Below, one piece after another: positions 1 to 45,980 of a stretch of DNA of 45,980 nucleotides. Each line of letters opens with the position of its first letter. Within the stretch, counting starts at the first letter, position 1. This DNA is from Actinomycetes bacterium (lineage in GTDB: Bacteria > Actinomycetota > Acidimicrobiia > Acidimicrobiales > Palsa-688): contig JAJZMF010000019.1 of the NCBI GenBank assembly GCA_021850325.1, positions 1 through 45,980 on the forward strand, written 5' to 3'. The position numbers and the translations under genes were made by a program. The notes beneath the pieces are model-generated. The model was given only the letters and a program-made list of their open reading frames with translations. It ran no database searches and was not told where the DNA came from.

Positions 1-589
1 CTGGCCGCCCCGGTCGGTGTGGAACACGGCCCCGCGGACATGGCCCGAACGGGCTTTTACGACCTGGTCCAGGCAGTCGAGGACGATCTCGGTGCGCATG
101 TGGTCGGCGACGGCATAGCCGAGCACGCGCGACGAGCCCTCGTCCCTGATGGCGCACATGTAGGCCCACCCCTCGCCCACGCGCATGTACGTTATGTCCG
201 AGGTGAGCAGCTCGTTGATGCCTTCGGGGCAAAAGTCCCGGTTGACCAGGTCCGGCGGGTACGTCGCCCCCGGCTCGGGCTTCGTGGTGAGCTTGAACAA
301 CCGGGGGCTGACGCCCACGATGCCGAGCGCCGCCATGCGGGCGGCCACGGTGCCCTCGCTCACGGCCACACCGGCCTCGTGCAAGTCACCGGTGACCCGG
401 GGCGAGCCGTAAGTGCCGCCCGAGGCCTTGTGGGAGGCGACGATCTGGGCGTCCAGGTCCGCTCTTCGCACCTCGCTCGGCAGCGCCGGGCGGTCCTGGG
501 CCGCCCTCCAGCGGTAGTAGCCCGAGGCGGAGACCTCGAGCAAGCGCGCCATGCGGGTGACCTCGAAGTTGGCGCACTCCGCCTCCATC
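1..589 (-). CDS. IS3-family transposase OrfB, partial (3' end missing)
   Basis: This is the DDE-type integrase-fold transposase of an IS3 element. The reading frame begins MEAECANFEVTRMARLLEVS and continues with the usual SGYYRWR segment of the OrfB helix-turn-helix. It then has a TSDITYM motif with the first catalytic Asp and an HTDRGGQ motif with the second, right at the window edge. The catalytic Glu lies outside. Its ATG overlaps the orfA stop as TGATG, and the frame is also open a little further upstream, so it could be made by reinitiation or by -1 frameshifting as an OrfAB fusion. About 196 codons are visible, against roughly 270-300 for the family. Confidence 0.88.
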
Positions 590-908
590 AAAGCGAACCT
601 TTCTGCTTTGGTGGCATCGAGGCGAAGTACGCGGCAGCCTTTCCCAAAAATGCCAGGTCTTTTTCCTGCTCGGCCACCTGGCGGCGCAGCCGGAGCAGTT
701 CGGCCCGCTCGGCCGGCGACAGTGGCTCAGCGCTGCCCCCGGACACCGTCTCCAAGCGTCGGCGCTCGTCGCGGACCCAGCGGGCCAGTGACCCTTTGTC
801 CACCGAGAGCTCGCCGGCCACCTCTACCACCGTCCTGCCGGTGTCGATGACCCTGTGCGCCGCGTCGGTCTTGAACTCCAGCGTGAACTTGCGTCTCGTG
901 GTCCCCAT
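588..908 (-). CDS. IS3-family transposase OrfA
   Basis: A 106-residue helix-turn-helix protein (transposase_8 type) that recognises the IS ends. The N-terminus reads RKFTLEFKTDAAHRVIDTGR, followed by VAGELSVDKGSLARWVRDER, the typical HTH of IS3 OrfA. A leucine-rich segment (AELLRLRRQVAEQEKDLAFL) follows, which in this family forms the coiled coil for multimerisation. Near the end the mRNA reads CAGAAAGG, an A-rich stretch suited to -1 slippage into orfB. The terminal repeat lies about 40 bases upstream of the ATG. Confidence 0.9.
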   Translation of the reverse strand: MGTTRRKFTLEFKTDAAHRVIDTGRTVVEVAGELSVDKGSLARWVRDERRRLETVSGGSAEPLSPAERAELLRLRRQVAEQEKDLAFLGKAAAYFASMPPKQKGSL

Positions 909-949
909 TGGTCGACATCCTTTCAGCTGGCTCCCTGGTCAGCCGGTCG

Positions 950-976
950 GGTGTCCACTTAAACTGGGGATCCTCA
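950..976 (-). repeat. Terminal inverted repeat of left IS3 element
   Basis: On the minus strand this 27-base sequence starts TGAGGATCCCC and ends GTGGACACC. It fits the TGA...GGACACC pattern common at IS3-family ends. It resembles the repeat at 45769-45795 (about 18 of 27 positions alike by eye), so the two elements are related but not copies. Confidence 0.8.
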
Positions 977-1025
977 GTTGGTTGCGTCAACGGGCACAGC
1001 ACCGGCAAGAGCCGATCGTCGAATA

Positions 1026-4000
1026 TTAGTCGCTCGTACCTCCCACTTGCGTTGCGCCGTCCCGCCTGCGAGCCACAACGGCGTATTCGCCCTGTGCCCA
1101 GCGATCTTCCGTCACGTCGCCGGCCCCCGCAGGGAAGAACACAAAGGCATCGCCGTACCCCGCAGACGCGCACAGTTGCAGTAGCACCTCAGGATAGAGC
1201 ATTGTCCGGTGGGTGGGATCCGTCCAGAAAGTCTTGAACGACTGCACCGGGTAGGGGTTCACTGTCTCCACCACCAGGGAACCGCCGAACTTAAGAACGC
1301 GCAGCGAACCCTTGAGGAGCTCCATTACCTGGTCCGCCTCCATGTGCTCCACGACCTGCGCACAGAACACGGCGCCGACTGTCTGCTCCTCGGCATTTCT
1401 TAAGTATTCGAAAATGTCGCAGCGCCGGACGTCATACCCTAGATTGGTGGCCCTGGTGACCATACTATCGTCCCTGTCAATTCCGAGAGCTTCTATGCCT
1501 GCCTCCCGCAACAAGCCGAGCATTTCGCCCCGCCCGCAACCGAGGTCGACGACGGGAGGGTGCGGCGTCAGCAACGGCAGGTATGGGCGAAATCGCTCCC
1601 GGATGAAGCCCTCAGGACCTCGGAAAACATCTTCGAAGCTAGCGTAGCCGACTTCGAGGGCGTTGGTGTTATAGCCGAGCACCGTCTTGCCATCAGGGGT
1701 CTTCATTTCGAACACAGCGGGATCGGCCATGTAAGGGGTGCTTCGGAGCTCCCGGCTGGTCCGCACGGCATCTTCTAGGAGCTCGCCATTTGCACCAGCT
1801 ATGCGCCACAAGGTATCGGCTCCCCTGGCTAAGCCGTTGAGCCCGACCTCGTGAACATCGAGCACTGCTTGGTGGCTATCGAGTTCGGCGCTAAGACGAT
1901 CGACTGCCTGAGACAATGCTGAGCGCTCGGCCGAGCCGATTCCGAGTTCGTCGCCGATCTCCCGCAGCCGCCTGTCACAGTCCAGCAAGTTAGTGCCAAT
2001 TTCGTCGACGTCCCGCCTCACGGACGTCAGGTTCTCCCGCAGCTGCAAGACCATGTCGTCGAGGCGGACTTCGACCGCCTCTACTGCCCGCGCCAGGTCG
2101 CCATGCACCTCACGGTCGTGGTCGGCGTGCGAACGCAGCGCCCGGGCAACTGCCCGCCGGTACAATAAGGCAGCTTGAGGATACCGGCTCGGCGCTCCCA
2201 GCCATCGGGGACGGGTCGCCAATTGCACGAGGTCCCCGGGCCGCTCAGGTGGAGGCCCGTCACTTTTCGGAACAGGGCGCCCTGGCCCCGCCATCTGCCC
2301 GTGGCTGCGGCACGACAGCTTAGCTCGAGCCTCTTTGTAGCGCTCGGCTACGAAACCCGCCCGTGCCATTACTCCGTACTTCGACAGCACCGCCTCACGG
2401 GCCCGCGCACCCACCTCTGAAGCCTCGGCGGGCCTCTCGTAGACCTGGCGCATCAGACTGGCGGCATGGTCCAGATCGGGCTCAGCCCACCGAGCACCAG
2501 CCCTGTACGGTTGGCAGCCAACCGGTACGGAGCCCGGTCGCCAGGACACCAGGTAGGACGTGTCGTCGTCCATGAAGTCGAGGTTGCCCGAATATGCAGT
2601 GGCGATTACTGGCTTGCCCATAGCCATCGCCTCAGCCATCGTCAAGCCGAAACCCTCGCTCCTGTGCAGCGACACATAGCAGTCCGACGCCTGCATCAGA
2701 GCGCGGTTCACGTGGTGCTCGAGATAGCCGTCCATGATCCTGATGTCTTCGCGCCCCGCTGCAGCGTCGAGAAGGCGGTTCATCGACGCCGGCTCCAGCG
2801 CGCTATTGAGGACCTTCATCACTAGGACCGGGCCTTCGTCCTCGCCGAAAGCCCGTTTGAAGGCCTCGATGAGCCCCAACGGGTTCTTGCGCTCGAAGAT
2901 GCTGAGCAGGTCGAAGTAGTAGAGGAAGGTGTAGCGGTCGGGGAGGTCGAAGTATGCTTTGGGCAGTCGCACCTCGTCGCCCGATGGTGCCCGCACGGGC
3001 AACGGGTCGAGGATCGGGAGCGGGAACGCGAAGACCGGCTTGTCGGTGGCCCTGGCGATGGCGTCGCGGACGAAAGAGCTTATCCCCCACACCTCATCCA
3101 CGTGATCGAAAGCGGGGCTGAAAGCCGAGGGGAACTCCTCGAGTTCCCAGGCCCACAACCCGATCGTGTAGTGACCGTCGAAGAAGTTCGCTCCCACCCG
3201 GCGTGCGAAGTTTGGCAACTCGTCGGCGTTGACGCAGACGAGGTTGACGTCGTAATCGTCTACCGTCGCCTCGAACGGGTGCGCCTGCCGGCTGACCGAG
3301 GACGTCTCCAGGTAGGTGCCCATCGGTAGGCCTGCTTCCTTCGCAGCTGCAATCGTAAGGCGACCCAGCTCGCCGACGCCCGATTCCGTGGTGAAGTAGC
3401 CAGCTACCCGCACACCCTGCTTGGGCGGCTGACGCTCGATGGCGGCCGACGGCGGCGGTGTAAGGCTGGGTGGCTCCGTCAAGAGGCGCGACTCCAAGCG
3501 CCCGAGCAGGCGGGCCATATTGATCCTCACCCGCTCGTCCCCGGTACCCGGCACCGGCACGGCCACAAGGCGACGCTCCAAGCGCCCGAGCGCCCTGTGG
3601 ACATTGAGCTGGGCAGTGCGTCCCCTGTCCGGGACTGGGGCCACCTCGGCAGCCTTATCGAGGCGGCGGACGGCACCAGCCAGGTTGAGCCGGACGGCCT
3701 CGTGCTCGGTCCCGGGCAGCGGTACAGCGCTCAAACGGCGTCGAGCCCTCCCGATCTGTCGGCCGGCTTCGTACCGCCATCTGCGACCATCTGGTGCCGC
3801 CTGTACCGTACCGAGCGCGCCTGGAAGCCGCCCCGCAGCCGTCTCGTGCGCCACCCAGGTGCAGAAGGCCCCGAAGTTTACGCCCTCGGGGTCGGGAAAG
3901 GCTTCTTGGAGATCGAGCCGTCCGGCATGGACTGCCAGGAGGTACCGGCCCAGTAGGCGCCGTGGGCTCTCTTCGGGTGGAGTGCCGAGCCACTCCACGA

Positions 4001-5006
4001 AGGCGTCGCACTCGCCGGCTAGCAGCGGGCTGGGAGGCAGGTCTCGGCCGGTCTCTTCCGCCCTGATGAGCGCAGACCTGTAGAGGCGGCGCATGAACCT
4101 GTCGAGGACGATGCCGTTGGGCATGCGGGCGAACCCGTACTCCGTCCCGCCTTGCTCGTCGTAGCCGTTGGCCAGAAGGTCGGCCCCATAGCCATCACAG
4201 AGCTCGGCTACTTCTTGATGGTCCGGCAGCAGGATGCGCGGCCGGAGGCCCTGGTGCTTGCTCAGCTGGTAGGGCGCGTGCGGGCTATAGCCGCTGAAGT
4301 GGAAGAAGTGAAGCGGTCGGCCGTCGACAAGATATTGGTCGCCCTCACGACTCACCACCCGGTGGTCCAGGTTCCAATAGGCGACGTTGTAGGTAGTGTC
4401 GCGCAATATGGACACGTCATAGATGCCAGGCGCGAAGTCCACCCAGCGCTGGTCGACGAAGCGCATGTTCGCAGGGTCCGCTATGCACTCACGCCTGAGG
4501 CGCTCCATCCAAAACGAAAGGAACTCGTCGGCCGCGTCAGATACTGCGATGAAACCCAGGTTGTAGATGCCGGATAAGAGCACCTCGGTCTCCGACTTGC
4601 TGAGGCCGTCGCGCGGCATGGGCCGCGTCACGTGCGGAGTTAGGACTATACCGTGGTCGCGTGCGAGGTCCACGATGTCGTCAAGTGGAGCGTAGACCTT
4701 GATGTCGGGATCGAGGTACGCCACGACGTCGGATGTCCCCAGCAGGGCCCGCAACAGCCAGGGCTTTACGGCTGTACAAAACTCCGTGACGTCGTAGATC
4801 GCCGCCATCCGGAGAGCCTCGTCGCTTTCTATACCCACATCGGCGAGGCCGAGGACCTCGAACTCCTCCGCCTCGTCGCACCCGTTGCTGTCGACAACCA
4901 GCGTGACGAACCGCGCCTGCGCGTGCCAGGCTTTGACGGAAGCGCCAAGGACGCGCGCAGCAGGGAGGTAGTTCTTGGCGACGATCGTGCATATGGTGAA
5001 TTTCAT
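1026..5006 (-). CDS. Fused glycosyltransferase (two GT domains) with C-terminal SAM methyltransferase
   Basis: A 1326-residue multidomain enzyme, probably cytoplasmic, for assembly and end-modification of a surface glycan. Residues 1 to about 300 resemble a GT-A nucleotide-sugar transferase, with a DxD-like LDPDI at 98-102. Residues 424-507 are three tandem 28-residue repeats. Residues 531 to about 890 are a GT4 (GT-B) domain with HRSEGFGLTMAEAMAMGKP at 781-799, the EX7E region. Residues 950-1090 are a charged, probably coiled-coil linker. Residues 1150-1326 are a class I SAM methyltransferase with VVDLGCGRGE near 1152 and an AQVVEHM segment. I chose the ATG at 5006 because the protein then begins MKFTICTIVAKNY like a GT-A fold; the frame is open 59 codons further upstream but that stretch looks non-coding. 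Fused GT/methyltransferases such as WbdD-like proteins cap and measure O-chains, so a chain-terminating role is possible (inference). Its GC content is lower than in genes past 9.7 kb. Confidence 0.85.
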   Translation of the reverse strand: MKFTICTIVAKNYLPAARVLGASVKAWHAQARFVTLVVDSNGCDEAEEFEVLGLADVGIESDEALRMAAIYDVTEFCTAVKPWLLRALLGTSDVVAYLDPDIKVYAPLDDIVDLARDHGIVLTPHVTRPMPRDGLSKSETEVLLSGIYNLGFIAVSDAADEFLSFWMERLRRECIADPANMRFVDQRWVDFAPGIYDVSILRDTTYNVAYWNLDHRVVSREGDQYLVDGRPLHFFHFSGYSPHAPYQLSKHQGLRPRILLPDHQEVAELCDGYGADLLANGYDEQGGTEYGFARMPNGIVLDRFMRRLYRSALIRAEETGRDLPPSPLLAGECDAFVEWLGTPPEESPRRLLGRYLLAVHAGRLDLQEAFPDPEGVNFGAFCTWVAHETAAGRLPGALGTVQAAPDGRRWRYEAGRQIGRARRRLSAVPLPGTEHEAVRLNLAGAVRRLDKAAEVAPVPDRGRTAQLNVHRALGRLERRLVAVPVPGTGDERVRINMARLLGRLESRLLTEPPSLTPPPSAAIERQPPKQGVRVAGYFTTESGVGELGRLTIAAAKEAGLPMGTYLETSSVSRQAHPFEATVDDYDVNLVCVNADELPNFARRVGANFFDGHYTIGLWAWELEEFPSAFSPAFDHVDEVWGISSFVRDAIARATDKPVFAFPLPILDPLPVRAPSGDEVRLPKAYFDLPDRYTFLYYFDLLSIFERKNPLGLIEAFKRAFGEDEGPVLVMKVLNSALEPASMNRLLDAAAGREDIRIMDGYLEHHVNRALMQASDCYVSLHRSEGFGLTMAEAMAMGKPVIATAYSGNLDFMDDDTSYLVSWRPGSVPVGCQPYRAGARWAEPDLDHAASLMRQVYERPAEASEVGARAREAVLSKYGVMARAGFVAERYKEARAKLSCRSHGQMAGPGRPVPKSDGPPPERPGDLVQLATRPRWLGAPSRYPQAALLYRRAVARALRSHADHDREVHGDLARAVEAVEVRLDDMVLQLRENLTSVRRDVDEIGTNLLDCDRRLREIGDELGIGSAERSALSQAVDRLSAELDSHQAVLDVHEVGLNGLARGADTLWRIAGANGELLEDAVRTSRELRSTPYMADPAVFEMKTPDGKTVLGYNTNALEVGYASFEDVFRGPEGFIRERFRPYLPLLTPHPPVVDLGCGRGEMLGLLREAGIEALGIDRDDSMVTRATNLGYDVRRCDIFEYLRNAEEQTVGAVFCAQVVEHMEADQVMELLKGSLRVLKFGGSLVVETVNPYPVQSFKTFWTDPTHRTMLYPEVLLQLCASAGYGDAFVFFPAGAGDVTEDRWAQGEYAVVARRRDGATQVGGTSD
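3486..3737 (-). repeat. Three tandem 28-residue repeats inside the fused glycosyltransferase
   Basis: Residues 424-451, 452-479 and 480-507 of the fused enzyme align without gaps. The shared pattern is a VPxPG-like turn, then R-(V/A)-R/Q-(L/I)-N, then ARxLGRLExRL. Each repeat looks like one amphipathic helix after a Pro-rich turn. They sit between the GT-A and GT-B domains and may act as a spacer or oligomerisation element. Confidence 0.75.
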
Positions 5007-5115
5007 GTCAGCACCCGCTTTGCGTTGGTCGTCCCGGCCTGTAGCCCATGAGTAAGCACAGCGTCCGCTGCGGGCAGAAGTGCATGCCCGTGCCTCATGG
5101 CACTGTAGTCTCTCG

Positions 5116-6504
5116 ATGCATGGGCTGGCCCCTCCCCGAAGGCTTGGTCCTTCTGGCCACGACGGTCGACGTGACACCTGCAACGGTCATAGGTCTTTGC
5201 ACTGTGGACCGGGCCCGGGTGCATCAGGTCGACGACACCCGAGCACCGAGCTCTCGATTGACGCCCGGGGAGCAGTTGCATGGCGTGCGCTGCATCTTCC
5301 GGACGCTGCCACTGCGGACGGCCTCCTGGTGGAGTACGGCGGGTGCCGAGGGATAAGGGCGCAGCTCATGCACGGCTGGGGAGACATCCACGACGTCCGC
5401 CAGTTCGCCGGCGACCTGCCTGTGGCGGTGACCAACTATCAGAACGCCGTTGTGGCCCTGCGACGGTTTGGCCGGCCAGAAGTGGTCTTTCGGGCGCCCG
5501 GAGAACCGGACTCTGGCCACGTCAACCGCGTAGCCGCAGCGCACGGCCACCTCTCTTGTACGGCCTTCGTGGATAACAAATGCTATCTGGGCTGGCGCGA
5601 ACGCGGGGAGGGCGCCAGCGTTCTCGTCGAGTTGGCGAGCGGCCGTCCGGTAGTCACCAGCCTCGACGGACCGCACAACCCGCTGCGTCTGCCCGAGGCC
5701 TGGTTGGCGTGCAACTCGGGGGCTGGGGGGTTGCTCCTGCTCGACCCTGCGCCACCCGGCCGGGTCGTCGCACGAACCGACGTGGGCGGCTGGCGGTGGG
5801 GGCTGGCGATCTCCGCGGACCACTTGTATGTCGGAGTCGGCGCACGCAGGCCCAGTCGGGGCGGTGCTGCCTCGGCTCGCACCGCGGTCGTTCGGCGCAG
5901 CGACCGGCACGCCGTTGACCCGCTCCCTCTCGATGCACCAGTAGCAAACGACGTCTGCCTGGTTCCCGCCGCGACGGGCAACCTGCCTTACGCCAGGGCG
6001 GAGCAGGTCACCCAGTTGGCGGGGAACTACGGTGCACCACGCACGACAGCGGCTCCCAGCGGCGGGGACGCCCGAACAGAGGGCTTCCTCGGTTCCGGGG
6101 ACGGCCTCGACTGCCTTGGAGTGGCCGCCGAGACCATCCCCTCCTCCATGAGGGCCGGGCCCCTCGATCATGTGGTTGTGCTGGCCGTGCGCAACGAGAA
6201 CGACAGTACGGCAGAGGTTAACGGCCCCAAGCCTCTGATCATTGACTGGCGCTGGTACAGCGACGACGGGGGTGCCCTTGCCGAGCAGTGTCACGACGCA
6301 CTGGATGGCAGCCGGCTCCCGCGGGACATGTCCCCCGGTCCGCCGTTGATCTGGCGAGCCCGGGTACGCTGCTCGGAGCAGGCGGGACACCACACCCTCT
6401 GTCTTAGCCTGGTCAGAGAACTTGTGGCCAGGGCTGATGATGTAGTCCGTGCTGGCACGGTGCGATGCCAGCTTACCGTCTGCGCCCGAGCGCGACCTCG
6501 GTGA
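5116..6504 (+). CDS. Propeller-like (TIGR03032/DUF4915-type) protein with C-terminal Wzt-C-like beta domain
   Basis: A protein of up to 462 residues. The central part has stretches such as LDGPHNPLRLPEAWLACNSG, GGWRWGLAISADHLYVGVG and FVDNKCYLGWRE. These resemble the repeated blades of TIGR03032/DUF4915 proteins, which sit in polysaccharide clusters. The last 110 residues (VLAVRNENDST, IDWRWYSDDGG, SRLPRDMSPGPPL) look like the beta-sandwich found at the end of Wzt and many actinobacterial glycan enzymes, which bind sugar in Wzt. The biochemical role is unknown. The start is uncertain: codon use looks poor before about 5220, and GTG 5080, ATG 5116 and TTG near 5197 are all possible. It is divergent from the fused glycosyltransferase and convergent with the next GT2. 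Confidence 0.65.
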   Translation: MHGLAPPRRLGPSGHDGRRDTCNGHRSLHCGPGPGASGRRHPSTELSIDARGAVAWRALHLPDAATADGLLVEYGGCRGIRAQLMHGWGDIHDVRQFAGDLPVAVTNYQNAVVALRRFGRPEVVFRAPGEPDSGHVNRVAAAHGHLSCTAFVDNKCYLGWRERGEGASVLVELASGRPVVTSLDGPHNPLRLPEAWLACNSGAGGLLLLDPAPPGRVVARTDVGGWRWGLAISADHLYVGVGARRPSRGGAASARTAVVRRSDRHAVDPLPLDAPVANDVCLVPAATGNLPYARAEQVTQLAGNYGAPRTTAAPSGGDARTEGFLGSGDGLDCLGVAAETIPSSMRAGPLDHVVVLAVRNENDSTAEVNGPKPLIIDWRWYSDDGGALAEQCHDALDGSRLPRDMSPGPPLIWRARVRCSEQAGHHTLCLSLVRELVARADDVVRAGTVRCQLTVCARARPR

Positions 6505-6603
6505 AGGCAGCCATAGCCGGGATGTGAGTCCCTCAGCCCGCAGCACAGCAGGCGTTTCCGACCGCGCCATGAGGGCCCAGCACCGAGCATCATCGCTCAA
6601 TGG

Positions 6604-7527
6604 TCAGATCCTTCCCAAGAGATAGAGGAACCGGAAGACCAGGTCGTCCAGTCGGCGCTGACGGTATGCCGCTCCGGTGAGGCTGTAGCGCACCCGCCGG
6701 AACACAGACCCGCTCGAGCCGAGGAAGTCGTCGAGCGCCGCGGAGGTTCGCACCTCGAGTTGCTCCCCGTACAGGCGGCGGAACTCGGCCGCTTGGGCCG
6801 TCAGGGCGCGCTCGCGCCCGTGCCGGCGGTGATTAACCGCACGACGCCTCCACTCGCCCAGTGCGGTGGGGGCTACCCCGATTGCATTAGCGCTATGGAC
6901 ACGGTAGGAGACCCTGGGCACCGGGTCGTAGACCACATTTCCGAGGGCGCTGAGAACGAGGTAGCACCACGCGTCATGCATTAGTAGAGCCTTGGGGCTT
7001 CGGGCGTTCACGAGGTCGACAGCAGCCCTGTTGAGAACGATCGTGCAACCGGTGGCTATGTTCTCGACCAGGGCGTTTGCGAAGCCGACGCCTCGGGTGC
7101 AGCGCCGGTAAGGCTTGAGGGCGCTCAGATCGTCCGTTACCAGGTTGACCGCCGAGCAGTACAAGGCCGGCCCGGCAGCGCCGTCCAGTGCCCCGACGGC
7201 CGCTGCGAGCTTCTCGGGGGCCCAGACGTCGTCCTGGTCGCAGAATGCTGCGAACCGTGTCGCTGGCGCCACGCCATTGAGCAGCGTCATAAAACTCCGA
7301 GCGGCGCCGATGTTCGGGCCGACCTCCAGTTTCGCGCCTGGGAAGTGTGTCAATCCGGACCGTAGCACCTGCACCGTTGCGTCGGTCGACCCGTCGTCGC
7401 GCACACTCAACCTAACCAGGGGGTAGGTCTGCACCCTCAGGCTTTCGAGCTGTTCGGCGAGGTGACGACTACCGTTGTAGGTCGAGAGGAGAACCTCCAC
7501 AGTTCCCGGGTCGTCGGCCGCGGTCAC
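6604..7527 (-). CDS. GT2-family glycosyltransferase (rhamnosyltransferase-like)
   Basis: A 307-residue GT-A enzyme of family GT2, likely adding a sugar from a nucleotide donor to the growing glycan at the inner face of the membrane. It opens with VEVLLSTYNGSRHLAEQLESL, then has VRDDGSTD for nucleotide binding and FCDQDDVW carrying the metal-binding DxD. The sequence between resembles rhamnosyltransferases that add L-rhamnose to O-antigen or cell-wall galactan, but donor choice cannot be read from sequence. It starts with GTG. It lies 34 bases downstream of the epimerase gene and is probably co-transcribed with it. Confidence 0.85.
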   Translation of the reverse strand: MTAADDPGTVEVLLSTYNGSRHLAEQLESLRVQTYPLVRLSVRDDGSTDATVQVLRSGLTHFPGAKLEVGPNIGAARSFMTLLNGVAPATRFAAFCDQDDVWAPEKLAAAVGALDGAAGPALYCSAVNLVTDDLSALKPYRRCTRGVGFANALVENIATGCTIVLNRAAVDLVNARSPKALLMHDAWCYLVLSALGNVVYDPVPRVSYRVHSANAIGVAPTALGEWRRRAVNHRRHGRERALTAQAAEFRRLYGEQLEVRTSAALDDFLGSSGSVFRRVRYSLTGAAYRQRRLDDLVFRFLYLLGRI

Positions 7528-7561
7528 CGTTGCCGGAGAGCTACGGGTCGCGCCGGACGGG

Positions 7562-8557
7562 TCACTTGTTGGGGGCGGTAGTCAGGAAGCCAGCCTCGGA
7601 GATGACTTCTCGTGCGACGTCGTCGAGTATCTCCACAAGACTGCGCACGGGCTCCCAACCGGTCAGTGCATGGATCTTCCCCGTATCAGGCACCCGCCGC
7701 ACCATGTCTTCGAAGCCCGTCTCGTAGGCCTCGTCATACGGGACGAGGACGAGATCAGAGGCACTACCAGTACGAGCGATGATCACCCTGGCGAGCTCGG
7801 CGATCGAGATCTCCTCCGAGCTACCGATGTTGAGGACGTCGCCTTCGGCCGCTGGCTCGTCCAGCAGGCCCACCAAGGCCTGCACCACATCGAGCACATG
7901 GCAGAAGCATCTGGTTTGCGTGCCATCCCCATAGACAGTGAGCGGCTCGCCCGCCAGGGCTTGGCGCACGAGCCGAGGGATGACCATCCCGTACGCCGGG
8001 CTCTGACGTGGCCCGACGGTGTTGAACAGGCGGACCACTATGGTCGGCAAGTCGCGCTCGCGGTGGTAAGCGTACGCCAGGATCTCGTCCACCGCTTTCG
8101 AAGTCGAGTAGGCCCAACGTGCCACGGCTGGTGAACCAAGTACCCGGTCCGACTGCTCGTTCAGAGGTACCGCGCTGTTCTTGCCGTAGATCTCCGAGCT
8201 GCTAGCGACCATGACCTTTCGCCGGTAACGGTGGGCTGCCTCCAAGACTGTGATGGCGCCCTTGATGTTTGTCGTCAGGGAGTAGAGGGGTTCCTCGACA
8301 ATGAGCTTGACGCCAACGGCGGCAGCGAGGTGGACCACAACATCGCTGCTGCGCACGGCCTGGTCGACCGCCAGCTCGTCAAGCACCGACCCTTGGACGA
8401 AGCTGAGCCGCGGGTTGCCCGCCAGGGTGCCTAGGTTGGTCAGCCGCCCAGTGGCCAGGGAGTCCAGCACCAGCACCTGGTCCCCGCGGCTCACCAGCGC
8501 CTCAGCCAGGTGAGAACCGATGAAGCCGGCGCCGCCAGTGATGAGGTAGCGCGTCAT
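7562..8557 (-). CDS. NAD-dependent sugar-nucleotide epimerase/dehydratase (extended SDR)
   Basis: A 331-residue extended short-chain dehydrogenase acting on nucleotide sugars. The NAD-binding GGAGFIGSH lies at residues 8-16, VVHLAAAVGV near 74, the catalytic SSSE at 119-122, and the YxxxK pair is Tyr150/Lys154 in WAYSTSKAV. Length and motifs fit the UDP-glucose 4-epimerase/UDP-glucuronate decarboxylase group; the exact reaction is not decided. I used the ATG at 8557, directly before TRYLITGG; the open frame extends 28 codons further upstream but that part lacks similarity. First gene of a probable two-gene unit with the GT2. Confidence 0.85.
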   Translation of the reverse strand: MTRYLITGGAGFIGSHLAEALVSRGDQVLVLDSLATGRLTNLGTLAGNPRLSFVQGSVLDELAVDQAVRSSDVVVHLAAAVGVKLIVEEPLYSLTTNIKGAITVLEAAHRYRRKVMVASSSEIYGKNSAVPLNEQSDRVLGSPAVARWAYSTSKAVDEILAYAYHRERDLPTIVVRLFNTVGPRQSPAYGMVIPRLVRQALAGEPLTVYGDGTQTRCFCHVLDVVQALVGLLDEPAAEGDVLNIGSSEEISIAELARVIIARTGSASDLVLVPYDEAYETGFEDMVRRVPDTGKIHALTGWEPVRSLVEILDDVAREVISEAGFLTTAPNK

Positions 8558-9707
8558 CGAAAGTGAGGCTACACCCATGCGGCCGGGACGAAAACACATG
8601 ACGCCTGCATGCTGCGGGGGGCCATCGCTGGCCGCAATCACCGGGCGTAGTCAACCTGATGGCTTGAGAGGCTAGGGTTGCGCTGGCCAAGGAGGGTGGG
8701 TCGGGGTGAGCATACCGCCTCCCCACCGGTTCGACCGTGCCTGGGACGCAGGCGGCCAGCGACGACGAGGGCAGGCGCAGGTCGTGGACGGTACTGCGCT
8801 CTGCGCTTATACGTCACCGTGCCGTTCCGACCAGCGGATCGAGGGGGCTCTGGGGAGCCAGGCCGCTTAGCGCCGCCCACTAGAGGCGCCGGTCCGGGCT
8901 GCCACACCCGTAGCGCCCTCCAGGCGCTTCGACGTCCTCACTGCGGTTGGCCACGCCTGCGTGCTGACACCCGTCTACCTCCCCACCCTCACGACCAGGT
9001 ACGGTCGAGCAGACGAGTACGCCGACCTCAATGGCACGCCTATGAGCAGCCTGATCGGCTGGGCACCCCAGGACGACCCTTTTGCGACCTGCACTTACAC
9101 CTGGCCTTCGGTAACGGCCACTCGGTCGCCGGCTGGTGGATGTCCGCCTGGCGTGCCTGGCGTCACGTAGCTGGTGGTGCTCGCCCTCGTCTGAGCCACA
9201 ACATGCCGGCTCTCGGAGCCTCCCTCGCCGCAGCTCTCGCAGTCCCATTGGTAGTCGTGTCCATGCCACCCTTGGCCCTCTGCCAGGCTTGGGGCTCCCC
9301 TGCCCCACCGTGTGCTCTTGCTGGCCTCGTGACAGGAGCTGGTTCCCTCTCGGTCGGCAGGGCGCTCGTGGGTCGGCCTCACCGCTGGCACTATCTAGCG
9401 GCAGAGGCTGGCTGCGCCGTGGTGAGCACCGCCGCATACCAGCTCTCGGCGATGATGTGCTGACCTCTTCGCTGCCGCCCGGTTCGTGCCCCTCCCAACC
9501 CATGGTCACCGCAGCATTGGCACAGATGTCGCGGGGCCTCCGGGACCACCTCTCTGTCACCCAGAGCGCAACCCCCGCCACCGGTCCCGGGAGGTTCGTC
9601 GCGGACGACAGGCGGCTGGCGACCTACGCCCCAGCTGACAACGGACAAGAACAGGGACCGGACGAACGCTCGCCCGGAACACCGATGGGCCAGCCGGTAC
9701 GTAGCAC
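8558..9707. other. Gene-poor stretch with possible decayed coding remnants
   Basis: No intact gene is convincing here over about 1.15 kb. Two plus-strand stretches look once coding. Around 8920-9170 there is a frame with good third-position GC and a segment LTPVYLPTLTTRYGRADEYA. Around 9200-9463 another frame ends in a hydrophobic segment (GASLAAALAVPLVVVSMPP). They lie in different frames with no plausible joint start, as expected of a broken gene. The stretch also holds the upstream region of the minus-strand epimerase and the region after the ABC ATPase stop. I saw no clear terminator. Confidence 0.4.
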
Positions 9708-10901
9708 TCAGGCGTCGAAACCCCAGCTCCCACCGAGGGACACGATCCCGTCGGGCTCGGTCTGGCCCTTGCGGTCGACATCGAAGCGGGCCACGTTGCG
9801 CCGCACGTCGTAGGGGTGGGCCAGGGTGAAGTCGGTGACAGAGACCGTGAGGTCGTAGGTGCCGGGGAGCAGGGGCAGCCGGGGCAGCGACAGCTCAACG
9901 CGCCCGGTGCCGTCCAGCTTTTCCGGCACCAGGTCGGCCTCCCTGGTCGTCGGGGTGCTCACAACCAGGCCCTGGAGGGTCTGCACCGAGACGGAGAACA
10001 CGGGACGGGCCACCGGTTCGCTCGTGGCGTAGGAGAGCCGTACCCGCAGCGGCTCGCCGCTGCGGACCCGCGTCACCTCCCTCCCCTCCTCGTCCAGTAG
10101 TTCCACTCTCTCTATCCGCGCTTCCCCCGAGCCCCAACGGTCGCCCTTCTCGGTCGGCCGGTGCTCGTCCAGCACTATGGCGCCCGTATAGGCCTCGACC
10201 ACCGAGCGCGGGTCGCCGTCCGCCATCTTCTTGCCCCTCTGGAACCAGATGGCGTGGTCGCACATGTTGAGCACCGACTGCATGGAGTGCGAGACGATGA
10301 TCACGGTCTTGCCGTTGTACTTGAGGTCCGAGAAGCGCTCCAGGCACTTGCGCTGGAAGGCCTCGTCACCCACGGCCAGGACCTCGTCCACCAGCAGGAT
10401 GTCGGGCTCCACGTTGATGGCCACCGAGAAACCCAGGCGGACGTACATACCGGACGAGTAGTTCTTCACCGGCTCGTCGATGAACTGGCCGATCCCGGCG
10501 AAGTCGACGATGTCGTCGAAGCGGTCCTGGAGCTCCTTCTGCTTGAGGCCGAGGATGGCCCCGTTCAGGAAGACGTTCTCCCGGCCCGTCAGCTCGGGGT
10601 GGAACCCGGCTCCGAGCTCCAGCAGGGCGGACATCTTGCCCACGGTCGACACCGAGCCCTTGTCGGGCCTCAGGATACGGGCCAGGCACTTGAGCATGGT
10701 CGACTTGCCCGAGCCGTTGGCGCCCACCAGCCCGGTGGTCGAACCCTCGTGCACCTCCAGGCTCACGTCGTCCAGGGCCCAGAACTCGTCCATCTTGTTA
10801 CGCCCACCTCGCATGACGGCGGCTTTGATGGAGTTGTTCCTCTCGTGGTACAGGCGGAACTTCTTGGAGACGTGCTCCGCCGAGACCACAGGCACGGCCA
10901 C
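9708..10901 (-). CDS. wzt: ABC transporter ATPase for polysaccharide export, Wzt type with C-terminal sugar-binding domain
   Basis: A 397-residue ATPase that powers export of a lipid-linked polysaccharide across the membrane with the permease encoded just upstream. Walker A GANGSGKST is at 60-68, the signature YSSGM at 148-152, Walker B ILLVDE at 168-173 and the switch His at 205. Residues from about 245 to 397 are an added beta domain like Wzt-C, which in E. coli O9a Wzt recognises the capped end of the polymer. This suggests export is tied to a terminal modification; the fused methyltransferase at 1026-5006 could supply one (inference). The start is GTG at 10901, directly after the permease stop with no gap, so the two are translationally coupled. 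Confidence 0.92.
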   Translation of the reverse strand: MAVPVVSAEHVSKKFRLYHERNNSIKAAVMRGGRNKMDEFWALDDVSLEVHEGSTTGLVGANGSGKSTMLKCLARILRPDKGSVSTVGKMSALLELGAGFHPELTGRENVFLNGAILGLKQKELQDRFDDIVDFAGIGQFIDEPVKNYSSGMYVRLGFSVAINVEPDILLVDEVLAVGDEAFQRKCLERFSDLKYNGKTVIIVSHSMQSVLNMCDHAIWFQRGKKMADGDPRSVVEAYTGAIVLDEHRPTEKGDRWGSGEARIERVELLDEEGREVTRVRSGEPLRVRLSYATSEPVARPVFSVSVQTLQGLVVSTPTTREADLVPEKLDGTGRVELSLPRLPLLPGTYDLTVSVTDFTLAHPYDVRRNVARFDVDRKGQTEPDGIVSLGGSWGFDA

Positions 10902-12008
10902 CTACAGCTCCTCCGGCAACCGGGCCTCGTACCTGCGGAAGAGCCACAGGCCGACGACGAACACGGCGATCGCCCACGCCGCCAGGTAGGCGTAGTCACC
11001 CCAGGACACGATGGCGCCCACATAACCGTGGGTCAGCGGGCCCTGTGCCCCGGTCGAGGTTATGGGGTAGTAGGCGGTGTAGTGCTGACTGGACGGGAGC
11101 GCCCCGTCGTAGATGAGCGACTGGAACGAGAGCACGGCATCAGTCATCGGGTTGAGCTTGAACAGTGTGCCCAGGGAGAAGGTGTGCCCGAGCAGGTGCA
11201 CCAACCGCGGAGGCTGGAAGTTGCCGCCTCCGTCCAAGCCCCCGGCGACCAGGTACCAGGGGTAGGTGACCGGGGTGAGGAACATCCAGATGAAGAAGAG
11301 GATGTTCGAAAAGTGCATGATGTCGCGGTAGAAGACGTTGCCCAGGGAGAAGATGAGGGCCATGCCCAGGGCGGCGATCACCACCAGGGCGATCGTCACC
11401 AGGACCACTGGGAGGTAGACCAGGGCGCGCCAGTCCCCCACGGCGACGATCACCACCATGAGCAGGGACATCTCGATGAAGTGGGAGACGAGCTTGGACG
11501 CCACGGTCGCGCCCGGGATCAGTTCCCGGGGGAAGTAGGTCTTCTGGATGAGGTTCTGGTTGCCCAGCAGGGCGGTCATCGACTCCATGATGCTGCCCTG
11601 CCACATCGTCCACGGCAGCATCCCGCACAGGTACATGAGGGCATAGCTGTTGAGGACGCTGGGCACACCGAGGGGGGCCTTGATGCGGAAGAGCATCGAG
11701 AAGACGATGGTGTAGATGGCCATGTTGGCCAGGGGGTTGATCATGGACCAGCCCCAGCCGATGACCGAGCGCTTGTACTTGGAGCGCAGCTCGCGCAGGG
11801 TCAGGTTGATGAAGAGCTCCCGGTACTGGCCGTACTCGCGGAAGCTGAAGCGGGGCTTGGCCGTGTGGACCGTGGTCCGGCGCCGGCGGGACCGGCGACC
11901 GCCATTGTCGGTCCCCGCCGGCTCCCGGCCCTCGGCCCCGGTGGTGAGCGACGAGGGCTCGGCCGGCCAAGCCTGCAGGGCAGGGCTCTCGTCGGTGGCC
12001 CGGCTCAC
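10902..12008 (-). CDS. wzm: ABC-2 type polysaccharide export permease, Wzm type
   Basis: A 368-residue membrane permease of the ABC-2 family, partner of the ATPase downstream. A cytoplasmic N-terminus rich in Arg is followed by FSFREYGQYRELFINLTLRE, RSKYKRSVIGWGWSMINP and MAIYTIVFSML, characteristic of Wzm/TagG/RfbD permeases. About six membrane segments follow. The loop between the last segments is longer than usual. I chose GTG at 12008, which overlaps the upstream glycosyltransferase stop as GTGA, a typical coupled start; the open frame reaches 20 codons further up. Confidence 0.9.
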   Translation of the reverse strand: MSRATDESPALQAWPAEPSSLTTGAEGREPAGTDNGGRRSRRRRTTVHTAKPRFSFREYGQYRELFINLTLRELRSKYKRSVIGWGWSMINPLANMAIYTIVFSMLFRIKAPLGVPSVLNSYALMYLCGMLPWTMWQGSIMESMTALLGNQNLIQKTYFPRELIPGATVASKLVSHFIEMSLLMVVIVAVGDWRALVYLPVVLVTIALVVIAALGMALIFSLGNVFYRDIMHFSNILFFIWMFLTPVTYPWYLVAGGLDGGGNFQPPRLVHLLGHTFSLGTLFKLNPMTDAVLSFQSLIYDGALPSSQHYTAYYPITSTGAQGPLTHGYVGAIVSWGDYAYLAAWAIAVFVVGLWLFRRYEARLPEEL

Positions 12009-15000
12009 GGCTCCACCCGGAAGAGCAGGCGGTTGCGGTTGAGGTTGGGGTTGTAATAGGGGTCGCACGAGGAGCGTGGCCGCCAGCGGTCGTTGAACAG
12101 CGGGGCGTCGTGAGGGTCCTCGACGGTCCCCCTGGTCGACCCCTCGGCGTGGAACAGGGCGGCGTCCGGCTCGTAGACCACCTGGTAGCCGGCCTGGTGC
12201 AACCTCATGCAGTAGTCCACGTCGTTGTAAGCCACTCGGAGCCGTTCATCGTAGCCTCCCAGGCGGTTGAAGACCCCCGGCCGGGTCGCCATACAGGCGC
12301 CGGTGACCGCAGTCACGTCCCGGGGCAGGTCCCCCATGCGCCACCAGTTGCCCCACTCGATGGAGTTGGCATGGCCCCGCCACGCCCCGACCACGATCCC
12401 CTCGTGCTGGGCCCGGCCGTCAGGGAAGAGCAGGCGCGGCCCGACGGCCCCCACCTCGGGCCGCATGGCCTGCTCGATGAGGCGGTCCAACCAGTCGGTG
12501 GTGAGCACCACGGTGTCGTTGTTGAGGAACACCAGCAGGTCGCACTCCACCGCCGCCGCGGCCAGGTTGACCTGCCTGGAATAGTTGAACTGGTGCGGGT
12601 AGCGCACCACGCGGCCCGGCAGCACGGCCAGGTACTCCAGGGTCTCGGGGTCGTCGCTCTGGTTGTCCAGCACCACCAGCTCGTAGTTGTCGTAGACCGA
12701 CTTGGAGATGACGCTCTCGATGCAGCGGCCGAGCAGGTGGCGACCGTTGCGGGTGGGGATGACGATGCTCACCTTGGGCTCGCCCGAACGGCGGAAGCGC
12801 GTGCGGTGGACGTCGAACCACGCCCCCTCCTCGGTCCAGCCGCCGGTCTCCCCTGCCTCCTCGCGGCGGGCCAGGTAGTCGCCCAGTGCGCGCTGGGCGG
12901 CCAGCCACGCCCAGGGCTTGGCTTCGCCCGCCCGGGCCGCCGAAGCCTCGTGGATGCGCCAGCTGTACAGGCAGTCCGGGACATGGGCTATACGGTCGGT
13001 GGCATCCGCGGCCCGCAGCACCAGGTCGTAGTCCTGGCTCCCGTCGTACTCGCTGCGCAACCCGCCCAGCTGCTCGACCAACGAACGGCGCACCACCAGG
13101 AAGTGGCACACGTAGTTCTGCGAGAGCAGCAGGTCGGGGGACCAGTCGGGCTTCCAGCGGGCTTCGGTCAGCTTGCCGGCCGGGGTCAGCTTGTCCTCGT
13201 CGCTGTAGAGCATGTCCAGCCCGGGGTCGGCGTTGAGCCAGCGCACCACCTGGGAGAGGGCGTGGGGCTTGAGGACGTCGTCGTGGTCCAGGAAGCCCAC
13301 GAACTCCCCACTGGCCAGGCTCAGGGCGGCGTTGGTGGCAGCGGAGATCCCCGACCTCGTCTCCAGGTGGACGACCTTGACCCGGGCATCGCGCCGGGCC
13401 ACCTCCTCCAGGGCGGCCAGCGTCTCCTTGCGGGTGGACGCGTCGTCGGCCAGGCAGAGCTCGAAGTTGGGATAGGGCTGGTCCAGCACGGAGGTCACAG
13501 CCTCGGCCAGCATCCAGGCATCGGTGTCGCACACGGGCATGAGCACCGAGATGGTCGGCTGGTAGGGCGCCTGGGCAGCCTCGGCAGCGAGGGCCGCGAC
13601 CACCTCGGGGTTGCCCGGGCCCCGGCGGGCGTGCCAGAGCTCATATCGCTCGTCCTCGCTCAGGCTGTCGGGCACGAACACGGCCGGTGGGTCGGCCACG
13701 GCCGGGGGGCGCAGGGCGACCTGGACCTGGGGGCGCGCCGGCCGTGCGGACCAGCTCCGGCTGGGCCAGCGGGGTGCGCGGGGCACCTCCAGGCCCACCT
13801 CGGGGAGGGCGGCGGCGAGGGCAGCCCCCCGCGCCGATGCGGCCTCCGCCCAGCTGTCGGCCAACCGCTGGGCAGCGTCGTCCCAGGCCCTCTGGTCGGT
13901 GAGCAGGGCCCAGCCCCGGGAGGAGATGGCTGCCTCCCCGTTCAGGCAGCCCAGGTCGGCGAAGGCCTCGGCCGGGCCGGTGGCCAAGGCACCCTCGGGG
14001 CACAGCCACGGTACCCCTGCGGCCATGGCCGCCGGCACCCAGTTGTGGGCCGCCGTACCCCGGGCGGTCAGGCTCACGACCAACCGTGACCCGGCCAGTG
14101 CTGCGGCCAGGTCACCACCCGAAGGCACGACCTGGGCGCCGGCCCGCTCGGCCAGGGCAACCAGGCCCGGGGTCGGCCAGTCGGCGACCACCCGCACCGC
14201 CAGGCCCATGTCCCGGCGCCGCCAGGCAGGCACCAGGCGCTGGAGGACGGCGGCCGCCCCCTGCTCGGCGTCACCCAGGATGTCGAAGGCCTCCGTCGCA
14301 ACGACCGCCACGCCCGCGCGGTCGGCGAAGCCCTTACCCGCCACGGCATGGCCCACCGGCGGCCCGAGCACGCTGACCGGTACGGACGGGGCCAACCCGG
14401 CCAGCAGGCGGGCGTCGGTCCGTGAACTGCACCATGCGGCGTCAACGCCCTCCAGGTGGGCCAGCAACTGCGCCCCCAGCAGTTCCGCATAGGTGCCGGT
14501 GCCATCTTCGCCGGCCGTGGCGCCCGCCGTGGCCTGGGCGGCGCGCACCGGGAGCCGCTCGCTGTAGAGCACCCGCACCGCCTGGGGCTGGGTGGAACGC
14601 ACCACCCTCCAGAGCCTGGTCACAAGCCCGCTGTCGCTCACCACGACGTGCGAGTAGTGGTACCGGCGCCGCCCGCACCAGGTCAGCCAGTCGACGGGCC
14701 CGGCCACCACCTCGACACCCAGGTGCTGGTAGTGGACGGCGTAGCGGGCCACGCTGAAGCCGTCGTGACAGGCCAGGGTCACCTGTGCCCCCGGGCAGGC
14801 GGCGAGGGCCTCCACCAGGGAACGCAGGCCGTCGTGGCCTGCGCCCAGTCCCGGCAGCTCCGAGGTGACCACGAGCACCCTGGTGGGGCACATCTCGTCC
14901 CGCTGGGCCCAGGCCCTCGGGCCGGCACCCTGGGCCGCCCCGGCACCGTGCGCCACGGGGCCCGCCTCGGTGACCACACGCCACCAGGGCTCGAGGACTA

Positions 15001-15526
15001 CCCGTGCCCCCCGGCTCTGTACGTGGGCCAGGGCCCGTTCCAGCGTTGCCCCCGGCTCCTCGCCGAGGGGGCCGGCGGCCATCCCCTCCAGCGCCCCGGC
15101 CACCACTGCGGCCAGCCCGCCCGTTGTGCCGGCCACGTCGCGGCGGAAGGTCACCTCGCGAGCGCCTGGAGGCCTACCTGCGCCCCAGGCCGCCAGGTGG
15201 TCGCCCACCCGGCATGCGCCCGCTTCCGCCACCCGGCCGTGCCGGTCGACCAGCAGAGGCACGACGGCCCCTATGCCGAGGTCGGCACCGGCTGGGCGCA
15301 GTAGGTCCAGCAGCTGCTCGGCCGGCAGCGGGCGGCCGTCGGCCTCCCCCGCGCCCTGGGCCGTGAGCAGGCCGGCCCCGTCCAGCACGGCAACGGCATC
15401 GGCAGGGGCCTTGCGCAGCCAGCCGGCCAGGGCCTCGGACAGGGTGCGGCCCTCGCCGGGCCGGAGCAGGGCCACAGGGGGACCTCCCGGCCCCTTGGGC
15501 GGTTGAGGCCGAGCCGGTCTGGCCAT
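12005..15526 (-). CDS. Large glycosyltransferase with two GT2 domains and an N-terminal GT-B-like part
   Basis: A 1173-residue polysaccharide-synthesis enzyme. Residues 1 to about 600 are variable and Ala-rich; 215-560 look like a degenerate GT-B fold (RVLVVTSELPGLGAGHDGL, then VVSLTARGTAAHNWVPAAMAAG). The first GT2 domain starts near 658 (ISVLMPVCDTDAWML) with FLDHDDVL near 745 and EDKLTPAGKLTEARWKPDWSP after it. The second starts near 917 (PKVSIVIPTRNGRHLLGRC) with FLNNDTVV near 1000 and a YNDVDYCMRLHQAGYQVVYEP segment. Such tandem GT2 proteins polymerise alternating linkages in O-antigen synthesis. It sits directly before the exporter genes (4-base overlap with the permease) and 2 bases after the gene upstream. 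Confidence 0.9.
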   Translation of the reverse strand: MARPARPQPPKGPGGPPVALLRPGEGRTLSEALAGWLRKAPADAVAVLDGAGLLTAQGAGEADGRPLPAEQLLDLLRPAGADLGIGAVVPLLVDRHGRVAEAGACRVGDHLAAWGAGRPPGAREVTFRRDVAGTTGGLAAVVAGALEGMAAGPLGEEPGATLERALAHVQSRGARVVLEPWWRVVTEAGPVAHGAGAAQGAGPRAWAQRDEMCPTRVLVVTSELPGLGAGHDGLRSLVEALAACPGAQVTLACHDGFSVARYAVHYQHLGVEVVAGPVDWLTWCGRRRYHYSHVVVSDSGLVTRLWRVVRSTQPQAVRVLYSERLPVRAAQATAGATAGEDGTGTYAELLGAQLLAHLEGVDAAWCSSRTDARLLAGLAPSVPVSVLGPPVGHAVAGKGFADRAGVAVVATEAFDILGDAEQGAAAVLQRLVPAWRRRDMGLAVRVVADWPTPGLVALAERAGAQVVPSGGDLAAALAGSRLVVSLTARGTAAHNWVPAAMAAGVPWLCPEGALATGPAEAFADLGCLNGEAAISSRGWALLTDQRAWDDAAQRLADSWAEAASARGAALAAALPEVGLEVPRAPRWPSRSWSARPARPQVQVALRPPAVADPPAVFVPDSLSEDERYELWHARRGPGNPEVVAALAAEAAQAPYQPTISVLMPVCDTDAWMLAEAVTSVLDQPYPNFELCLADDASTRKETLAALEEVARRDARVKVVHLETRSGISAATNAALSLASGEFVGFLDHDDVLKPHALSQVVRWLNADPGLDMLYSDEDKLTPAGKLTEARWKPDWSPDLLLSQNYVCHFLVVRRSLVEQLGGLRSEYDGSQDYDLVLRAADATDRIAHVPDCLYSWRIHEASAARAGEAKPWAWLAAQRALGDYLARREEAGETGGWTEEGAWFDVHRTRFRRSGEPKVSIVIPTRNGRHLLGRCIESVISKSVYDNYELVVLDNQSDDPETLEYLAVLPGRVVRYPHQFNYSRQVNLAAAAVECDLLVFLNNDTVVLTTDWLDRLIEQAMRPEVGAVGPRLLFPDGRAQHEGIVVGAWRGHANSIEWGNWWRMGDLPRDVTAVTGACMATRPGVFNRLGGYDERLRVAYNDVDYCMRLHQAGYQVVYEPDAALFHAEGSTRGTVEDPHDAPLFNDRWRPRSSCDPYYNPNLNRNRLLFRVEP

Positions 15527-15528
15527 GT

Positions 15529-16953
15529 TCAGGGGGCGGGCCGGAAGAACCGGCCGTACAGCTCGCGGGCCGGGGTGAGGGCCCGCATGGCGAAGCTGGC
15601 GTGGATGGCCCTCAGCTCGGCCTGTTGGACCGCCGTCTCCTCCTGGAGGCGGCGCATCTCCCGCTCGGTCTCCTCCAGGCGCCGCCGGATGACGACGTCC
15701 TGGCCGTGGACCGCCTTGATGGCCGACTCGACCGAGGTGTCGGCTGCCTTCTCCAGCAGGGCGGCCCGCTCCCCGAAGCGCAGGCGCTCGTCCGCCAGTC
15801 GCGACCGGAGAGCCTCGTTCGCCGTCTCCAGCTCCCGCACCCGTTCCTCGAGGGCCACCTCAGCCGCCCGGCTGGGCGCTCCGACAGCCAGTTCGGCCAC
15901 AGCGAGCAGGCGCTCCGCCGCTTCGTCCATGCTCTGGTCCAATGTCGCCTCCAGGCGCCTCAGCCCCGGGGGCTCCCCCCGTCGGGCAAAAATACTGTCC
16001 ATCGTGGCCACCACCTCGGAAGCCGAGGTGGCGAGCGCGCTGGCGTCACCGGTCCAGGCAGCGAAGTCGCTGGGCGAGCTGCCCTCCTGGCCCAAGGCGA
16101 CGTGGGGGGTGCCCAGGGCCCACGCCATTGCCATGAACGACCCCGTGCGGGCCACCACGGCCCCGGCCCCGGCCACCGCGGCCGCCAGGTCCACCGGGTT
16201 GGTGACCCGGAGCACGGCCTGAGGCCGGCCGGGGTTGCCCTGCCAGTCCTCGGGCTGGAACCGGCCCTCCTCCACCTCTGAGCGCCGCTGCGCCAGCAAC
16301 TGCTCGACCGTCGGGTCGTCGCCGAGCGGGCCGGGCATGGCCACCACGACCTCGGCCGGCCGGCCCTCTCCCGCCCCGGCCCTGCGGGCCAGCTGGGCCA
16401 GAGCCAGGGCCAGGTCCTCCTGGTCCTCTGCCGGGGCACCGTCGGGGCCTTCGAGCACCCCCTCCTCCACGAGCACGTACCAGCGGGGCAGGCCTTCGAC
16501 GACCCGGAGGTACGCCAGGCGGGCATCGAGCAGCGCCCGAGGCAGATGGCGCGCCGCCAGCAGCGTCGGCTCGGGCACGCCGAAGGGGGCGCCCACGCTC
16601 AGGCGTTCGTCCTGGCCCCACTCCAGGCGGGGCGCCACTGCCACTGCCGACGCCCCGGCACCGCTCAGCCGCTCGGCGGCCTTGGGCCCGCCCGGCTCGG
16701 CACTGCCCGAGAGGACCATCACGTCGAGAGATGGCAGGGCCTGGACGCCCACTGCGGACCAGGGGTCACCCCCGAACCCGGCCATGGTGGCCGACGGCAC
16801 CCTCCCCCCGATCAGGACGGGCCGCAGCCCCGGGCAGCGGCAGGCCAGCTCGGCCCGCAGGAGGGAACCGCACAGAGCGTCCAGAGGACTGACCAGTTCC
16901 GGTTCGGCCCACCAGCCGACGCGCAGACCTGGGGGGAGGTCACCGAAGCCCAT
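15529..16953 (-). CDS. Polysaccharide pyruvyl transferase-like protein with C-terminal coiled coil
   Basis: A 474-residue protein. The first 340 residues carry a pattern seen in polysaccharide pyruvyl transferase relatives (GLRVGWWAEPELVSPLDALC near the start, later VVARTGSFMAMAWALGTPHV), but similarity is weak and I would not assign a reaction. From about 360 to 455 there is a long heptad-rich coiled coil with many Glu, Arg and Leu (VALEERVRELETANEALRSR and onwards). The end reads ARELYGRFFRPAP. It is the first gene of the minus-strand exporter unit and ends 2 bases before the large glycosyltransferase. The start is ATG 16953; a TTG three codons upstream is an alternative. Divergent from the plus-strand membrane gene. 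Confidence 0.6.
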   Translation of the reverse strand: MGFGDLPPGLRVGWWAEPELVSPLDALCGSLLRAELACRCPGLRPVLIGGRVPSATMAGFGGDPWSAVGVQALPSLDVMVLSGSAEPGGPKAAERLSGAGASAVAVAPRLEWGQDERLSVGAPFGVPEPTLLAARHLPRALLDARLAYLRVVEGLPRWYVLVEEGVLEGPDGAPAEDQEDLALALAQLARRAGAGEGRPAEVVVAMPGPLGDDPTVEQLLAQRRSEVEEGRFQPEDWQGNPGRPQAVLRVTNPVDLAAAVAGAGAVVARTGSFMAMAWALGTPHVALGQEGSSPSDFAAWTGDASALATSASEVVATMDSIFARRGEPPGLRRLEATLDQSMDEAAERLLAVAELAVGAPSRAAEVALEERVRELETANEALRSRLADERLRFGERAALLEKAADTSVESAIKAVHGQDVVIRRRLEETEREMRRLQEETAVQQAELRAIHASFAMRALTPARELYGRFFRPAP

Positions 16954-17073
16954 TGCGGGCAATCTACTACCCGCCTACGGCCGCCTCGGCCTCCCCCGTT
17001 CGCCAACCCTCCCCACCGAGCGCACCGAAGGGGTGGAGGCAGCTCTCTGCGACGGTGGCTACTGTCGTTACGG

Positions 17074-18987
17074 ATGGACCTCCAACCGGGCTCCCGCGAG
17101 GGGGCGCTGGCGGGACCGCTGGGCAGCCGGCTGTCCGAGCCGGACGGGGACGGGGCCAGCGGGGCCCGGCTCGCGGGCCGCCGGGTGCTGCAGCCCGGGC
17201 GGACCGGTGCCGACCAGCACCACCGGTTGGGCGCACCGCGGGCTGCGGCCGTGGCCCACGTGCTCTGGGTGGCCGGGGCCATGGGGTTCTGGGCCTACCA
17301 GGACCGGTCGCTGTGGTTCTTCGGGGACGAGTGGGACTTCCTCGTCCAGAGGGGGGTGTGGAGGCCGCTCACCGGGCCTCACGGTTTGCTCTACCCCCAC
17401 AACGAGCACTGGTCGACGCTGCCCATCCTGCTCTGGCGGGCACTGTTCAGCGTCTTCCACCTCTCGAGCTATTGGCCCTACCTCGTACCCCTGCTGGTCG
17501 CCCAGGCCCTGGTCGCCCATCTGGCCTGGCGGGCCTGCCTGCGGGCCGGGGCCTCGGCTTGGGTGGCCACCGCAGCCGCTGGGCTCCTGGCCCTGCTGGG
17601 CGCGGGGGCCGAGGACTTCACCTGGGCCTTCCAGGTGGGCTTCGTAGGCTCGGTGCTGTTCGGGTTGCTGGCTGTCGAGATGGTCGAGAGGGCCTGGCTG
17701 GCCAGCGGCCCGCCTGCGGCCCGGGCCGTAGCCGCAGCGGTGGCCAGCCTGCTGGCCAGCCTCATGTGCTCGACCATCGGCGACGCCATGGTCGTCGGTA
17801 CCGCCCTGGTGGCGCTGGCCCGCCTGGGTGTGCGCCGGGCGCTGGTCGTGGCCGGCGTGCCCACGGCCGTCTACGCCCTCTGGTTCTTGGTCGTGGGGCG
17901 TCAGGGCCTCGTGGCCCACAGCGACCACATAACCACGGCCGTGATCACCGCTGCACCCGCCTACGCCCTGGACGGGCTCTCCTCAGCACTGGGCCAGTCG
18001 GCGAACCTGGCACCGGCCGGGGGTGCCCTCCTCGTGGGCCTGGCCACCTGGACCGCCCTTCGGGCGCATGCCCTCTGGCAACGCAGCCCGGCAGTGCTGG
18101 GCCTGGCAGCGGGCGCGGTCGCCTTCTACCTGCTGGCCGCCCTGGGCCGGGACGCCACTACCGTCACCCCTTCCGTGCCCCGGTACGTCTACGTCGCCAT
18201 GGCCATGCTGACCCCTCTCGTCGCCGTGCTCCTCTCGGGCACGGCCCGCAGCGTGCGGGGGCAGGGAGGCCCGTCCGCTGCCACGGTGGGAGCATCCGTG
18301 GCCCTCCTGGCCTTCACGGCCCTGGGCAACGTCAGCCAGGCCACGTCCTCCACCCCCGCCCGGGTGGCCTCGGTCCACCAGCTCGAGCACGAGGTCAAGG
18401 CGGCGGGCTACCTGCTGGCCCGGGGGGTGACCGACGTAGCGGGGCCCGGTGCAGCCCCCGTGGCGGCCGACCCCAACCTGAGCGCCGCCACGCTCGGCCG
18501 CCTGGCCCGGGCCGGGGAGCTCGGCTCGGCCCGCCCGTCGCCCGGGGCCCTGGTCAACGCGCGCACGCTGCTGGCCATGGGCACCTGGGACGGGTCCGAG
18601 ATGATCCTCACCAGGCGCCCTCTCCTGCTGGGCAGGTTCCACTACGTCTCCTCCACCTACGCCTCGCTGGGCGCCCACGGGCACGGCTGCATGCAGTTCG
18701 TGCCCCGCTCGGCCACCCAACCGGCACAGATCCGGTTGGTGCCCGCGGGCCGCCCCGGGGGAGCGTCGGTGCACGTGGCCAGCCCACCGGCTGCCCCCGG
18801 CTCGGTGGACTACCTGGCCGCCGGGCTCGCCCCGCGGCAAGGCCCTGCCGCCACCGCCCCGGTCGAACTGGTGGTCCCGGGCAAGGGCACGGGCTGGCTG
18901 GACGACAACGACACCGGGGCACCCGTCGTGCTCACCTGGGACGCAGGGGCACCCCTCACCCTGTGCGGGCTGGCGACGCGCCCCTGA
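17074..18987 (+). CDS. Multi-membrane-spanning protein, probable glycosyltransferase or polymerase
   Basis: A 637-residue integral membrane protein with about ten hydrophobic segments between residues 60 and 440 and a long soluble C-terminal part. Just after the first segment come FFGDEWDFL and LLYPHNEHWSTLPILLWRAL. An acidic pair in the first outer loop is typical of GT-C glycosyltransferases, which use lipid-linked sugar donors outside the membrane; this gives the call, at family level only. The C-terminal 200 residues contain a beta-rich stretch with no recognised family. I chose ATG 17074; the frame is open far upstream but that part is antisense to the divergent gene. The downstream gene overlaps it by 25 bases. 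Confidence 0.65.
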   Translation: MDLQPGSREGALAGPLGSRLSEPDGDGASGARLAGRRVLQPGRTGADQHHRLGAPRAAAVAHVLWVAGAMGFWAYQDRSLWFFGDEWDFLVQRGVWRPLTGPHGLLYPHNEHWSTLPILLWRALFSVFHLSSYWPYLVPLLVAQALVAHLAWRACLRAGASAWVATAAAGLLALLGAGAEDFTWAFQVGFVGSVLFGLLAVEMVERAWLASGPPAARAVAAAVASLLASLMCSTIGDAMVVGTALVALARLGVRRALVVAGVPTAVYALWFLVVGRQGLVAHSDHITTAVITAAPAYALDGLSSALGQSANLAPAGGALLVGLATWTALRAHALWQRSPAVLGLAAGAVAFYLLAALGRDATTVTPSVPRYVYVAMAMLTPLVAVLLSGTARSVRGQGGPSAATVGASVALLAFTALGNVSQATSSTPARVASVHQLEHEVKAAGYLLARGVTDVAGPGAAPVAADPNLSAATLGRLARAGELGSARPSPGALVNARTLLAMGTWDGSEMILTRRPLLLGRFHYVSSTYASLGAHGHGCMQFVPRSATQPAQIRLVPAGRPGGASVHVASPPAAPGSVDYLAAGLAPRQGPAATAPVELVVPGKGTGWLDDNDTGAPVVLTWDAGAPLTLCGLATRP

Positions 18988-20465
18988 GCCCGGGTGCCGC
19001 CTGGGGACGGCGCCTCGAGCCCCTCTTCCCGGCCTGGGCCGGCCCCGGCCCCGCGCAGGGGCGCCGCCGGGTGGCCGTCGCAGCCGCCTACGCGTTGTCC
19101 GCACTGGGCGTCGCCGCCGTCCTGCTCGGCCGCCAGCCCGGGGTACCCGCCGCCGCCACAATGTGGGCCGAGGACGGGAGGGTCTTCTACAGCCAGGCCG
19201 TCAGCCTGCCCTTCGGCCGGGCCCTGCTCACCCCCGACAACGGCTACTACCAGCTCGTCCCCCGCCTCCTGGCCGAGCTGGCGAGCCTCGTCCGGCCCCC
19301 CGACGCCGCCGCTGTGATGGCCGGGACCGGTGCGCTGTGCGTGGCCGGCTGCACCGTCCTGGTCTTCCGTACGACGCGGGCGCACATCCCCGCCGTCGGT
19401 GCCCGCCTGCTGCTCGCCGCAGGCATGGTGCTGTTGCCCACAGCCAACGCCGAGCTGGTGGCCAACGCCGTCAACGTTCCCTGGTGGGGGATGTTCGCCG
19501 CCTTCTGGCTCCTGCTGTGGCGTCCGGCGGGGTGGGCCGGCCGGGCTGTGGCCTTCTCGGTCTGTGCCCTGGTCGCCGCCTCCCAGCCCCTCGTCGGCCT
19601 GCTCCTGCCCCTGGCCGCCGCCCGGGCCGTCGTCCTGCGGCGGCCCTCGGAGCACTGGGCCGGTGCGGGGTTGCTCAGCGGCCTGACGCTCCAGCTGGTG
19701 GGGCGACTGGCGGACCACCACAGGCGCTTCCTCGGGGGCCTGCACCCCTGGGCCGGCACCGAGGCGTTCTTCGAGCGGGCCGGCCTGGTGCTCGTGGCGG
19801 GCCAGAGAGGCTCCGACCAGCTGGTGCACTGGCACCCCGTGGTCGCGGCAGGCCTCGGCGCCCTGGTGTGGTCTGGCGTGCTGGGCGGTGCCCTGGCCTT
19901 CGGCGACCGTCGTACCCGCACCTTCACCGTGGCCGCTGCGGCGTCGTCGGTGGTGAGCTTCTACGTGCCGGTCTGGCTGAGGGGGCTGGACAGCTTCCTA
20001 AGCGTGTCGCCGGTCGAGGACGGGAGCCGCTACGCCCTGTCGGCCAGCCTGCTCACCCTGAGCACCCTGGCTGTGGCGTTGGGCCGCCGACGGGCGGCCC
20101 CGGCCTGGCCCTCTCACCACCGGGCGCTGCACCGTGGGCCGGGCAGGGCGGGCCGTCGCCTCCTGGCTCACCGGCCCGCGCTCGCCCTGGCCCTGTGCAC
20201 CCTCGCCCTGGCCCCGGCCTGGGCGGTGGACCTGCGGGACGCCAACATGCGCTCGGCCGGGCCGGCCTGGGGCGCCCAGGTGGCAACGGCCGCAGCGACA
20301 TGCCGGGCCGGGGGGCGGCGTTGGGCCGTGCTCAGGACCGACCCGGCGGGCTGGTCGGCCCGCCTCCCCTGCTCGGCCCTGGTGCCAGGGGCCCCGACGA
20401 CCCTGGTCGGCCCGGGACGCGCCAGGGGCAGGGCCTCCGGTCAGGCCGGCCCGGCCGTCCCGTAG
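18963..20465 (+). CDS. Multi-membrane-spanning protein with MWAEDG motif, paralogue of the protein at 27551-29047
   Basis: A 500-residue integral membrane protein with about ten hydrophobic segments. After the first segment it has TMWAEDGRVFYSQAV, then NGYYQLVPRLLAELASLVRP, and later NAVNVPWWGMFAAFWLLLWRP. The same blocks occur in the same order in the product of 27551-29047, so the two are paralogues. The acidic ED after the first segment is placed like the catalytic acid of GT-C enzymes, so a lipid-linked sugar transferase is possible (inference). The GTG at 18963 overlaps the previous gene by 25 bases and gives a length close to the paralogue (498). The end overlaps the convergent GT2-like gene by 25 bases. 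Confidence 0.7.
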   Translation: MRAGDAPLSPGAAWGRRLEPLFPAWAGPGPAQGRRRVAVAAAYALSALGVAAVLLGRQPGVPAAATMWAEDGRVFYSQAVSLPFGRALLTPDNGYYQLVPRLLAELASLVRPPDAAAVMAGTGALCVAGCTVLVFRTTRAHIPAVGARLLLAAGMVLLPTANAELVANAVNVPWWGMFAAFWLLLWRPAGWAGRAVAFSVCALVAASQPLVGLLLPLAAARAVVLRRPSEHWAGAGLLSGLTLQLVGRLADHHRRFLGGLHPWAGTEAFFERAGLVLVAGQRGSDQLVHWHPVVAAGLGALVWSGVLGGALAFGDRRTRTFTVAAAASSVVSFYVPVWLRGLDSFLSVSPVEDGSRYALSASLLTLSTLAVALGRRRAAPAWPSHHRALHRGPGRAGRRLLAHRPALALALCTLALAPAWAVDLRDANMRSAGPAWGAQVATAAATCRAGGRRWAVLRTDPAGWSARLPCSALVPGAPTTLVGPGRARGRASGQAGPAVP

Positions 20466-21235
20466 ACCTGCGACCAGTCGAACTTGACCGTGTGGTCGAG
20501 CTCGCCGCCGTCGTCGTAGTGCAGTTGCCCGGGCGCAATGTAGAGCCGGTCACGCCATGAGCTCATGTTGTCGTAGTGGTAGTTGCTGCCCCCGCGCCGC
20601 AGGCCCGCCCGGTCCACCTCCAGCCGGCGCAGCATCTGGGCCTCGCTGCGCATGGGGTAGTGGCGCAGGTTGAACATGGCCGGGTAGCGCTCGCCCAGAG
20701 GTGGGTTGTGGTTGAACAGCCGGACGTTGGTGGCCGAGGCCCGCCAGGCCCGGATGCGCGGCCCGCAACCGGCGAAGAGCGAGTAGTGCCGCACCCGTTC
20801 CACGGCCCGTCCCACGCCGGGGTCGTCGGCCGGGGTCCACCAGTAGTTGAAGTTGTTGAACTGCACCCAGTCGTAGGGGGAGGCGAGCACCTCCTCCACC
20901 CAGGACCGGTAGGGCCGCGCCCGGTCCGGGCCCTCCAGGAACTCGTCCTGGTCGGGCCAGGAGACCCAGTCGTAGCGGTCCACGTACGAGGCCAGGAGGT
21001 GCTCCGACATGGCCTGGTACAGGCCGTAGAAGTCGACGCTGCGCGGCACCACCCGGTGCTCCACCAGCTCGCCCTCCAACCTGGCCAGCACCCCGGGGGT
21101 CTCGTCGGTTGAGCCGTGGTCCCAGACCAGCACGTGATGTCCCTGCTGGCGCAGGTAGGCGACGGCGTCCTCGACCAGGTCGCCGTCGTTGTAGCAGAGG
21201 AGGACCCCGAGCATGGCGGGGCGGGCAGAGGCCAT
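20441..21235 (-). CDS. Glycosyltransferase family 2-like protein
   Basis: A 264-residue soluble GT-A-like protein. It starts MASARPAMLGVLLCYNDGD, has VLVWDHGSTDETPGVL for nucleotide binding and WVSWPDQDEFLEGPDR with the probable metal-binding acids. Later NFNYWWTPADDP and YHYDNMSSWRDR resemble the glycosyltransferases of the GT92/DUF4422-like fringe of GT2. Donor and acceptor are unknown. It overlaps the convergent membrane gene at its 3' end by 25 bases and is divergent from the sulfotransferase with only 38 bases between starts, so both promoters must lie inside or very close to the neighbouring genes. Confidence 0.72.
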   Translation of the reverse strand: MASARPAMLGVLLCYNDGDLVEDAVAYLRQQGHHVLVWDHGSTDETPGVLARLEGELVEHRVVPRSVDFYGLYQAMSEHLLASYVDRYDWVSWPDQDEFLEGPDRARPYRSWVEEVLASPYDWVQFNNFNYWWTPADDPGVGRAVERVRHYSLFAGCGPRIRAWRASATNVRLFNHNPPLGERYPAMFNLRHYPMRSEAQMLRRLEVDRAGLRRGGSNYHYDNMSSWRDRLYIAPGQLHYDDGGELDHTVKFDWSQVYGTAGPA

Positions 21236-21273
21236 CGGCAGGCAACGCTATCTTTCCGGTAGCTTCACAGGCA

Positions 21274-22431
21274 GTGGCAGACGAACGCACAGCTTTGGGG
21301 GTGGCGGTGCTCGGCATGCACCGCAGCGGCACCAGCGCGGTTGCCGGCTACCTGGCCAAGGCTGGCTTCTTCGTCGGCACCGACGACGAGCTCCTGGCCC
21401 CGGCGGAGGACAACCCGCGGGGCTTCTTCGAGCGCCATGACGTCAACGCCCTCAACGACGAGCTGCTGGCCGAACTGGGCGGGGCCTGGGACAAGCCCCC
21501 CGAGCGTGCCGCGGTAGCAGCCAAGGCAGCGGGCTGGCGCCGGCGCGTGACGGACCTGGTGGAGCACCTCGCCCGGGAGGCCGGTGGCTCGCCTCTCGTA
21601 CTGAAGGACCCGCGGACCTGCCTGCTCCTGCCCGCCTGGTGGCCACTGCTGCGGGACCGCTTCGCCCTTGTGGTGGTGGACCGCAACCCGCTCGACGTCG
21701 CCCTCTCGGTCCGCCGGCGTGACGGCCGGCCGCTCTACGTGGCACTTGCCCTGTGGCAGTCCTACTGCACGGAGCTGCTGGCCGGGCTGAGCGGCCAGCG
21801 GGTGCTGGTGGTGCACTACGAGCAGTTCGTGCGCCAAGCCGACCAGCAGGGGCCTGCTCTGGTCGGGCACCTGGCCGGTGCACTGGGCCTGGAGCCCCGG
21901 GACCTCGGGGCGGCGTCGGGCTTCGTGTCGTCGGGCATGCGCCACCACCACACCGGAGCCGGGAGCCCGGCCAGCCTGCACGCCCTGACCGGCGCCCAGT
22001 TGGCCCTCGCTCGTTGGATGGCGGAGCTCCCGGACGGGTGGTGCGTGCTCGAGCCCCCCAAGGCGGTCACCGAGGAGGCCGAGGCGGCCCGGACAGCCGC
22101 TGCCGAGTACTACGACGCGGTGGCGGACCGCTACGGCATGGAGACCGCCTACGACACCGAGCGCCACCGGGCCCTCCACTTCGAGCAGGCAACGGAGCTG
22201 AAGGACCGTCACATCGCCAACATCGAGTCCGCCCTGGCTCACTCCAGCTCGCAGCTCGAGGCCCAAGCGGCCCGGTTGGAGGAGCTGCAGGCTGCCAACG
22301 ACGCCCTGGTCGAGGCCAACCGGGAGCTGCGCCGGGAGCTCGAAGCGGCCCGGGGGCCGGGACGCCCGGCCGGCTCCAACCTCCTGGCCGCGGCCCGCCA
22401 GGCCTGGACGGGCCGCCCGCCTCAGGCCTGA
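21274..22431 (+). CDS. Sulfotransferase-family protein with C-terminal coiled coil
   Basis: A 385-residue PAPS-dependent sulfotransferase-like protein, which would transfer sulfate to a glycan or lipid. The 5'-phosphosulfate loop GMHRSGTSA is at 14-22, EDNPRGFFE at 45-53, and LKDPRTCLL near 110-118. VVVDRNPLDVALSVRRRDG follows, the region that binds the 3'-phosphate. Residues 285 to about 365 form a heptad-rich coiled coil (SSSQLEAQAARLEELQAAND). The GTG at 21274 sits shortly before the motif. Similar P-loop proteins without sulfate activity exist, so activity is inferred. The 3' end overlaps the convergent phosphatase gene by 10 bases. Confidence 0.8.
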   Translation: MADERTALGVAVLGMHRSGTSAVAGYLAKAGFFVGTDDELLAPAEDNPRGFFERHDVNALNDELLAELGGAWDKPPERAAVAAKAAGWRRRVTDLVEHLAREAGGSPLVLKDPRTCLLLPAWWPLLRDRFALVVVDRNPLDVALSVRRRDGRPLYVALALWQSYCTELLAGLSGQRVLVVHYEQFVRQADQQGPALVGHLAGALGLEPRDLGAASGFVSSGMRHHHTGAGSPASLHALTGAQLALARWMAELPDGWCVLEPPKAVTEEAEAARTAAAEYYDAVADRYGMETAYDTERHRALHFEQATELKDRHIANIESALAHSSSQLEAQAARLEELQAANDALVEANRELRRELEAARGPGRPAGSNLLAAARQAWTGRPPQA

Positions 22432-23474
22432 GCCGGGCCGTTGCCCGGCCGGCCGGCGTGGCCCGGCCCCTCCGGTCCCACCAGTAGCCGCCTCATGCCC
22501 TCCAGTTGGCCCTCCACCATGCCGGCAGGGCCGAGGAGGTAGCCCTCCACGCTGCCGTGGTCGCGCTCGACGCCGCTCAGCACCTCCTCCATGACCCAAC
22601 GCGGTGAGCCCAGGAACGCCGCGGCCGCCTCCTCGGGCACGCCGGCTGCCTGCAGGACCCGCATCAACAGCGGCTCGTGCTCGGCGTTGCGGAACCTCCC
22701 GGTGAGGACGTAGTCGTCCAGGACCGTGGCCCGGGGCACCCCCAGTGCACTGAGCAAGAGGGCAGAGACCACACCGGTACGGTCCTTGCCCTCGGTGCAG
22801 TGCAGCACCGCAGGCAGGAGATCCTCCCTGGCCAGACGGCCGAGAAGGCCGCCGATCATGGCCGCTGACCGCTCCATCATGGCCCGGTAGAGCCAGAGCA
22901 GGACGCGCTCGGCCTGAGCCGGTGTGCGAGCCGCGAGCACCTCGACCGCGGCCTGGGCCGTGTCCGCGCCCAGCACGTCCAGGTGCACGGAGCCCACCGG
23001 GCCGGGCTGGGAGACCCTCTCGGCAAAGCTGCGCAGGTCGTAGACGGCCCGGGCACCCAGGTGGGCAAAGGCCTCGACGTCGGCCGGGCTGAAGCGGTGC
23101 AGGCTGTCCGAGCGGTAGACGCGGCCCCAGCGGGTGCGCCCTCCGCCCTCCACCTCGTACCCCCCGAGGTCGCGGAAGTTGGTGGGGCCCTCGAAGGTGA
23201 GCCGCCGCTCCCCCACCACCACCGCCTCCCCGCCCTCCTCGACCGCCAGCGAGGCGTACCAGCGCCTACCACCTCCCATGTCGGGCAGCACGAGCTCGGT
23301 CACCCCGGCCGGTACCCGGGCCAGGTTGGTGTGCTCGGCAGCCACCGGTGTCGTGCCGACCCCCACCTCGGCGGGCCTGGGGGCCCCGTGCAGCTCCCAG
23401 CTCAGGCGCAGTCCCGCACCCTCGGCGTCCAGCCGGACAGCCCTCAGCGGCCCCGCCACTTGCCCCTGCCCCAC
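22422..23474 (-). CDS. Tyrosine-phosphatase-family protein (PTP-like, CxEGKDRTG type)
   Basis: A 350-residue phosphatase. The active-site loop HCTEGKDRTG has catalytic Cys226 and Arg232; the Lys between them places it in the MptpB/DSP-like group that can act on phosphoinositides as well as phospho-Tyr/Ser/Thr. NFRDLGGY (99-106) and YRSDSLHRFSP (120-130) are further family motifs. Residues 1-95 are an extra beta-rich N-terminal domain. The start is GTG 23474, or possibly the in-frame GTG five codons later; it overlaps the upstream GT4 gene by about 31 bases. It may regulate glycan synthesis the way phosphatases do in capsule loci (inference from neighbours). Confidence 0.85.
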   Translation of the reverse strand: MGQGQVAGPLRAVRLDAEGAGLRLSWELHGAPRPAEVGVGTTPVAAEHTNLARVPAGVTELVLPDMGGGRRWYASLAVEEGGEAVVVGERRLTFEGPTNFRDLGGYEVEGGGRTRWGRVYRSDSLHRFSPADVEAFAHLGARAVYDLRSFAERVSQPGPVGSVHLDVLGADTAQAAVEVLAARTPAQAERVLLWLYRAMMERSAAMIGGLLGRLAREDLLPAVLHCTEGKDRTGVVSALLLSALGVPRATVLDDYVLTGRFRNAEHEPLLMRVLQAAGVPEEAAAAFLGSPRWVMEEVLSGVERDHGSVEGYLLGPAGMVEGQLEGMRRLLVGPEGPGHAGRPGNGPAQA

Positions 23475-24883
23475 GACCCGAGACGTTCGGCCACCTGGCG
23501 GCCTGCTGCCGAGAGCAGCTCTGAGGTGCTGGCCCCGCCTGCCGGCCCGACCCCGCCCTGACCGGGCCCGGGTGGCCCGGGGGGTGCCACGACGGCCTCA
23601 CCGCCTGTCCCGGGCGGCCTGGCGGCACCCTCGGGCGCCGGCCCGCCCGGGGTGGCCGTGCCCGCCGCCTCCTCGGGCGAGAGGCGGGGCACGAGCAGGT
23701 CCGGGGCCCGCCGGGGGGCCGAACAGAACTCGACCAGAGGCTCGGCCACCCTGTCCCAGCAGTAGCGCTCCGACAGTGCCCGGAAGCTCTCGCGGGCCGG
23801 TGGGACGGTCAGCACCCGGTACAGCGCTTCCTCCAGGGCGACCTCGTCCCCGGGCGGGACGGTCACCCCGGCACCCGCCGCGCTCACCTCGGCCGCCAGT
23901 ACGTCACCCTCGGTGAGCACCATCGGCAGGCCGGCCCAGATGTAGTCGAGCACCCGGGAGCGGAAGGAGTAGCGGGTCTCCACGTGGTCGAGATGGGTGC
24001 TCACCGCCACGTCCGCCTCCAGGAGGTAGTCGGCACGCCGGTCGTACGGTGCCCAGCCGGGGTTGAAGAAGACATGCCGCCCCGTCAGGCCGAGCTCGTC
24101 CGACAGCCGCTCCAGCTGCCCGGCCATGCCCATGCGGGGCACATCGGGGTTGGGGTGGGCCATACCCAGGAAGACCAGGCGCACCGACGGCTCCCGGTCC
24201 TTGAGGCGGGCCACCGCCCGCACCAGGGTGAGCGGGTCCAGCCAGTCGTAGACGCCTCCTCCCCAGATCAGCACCTTGTCGTCGGCACCGATCCCGGGCA
24301 CCACGCCCCGCAGCACCGGCCCCTGCCGCCGGGGGGGTTCCCCGGGCAGGCCGAAGGGCACCACCCGGACCAGGCTGTCCAGGCGGGGGCTTTCGCCGTA
24401 GGTGTAGGGGTTGACCCGGCCCAGCGCGGCCAGGGAACCCAGCCAGAAGTCCCGCTGGCGCTCGCTGGCGCAGGTGAAGAAGTCGCCCCGGCGCAGTGCG
24501 GTGTTGAGCACCCCCGAAAGGCGGGTGACGTTGGCGTCGTCCTGCTCGCGCGCCGCCGAGCGGGCCTCCAGGTTCTCCAGGTGGTAGGGGTCGTAGATGT
24601 CCACGACCACCGGCCTCTCGGTGCTGCGCAGCTCTTCCGCCATGTAGACCAGGGAACTGGGCACGAAGCTGACCGACGCCCCGGCCACCAGCCTGGGCAG
24701 CTCCGGCCCTACGGCCAGCCGCAGGTCGGCGTTGGGATGGCCCCCGGCAATGCTCACCGTGCTGGCCAGCACCACGTCCAGGTGACGCCCGAGCACCCGG
24801 GCCAGCTCAAAGGCACGTATGGCCGGCCCCGGCATCTCCGGGCCCACCGGGTCGGTGGTGAGCACCAGGACGGGTCCGCTCAT
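23444..24883 (-). CDS. GT4-family glycosyltransferase, paralogue of its divergent neighbour
   Basis: A 479-residue GT-B glycosyltransferase. It starts SGPVLVLTTDPVGPEMPGPA, has VDIYDPYHLENLEA near 95, CASERQRDFWLGSLAALGR near 140, WGGGVYDWLDPLTLVRAVAR near 210 and RSRVLDYIWAGLPMVLTEGD near 310, the usual donor-binding region. The last 90 residues are Pro/Gly-rich and of low complexity. The same blocks occur in the product of 25000-26535, so these are divergent paralogues. Donor and acceptor are unknown. The phosphatase gene downstream overlaps it. Confidence 0.88.
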   Translation of the reverse strand: MSGPVLVLTTDPVGPEMPGPAIRAFELARVLGRHLDVVLASTVSIAGGHPNADLRLAVGPELPRLVAGASVSFVPSSLVYMAEELRSTERPVVVDIYDPYHLENLEARSAAREQDDANVTRLSGVLNTALRRGDFFTCASERQRDFWLGSLAALGRVNPYTYGESPRLDSLVRVVPFGLPGEPPRRQGPVLRGVVPGIGADDKVLIWGGGVYDWLDPLTLVRAVARLKDREPSVRLVFLGMAHPNPDVPRMGMAGQLERLSDELGLTGRHVFFNPGWAPYDRRADYLLEADVAVSTHLDHVETRYSFRSRVLDYIWAGLPMVLTEGDVLAAEVSAAGAGVTVPPGDEVALEEALYRVLTVPPARESFRALSERYCWDRVAEPLVEFCSAPRRAPDLLVPRLSPEEAAGTATPGGPAPEGAARPPGTGGEAVVAPPGPPGPGQGGVGPAGGASTSELLSAAGRQVAERLGSWGRGKWRGR

Positions 24884-24999
24884 CCCCGGCCTCCCGTCGG
24901 GCGGTTACGCTTCCAAGCCGTGCAGCCCGACACGGCGCTGAGGTTACTAGCAGCCACCCCGACGGTACAGGAGCCGGCAGCGGCACCCGGGAGCGCCCG

Positions 25000-26535
25000 G
25001 TGAGCCGGGCCCTGGTGGTCACGGCGGACGTGCTGAGGCCGCAGATGGCCGGTCCCGCTATGCGGGCCTGGGCCCTGGCCCACCAGTTGGCACCCTCCAA
25101 CGAGGTCCGCCTCGTGACCACCTCGCCCTACTGCGAGCTGGACGGCGAGGGCTTCAGCACCGGGGCGGTGGACGCCGCGGGCCTGGCCGAGGCGGAGGCG
25201 TGGGCCGACGTACTGGTCCTCCAGGGCTACGTCACCCATCACCACCCGTTCCTGGCCCGCTCGGAGAAGCACATCGTCTTCGACGTCTACGACCCCCTGC
25301 ACCTGGAGACCCTGGCCCTGACCCGGGGCACCGTCTCCCAGGCCCGGGACGACCACGTGCGCCTCTCGGTGGAGACGCTCAACTTCCAGCTGCGGCGGGC
25401 CGACTTCCTGATCTGCGCCAGCGAGCGCCAACGGGACCTCTTCATCGGCCAGCTGTGTGCCTTGGGGCGGGCCAACCCGCGCACCTACGACGACGACCCC
25501 ACCCTGCGCCGGCTCATCGACGTCGTGCCCTTCGGCCTGCCCGACGACCCCCCCCGGCACCGCCGCCCTGCCCTGCGCGGCGTCGTCCCGGGGATAGGTG
25601 CCGACGACGACGTGCTCGTCTGGGCCGGGGGCGTCTACGACTGGTTCGACCCGCTCACCCTGGTGCGGGCGGTGGGGCGCCTGGCCCGCCGCCGGCCCGG
25701 CGTGCGCTTGTACTTCATGGGCCTGCGCCACCCCAACCCGGACGTCCCCGAGATGGCCATGTCCACGGCCACCAGGGCCCTGGCGGACGAGCTGGGCCTG
25801 ACGGGCAGGCACGTGTTCTTCAACGAGGGCTGGGTCGCCTACGCCGACCGGGAGAACTACCTGACCGAGGCCACGCTCGGGGTCACCTGCCACTTCGCCA
25901 GCGCCGAGACCCACTTCTCGTTCCGCACCCGGGCGCTCGACTACCTCTGGGCGGGCCTGCCCATGGTCACCACCGAAGGGGACTCCTTCGCCGACCTGGT
26001 CGTCGAGGAAGGCCTCGGCCTGAGCGTGCCCCCCGAGGACCCCGAGGCCCTGGAGGCGGCGCTCGCCCGGTTGCTCGAGGACCATGAGCTGGCCGAGAAC
26101 TGCCGGCGGCGGGCAGCCGCACTGCGGGGACGTTTTCGCTGGTCGAACGTCACCAAGCCACTGGAGGAGTTCTGCCGCAGCCCACGCCGGGCACCCGACC
26201 TGGTGCTGCCACTGCCCTCCGGTGACCTGGCAGGCCCGGCTCCGGCACCCTCCGTGGCCGAGCCGGCCCAGGTCGCCGAGCCGGCCGGACCGGCGACAGC
26301 CGGGCCCGGTGGCCCGGCAGGCCGAGAAGGGGAGGAGGGGCCCGCCGGGCCGCAGAGCGAGCCGCCACCGGCTCCACGGCCTCGCTCGGGCTGGTTGACG
26401 GCGGCCCGCCTCGCCTACGAGCAGGGGGGCCCGGCCAGAATGGCCCGCCGGGCCGCCCTGGCGCTGGCCCGTCGGGCTGCGGAGCGCCTCGAAGCTGCGC
26501 CCGGGCCCGAAGGCACAGACCGCTCCCGGCGCTGA
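25000..26535 (+). CDS. GT4-family glycosyltransferase, paralogue of its divergent neighbour
   Basis: A 511-residue GT-B glycosyltransferase. It has FDVYDPLHLETLAL, CASERQRDLFIGQLCALGR, WAGGVYDWFDPLTLVRAVGR and RTRALDYLWAGLPMVTTEGD in the same order as the neighbouring gene. Residues 405-460 are a Pro/Ala/Gly-rich linker, followed by a basic amphipathic tail (TAARLAYEQGGPARMARRA) that may touch the membrane. GTG 25000 is the start. The 116 bases between the two divergent GT4 genes should hold both promoters; I see no clear -10 or -35. It converges on clpP with 52 bases between. Confidence 0.88.
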   Translation: MSRALVVTADVLRPQMAGPAMRAWALAHQLAPSNEVRLVTTSPYCELDGEGFSTGAVDAAGLAEAEAWADVLVLQGYVTHHHPFLARSEKHIVFDVYDPLHLETLALTRGTVSQARDDHVRLSVETLNFQLRRADFLICASERQRDLFIGQLCALGRANPRTYDDDPTLRRLIDVVPFGLPDDPPRHRRPALRGVVPGIGADDDVLVWAGGVYDWFDPLTLVRAVGRLARRRPGVRLYFMGLRHPNPDVPEMAMSTATRALADELGLTGRHVFFNEGWVAYADRENYLTEATLGVTCHFASAETHFSFRTRALDYLWAGLPMVTTEGDSFADLVVEEGLGLSVPPEDPEALEAALARLLEDHELAENCRRRAAALRGRFRWSNVTKPLEEFCRSPRRAPDLVLPLPSGDLAGPAPAPSVAEPAQVAEPAGPATAGPGGPAGREGEEGPAGPQSEPPPAPRPRSGWLTAARLAYEQGGPARMARRAALALARRAAERLEAAPGPEGTDRSRR

Positions 26536-26587
26536 ACGGCCCCGCCCGCCCGGTGCCGCCCTTCCCCGGCCGCCGGGAGGCGGTGCC

Positions 26588-27211
26588 TCACTTGACGGCT
26601 GCTTCGCCCACCTCTTTGGCCCTGGCGATCACCTGGTCGATGAAGCCGTAGTCCTTGGCTTCCTCGGCCGTGAACCAGCGGTCACGGTCGGAATCGCGCT
26701 CGATCCGCTCCACCGGCTGCCCGGTGTGGAAGGCGATGCGCTCAGCCATCATCCGCTTGAGGTAGATGATCTGCTCGGCCTGGATGGCTATGTCCGCCGC
26801 CTGTCCCTGCATCTGGCCCGAGGGCTGGTGCATCAGGATGCGGGAGTGGGGCAGGGCGTAACGCTTGCCCGGGGCCCCGGCACAGAGCAGGAACTGCCCC
26901 ATGGACGCAGCCAGGCCCATGCACACCGTCGACACGTCACAGGGCACGTACTGCATGGTGTCGTAGATGGCGAGGCCCGAGGTCACCGACCCACCCGGTG
27001 AGTTGATGTACAGGCTGATGTCACGGTTGGGGTCCTCGGCCGCCAACAGGAGCAGCTGGGCGCAGATCAGGTTGGCCGAGCGGTCGTCCACCTCGGTGCC
27101 GAGGAAGACGATGCGCTCCCGCAGCAGGCGCTGGTAGACGTCGGCCTGGGTATCGGGGCTGCCGCCCGGGGAGGCCGAAACGGGCAGGCCGGGCACGTGG
27201 AGCTGTGACAT
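26588..27211 (-). CDS. clpP: ATP-dependent Clp protease proteolytic subunit
   Basis: A 207-residue serine protease that forms the tetradecameric ClpP chamber and degrades proteins fed in by ClpX or ClpC. The catalytic triad is visible: Ser103 in [11 protein letters not shown], His128 in RILMHQPSG and Asp177 in [24 protein letters not shown] at 71-84 is the oxyanion-hole segment. The N-terminus is a little longer than average. I chose ATG 27211 because [10 protein letters not shown] follows directly and the upstream in-frame part is Arg-rich and not ClpP-like. Actinobacteria usually carry two clpP genes in tandem; here only one is present and no clpX is next to it, so it may be an extra copy. 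Confidence 0.95.
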
Positions 27212-27438
27212 AGCTAGGAGGGTACCGCTCCCGCGCCCCCACGGGGCGCTGGGCCACTTTGCCGCCCGGGCCGGACTGACCGCCGCCCCGGTGCACGGCG
27301 TTGGGCGGCGTAGGAGCCGCACCTCCCGCCCTCGCCAGGGGCCCGGCAGCCCTCGGGGCCGGAGAGCCTGCGGCCACCCTGTCCGCCTGGCGACGCACCT
27401 GGCCGGCCTGTAGGATAACGGCCCAGGTCAAGGCACAC

Positions 27439-27520
27439 GCGGGCGTGGCGAAACTGGCAGACGCGCCAGGTTTAGGTCCTGGTCCTGAGAGGGGTGGAGG
27501 TTCGAGTCCTCTCGCCCGCA
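27439..27520 (+). tRNA. tRNA-Leu (anticodon UAG)
   Basis: An 82-base class II tRNA. The acceptor stem GCGGGCG pairs with CGCCCGC at 27513-27519, and A27520 is the discriminator. The anticodon stem CCAGG/CCTGG holds the loop TTTAGGT, giving anticodon TAG for leucine CUN codons. A variable arm and the GTTCGAGTC T-loop follow. The 3' CCA is not encoded (the next bases are CCG), so it is added after transcription. It lies between clpP and the convergent membrane gene. Confidence 0.95.
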
Positions 27521-27550
27521 CCGGTCCCCTGCGTGCGACCCGAAGTAGCG

Positions 27551-29047
27551 TCAGCTGCCGGGGCGCGGTGCCCGGGGCCCACGGCCGGGGGCACGCAACA
27601 GGGGGGCACGTAACAGCCGGCACGGAAGGGCCACCACCTGGCCGGGGGGGTCGATGGCGAGGTAGGCCGTCGCCGCTCCCGGGCGGGCACAAGCCGACCG
27701 GGCGAGCTCCACCTGGCTGGCCCACGACGGCCCGCCGGCCCGGCCGTTCCAGTCCCGGAAGTCGACCACCCAGGCCGGGAGCAGCGCGAGACAGCACACC
27801 AGGACCGCCAACGGGGGCACAGCCGGGCCCGTTCCTCTACGGTGAGCCGGCCGGGCGCGGCCGCCCCGGCCAGCGAAGAGGCGTTGCCCGGGACCGCAGG
27901 CGGCGCTCAAAAGGACGCTCAGCACCATCAGGACCGACGTCGCCGCATAGCGCCCGGCAAAGCCCACCGAGGTTGCCTGCTGCATCTGCGGTCCCACACC
28001 TCGCAGCCAGCTCGGCACCACGAAGCACAGGGGGGCCAGGACAGCCACCGTCAGACCGAGACGCCGGGCCTGGCGGCCTCCGCCCACCAGGACCGTCGCC
28101 AGCAGGGCGCCCAGCAGCAGGGCGCCCACCAGCTCCCCGAGCAACCGGCTGGCCCCGGCCAGCACATCGGTCCCGTCCAGGCCGCCCAACCACCCCGCCC
28201 CCACCCGCAGGAAGAAGGCGGGCACGGTGGACGCCAGACCGGTGGCCGGCAGCCCATGGGGACCAGGCGCACCCAGCACGACCAGGCCCTGCAGGACAAG
28301 CCCCGCCACCAGGCCCGCCACCGCCCAGTTGTCCCGTAGGCGGGGCAGGGCCACGAGGCGGGCGACAGCCAGCGGGGCGAGCAGGGCGACAAGTGGCTCG
28401 GAAGCGGCTGCCAGCCCACAGAGCACGAAGACGCCCGAAGCCCCGGCCCGGCCCCGGGGCCTCCAGAGCAGGGCCCAGAAGCTCGCAAAGAACATCCACC
28501 AGGGCAGGTTGACGAAGTTGTCGAGCATCTCGACCACGGCCACCGGCAACAGGACCATGCAGAGGACGAGGACGCCACGGGCGGCGACCGACGGCAGGTG
28601 GCCCCGGGCCATGTGGAAGACGGCGAGCGCGAGCACAGCCAGGCCCAGGGCACCGCCCCACGCCGCCACCACGGGAGCGTCGAGGACGGGCACCAGTCGG
28701 GCCAGCTCCGCACCCAGCCGCGGCACCAGCTGCTCGTAGCCGTTGTAACTGGTCACCAGGGCGCTCCAGAACGGCCTGCCCACCGCCTGGGAGTAAAAGA
28801 CCGAGCCGTCCTCGGCCCACATGGTCCGCGTGGCCGCCAGCCCGCTCTGGCGGCTCAGGGCCAAGAGGGCCAGGACCGCCGTACCCAGGACGTAGCCGAG
28901 GGCCACCACGGGTGCAGGCAGGTTGGCCGGGGCAGCCGGCGGGAACAACGGGGTGAGCCAGGACCGGGCCGCACCGAGCAGGGACGGGCCGGGGCCCTCC
29001 AGGGAGACGGCTCGGCTCGGGCGCAGCGACGGTGACGTCACGGGCAC
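27551..29047 (-). CDS. Multi-membrane-spanning protein with MWAEDG motif, paralogue of the protein at 18963-20465
   Basis: A 498-residue integral membrane protein with about ten hydrophobic segments. TMWAEDGSVFYSQAVGRPF follows the first segment; then come NGYEQLVPRLGAELARLVPV and NFVNLPWWMFFASFWALLWRP. The last part has LALLPAWVVDFRDWNGRAGG against LALAPAWAVDLRDANMRSAG in the paralogue. Function is unknown; a GT-C-like role is suggested only by topology and context. I chose GTG 29047 (GTG 29041 also possible), 5 bases after the stop of the repeat protein, so it ends the minus-strand operon that begins at 34024. Confidence 0.7.
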   Translation of the reverse strand: MPVTSPSLRPSRAVSLEGPGPSLLGAARSWLTPLFPPAAPANLPAPVVALGYVLGTAVLALLALSRQSGLAATRTMWAEDGSVFYSQAVGRPFWSALVTSYNGYEQLVPRLGAELARLVPVLDAPVVAAWGGALGLAVLALAVFHMARGHLPSVAARGVLVLCMVLLPVAVVEMLDNFVNLPWWMFFASFWALLWRPRGRAGASGVFVLCGLAAASEPLVALLAPLAVARLVALPRLRDNWAVAGLVAGLVLQGLVVLGAPGPHGLPATGLASTVPAFFLRVGAGWLGGLDGTDVLAGASRLLGELVGALLLGALLATVLVGGGRQARRLGLTVAVLAPLCFVVPSWLRGVGPQMQQATSVGFAGRYAATSVLMVLSVLLSAACGPGQRLFAGRGGRARPAHRRGTGPAVPPLAVLVCCLALLPAWVVDFRDWNGRAGGPSWASQVELARSACARPGAATAYLAIDPPGQVVALPCRLLRAPLLRAPGRGPRAPRPGS

Positions 29048-29052
29048 CAGCC

Positions 29053-30996
29053 TCAGCAGGCGTAGTCGGGGTCGACGGGGCTGCTGCCTGGCCCATAGCC
29101 GTACTGGACCAGCCAGGGTACGCCACCGGCGAACCCCAGGGTGGAGGAGCTGAGCGTGGAGGGGTCCCCCGCCGCCAGTGCCCGCTGGCAGTAGGACCGG
29201 GCGCTGTAGGTGCCGCCGGTGAGGGTCTGGGCCCCCGCCACCCAGATCGGCTGGCCCCCGGGTGGCATGTAGGAGCCCGTCACCAGGCCCCACTGGAACC
29301 AGGTGCTGTATATCCCCACGGTCCTGCCCGCTGCCCTCAGTGCGTCCAGGGCGCCCTGCACGACGGCGGCGTTCACCGGGCGGGCCGACGCCGCCGTGGA
29401 CCAGCCCTCCCCCAGTTCCACGTCCAGCCACCAGACCACCGGGTCCCGGCCCTCGGCCAGGACGAAGTTCAGGTCGGCCTGCGCGTAGTTGTACCCCCAG
29501 TCATAGGCCCGGCAGGTGCTGCTGGTCCCGGCGCACGTGGCGCGGGGCCCGCTGGAGGTCACCGGGCTGGTCGCCGGCGCCGGCTGGAGGATGGTGTACA
29601 CGGACATGTTCGGCCCGGCCCAGGTGGCTTCGGCCTGGAAGCAGGGGTTGAAGTCGTTGATGTGGCCGTCGTTCACCCCGACGACCACGAACGAGCCGGC
29701 GCCGGGTAGCTTGACCGTGGTCGGCGAGCCGCGGGGGCGGCACTGCGGCCAGGAGACGTCATAGCCCGTGGTCCCGGGCGCGTACGGGTGCAAGGGGCTG
29801 GTGCCGGGAGCCGTGGTGACCGTAACGGGCACCGTCGTGGTGGTGGCCACGGGCTTGGTGGTGGCGACAGGCAGAGTGGTGACGGGCAGCGTGGTGGCCG
29901 GTCGCGTGCCCGTTGTAGTCGTCGTGCCCGTTGTGGTCGTTGTGGTCGCCACGGTGGGCGTGGTCCGGGCCACGATGGTGGTGCTCGTCGTGGCAAAGGG
30001 CGGGCCCGGCGCCGCGTAGCGGGCGGCCATCAGGGCCACGACCGGGGCCCGGTCGGACCGGCCCGCAGGAGGGGGCAGAGTCGGCGCGTCTCCGAAGGCG
30101 TAGACAGCGCCGTCCTGGTCGGCCAACCAGTACCCATGGCCGTCGGCCGTCGGGGCGATCGCCCGCACCGGCTGCGCCAGGTGCAGAGTGCTGGTGGCCC
30201 CGTAAAAAGCAGCGTCGCCGAACGCGAACATGCCGCCGTCGGAGGCGACCTCCCAGTAGCCCCTGCCGTCGGGCGTGGAGGCGATGGCCACGATGGGCCG
30301 GTTGAGGTGCATGCGTCCCGTAGAGCCGTAGAAGCCGGCGTCCCCGTACGCGAATATGCCGCCGTCGGAGGCGACCAACCAATAGCCACCGCCGTCCGGG
30401 GTGGCAGCCATGGCCACGATGGGCCGTCTCAGGTGCAGTGCCCCGGCGCTGCCCAGGAAGCGGGCGTCCCCGAAGACGTAGACCCCCCCATTGGCAGCAG
30501 CCAGCCAGTACCCGTCCCCGTCCGGGGTGGCCGCCGCCCCGACGATGGGGCTGGCCGGCTTCGACCTGGAAAGGTCGCCATAGTAGTGCGTGCCGTCATG
30601 GGCGACGGCACCATCTGAACGCACCAGCCAGTAACCCTGCCTGATGGGCCCGGCCGCAGGAGCCGTGGTCGGTGGAGCGGTCGGCGCAGTGGTCGTCGGC
30701 AAGGAGGTACCGACCGGCGAGGTGACCGGGGCCGTACCCCCGGGCGTGGAGGTCGAAGTTGCACCGGTGCTGCTCGTGGGGACCGTGGGCAACGATGCCG
30801 CCTCGGCCGCACCGGGGGCCGGGGCGGCGCGCGACAGGGCGGGCACCCCGAGCACGGCCAGCGCCGCGAGCACGCCCGCCGCCCAGCGGGCACGGGCCTG
30901 CCGGGCCCGCTGGTTACGCCCGGGCCGGGCCGGGTACCCGACCCCGTCCGGCCGGGCCCTGACCAACGGCAGACCGTCGGCAGACCGGCGCCGCAT
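29053..30996 (-). CDS. Secreted protein with GYW beta repeats, Thr-rich linker and GH25-like/DUF1906 domain
   Basis: A 647-residue exported protein. A basic N-terminus precedes a hydrophobic stretch (WAAGVLAALAVLGVPALSRA, about 38-57), a signal peptide or anchor with a long n-region. A Thr/Pro-rich segment follows, then five repeats of about 42 residues at GYW positions 121, 162, 204, 247 and 288. Residues 337-399 are an almost pure Thr/Pro/Val linker. The rest begins TTGYDVSWPQCRPRG and contains PVVWWLDVELGEGW and GRTVGIYSTWFQWG, resembling the TIM-barrel of GH25 and Rv2525c-like DUF1906 proteins. The Asp/Glu pair in WLDVE would be catalytic. A cell-wall or glycan hydrolase at the surface is the likely role (inference). 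Confidence 0.85.
   Translation of the reverse strand: MRRRSADGLPLVRARPDGVGYPARPGRNQRARQARARWAAGVLAALAVLGVPALSRAAPAPGAAEAASLPTVPTSSTGATSTSTPGGTAPVTSPVGTSLPTTTAPTAPPTTAPAAGPIRQGYWLVRSDGAVAHDGTHYYGDLSRSKPASPIVGAAATPDGDGYWLAAANGGVYVFGDARFLGSAGALHLRRPIVAMAATPDGGGYWLVASDGGIFAYGDAGFYGSTGRMHLNRPIVAIASTPDGRGYWEVASDGGMFAFGDAAFYGATSTLHLAQPVRAIAPTADGHGYWLADQDGAVYAFGDAPTLPPPAGRSDRAPVVALMAARYAAPGPPFATTSTTIVARTTPTVATTTTTTGTTTTTGTRPATTLPVTTLPVATTKPVATTTTVPVTVTTAPGTSPLHPYAPGTTGYDVSWPQCRPRGSPTTVKLPGAGSFVVVGVNDGHINDFNPCFQAEATWAGPNMSVYTILQPAPATSPVTSSGPRATCAGTSSTCRAYDWGYNYAQADLNFVLAEGRDPVVWWLDVELGEGWSTAASARPVNAAVVQGALDALRAAGRTVGIYSTWFQWGLVTGSYMPPGGQPIWVAGAQTLTGGTYSARSYCQRALAAGDPSTLSSSTLGFAGGVPWLVQYGYGPGSSPVDPDYAC
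29800..29988 (-). repeat. Thr-rich low-complexity linker
   Basis: On the minus strand ACC/ACG/ACA-rich codons encode a run of Thr with Val, Pro and Ala, including a stretch of six Thr and tandem PVTT/PVATT units. It joins the repeat domain to the hydrolase-like domain. Such linkers in exported actinobacterial proteins are often O-mannosylated. Confidence 0.8.
30082..30636 (-). repeat. Five tandem GYW repeats (about 42 codons each)
   Basis: Each unit follows TPDGxGYWLVASDGGxFxFGDAxFYGSTGxxHLxxPIVAIA. Units start at residues 121, 162, 204, 247 and 288; the first and last are more divergent. The pattern predicts short beta strands, as in a propeller or solenoid. It is common in Acidimicrobiia secreted proteins as far as I recall. 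Confidence 0.85.
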
Positions 30997-31052
30997 CTAC
31001 GACCGGTGCTTCGCGCAGGGCCGCAACCGGCCCCGCCGTCCTGGCAGGGCCA

Positions 31053-32078
31053 CTAGATGATGCCGTCGTGGATGGCGCTACGCACCCAGGGGATCACCTC
31101 GTCCAGCATCTCGTCCAAGCCTGTGGTGGACTCGAAACCGAGCACCCGCTTGGCTTTTTCGACCGACGGCACCCGCCGGGCCACGTCGTGCTCGAACGGT
31201 GGGTCGCTCACGTAGCGCAGCTCCTCGCCGGGACCGCGCACCTTGGACCATATGACCTTGGCCAGGTCCAGGACGGTGGTCGACTCGGCGGTGGAGAGGT
31301 TGAAGTCCTCGTTGGTGGCGGCCTCGTGCTCCATGGCAGTTACCACCCCGCGTGCCAGGTCACCTCCATAGGTGTAGTGGCGCACCTGGGAGCCGTCACC
31401 CAGGATGTGCAGCGGGTCCTGCCCCTTCAGCACCTTCTGCACCAGGTCGGGTACGACGTGGCTCATGGCGAGCTTGACATTGCCCGACTCTATCTCCACG
31501 TCACCGAGCGCCCGGCTCTCGCCGATCCCCACGCAGTTGAACGGCCTCACGATCGTGTATGGGAGCTGGTACTGGTCCCAGGCCGCGCGGGCGAAGTACT
31601 CGACGGCCAGCTTCTGGAAACCGTAGGAGGACAGGGGAGGGGGGACAGCGCGCTCGTCACCCTCCACTGATGGCCAACGGTCCGTCGACTCGAAGACCAT
31701 GGACGAGCTGAGGTAGGTCACCTTGCGCAACCTGCCCTTGCGCCGGGCCGCGATGGCAGCGTCGACGGAGGAGGCGATGATGCGCTCGTTGGTGGCCAAC
31801 AGGTCGTAGGCGTAGGTGTGGAAGTAGGAGATGCCGCCTATCATGGCTGCCCCGGCAATGAAGTGGTCCGCCTCGGAGAGCAGCTCCTCGAGCATGGCCG
31901 CGTCACGGCAGTCGCCCTCCACGAAGCGGTAGCCGGGGTGGTCGTCGTAGGACTTCTTCACCGGCCCGTACTTGGAGAAGTTGTCCACCCCCACGACCTG
32001 GTAACCGCGGGCCAGTAGCTCCTCGACCACGTAACCGCCGATGAAACCGGCACTACCGCTCACTACGACCGTTGTCAT
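31053..32078 (-). CDS. NAD-dependent sugar-nucleotide epimerase (extended SDR)
   Basis: A 341-residue extended SDR. The NAD-binding GSAGFIGG is at 8-15, the catalytic Ser in LSSSMVFEST near 124-126, and Tyr152/Lys156 form the YxxxK pair in SSYGFQKLA. IVRPFNCVGIGE and GDGSQVRHYTYGGDLARGV are typical of epimerases that work on UDP- or GDP-sugars. With the UDP-sugar dehydrogenase two genes upstream it may act on a uronic acid (inference). The ATG overlaps the stop of the upstream GT2 as ATGA, so translation is coupled. Confidence 0.88.
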   Translation of the reverse strand: MTTVVVSGSAGFIGGYVVEELLARGYQVVGVDNFSKYGPVKKSYDDHPGYRFVEGDCRDAAMLEELLSEADHFIAGAAMIGGISYFHTYAYDLLATNERIIASSVDAAIAARRKGRLRKVTYLSSSMVFESTDRWPSVEGDERAVPPPLSSYGFQKLAVEYFARAAWDQYQLPYTIVRPFNCVGIGESRALGDVEIESGNVKLAMSHVVPDLVQKVLKGQDPLHILGDGSQVRHYTYGGDLARGVVTAMEHEAATNEDFNLSTAESTTVLDLAKVIWSKVRGPGEELRYVSDPPFEHDVARRVPSVEKAKRVLGFESTTGLDEMLDEVIPWVRSAIHDGII

Positions 32079-32827
32079 TGTCCCTTGTCTCCAGTCTTGC
32101 CCAGCAGTTCGTGCATCTTGTCAACCGAGAGGGTGCCGCCGAACGCGAAGCGGTACCAGCGCAGGTAGGCCGGCAACCACTTGGCGATCTTGAAATGTGA
32201 CTCCCCGAACGTCCGGTCGAGCCAGATGGTCGGGATCTCGGCCACCGGCCTGCGCAGGCGGCGGGCCTTCGCCACCAGCTCCAAACCGACCTCGAAACCC
32301 TTGTCACTGTGTATACCCACCTCTTGCACGAAGTGGCGGTCGTAGGCCTTGAAGGAGTTGGTGGGGTCCCAGGTCCCCACCCGGCCCAGTACGTGCAGTG
32401 AGGCCCCCGCCAGGCGGCTCATCAGCCCCTTGACCAGTGGGCCCCCCACCTGCTGGCCGCCCCGGGAGTAGCGGCTTGCCGCAGCCACCACCACGCCGCG
32501 CTCCACCAGCCTGGTCAGCTGGTCGATCTGCTGCGGGTCGTCGCAGCCGTCCGCCATGGTCACCACGACCACGTCGGCCACTGCGGCAGCGAAGCCGGCC
32601 CTTATGGCCCGGGCCGGGCCTCGGCCGTAGGGGTTGAGCACCAAGCGGGCACGGGGGTCCTGGCGGGAGAACTTGTCGACCCAGGGGACCGTGGTGTCCT
32701 CCGGTGAGTCGCAGACCACCAGCACCTCGCAGGGCAGGGAGACGGCCTCGGTGATCCGCTCGAGCGCCGTGAGGATGTGCTCACCCTCGTCGCGTGCGGT
32801 GACGACCACCGAGACCCGGGGCTTCAC
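32075..32827 (-). CDS. GT2-family glycosyltransferase, dolichol-phosphate-mannose-synthase-like
   Basis: A 250-residue GT-A enzyme. It starts KPRVSVVVTARDEGEHILTAL, then EVLVVCDSPEDTT and VVVTMADGCDDPQQIDQL with the metal-binding acidic motif. SFKAYDRHFVQEVGIHSDKG and FGESHFKIAKWLPAYLRWY follow. The order matches DPM1-like enzymes that load a sugar onto a polyprenyl phosphate. Such lipid-linked sugars are the donors of GT-C enzymes, which fits the membrane proteins in this locus. The start is GTG 32827, 3 bases after the dehydrogenase stop. Confidence 0.88.
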   Translation of the reverse strand: MKPRVSVVVTARDEGEHILTALERITEAVSLPCEVLVVCDSPEDTTVPWVDKFSRQDPRARLVLNPYGRGPARAIRAGFAAAVADVVVVTMADGCDDPQQIDQLTRLVERGVVVAAASRYSRGGQQVGGPLVKGLMSRLAGASLHVLGRVGTWDPTNSFKAYDRHFVQEVGIHSDKGFEVGLELVAKARRLRRPVAEIPTIWLDRTFGESHFKIAKWLPAYLRWYRFAFGGTLSVDKMHELLGKTGDKGQ

Positions 32828-32830
32828 GGC

Positions 32831-34024
32831 CTACACCCTCACGCCTTCACCGCGTACGCCCCAGATGTCGACCACCGGCTGGGAGATCTCCAGAGTGGCA
32901 TAACGACGGTGGGGCGCCCCGATCACCACGAGGTCGGAGCGCTCGAGCAGCTCCTCCTCGCTCACCAGGTTGTGGTCGGTGCTCACGTGCGGGTCGGCGC
33001 ACAGCACCGCGCCCGCCTTGAAACGCAGGATCCGCTTCAACTTGTAGGCCAGGCTGGAGCGGATGTCGTCGCTCTCGCCCTTGAAGGCCATGCCCAGGAT
33101 GCCGACGGTCATCCCACCCAGCTCGTAGCGGCGGGCCAGCCGGTCCACCACGTACAGGGGCAGGCCCTCGTTGACCATCATCGCCGCGTGCCCGAGCACG
33201 AAGTTGTTGTTGTTGAAGGCGGCCAGCTGCATGGTGTCCTTGAGCAGGCACGGACCGGCGGCAAACCCGGCCGCCGGGAGGTCGGCCGCCCGGGGGTAGT
33301 TGTGGGTGAGGCCCCGCCGGATGCGCTCGTAGTCCAGGCCGTAGTCGTTGGCCATCATGTAGAGCTGGTTGGCGAGGGCGAACTTCAGGTAGCGGTAGGT
33401 GTTGGTGAACAGCTTGGCCAGCTCCGCCTCCTCGGGCAGCATCTCCACCGTCTCCGAGGTGAGCGTCTCGAACAGCTTGCGGGCCCTCATCAGGGCCGAC
33501 TGCTGGCGGGCGGACACGATCTGGGGCAGCTCGTACAGCTCGTGCAGGGCCTTGCCCTCGGCGATCCGCTCGGGGCAGAAGGCCACCTCGACCTGGGTGC
33601 CGAGGCCCTCAACCAGGTGCTCCACCAGGGCGGTGACGCCCGGGTACACCGTGCTGCGCAGGACCAGGAGCTGGCCCGGCCGAAGATGGTCTGCCAGCGC
33701 GCCCACCGCGGCGGGCACCACGTGGGGGTCGGGGTTGAGGTGCTCGTCCACCGGGGTGCCCACCACCACGACGATGTGCTCGGCGCGGGCCACGATGGCG
33801 GGGTCGGCAGTGGCCCGCAGGTGCCCGGACCCGAGCACCCGGCCCAACAGCTCAGGGGCGCCGGGCTCCTCGAAGGGCATGCGGCCGTTCGAGACCTTGT
33901 CCACGGCCACCGGGTCCAGGTCGTATACCCCGACCTGCAGCCCCCGCTCGGCGAAGGCCAGGGCCAGAGGAAGGCCGACGTGGCCGCACCCGCCCACCAC
34001 CACAACGTCGAGATCGAAACCCAC
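32831..34024 (-). CDS. UDP-sugar (glucose/ManNAc-type) 6-dehydrogenase
   Basis: A 397-residue NAD-dependent dehydrogenase that oxidises C6 of a nucleotide sugar to the uronate. The NAD-binding VVVVGGCGHVGLPLA is at 7-21, VGTPVD at 88-93, RSTVYPG at 123-129, FCPERIAEGKA at 149-159, and the catalytic Cys259 lies in GPCLLKDT. It looks closer to the WecC/WbpA (UDP-HexNAc) type than to UDP-glucose dehydrogenase. I chose GTG 34024 because an AGGAGAG ribosome-binding site lies six bases upstream of it; the open frame extends 9 codons further. First gene of a five-gene minus-strand operon. Confidence 0.9.
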   Translation of the reverse strand: MGFDLDVVVVGGCGHVGLPLALAFAERGLQVGVYDLDPVAVDKVSNGRMPFEEPGAPELLGRVLGSGHLRATADPAIVARAEHIVVVVGTPVDEHLNPDPHVVPAAVGALADHLRPGQLLVLRSTVYPGVTALVEHLVEGLGTQVEVAFCPERIAEGKALHELYELPQIVSARQQSALMRARKLFETLTSETVEMLPEEAELAKLFTNTYRYLKFALANQLYMMANDYGLDYERIRRGLTHNYPRAADLPAAGFAAGPCLLKDTMQLAAFNNNNFVLGHAAMMVNEGLPLYVVDRLARRYELGGMTVGILGMAFKGESDDIRSSLAYKLKRILRFKAGAVLCADPHVSTDHNLVSEEELLERSDLVVIGAPHRRYATLEISQPVVDIWGVRGEGVRV

Positions 34025-34029
34025 TGGTG

Positions 34030-34036
34030 CTCTCCT
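34030..34036 (-). promoter_or_regulatory. Ribosome-binding site AGGAGAG of the UDP-sugar dehydrogenase
   Basis: On the minus strand AGGAGAG is followed by CACCA and then GTG 34024. The spacing decides for this start over the TTG nine codons upstream, which has no such site. Confidence 0.7.
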
Positions 34037-34324
34037 GGTCGTTGGTGCCAATCCGTGCCCTGGACAGTGCCCAGCCCCGTGCCCGGGGGGTGGCGCCCGG
34101 TGCCCGCATCGGTCCGCTTATGTCCACCGGGCCAAGCTGCCCCAACGGGGCAGGGAACACCGTCCCCACAGGCCGACCAGGTGCTGGGCCGTACTTGGGC
34201 CGGCCTGGCGCCTCAGCCTAGCAGCCCTCCTCCTGCCCACCCGGCACCCTCCGTGGCGCCCTTGCCTGAGGGAGGACGCCCGGCGCGGTCGCAGCGGCCC
34301 AGCGCCCGCGCCGGGCTGCGCCCT
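34037..34324. other. Intergenic region without a recognised gene
   Basis: About 290 bases between the dehydrogenase operon and the flippase-like gene, both on the minus strand. It should hold the promoter of the dehydrogenase operon and the terminator of the upstream gene. The only structure I see is a short hairpin, GCCCC-AA-GGGGC near 34138-34150, without a T-run. No conserved gene. Confidence 0.5.
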
Positions 34325-35659
34325 TCAGCGGACAGGGCCGTCCGCCCGCGCCGGCCCGTCCCCGGCCCTGCCCTCGGCAGGATCTCGTTCGGCTGACCCG
34401 TCCCCGTCCTCCTGGGCGAGGTCCTGGTCCGGGACACCGGACTCGATCACCGAGAGCCCCTCGTCTACGTCCGCCATGGGCGGCTCCCGGTTGAACAGGT
34501 CCACGAACCAAGCCCAGCGTGCCCGCCAGACAGCCCGGCGGGCAGCCAGGCCCGCCTGGTCACCGGGGGGCGGGTGGACCCGGAGGGACAGGTAAGCGGC
34601 GCCACCGACAGGGATGGGGAGCCAGAAGTTGACCAGCCTCCAGGCGACCACGCCGATCCCGGCCACCGAGCTGGGCACCCCGAAGGCCACCAGGACACTG
34701 ATGAGGCCGAACTCGACCACGCCCAGGCCGCCGGGCGTGACCGGGATGACAGCCAGGATATTGGCCACGCCATAAGCGACGAGCAGCGCCACAGGGTTGA
34801 CCCAGTAGCCGAAGGTGCCCAGGAAGACGAACAGCGAACCAGCGTCGAACAGCCAGTTGGCGGCGGCCACGACCATGGCCCGGCCCAGGTGGCGCCGGTC
34901 GGCCGAGAGCTGGTGCACCCGGCCCGCCAGCTGGGTGAACAGGCGGGGCAGGGTCTCCGGGTGCAGGAGCGGTGTCCGGGTGCCGATGACCCGCAGGGCG
35001 TTGAGGGCCCGGCGGTCGCCCCTGGTGAACAGGAAGAACAGGCCCACTACGGCGCCCATGAGCAGGAGGCCGGCCAGTGCGGCCGACAGGTAGGCGGGGT
35101 GGAGGCCGTAGAAGGGCAGCGACGCCACCACCGCCATCCAGAAGATGACGTTCAGCACCACCGCAGAGCCGAGGGCCTGGGTCCCGAGAGCCACGCCGGC
35201 ATCGGCCCTGGTGACCCCGGCCTTGGTGAACAGCCTGAAGCCGAGCAGGTAGCCGACGGTGTTGCCGCCCACCACGCAGTGGCTGAGGGCCAGCGTGGAG
35301 AGCTGGATCCTGCTCACCGTCACCAGCCCCGGGTCGGAGTGCCGGGGGATGAGCATGCGGGTGAGCTGGAAGTAGGCCAGCAGCGCCACCCCCTCCAACA
35401 ACAAGCCGGCCAGGGGCAGCAGGGGGTTGGCCTGGGCCAGGACGTGCAGTGCCTCATGGGTGCCACCGATCTGGGGCACCACCAGGTACTCGATAATGAA
35501 GCCGGCCACGAGCACCTCAGCGAGGTGCCTCACGGTCCTGGGCAGCCACCGCCGGCGACGGGGCCGTCCACCGCCGGCGCCCCTCGCCCCGCCCGAGCCC
35601 GGGCCCGGCCCCCGGTCCCCTTCCTCTGCCCGGCTCGCCCCGGGCCCCGGCGCGCTCAC
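34325..35659 (-). CDS. Flippase-like membrane protein (LPG synthase TM domain, UPF0104)
   Basis: A 444-residue integral membrane protein of the lysylphosphatidylglycerol-synthase-TM family (AglD/MprF-like N-terminal part). There is a basic Pro/Gly-rich N-terminus of about 40 residues, then about eight hydrophobic segments, with LAVIPVTPGGLGVVEFGLIS near 310-330, the most conserved motif of the family. The C-terminal 60 residues are acidic and soluble. Family members move lipids or help glycolipid synthesis; here the substrate is unknown. It starts with GTG. It is downstream of rdgB with 91 bases between. Confidence 0.85.
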   Translation of the reverse strand: MSAPGPGASRAEEGDRGPGPGSGGARGAGGGRPRRRRWLPRTVRHLAEVLVAGFIIEYLVVPQIGGTHEALHVLAQANPLLPLAGLLLEGVALLAYFQLTRMLIPRHSDPGLVTVSRIQLSTLALSHCVVGGNTVGYLLGFRLFTKAGVTRADAGVALGTQALGSAVVLNVIFWMAVVASLPFYGLHPAYLSAALAGLLLMGAVVGLFFLFTRGDRRALNALRVIGTRTPLLHPETLPRLFTQLAGRVHQLSADRRHLGRAMVVAAANWLFDAGSLFVFLGTFGYWVNPVALLVAYGVANILAVIPVTPGGLGVVEFGLISVLVAFGVPSSVAGIGVVAWRLVNFWLPIPVGGAAYLSLRVHPPPGDQAGLAARRAVWRARWAWFVDLFNREPPMADVDEGLSVIESGVPDQDLAQEDGDGSAERDPAEGRAGDGPARADGPVR

Positions 35660-35750
35660 CAGGTACGGGCCATGAGAGGCCCGCGGGCCGTGGGCTGGCT
35701 CATGCCGTCATTTTCGCGCCGAGCCCTCCCCCGGCCAACAACCGGCCCGC

Positions 35751-36368
35751 TCAGTGGTCCCCGGAGATGGCCGCCGCCAGGGCTCGGAACGCCCGGCCCC
35801 GGTGGGACAGGGCATGCTTGGCACCGGGCTCCGCCTCCTCCATCTCGGCAAAGGTCCGCCCGTCACCCTCGTCCGGCACGAACACAGGGTCGTAGCCGAA
35901 CCCGCCCCTCCCCCGCCTCCGGTGCGCCAGCCTGCCCTGCACGGCGCCCTCGGCTACGACCTCGTGGCCATCGGGCCAGCAGGCCACGGCCACGGTCACG
36001 AAGCGGGCAGCCCGGCGGTCGGGCTCATCGAGCCCTGAGAGCTCGTCCAGCACCTTGTCCACGTTGGCCTGCTCGTCAGGTGGCTCGCCGGCGTAGCGGG
36101 CAGAGCGCACGCCCGGGGCCCCGCCCAGTGCCTCGACCTCGAGGCCGGTGTCCTCGGCGATGGCGGGCCGGCCGGTGGCCTCCACCAGTGCCCGGGCCTT
36201 GAGCAACGCGTTGCCGAGCAGGGTCGCCTCGGTCTCCTCCACCTCGGGCACCCAACCCGGGCGTTCGGCGAGCTCGGCACCGATGCCGGCGGAGGAGAAG
36301 ATCTGCCGGATCTCCCGGGCCTTGTTGGGGTTGGTGGTGGCCAGCACGAAGCCGGCACCCGTCCTCAT
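35751..36368 (-). CDS. rdgB: Non-canonical purine NTP pyrophosphatase (RdgB/HAM1)
   Basis: A 205-residue house-cleaning enzyme that hydrolyses dITP, ITP and XTP to monophosphates and keeps them out of DNA and [15 protein letters not shown] at 9-20 binds the triphosphate, [26 protein letters not shown] at about 69-94 has the catalytic Asp, and [11 protein letters not shown] and [10 protein letters not shown] are the other family motifs. The start overlaps the rph stop as ATGA, so translation is coupled. The order rph-rdgB is shared with mycobacteria. Confidence 0.95.
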
Positions 36369-37153
36369 GCCCCCCGGCCACCCTCGCCGGCGGGGGCCCC
36401 GCGCCTGGGCCGGGCGGGCGGCGGCACCGCCACCACCGACCTCTGGGCGGCCAGCAGCTGGCCGATGCCGTGCTCGGCCAAGCCCAGCATGTGGTCGAGC
36501 TGGGCACGGCTGAAGGGCGCCCCCTCGGCGGTGCCCTGCACCTCCACCAGGCCGCCCGAGGCGGTCATCACCACGTTCATGTCCACCTCGGCCCCGGCGT
36601 CCTCGGCGTAGGCGAGGTCGAGCACGGGGGCTCCCCCCACGATGCCGACCGACACTGCGGCGCAGCCGTCACGCACCGGGTGGGAGCGCAGACGGCCGGA
36701 TGCCACCATCCGGGTGCAGGCATCGTGCAGGGCCACCCAGGCACCCACGATGCTCGCCGTCCTGGTGCCCCCGTCCGCCTGGAGCACGTCGCAGTCCAGG
36801 GTGACCGCCTGCTCGGCCAGTACGGCGAGGTCGGTCACGGCCCGCAAGCTGCGCCCGATGAGGCGCTGGATCTCCTGGGTTCGGCCGGACTGGCGCCCCC
36901 TCGCTGCCTCCCGGTCGACCCGCTCCGGGGAAGAGCCCGGGAGCATGGAGTACTCCGCCGTCACCCACCCCCGTCCGGACCCCTTGAGCCAGCGCGGCGG
37001 GTCCTCCGAGAACGACGCCGTGCAGAGCACGACGGTGCGGCCCATTCGGACCAGCACCGAACCGGACGCGAACTCGGTGAAGTCACGTTCGAGCTCCACC
37101 GGGCGCAGCTCGTCACCCTGACGCCCGTCGGGCCTGGCCCGCCCAGTGCTCAC
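36365..37153 (-). CDS. rph: Ribonuclease PH
   Basis: A 262-residue phosphorolytic 3'-5' exoribonuclease that trims tRNA 3' ends. [20 protein letters not shown] at the start, [36 protein letters not shown] and [20 protein letters not shown] contain the conserved phosphate- and RNA-binding residues. [19 protein letters not shown] holds the metal-binding Asp residues. I chose GTG 37153, which overlaps the previous stop as GTGA; GTG 37162 is an alternative. Confidence 0.95.
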
Positions 37154-37896
37154 ACCTGCCACGTCTTGCCCACCTCCGCAAGGTCCACGCGTTCGCCGAA
37201 CACGGCAACGGCGAGCCTACGGGCCTGCTCGCGGTCCACGGTAGGGCCCAGGTGGCTGAGCAACAGGCGCTCGGCGCCGGCCCGCAGAGCGGCCTCAGCC
37301 GCCTGCCGGGCGCTCAGGTGCTGCATGGCGCCCTCCTCCTCGGGAGGCAGCGAGGCCTCCACGACGGCGAGCGACGGGCCCGGCCCCAGGCTGGAGAGCT
37401 CCCAGCCCGTCCCCGTGTCCGCCGAGTACACCAGGGAACGGCCCATGGCGTCCACCCGGCAGGCCAGGGTCTCCACCGGGTGGTCCGTACGCGACCAACG
37501 GAAGCCGAAGGGCCCCAGCTCGGCGGTGCTGCCATCGGCCACGGTGCGCCAGTCGAAGGTGCCGTCGGGGCGCTCACCGGCCATCAGGGAGCGCAGGCCC
37601 TCGGGGGCGTAGACCGGCACGCCCCGGCGGTTGAAGAAGTACCGCATGGCCACGTAGAGGCCCTCCAGGTCGCTCCAGTGGTCCGGGTGGGCGTGGCTCA
37701 CCACCACTGCGTCCAGTTGCTCGAGGCCTACGTGCAGCTGAAGGTTGGCCATGGTGCCCGGCCCGGCGTCCAGCCAGACCGAACGGCCCCCGGCCTGCAG
37801 CAGGTAGCCGCTGCACGCACCGCCCGGCGCGGGGTAGCTCCCGTCGGTGCCGAGCACCGTGAGCGTGAACCCGTCGCCGCCCTTGCCTGTCGTCAT
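37150..37896 (-). CDS. Metallo-beta-lactamase-fold hydrolase, Rv1339-like phosphodiesterase candidate
   Basis: A 248-residue metal-dependent hydrolase. [10 protein letters not shown] at 67-76 is the HxHxDH metal site (His68, His70, Asp72, His73). [11 protein letters not shown] has a further metal ligand and LLLSHLGP the last His. In Mycobacterium the gene next to rph (Rv1339) is an atypical class II cyclic-nucleotide phosphodiesterase with the same fold, and gene order agrees here. A cAMP phosphodiesterase or a tRNase Z relative are both possible. It ends overlapping rph. Confidence 0.8.
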
Positions 37897-38034
37897 GGAC
37901 CGGCCCCCATGGCTCCCATGCTCCCCGAAGTGTGACAGGTGAGGGTAACTGCACCGACGGTAGGCGCGCTAGTCGGCTCTCGACGCCCGGGCCGCGCCGG
38001 CCGGCCAGGGGCGCTCAGCGGGGGGACGGCCGGC

Positions 38035-38982
38035 TCAGAAGTAGAGCTCGTGCTTCGCCCGCTCGACGACCTCGTCCAGGTCGCCGGTCCACACATCGGT
38101 CGAGAGGTACTTCCAGCCACCGTCGGGTGAGACGGTGACGATCGTCCCCTCGTCGATCTCAGAGGCGCAGCGGGCGACGCCCGCCATGGCGGCCCCGGTC
38201 GAGATCCCGGCGAAGATGCCGACATCAGCGAGCCGGCGCGCCCACTCGATGCTCTCCCGGGGGCCCACCACCCGGCTGCGGTCGAGGAGGGCATAGCCGT
38301 CGTTGTCGGTGAACACCGGCGGGATGAAACCCTCGTCCAGGCTCTTGAGGCCCTCCACGGTCTCCCCGGCGGGCGGCTGCACAGCCCAGATGGACACGGC
38401 TGGGTTGCACTGTTTGAGGAAGCTGCCCACCCCGATGATGGTGCCTGCAGTACCCAGGCCGGCCACGAAGTGGGTCACCTCCGGGCAGTCCCGCCATATC
38501 TCGGGGCCGGTCCCCTCGAAGTGGGCCTTGGGGTTGGCCGGGTTTCCGTACTGGAACGAGAACCACCAGTCCGGGTGCTCGGCCGCCAGGGCCTGGGCCC
38601 GGCGCATGGCGCCGTTGGAGCCCTCTGCCGCGGGCGAGGCGACGATCTCGGCGCCGAAGGCCCGCAGGAGCTTGACCCGCTCGATCGAGACGTTCTCGGG
38701 CACCACGGTGGTGAACGGGTACCCCTTGACCCGGGCGATCATCGCCAGCCCGGCCGCCGTGTTGCCGCTTGACGACTCGAGGATCCGCTGGCCCGGCGCG
38801 AGGCTGCCGTCCTTCTCGGCATCCTCGATCATGGCCTTGGCCGCCCGGTCCTTGACCGAGCCGGCGGGGTTGAGGCCCTCGAGCTTGATCAGCACCCTCA
38901 CCCGCGGGTTGGGGCTCAGCTCGCTTATGTCGACCAGGGGCGTGTTGCCGATGGTCTCCAGGACGCTGTCGAAGCGGGCCAC
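38035..38982 (-). CDS. cysM: Cysteine synthase CysM, CysO-thiocarboxylate dependent type
   Basis: A 315-residue PLP enzyme of the O-acetylserine/O-phosphoserine sulfhydrylase fold. The start ARFDSVLETIGNTPLV matches the mycobacterial CysM start. NPAGSVKDRAA holds the PLP lysine (Lys44), ESSSGNTAAG the substrate loop, and GLGTAGTIIG the phosphate-binding loop. In mycobacteria CysM uses O-phosphoserine and sulfur from CysO thiocarboxylate; the adjacent cysO and mec genes suggest the same here. The position I align to mycobacterial Arg220, which contacts the phosphate, is Lys213. The start is GTG 38982; TTG 38988 would overlap the cysO stop as TTGA. Confidence 0.92.
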   Translation of the reverse strand: MARFDSVLETIGNTPLVDISELSPNPRVRVLIKLEGLNPAGSVKDRAAKAMIEDAEKDGSLAPGQRILESSSGNTAAGLAMIARVKGYPFTTVVPENVSIERVKLLRAFGAEIVASPAAEGSNGAMRRAQALAAEHPDWWFSFQYGNPANPKAHFEGTGPEIWRDCPEVTHFVAGLGTAGTIIGVGSFLKQCNPAVSIWAVQPPAGETVEGLKSLDEGFIPPVFTDNDGYALLDRSRVVGPRESIEWARRLADVGIFAGISTGAAMAGVARCASEIDEGTIVTVSPDGGWKYLSTDVWTGDLDEVVERAKHELYF

Positions 38983-38984
38983 CC

Positions 38985-39278
38985 TCAACCCGCCACAGCC
39001 CCGCCGGCCACCGCCGGCATCAGCGTCACCGTGTCCCCGTCGCCCACCTTGGCCTCGAGGCGCCCGAGGTAGCGCACGTCGTCGTCGTTGAGGAAGACGT
39101 TGAGGTGCCGGTGCATCTCGCCCTCGGTGTTGAACAGCGAGCCCTGCAGGCCCGGGTACTGGCGGACCAGGTCGTCGAACACCTCTCGCAGGGTGCCGCC
39201 GGCGGCCTTGACCACCGGCTCGCCGCCCGCCAGCGGACGCAGGATGTTGGGCAAGCGCACTTCGACAGCCACGGGCAT
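38985..39278 (-). CDS. cysO: Sulfur-carrier protein CysO (ThiS/MoaD fold) with a C-terminal extension after GG
   Basis: A 97-residue ubiquitin-like sulfur carrier. It starts PVAVEVRLPNILRPLAGGE and ends TLMPAVAGGAVAG. In Mycobacterium the protein ends at the GG, whose carboxylate is turned into a thiocarboxylate and gives sulfur to CysM. Here four residues (AVAG) follow the GG at 92-93, so the chain must be trimmed first. The JAMM protease Mec, encoded 72 bases upstream, is the natural candidate. I chose ATG 39278; a GTG seven codons upstream is also in frame. Confidence 0.92.
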   Translation of the reverse strand: MPVAVEVRLPNILRPLAGGEPVVKAAGGTLREVFDDLVRQYPGLQGSLFNTEGEMHRHLNVFLNDDDVRYLGRLEAKVGDGDTVTLMPAVAGGAVAG

Positions 39279-39350
39279 CTCCCTACTCGGTGGTTCCACG
39301 GTCCACGCCGGTCACGGACGGGCGCCGGCACCCAAACCTGACTCAGCTCG

Positions 39351-39782
39351 TCACGATTCTACGGCACCACCCGGCAAAGTCGCGAGGAGCACCGGCTCTT
39401 CGGTCACAGCCCCGTCCACGATGCGGTAGCTGCGCAGGACCGGTTCGGTATCGCTTAGAGACACAAGCACGTAGTGCCACCCAGGGTCCGGGGCCTGGGC
39501 GATGTCGGTGGGCGACGGGTAGGCCGGGGTGTGGGTGTGGGAGTGCCAAACCCCGACGACGCTGAGCCCGGCCGCCTCGGCGGCACGGTCCGCTCGCAGC
39601 AGGTCACGCGGCTCGACCGTGTACACACGGGCTGACCGGGCAGCATTGGCCGTCGGGTAGACCTCCAGCACCTGGGTGCCGGCACCCTCCTGCCCGGCCA
39701 GCAGGCCGCACGCCTCCATAGGCAAGCCGTCCAGGCAGTGGGCGACCATCACGTCCCAGGAACGCTGAGTGAGCACGAGCAC
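39351..39782 (-). CDS. mec: JAMM/MPN+ metalloprotease Mec
   Basis: A 143-residue zinc peptidase. GLPMEACGLLAG supplies the catalytic Glu, and VWHSHTHTPAYPSPTD fits the JAMM pattern H-S-H-x7-S-x2-D exactly. In Mycobacterium Mec releases cysteine from the CysO-cysteine adduct; here it may also remove the CysO tail. The start is GTG 39782, or GTG 39776. It is divergent from smpB with 26 bases between, so promoter elements must overlap the coding sequences. Confidence 0.92.
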   Translation of the reverse strand: MLVLTQRSWDVMVAHCLDGLPMEACGLLAGQEGAGTQVLEVYPTANAARSARVYTVEPRDLLRADRAAEAAGLSVVGVWHSHTHTPAYPSPTDIAQAPDPGWHYVLVSLSDTEPVLRSYRIVDGAVTEEPVLLATLPGGAVES

Positions 39783-39808
39783 GATGACGAAACTACCGTT
39801 GGTGGCCC

Positions 39809-40285
39809 ATGGCCGCTAAGAAGGACTATTCGGGGGGCCTGGTGGCCCAGAACCGCCGGGCGCGCCACGACTACGACATCGTCGCCACCTATGAGGCCGG
39901 CATCGTGCTCGTGGGCGCCGAGGTCAAGTCCTTCCGGGAGGGCCGGGTTCAGCTGCGCGACTCGTACGCCCGGGCCCAGGACGGCGAGGTCTGGCTGCAC
40001 GGCATGCACGTGTCGCCGTACGGCTACGCCACGGCCTTCGGCATGTTCGACCCCGACCGCTCTCGCAAGCTCCTCCTGCACCGGCGGGAGATCGACGATC
40101 TTGCCCGCCAGACGAGACAGGGCCCGCTAACCCTGGTCCCGCTGTCGGTCTACTTCAAGGACGGCCGGGCCAAGGTCGAGCTGGCGCTGGCGCGCGGGCG
40201 GCGCGAGTACGACAAGCGCCGGGCCATCGCCGACCGGGAGGCCCAACTGGAGGCCAAGCGGGCCATGGGGACGAGGCGCCACTGA
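39809..40285 (+). CDS. smpB: SsrA-binding protein SmpB
   Basis: A 158-residue OB-fold protein that binds tmRNA and fills the decoding centre of stalled ribosomes. NRRARHDYDIVATYEAGIVL, VGAEVKSFREGRVQLRDSYA and LLLHRREIDDLARQT are family motifs. The C-terminal tail is basic (RREYDKRRAIADREAQ, then KRAMGTRRH) and becomes helical in the mRNA channel. Its RNA partner ssrA is about 1.6 kb downstream on the same strand. Confidence 0.97.
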   Translation: MAAKKDYSGGLVAQNRRARHDYDIVATYEAGIVLVGAEVKSFREGRVQLRDSYARAQDGEVWLHGMHVSPYGYATAFGMFDPDRSRKLLLHRREIDDLARQTRQGPLTLVPLSVYFKDGRAKVELALARGRREYDKRRAIADREAQLEAKRAMGTRRH

Positions 40286-40449
40286 GCCTGTCCCTGGTCC
40301 TGCCCGAGCGGGGGCGCCACGATGTGCTGCTCATCAGGTGCTTCCCAGCATCCTCACAGGGACCGCGGCTATAAGGAGCAGTGGGAAGCAAGGCCCGCTA
40401 ACGGGCGTTGGGACATATGGAGGCCGCTGAGCAGGCCTCGAAGCTCTCG

Positions 40450-40457
40450 AAAGGAGG
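40450..40457 (+). promoter_or_regulatory. Strong Shine-Dalgarno AAAGGAGG of the site-2 protease gene
   Basis: AAAGGAGG lies four bases before GTG 40462. It decides for this start over the upstream in-frame ATG 40417 and TTG 40408, which lack a similar site. Confidence 0.7.
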
Positions 40458-40461
40458 CAGG

Positions 40462-41781
40462 GTGCGCGACACGGTGAGGCTGGGCCGTGTGGGTGGTGTG
40501 ACGGTCGGCGTCAACTGGAGCCTGCTCGCCCTGGCAGCCATCGTCGCCTACATCCTCTCGGTCGACCAGCTCCCCCGGGTGGCCGGTTACCCCCGCTCCG
40601 CCTACTGGGTGGCCGGCGCCCTCACGGCCGTCGCCCTGCTGGTCGGCGTGCTGGCCCACGAGGTGGCCCACGCCGTCGCCGCCAAGCGGGCGAAGATGAA
40701 GGTGGACGGCATCACCCTTTGGTTCATGGGCGGCCTGACCAGGATCGAAGGTGACAGCCGGTCCCCTCGGTCCGAGCTCTGGATAGCGCTGGTCGGGCCG
40801 CTCACGAGCGGGATGGTGGGGGCCGTCGCACTGGGCCTGGCCTTCGGCGCCCGTCACTTTGGCTGGTCCCTGGCCGGGGCCTCACTGGACTGGCTGGGCG
40901 CCATCAACATCCTGCTCGGGATGTTCAACCTGGTGCCGGCGTCCCCGCTCGACGGCGGGCGGGTGCTGCACGGCCTGCTGTGGTGGGTCACCCACAACCG
41001 GTGGCTGGCCACCCGCCTCACGGCTGCCGCCGGCACCGTCCTGGGCATGGCCTGCCTCTTCGGGGCCCTCACCCTCTTCGAGGCCAACGACTCCGTCGAC
41101 GCCTTCACGCTCGGCATCACAGGCTGGTTCGTGCTCTCCTCCGCCAAGCGGGAGCAGGTGGTGGGCCGAGCGCAACATGTCCTGGGCGAGGTGCGTGTCT
41201 CGGACATCATGCGGCCCGTGGTCATCGCTCCCGGCTGGTTGACCGTGACCGCGTTCTGGAGCGAATGGGTCAACCCCTATCCCGAGGCCGCCTTCGTGCT
41301 CGAGGACTGGGGAGCCAGCACCTGGTCCGGAGTGGTGACCGCCCAGCAACTGGCAGCGGTGCCCCCTGGGCTCCAGGCCTCGGTGCGGGCACGGGACATC
41401 GCCCTCCCCCTCGCCCCGGGTACCGGCCCCGAGCCGGGCGTAGGGCACGGGGAGCCCCCGGCGCCGGTGCAGGACCGGACCGCCCAAGGGGCCGGCGGGG
41501 TGCTGGGCACCCTGGCCGCCCGGTGGTCGGCTTCGGCCCGGGCGGGAGCAGCCCAAGCGGGCGCCCCCAAGGAGGAGCCGCTCCGCCCAGACGAGCCGGC
41601 GATGGCCGTCGCCGGGCACACAGGCGTTGCCATGCTCGTCAAGGACAACGGGACGACGGTCGGCGTCGTGCTCGCCCCTGACGTGATGGCCATGGTCGCC
41701 CGTGGCACTCCCGTACGCCGCCGTACGTGGGGGTCGCTCTGGCCGGTGAGCCCGCAACCCTCCCATGGGCGCTGGGCCTGA
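40462..41781 (+). CDS. Site-2-type intramembrane zinc protease (M50) with C-terminal CBS-like part
   Basis: A 439-residue membrane metalloprotease that probably cuts a membrane-bound anti-sigma factor or similar. HEVAH at 66-70 is the zinc site in the second hydrophobic segment; NLVPASPLDGGRVLHGLLWW near 156-175 gives the third ligand, Asp164. The fold is the SpoIVFB-like group. Residues from about 235 (EVRVSDIMRPVVIAPG) contain two weak CBS-like parts separated by a low-complexity stretch of about 80 residues. The substrate is unknown. Confidence 0.88.
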   Translation: MRDTVRLGRVGGVTVGVNWSLLALAAIVAYILSVDQLPRVAGYPRSAYWVAGALTAVALLVGVLAHEVAHAVAAKRAKMKVDGITLWFMGGLTRIEGDSRSPRSELWIALVGPLTSGMVGAVALGLAFGARHFGWSLAGASLDWLGAINILLGMFNLVPASPLDGGRVLHGLLWWVTHNRWLATRLTAAAGTVLGMACLFGALTLFEANDSVDAFTLGITGWFVLSSAKREQVVGRAQHVLGEVRVSDIMRPVVIAPGWLTVTAFWSEWVNPYPEAAFVLEDWGASTWSGVVTAQQLAAVPPGLQASVRARDIALPLAPGTGPEPGVGHGEPPAPVQDRTAQGAGGVLGTLAARWSASARAGAAQAGAPKEEPLRPDEPAMAVAGHTGVAMLVKDNGTTVGVVLAPDVMAMVARGTPVRRRTWGSLWPVSPQPSHGRWA

Positions 41782-41857
41782 GGGCTCCCCACCTGCACAC
41801 CGTCCGAACGGCGGTAGACTGTTGACCGGCACATTGACATACCCACGTGCCCCACAA

Positions 41858-42213
41858 GGGGGTGATCGGCTTCGACTTTGGCTGTCGGACCGAGAGAAGC
41901 GAGCCGTGGTCCCCGGATGCCACGTAAAACAACTGGGAAAACAATAAACGCCACTAATGGCAAAGCGCGTCTAGCGCTGGCTGCTTAATTGCAGCCCGTC
42001 CGTCTGGTCCAAGCCCTGCGGGCCAGCAGCGGGCGTCATAATGCGGGGCTTACCCGACGGGTGCGCTGACCGACCGTAGGGAAAACCAAAGCCAGCTCGG
42101 GCCGTAAGTCGTCGCCGGTGGCGACAGACGGCCGACAACCTTCACCGGCTGCGCTCGGAGAATGCTCGGCGAGAGGCTGAAGGACGCGGGTTCAATTCCC
42201 GCCACCTCCACCA
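41858..42213 (+). ncRNA. ssrA: tmRNA (ssrA), one-piece
   Basis: A 356-base one-piece tmRNA. The 5' end GGGGGUG pairs with CACCUCC before the encoded CCA, and GGCUUCGAC follows as in all tmRNAs. The T-arm GCGGGTTCAATTCCCGC lies near the 3' end. The tag frame runs from GCC at 41950 to TAA at 41988 and encodes ATNGKARLALAA, ending in the usual ALAA degradation signal. The bases before GCC (CAATAAAC) resemble those in mycobacterial tmRNA. Upstream, TAGACT at 41815 may be a -10 box (weak). The matching SmpB gene is nearby. Confidence 0.97.
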
Positions 42214-42257
42214 CGGGGTCCTAGCGAAATAAGGGCCCACTGGCTAGCGGAATAAAA

Positions 42258-42289
42258 GGGACGAACCGGCCTAAGGGCCGGTTCGTCCC
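42258..42289 (+). terminator. Hairpin terminator after ssrA
   Basis: A perfect 14-bp inverted repeat: GGGACGAACCGGCC, loop TAAG or similar, then GGCCGGTTCGTCCC. The sequence before it is A-rich (AATAAAA), but no T-run follows. It probably ends the tmRNA transcript. Two near-copies of CTAGCG(A/G)AATAA lie between the tmRNA end and the hairpin. Confidence 0.75.
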
Positions 42290-43076
42290 GCGTCAGGCGC
42301 CCGCTTGGCCTGCAAGCCCCTGGCTTGGCGCGTGAAGGCGAAGCTCACCACGGAACAGCCTGCCGGCTAGAGCCCTGTGCCTGGGCACAGCTCCTCGGGC
42401 TCGGGGACCTCGCTCTGAGGACTGGCCCGCAGGTCGGCCGGGCGACTGAGGATGGTCCGGGGCTGGCGATGGTGCCGCGCCCTGGCAGCCAGCCCCGTGT
42501 GACACCAGCCCCCGACAGTGCTACGCAGGCGAGGACATGGGTTCTGCTACGCGGCGGACCTGCACAAACGTGCCGCCAGGGCGAGTGTCGCGCGGAGGAT
42601 CGTTCGCGAGACCGGCTATTGACCTTGACCCAGCCATGCCCGACTCCAAGGCGTGCTGAGTTCGACGAGATCGCGGTGCCCCTTGCAGCTCTCGGGGAGC
42701 CGCGCGTCGTCGGTTACTGTTGCGGTGTACGCCGCTCCTGAAAGGGGGGCCTACCGTCATGGCGACTGGGAACGCGCCCGTGTTGAACGGGCTGTACCGC
42801 GTAGTCGAGCGTGGCGATCGCGTTCGAGTAAGGGGTACGACCCTCGGCCGTCCCCAGCCAGCGCTTCAGTAAGCTCCGTAGAGGCAGTGTGCGGCAAGAC
42901 TCTCTGGCTGAAGGAGGTTTGTTACGACCAGTCGTGGGAGCAGCACCTTGGCTCGGGCGAGGACCATGGGTACCTCGGGGGCAAGCCTGCGGCCCCAAAT
43001 ACAAGAAGCTCCTGACAGGCACCCGGTAGACCCGCCTCAGTGCTGACGGACCGCCAATGGACCTCACTACAGTGAG
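42290..43076. other. Accessory stretch without a clear large gene
   Basis: About 790 bases between the tmRNA terminator and the YaaC-like gene. Open frames exist on both strands but their codon use is not convincing. One short frame at 42759-42872 has a good ribosome-binding site and is listed separately. A segment near 42890-43015 encodes KTLWLKEVCYDQSWEQHLGS in one frame and may be the remnant of a longer gene. I found no second copy of the tmRNA 3' end that would mark an integration site. Confidence 0.5.
42759..42872 (+). CDS. Small hypothetical protein
   Basis: A 37-residue frame (MATGNAPVLNGLYRVVERGD, then a basic part with RVRVRG). A purine-rich AAAGGGGGG lies about nine bases before the ATG, which is the main support. 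No family is recognised. It could be the intact start of a gene broken downstream. Confidence 0.3.
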   Translation: MATGNAPVLNGLYRVVERGDRVRVRGTTLGRPQPALQ

Positions 43077-44213
43077 ATGCTTGTGGCTGTGCACCAGTAC
43101 AGGACCAGCATGCTGTGGCACCTGCTACGTATGTCGAGGTCGAGGCCACCTGGGTTGGGGGAAAACGACGACCGTCGTGGCGATCTGTACCGAGCATCCC
43201 TGCAGCAGTTCGAGGAGCTGTTGAACGCGGCTGCAAGCATCGGGCCCGCCGCGAGCCCACTACCTCTCTACTACGCGCTGAACCAGGCTGGACGTGCAAT
43301 ACTCGCAGTCCGCGAGACTGATGACACGAAGGTGTTCGCTCGCAATGAACACCATGGGCTTACTTTGGCCCGGGAGAGCGTCGGGGACGACCTTCTCGGC
43401 GCCGCGGTCCAACCGGTCCGTGCCGACGCTGGCCACTACCAGAAGGTGGCCACCGTGACGGGCTCGCCGTTCCTCACGCTCAAGGACGGTGTAGAGCTTG
43501 GGGCCCTGATCGCCGCGCTGCCGGAGGCAGGCGACGAGGGCTTCGACGACGACACCTGGCCCACCGCCGTACGCGTGCACCCGTTGATGCGCTTATCTCC
43601 TCAGCCAAATCTCTTTGGCAAGTGGGACGGGGACAGCATGACGAGCCGTCTCCTGTTCAGCCAAAGCACGATGCAGATCGGCCTCGTTACCGACAGGATC
43701 GCCTCTGTTGAGACCCTGGCTTCATTTGCTGCCGAATACCCGGCCCTGTGCAACAGGCAAGTCACTTTGGGAATGCTGCAACCCGGCCAGCCCTCCCTCC
43801 TCTACTGGCAAACCCCAGCGGGACGCGCACTTGAGGTGCGCATCCACGTCCCAAGAAGCTCGGCAATTCTCGAGGAAGACCACGAAGCGCTCCTCAACGA
43901 CATTGCCCCCCAGTACCGCTGGTTGGGCCGCCGTTGGTTGCGTCCGTCGCTCGAAGGCAGCCAACCGCCTCCGAGCCCCCTGATGACATGGTGGGCGGTG
44001 CTTCACGCGCTTTCGATGCTCGCTCGCTACCACCCAACGGCATGGACGGCAGCGCTGTCGATCGACAAGTCGCCGCGGGCGGCGTCGTTGGAGCGGACAC
44101 TCGCCCTGGCTCTGGGCACCCTCCCGCACCTGGTGTTTGAAGCCGTGGGCCTGGCGAGCGGCGGGCCTCTCCTCCTGCCGCCCGGCCCGGATGCGCCGCC
44201 TTTGACAGGTTGA
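43077..44213 (+). CDS. YaaC-like protein
   Basis: A 378-residue soluble protein that resembles the YaaC family of unknown function. Typical parts are SPLPLYYALNQAGRAILAV near 60-80, a middle domain with GLTLARESVGDD, and a C-terminal helical part PLMTWWAVLHALSMLARYHP near 305-325. The frame is closed by a stop 11 codons upstream of the ATG. No strong ribosome-binding site. It lies alone behind the tmRNA, in a stretch with lower GC and mixed codon use, so it may be acquired. No catalytic motif is seen. Confidence 0.7.
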   Translation: MLVAVHQYRTSMLWHLLRMSRSRPPGLGENDDRRGDLYRASLQQFEELLNAAASIGPAASPLPLYYALNQAGRAILAVRETDDTKVFARNEHHGLTLARESVGDDLLGAAVQPVRADAGHYQKVATVTGSPFLTLKDGVELGALIAALPEAGDEGFDDDTWPTAVRVHPLMRLSPQPNLFGKWDGDSMTSRLLFSQSTMQIGLVTDRIASVETLASFAAEYPALCNRQVTLGMLQPGQPSLLYWQTPAGRALEVRIHVPRSSAILEEDHEALLNDIAPQYRWLGRRWLRPSLEGSQPPPSPLMTWWAVLHALSMLARYHPTAWTAALSIDKSPRAASLERTLALALGTLPHLVFEAVGLASGGPLLLPPGPDAPPLTG

Positions 44214-44351
44214 CCCAATGCTCGGCCTCGGTCGTGTTTCCCAGGGGCCACAGTGCCTAGGGCCAGTCGAAGCTATTCCGCCGGTCAGCCGTATGCCAAA
44301 CCCGGATGGCAATGAGCGCCCGCCAGATGGCATAGGAGCGGCGGAAGCACT

Positions 44352-44669
44352 GTGAGCGCAAGTGAGTGGTCCGGAAAGGGCTGGAGGATCACGGTCGCCG
44401 ATACGGAGGTCACGGCTGTCCAGACGACCGGCACCGTCACCCGTCCCAAGCACTGCGGCCGTCCCGACTCGAGGGGACCAGGAGCGGAGCGCCTCCACTG
44501 GGGCGTCGAGCTCTATGCCCATGCCCGGCGCAGTGGGTTCCTCCCGTTTCCCGCCCCAGAAGATCCCACTGTGCCCGGCGTGGCGGCGAGTCGCCGGGTG
44601 CTCGCGCGGGGAAGCATGGACCGGCTCAATGTATCCGGAATCCCCGTACCGCACATACGTTCCTCATAG
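44352..44669 (+). CDS. Hypothetical protein, first of a cluster of small genes
   Basis: A 105-residue frame starting SASEWSGKGWRITVADTEVT. Third-position GC is about 75 percent, which supports coding. No family is recognised; it is soluble and rich in Gly, Arg and Val. GTG start with a purine-rich GGAGCGGCGGAAG before it. It lies 104 bases upstream of the next small gene, same strand. Confidence 0.42.
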   Translation: MSASEWSGKGWRITVADTEVTAVQTTGTVTRPKHCGRPDSRGPGAERLHWGVELYAHARRSGFLPFPAPEDPTVPGVAASRRVLARGSMDRLNVSGIPVPHIRSS

Positions 44670-44773
44670 ACTGGAGGACATAAAGGTACTTCGAGAACGC
44701 CTAGGTTCGGAGGTGGCAACACCGTGCTCCGTATGGGGCTCAGGACCGATTACACGCGGGAGATGATCGCCAA

Positions 44774-44941
44774 GTGCCCGACACCAACGACTCGCCACCC
44801 GTTCCAGCTGGCGATACGCATGCGGCTGCAGGACGTGACCGTGAGACACCGGTCCCAAAGCCATCGGACGGTTTTCGCACCGCCCCGCTCCTGGAACACA
44901 GGTACCCGGACATCGAGGACGACGAGGACGACGAGGAGTGA
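44774..44941 (+). CDS. Small acidic hypothetical protein
   Basis: A 55-residue frame beginning at GTG, VPDTNDSPPVPAGDTHAAAG, and ending YPDIEDDEDDEE. The tail has eight Asp/Glu in the last ten residues. A GGGAG lies about 11 bases upstream and GTG 44774 is the only usable start before the stop at 44702. The next gene starts 3 bases after its stop, so it belongs to the same unit. The Pro-rich, acidic make-up suggests a disordered protein, such as an inhibitor or adaptor (inference only). Confidence 0.5.
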   Translation: MPDTNDSPPVPAGDTHAAAGRDRETPVPKPSDGFRTAPLLEHRYPDIEDDEDDEE

Positions 44942-44944
44942 TTA

Positions 44945-45100
44945 GTGGCTGATAAGCCGCATGACACAACAACTGCGCCCGAGGGCGGCCGCCCTGCTCA
45001 GCAGGTTGACACCTCTCAACCGGTTCGTGACCCCAGGCAGGGGTTCGACACCCAGCCAGCATTCAAGAGCGCCGACCCAAAGAATGAAGAGCAGCGCTGA
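44945..45100 (+). CDS. Small hypothetical protein
   Basis: A 51-residue frame from GTG (MADKPHDTTTAPEGGRPAQQ) to TGA at 45098. Polar and Pro/Gln-rich with no predicted membrane part, probably disordered. Its GAGTGATTAGTG junction with the gene before and the four-base overlap with the gene after indicate one operon. No family is recognised. Confidence 0.5.
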   Translation: MADKPHDTTTAPEGGRPAQQVDTSQPVRDPRQGFDTQPAFKSADPKNEEQR

Positions 45101-45612
45101 CAGACAATCCCGCTGCCCAGGGATCGGCAGGCGCCGTCTACAACGCCTACGTGGCTCAAAAACTCGCCGACGAGGATGCTCGCCAGTCAAGCCTTGAGCA
45201 GCGTGGTTTGGCGGTAATTACTACTGCTGGTGTGCTCACGACCGCCCTCTTCGGCATCGCCACCTTTGTGAATCCCAAGAGCGGAGTCGGGATCCCGGCC
45301 TCAGCGCATCTGCCGCTCACCCTGGCCATGTCCCTCTTGCTGGCCTCGTCGCTGCTGGCCATCGCCACCAACATGCCGCTGTTTTACGAGTCGGTGAAGA
45401 CTGAGGACCTACGCCTAGCCGTTACCGAGCTTTGGGGAGATAACCCAAACGACGCCATGCAAAGGGTCGCGGCGACGCATGTGAAAGAGATAGCCAGCGC
45501 ACGCGATCGCAACAAGTGGAAGGCCTGGATGTTGGTGTCGGCGATGGGATGCGAAATGGCCGGTCTGGCATTCCTCGGATGGGCCGTCTACGCGGTGGTG
45601 CACAGCACGTAG
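45097..45612 (+). CDS. Three-helix membrane protein, probable CTG start
   Basis: A 171-residue membrane protein if it starts at CTG 45097, overlapping the previous stop as CTGA. The N-terminus then reads TDNPAAQGSAGAVYNAYVAQ and continues without break into the rest. The next usual start, GTG 45151, would remove 18 residues. Hydrophobic segments are at about 38-58, 72-94 and 144-168. A charged, helical part (KTEDLRLAVTELWGDNPNDA) lies between the last two. The two close helices after a charged leader recall SLATT- or Pycsar-type membrane effectors, but no motif proves this. Related proteins of unknown function occur in other actinobacteria as far as I recall. Confidence 0.65.
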   Translation: MTDNPAAQGSAGAVYNAYVAQKLADEDARQSSLEQRGLAVITTAGVLTTALFGIATFVNPKSGVGIPASAHLPLTLAMSLLLASSLLAIATNMPLFYESVKTEDLRLAVTELWGDNPNDAMQRVAATHVKEIASARDRNKWKAWMLVSAMGCEMAGLAFLGWAVYAVVHST

Positions 45613-45768
45613 TGGAGGACCGAGGCTCCAACCCGCTGGCCCTTGCGTCTCACCAGAGACGCCCCCTGCTGCACCATGGGAATCTGGGTGTCAAGCAGCT
45701 CAAACCGGGTCTCGACCTCCGGTGCGGTGAGGTTGTTTTGCCTCAGCCGCTGCACCTCAAGCACTGGG
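45588..45768 (-). pseudogene. C-terminal remnant of a gene cut by the right IS3 element
   Basis: On the minus strand a frame comes out of the IS end and continues about 60 codons to a TAG at 45588. It encodes VLEVQRLRQNNLTAPEVETR, then FELLDTQIPMVQQGASLVRR, with codon use typical of a real gene. There is no start inside the host DNA, so the N-terminal part must lie beyond the IS, outside the window. The family is not recognised. It overlaps the end of the membrane gene tail-to-tail by 25 bases. Confidence 0.45.
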
Positions 45769-45795
45769 TGAGCATCCCCCACTGAGCCGGACACC
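45769..45795 (+). repeat. Terminal inverted repeat of right IS3 element
   Basis: A 27-base sequence that starts TGAGCATCCCCC and ends GCCGGACACC. It has the same TGAG-ATCCCC and GGACACC ends as the repeat at 950-976 and lies 17 bases before the orfA start codon. Confidence 0.75.
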
Positions 45796-45812
45796 TCTGT
45801 TAGGAGGTAGTC

Positions 45813-45980
45813 ATGGCAGTAGTGACCAAGCCCAACCCACCGACGGGCCGCAGACGAGGGAGGTACCCCGACGCCTTCCGCCGCGATGTGTCGGCCCTTG
45901 TGATCGACCAGCACCGCTCCGTCGCCGACGTGGCCAAGGAGCTGGGCCTTGTTGAGCAGACCGTTTACAACTGGGTACGC
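45813..45980 (+). CDS. IS3-family transposase OrfA, partial (3' end missing)
   Basis: The first 56 codons of an OrfA. After a basic start come RYPDAFRRDVSALVIDQHRS and VADVAKELGLVEQTVYNWVR, the helix-turn-helix of transposase_8 proteins. The TAGGAGGTAG before ATG 45813 is a strong ribosome-binding site. The sequence is clearly different from the left OrfA. Confidence 0.85.
   Translation, partial: MAVVTKPNPPTGRRRGRYPDAFRRDVSALVIDQHRSVADVAKELGLVEQTVYNWVR

What the first reader, a model, noticed from the sequence alone, without database searches (positions are those of the whole stretch)
38985..39782. CysO carries four residues after its GG, implying activation by Mec
The sulfur carrier ends PAVAGG-AVAG. 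The mycobacterial protein ends at GG and can be activated directly. Here the GG is blocked until the tail is cut. The JAMM protease Mec next door has a complete H-S-H-x7-S-x2-D motif and would be the obvious enzyme, giving Mec two roles: activation of CysO and release of cysteine from it.
Basis: partly seen in the sequence, partly recalled or inferred. Interest (0 to 1): 0.55.

Follow-up and report, generated by a model that had tools for sequence, protein, structure and literature searches.

The report
Capped sulfur carrier beside its protease
A small protein that carries sulfur for making cysteine is made with a few extra amino acids that must be cut off before it can work, most likely by the protease encoded next to it, an arrangement already known in a few bacteria that proves common and quickly changing across actinobacteria.

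Summary
In detail: the window's CysO ends PAVAGG-AVAG, between mec and cysM. A capped sulfur carrier beside a JAMM protease is a known kind (QbsE/QbsD; Streptomyces PtmS2/PtmS1, where deleting the protease abolishes thioacid products, PMC6006322).

What the tools add. In the window's genome three of four carriers are capped, with one Prok-JAB protease (Mec) and one E1 found. In well-assembled genomes without a Prok-JAB match, 1 of 33 carriers is capped. The first cap residue is Ala, Ser or Cys in 87 of 119 caps, against 80 of 302 later cap residues.

Cleavage itself was not measured. Caps look like translated spacer tolerated because Mec trims it, not a designed switch. New member of a known kind, with a new comparative pattern.

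The parts
38985..39278 (-). cysO, sulfur carrier of the ThiS/MoaD fold; ATG start at 39278 (alternative GTG at 39299)
   Evidence: Pfam ThiS 3.4e-12; PDB relatives 4n6e_B and 3dwg_C
39000..39005 (-). Gly-Gly codons, the carboxylate to be adenylated and thiolated
38988..38999 (-). cap AVAG after GG, followed by TGA at 38985-38987
39351..39782 (-). mec, JAMM/Prok-JAB metalloprotease; the only Prok-JAB match found in the genome
39504..39545 (-). Mec metal-binding motif H-S-H-x7-S-x2-D (residues 80-93); Glu23 lies N-terminal
   Evidence: sequence read
38035..38982 (-). cysM, cysteine synthase; GTG start at 38982, 2 nt after the cysO stop, fits the MARY/F N-terminus of relatives; a TTG at 38988 would overlap cysO

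Best explanation
CysO is translated with a four-residue cap (AVAG) that blocks its Gly-Gly C-terminus. Mec, encoded just upstream in the same cluster, hydrolyses the amide after GG. The freed carboxylate is adenylated and thiolated by the single rhodanese-fused MoeB/MoeZ-type E1; CysM uses the thiocarboxylate to build cysteine on it; Mec cuts after GG again to release cysteine. Initial uncapping and product release are thus one reaction at one site. The cap itself is probably a by-product: the stop codon drifts within the short spacer before cysM, sometimes overlapping its start, and is tolerated because Mec trims whatever follows GG provided the first residue suits it (mostly Ala, Ser, Cys). 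Shown here: the cap, the catalytic motif, the single protease and E1 found in the genome, the turnover of caps, the bias of the first cap residue. Inferred: the cleavage.
For: (1) G000 has four ThiS-family carriers: GG-AVAG, GG-Q, GG-AR and one ending at GG; one Prok-JAB match, Mec; one ThiF-family E1, rhodanese-fused. (2) CysO with Mec on the same strand in the locus: 46 GG, 65 capped, 1 fused to CysM, n=112; at least 17 changes of state, 12 forced by starred branches, 19 on a FastTree tree, shuffled mean about 36. A named-genome scan: 52 capped of the 80 loci kept, Mec in 79. (3) Genomes at least 90% complete without a Prok-JAB match: 1 blocked of 33 carriers in 18 genomes; genomes with one (any completeness): 124 of 260 in 151 genomes. 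In 36 genomes holding both a Mec-locus CysO and another PAVAGG carrier, only the former is blocked in 14, only the latter in 3, both in 5, neither in 14. (4) First cap residue A/S/C 87 of 119 against 80 of 302 later; Pro 0 of 119 against 27 of 302; Gly 4 of 119 against 58 of 302; first codon after the stop in uncapped genes A/S/C 26 of 92. (5) CysO ending GG-C, in four Modestobacter, one Geodermatophilus and two of four Blastococcus loci, has the sequence of the CysO-cysteine adduct that Mec hydrolyses (PMC3227635 passage). (6) A CysO-CysM single ORF in G081, overlapping mec, with no in-frame start codon between GG and the CysM core. (7) Overlap with the cysM start in 10 of 35 capped, 0 of 25 uncapped genes. 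(8) Precedent: deletion of the JAMM gene ptmS1 abolishes thioacid production; a JAMM cuts MoaD-MoaE and is needed for its activation in Deinococcus.
Against: No cleavage was measured, here or, in the passages I saw, for a CysO cap. G000 is a 95% complete draft, so a second JAMM could be missing. Two exceptions: G008 (96% complete, no Prok-JAB match) has a MoaD-like GG-YG, and G070 (94%) has a CysO-like GG-AG with only a marginal JAB match. Four genomes under 90% complete without a JAB match (G011, G020, G025, G041) hold 7 capped of 14 carriers; I left them out as probably incomplete. The JAB+ and JAB- sets differ in lineage, completeness and in which carriers were fetched, so the Fisher p values overstate independence. 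First-residue bias could partly reflect selection at DNA level near the cysM start. ThiS-like carriers are seldom blocked even where a JAMM exists (4 of 25), so a JAMM does not make every carrier drift.
Confidence: 0.82

Rival explanations
1. The cap is removed by a general C-terminal protease or carboxypeptidase, and Mec only releases cysteine.
For: Caps vary in length and letters. Two JAB-poor genomes keep a capped carrier. MoaX of M. tuberculosis is cut after GG by a protease unidentified in the 2015 paper (PMC4326299 passages).
Against: Caps are nearly absent from well-assembled genomes without a Prok-JAB match (1 of 33); the first cap residue is constrained; loss of the JAMM PtmS1 abolishes products attributed to capped carriers.
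Confidence: 0.1
2. The cap is a deliberate pro-peptide: CysO stays off until Mec is made, a regulated switch of cysteine synthesis.
For: Mec and CysO lie in one cluster, and removal would be needed once per CysO molecule (inference).
Against: Presence, length and sequence of caps turn over within a family, with no conserved sequence beyond the first residue; overlap of stop and start goes with caps. Mec is also needed at the end of every cycle, so gating adds little (inference).
Confidence: 0.08
3. The tail is a sequencing or assembly error.
For: The window is a contig of a draft genome.
Against: Same-genus relatives are capped (GG-AD) at the same site; caps occur in named isolates such as Frankia, Actinoplanes and Modestobacter.
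Confidence: 0.02
4. The tail stays on and the E1 activates CysO by another route, or this CysO is no longer a sulfur carrier.
For: None found.
Against: GG and core residues are invariant in an alignment of eight CysO proteins; cysM and mec are intact; the thiocarboxylate forms at the C-terminal Gly (PMC3227635 passages).
Confidence: 0.03

Closest known systems
CysO-CysM-Mec cysteine pathway of Mycobacterium tuberculosis (Rv1334-Rv1336)
   Same: Cluster mec-cysO-cysM; CysO 80 bits to 3dwg_C, CysM 284 bits to 3dki_A; the genes further downstream also match the mycobacterial order as I recall it.
   Different: Mycobacterial CysO ends at GG; here AVAG follows. The residue aligned with Arg220 of MtCysM (number recalled) is Lys. 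The E1 here has its rhodanese domain at the N-terminus; mycobacterial MoeZR has it at the C-terminus.
PtmS2/PtmS1 of Streptomyces platensis (capped carrier GG-MV beside a JAMM; PtmS3 GG-C)
   Same: Capped carrier and JAMM genes adjacent; deletion of ptmS1, but not of ptmS2 alone, abolishes thioacid products (PMC6006322 passages). Family f55, which I take for streptomycetes from genome size, shows GG-MA, GG-MS and GG-C.
   Different: There the read-out is a natural product; here the neighbour is cysM and the cap is AVAG.
QbsE/QbsD (thioquinolobactin), PdtH/PdtG, HcyS/HcyD
   Same: JAMM exposes GG of a capped carrier (QbsD named so in PMC6006322; PdtH and JAB PdtG in one operon in PMC1779556; HcyS/HcyD recalled).
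   Different: Dedicated siderophore or methionine clusters (the latter recalled); Godert 2007 is not held and was not read.
MoaD-MoaE fusions cut by JAMM (Deinococcus DRJAMM; HvJAMM1 on SAMP fusions)
   Same: Cleavage after the ubiquitin-like domain frees the carrier (PMC8832034 passages).
   Different: Full-length fusions rather than short caps; the G081 CysO-CysM ORF is the matching extreme.

Membership tests
CysO/Mec/CysM cysteine pathway | ThiS-fold CysO, JAMM Mec and cysteine synthase CysM encoded together | tested here: met
CysO/Mec/CysM cysteine pathway | CysM uses O-phosphoserine and CysO thiocarboxylate | not testable with these tools
   best PDB match is MtCysM; the residue aligned with Arg220 is Lys
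CysO/Mec/CysM cysteine pathway | MoeZ-type rhodanese-fused E1 in the genome | tested here: inconclusive
   one ThiF-family gene, rhodanese domain N-terminal to ThiF; best NCBIfam model is MoeB PRK08762 (568 bits, cut-off 449), MoeZ PRK07878 is below its cut-off (369 against 647)
Capped sulfur carrier with JAMM protease (QbsE/QbsD, PtmS2/PtmS1 kind) | residues after Gly-Gly | tested here: met
   AVAG
Capped sulfur carrier with JAMM protease (QbsE/QbsD, PtmS2/PtmS1 kind) | JAMM with Glu and HxHx7SxxD beside the carrier | tested here: met
   E-x-C-G plus H(S/T)Hx7SxxD in 99 of 112 relatives; of the other 13, 11 keep H(S/T)Hx7SxxD, one has HCH, and G003 (a partial gene) lacks it
Capped sulfur carrier with JAMM protease (QbsE/QbsD, PtmS2/PtmS1 kind) | protease shown to remove the cap | not testable with these tools
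   needs an assay
Archaeal desampylase (NF041370) | score over the curated cut-off | tested here: not met
   78.7 against 130 bits
SAMP1 (NF041918) | score over the curated cut-off | tested here: not met
   56.8 against 60 bits

The most novel reading that the evidence does not exclude
In many actinobacteria Mec is a shared maturation protease for several sulfur carriers at once (cysteine, tRNA thiolation, molybdopterin, a carrier beside threonine synthase), and this releases the stop codon of those genes from selection: caps come and go, drift into overlap with the next gene, and at the extreme become CysO-CysM or MoaD-MoaE polyproteins. Carriers encoded as GG-C are translated directly as the pathway intermediate CysO-cysteine, so maturation is literally one turn of the cysteine-releasing reaction.
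Probability: 0.42. Interest if true: 0.6.

Novelty: new member of a known kind. Interest (0 to 1): 0.42.

Why it matters
It shows that the mycobacterial GG-ended CysO is only one state of a fast-changing trait, offers a reason why Mec is so often beside CysO, and predicts that losing Mec would disable every capped carrier in a genome, not cysteine synthesis alone. It also warns that annotated C-termini of sulfur carriers are often not the mature ones, and gives a simple first-residue rule (Ala, Ser, Cys) that can be tested with peptides.

Tried and rejected
Sequencing error: rejected (same-genus GG-AD; named isolates). 'Only this organism': rejected. Cap as a conserved pro-peptide: rejected on its turnover. 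Cap present only because of overlap with cysM: only part of the story, since 25 of 35 capped genes with a called start do not overlap. Caps confined to Mec-linked carriers: rejected; other carriers are capped too (TtuB-like 12 of 12 read). CysO-CysM fusion as a conserved architecture: not supported; among the listed matches of 396 genomes only G081 has a full-length match without a stop (the listing is cut), and its two family members held here keep separate genes; in G095, where the search printed one long open frame for both, the DNA has an in-frame TAA between them. Papers: Sasaki 2014 and Godert 2007 not held. Passages of PMC4745020 gave nothing useful. Searches that could have shown prior reports of caps on CysO; among the papers I opened, only PMC6006322 described capped carriers, and it does not use the name CysO (0 occurrences).

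Rows dropped before counts: three PF02597 hits without GG at the profile end, two of G234 and one of G101; the second CysO-like gene of G002 (L302, GG-Q), dropped by the script because its hit ran through the stop codon; one open-ended ORF (G216). From the JAB comparison I left out the marginal genomes G003 and G070 and the under-90% JAB-negative genomes G011, G020, G025 and G041; the JAB-positive side was not filtered by completeness. Not all matches were read: 59 came as loci, I fetched 120 more by place, and the listing was cut. For the carrier survey I fetched 80 more by place; those I chose from the list. Of the genomes without a JAB match, 36 were not named in the listing; I took four (G141, G228, G234, G235) as negative because they are missing from its positive rows. 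Carrier classes (CysO-like, MoaD-like, ThiS-like, TtuB-like) were set by Mec in the locus, by the CysO profile and by short patterns before GG, not by a tree.

Full report
What is there. On the minus strand of the window lie mec (39782-39351), cysO (39278-38985) and cysM (38982-38035), read from the sequence and confirmed by Pfam (Prok-JAB, ThiS, PALP). CysO ends PAVAGG-AVAG. M. tuberculosis CysO (PDB 3dwg_C) and the ThiS/MoaD-family chain 4n6e_B align to their last residue at GG. Mec keeps Glu23 and HSHx7SxxD.

Relatives. In the window's own family, CysO in a locus with Mec ends as GG, GG-A, GG-AD, GG-AL, GG-AS, GG-S or GG-AVAG; G020 has GG-AVGGAG at a contig edge, with no Mec seen. Among the fetched loci, a CysO profile matched ORFs in 181 of 183 loci. 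After removing duplicates, 112 CysO genes have Mec on the same strand in the locus: 46 end at GG, 65 carry a cap, one is fused to CysM. Caps are 1-41 residues, 45 of 65 being one or two. On a CysO+Mec tree of 112 rows the state changes at least 17 times, 12 forced by starred branches; shuffled labels need about 36; a FastTree tree gives 19. A scan of named genomes kept its best 80 of 573 loci: 52 capped, 28 at GG, Mec in 79. Some of those records look like the same organisms as in the first set (equal contig lengths), so the two are not independent. Capped isolates include Frankia, Parafrankia, Actinoplanes, Micromonospora, Saccharopolyspora, Nocardioides, Nocardiopsis and Streptomyces; four Modestobacter, one Geodermatophilus and two of four Blastococcus loci encode GG-C.

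One protease and one E1 found, several capped carriers. G000, a 95% complete draft, has four ThiS-family carriers: GG-AVAG (window), GG-Q 3' of threonine synthase (L003), GG-AR 5' of a TtuA-like tRNA thiolase (L004), and a MoaD-like protein ending at GG. It has a single Prok-JAB match, Mec, and a single ThiF-family E1, fused to an N-terminal rhodanese domain. If a JAMM uncaps them, Mec has to serve three.

Association with the protease. In genomes at least 90% complete without a Prok-JAB match, 33 carriers were read in 18 genomes and one was capped (G008, GG-YG). In genomes with Prok-JAB, of any completeness, 124 of 260 carriers in 151 genomes are capped or fused. For MoaD-like carriers alone: 19 of 32 against 1 of 16. 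Among 20 genomes of the window's order searched with the whole ThiS family (88 matches, 85 carriers read), every one has at least one blocked carrier: CysO 11 of 20, MoaD-like 9 of 18, TtuB-like 10 of 10, other CysO-like 6 of 23, ThiS-like 2 of 13. In 36 genomes with both a Mec-locus CysO and another PAVAGG carrier, only the first is blocked in 14, only the other in 3, both in 5, neither in 14. The two sides of the JAB comparison differ in lineage and sampling, so these are indications, not clean statistics. Exceptions are G008 and G070; four incomplete genomes without a JAB match hold 7 capped of 14 carriers and were set aside.

How the cap arises. For 65 of 112 loci a CysM anchor lies within 400 nt. 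The distance from GG to that anchor is nearly the same in uncapped and capped genes (median 43 and 48 nt; the small difference has p = 0.03), so most caps are carved from the same short spacer. The cysO stop overlaps the cysM start in 10 of 35 capped and 0 of 25 uncapped genes with a called start. The extreme is G081, where one 404-aa ORF reads ...LPAVAGG-AAHDSILDAIGNTPVV..., ThiS plus PALP, overlapping mec; the DNA has no ATG, GTG or TTG in frame between GG and the CysM core. It is a single case in a draft genome: among the listed matches of 396 genomes no other full-length match lacks a stop.

A protease-like signature. The first residue after GG is Ala, Ser or Cys in 87 of 119 caps (44 of 65 in Mec-locus CysO), Pro in none, Gly in 4; later cap residues are Ala, Ser or Cys in 80 of 302, Pro in 27, Gly in 58. 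Counting each family-class-residue once leaves 55 of 79. The first codon after the stop in uncapped genes gives 26 of 92. Fusions start with Ala in 10 of 14. Ala and Ser resemble cysteine, the residue that follows GG in the CysO-cysteine adduct which Mec hydrolyses (stated in PMC3227635, passage seen). CysO encoded as GG-C has the sequence of that adduct, so for those organisms uncapping would be Mec's known reaction; that the adduct is an amide after an S-to-N shift is recalled, not read here.

What is in print. Dong et al. 2018 (PMC6006322, passages) describe capped carriers PtmS2 (GG-MV) and PtmS3 (GG-C), the JAMM gene ptmS1 beside ptmS2, loss of thioacid products on deleting ptmS1 but not ptmS2, and QbsD as the precedent. 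Iyer et al. 2006 (PMC1779556, passages) suggested that JAB proteins may cut ThiS/MoaD fusions and listed ThiS-JAB-cysteine synthase operons. A JAMM cuts MoaD-MoaE and is needed for its activation in Deinococcus (PMC8832034, passages). MoaX of M. tuberculosis is cut between Gly82 and Ser83 by a then-unknown protease (PMC4326299, passages). I found no report of the phylum-wide turnover or of the first-residue rule in my searches, which cover open-licence papers only.

Verdict. The cap is best seen as tolerated translated spacer; the interesting and untested extension is Mec as the common maturation protease of several sulfur carriers.

Noticed in passing
L319 574-1788 (-), with mec at 1778-2188 (-): Natural single-ORF CysO-CysM fusion in one draft genome of the phylum, directly after mec.
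   Followed up: yes
L004 1674-2609 (+) and the carrier just before it: TtuB-like carrier capped GG-AR before a TtuA-like gene; carriers of this class (VISGG or VVSGG) are capped in 12 of 12 genes read.
   Followed up: partly
L003 36-1418 (+) and the carrier ending GG-Q: A second CysO-like carrier sits just after threonine synthase in this genome; its role is unknown.
   Followed up: partly
L264, L288, L328, L330, L331: MoaD-like carriers (PPVSGG) run in frame into a hydrophobic, membrane-like downstream sequence in five genomes of the window's class, all with a JAB match.
   Followed up: no
L332, L352: ThiS-like carriers running in frame past GG into a ThiG-like sequence (identity recalled), in two genomes with a JAB match.
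   Followed up: no
L143, L151, L155-L158, L161, L163 (family f48): All eight CysO genes read with Mec from this family are capped, seven of the caps containing Cys.
   Followed up: no
window 39809-40285 (+): smpB lies head-to-head with mec; PMC1779556 also notes an SmpB association of ubiquitin-like genes (passage).
   Followed up: no
window 35751-37896 (-): Downstream of cysM lie an MBL-fold gene, an RNase PH-like and an RdgB-like gene (the last two named from recall), the order I recall after cysM in M. tuberculosis.
   Followed up: no
window 38035-38982 (-): CysM Lys215 (numbered from the TTG) aligns with the Arg that I recall as Arg220 of MtCysM, an O-phosphoserine-binding residue; the G081 fusion seems to have Arg there (read by eye).
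   Followed up: no
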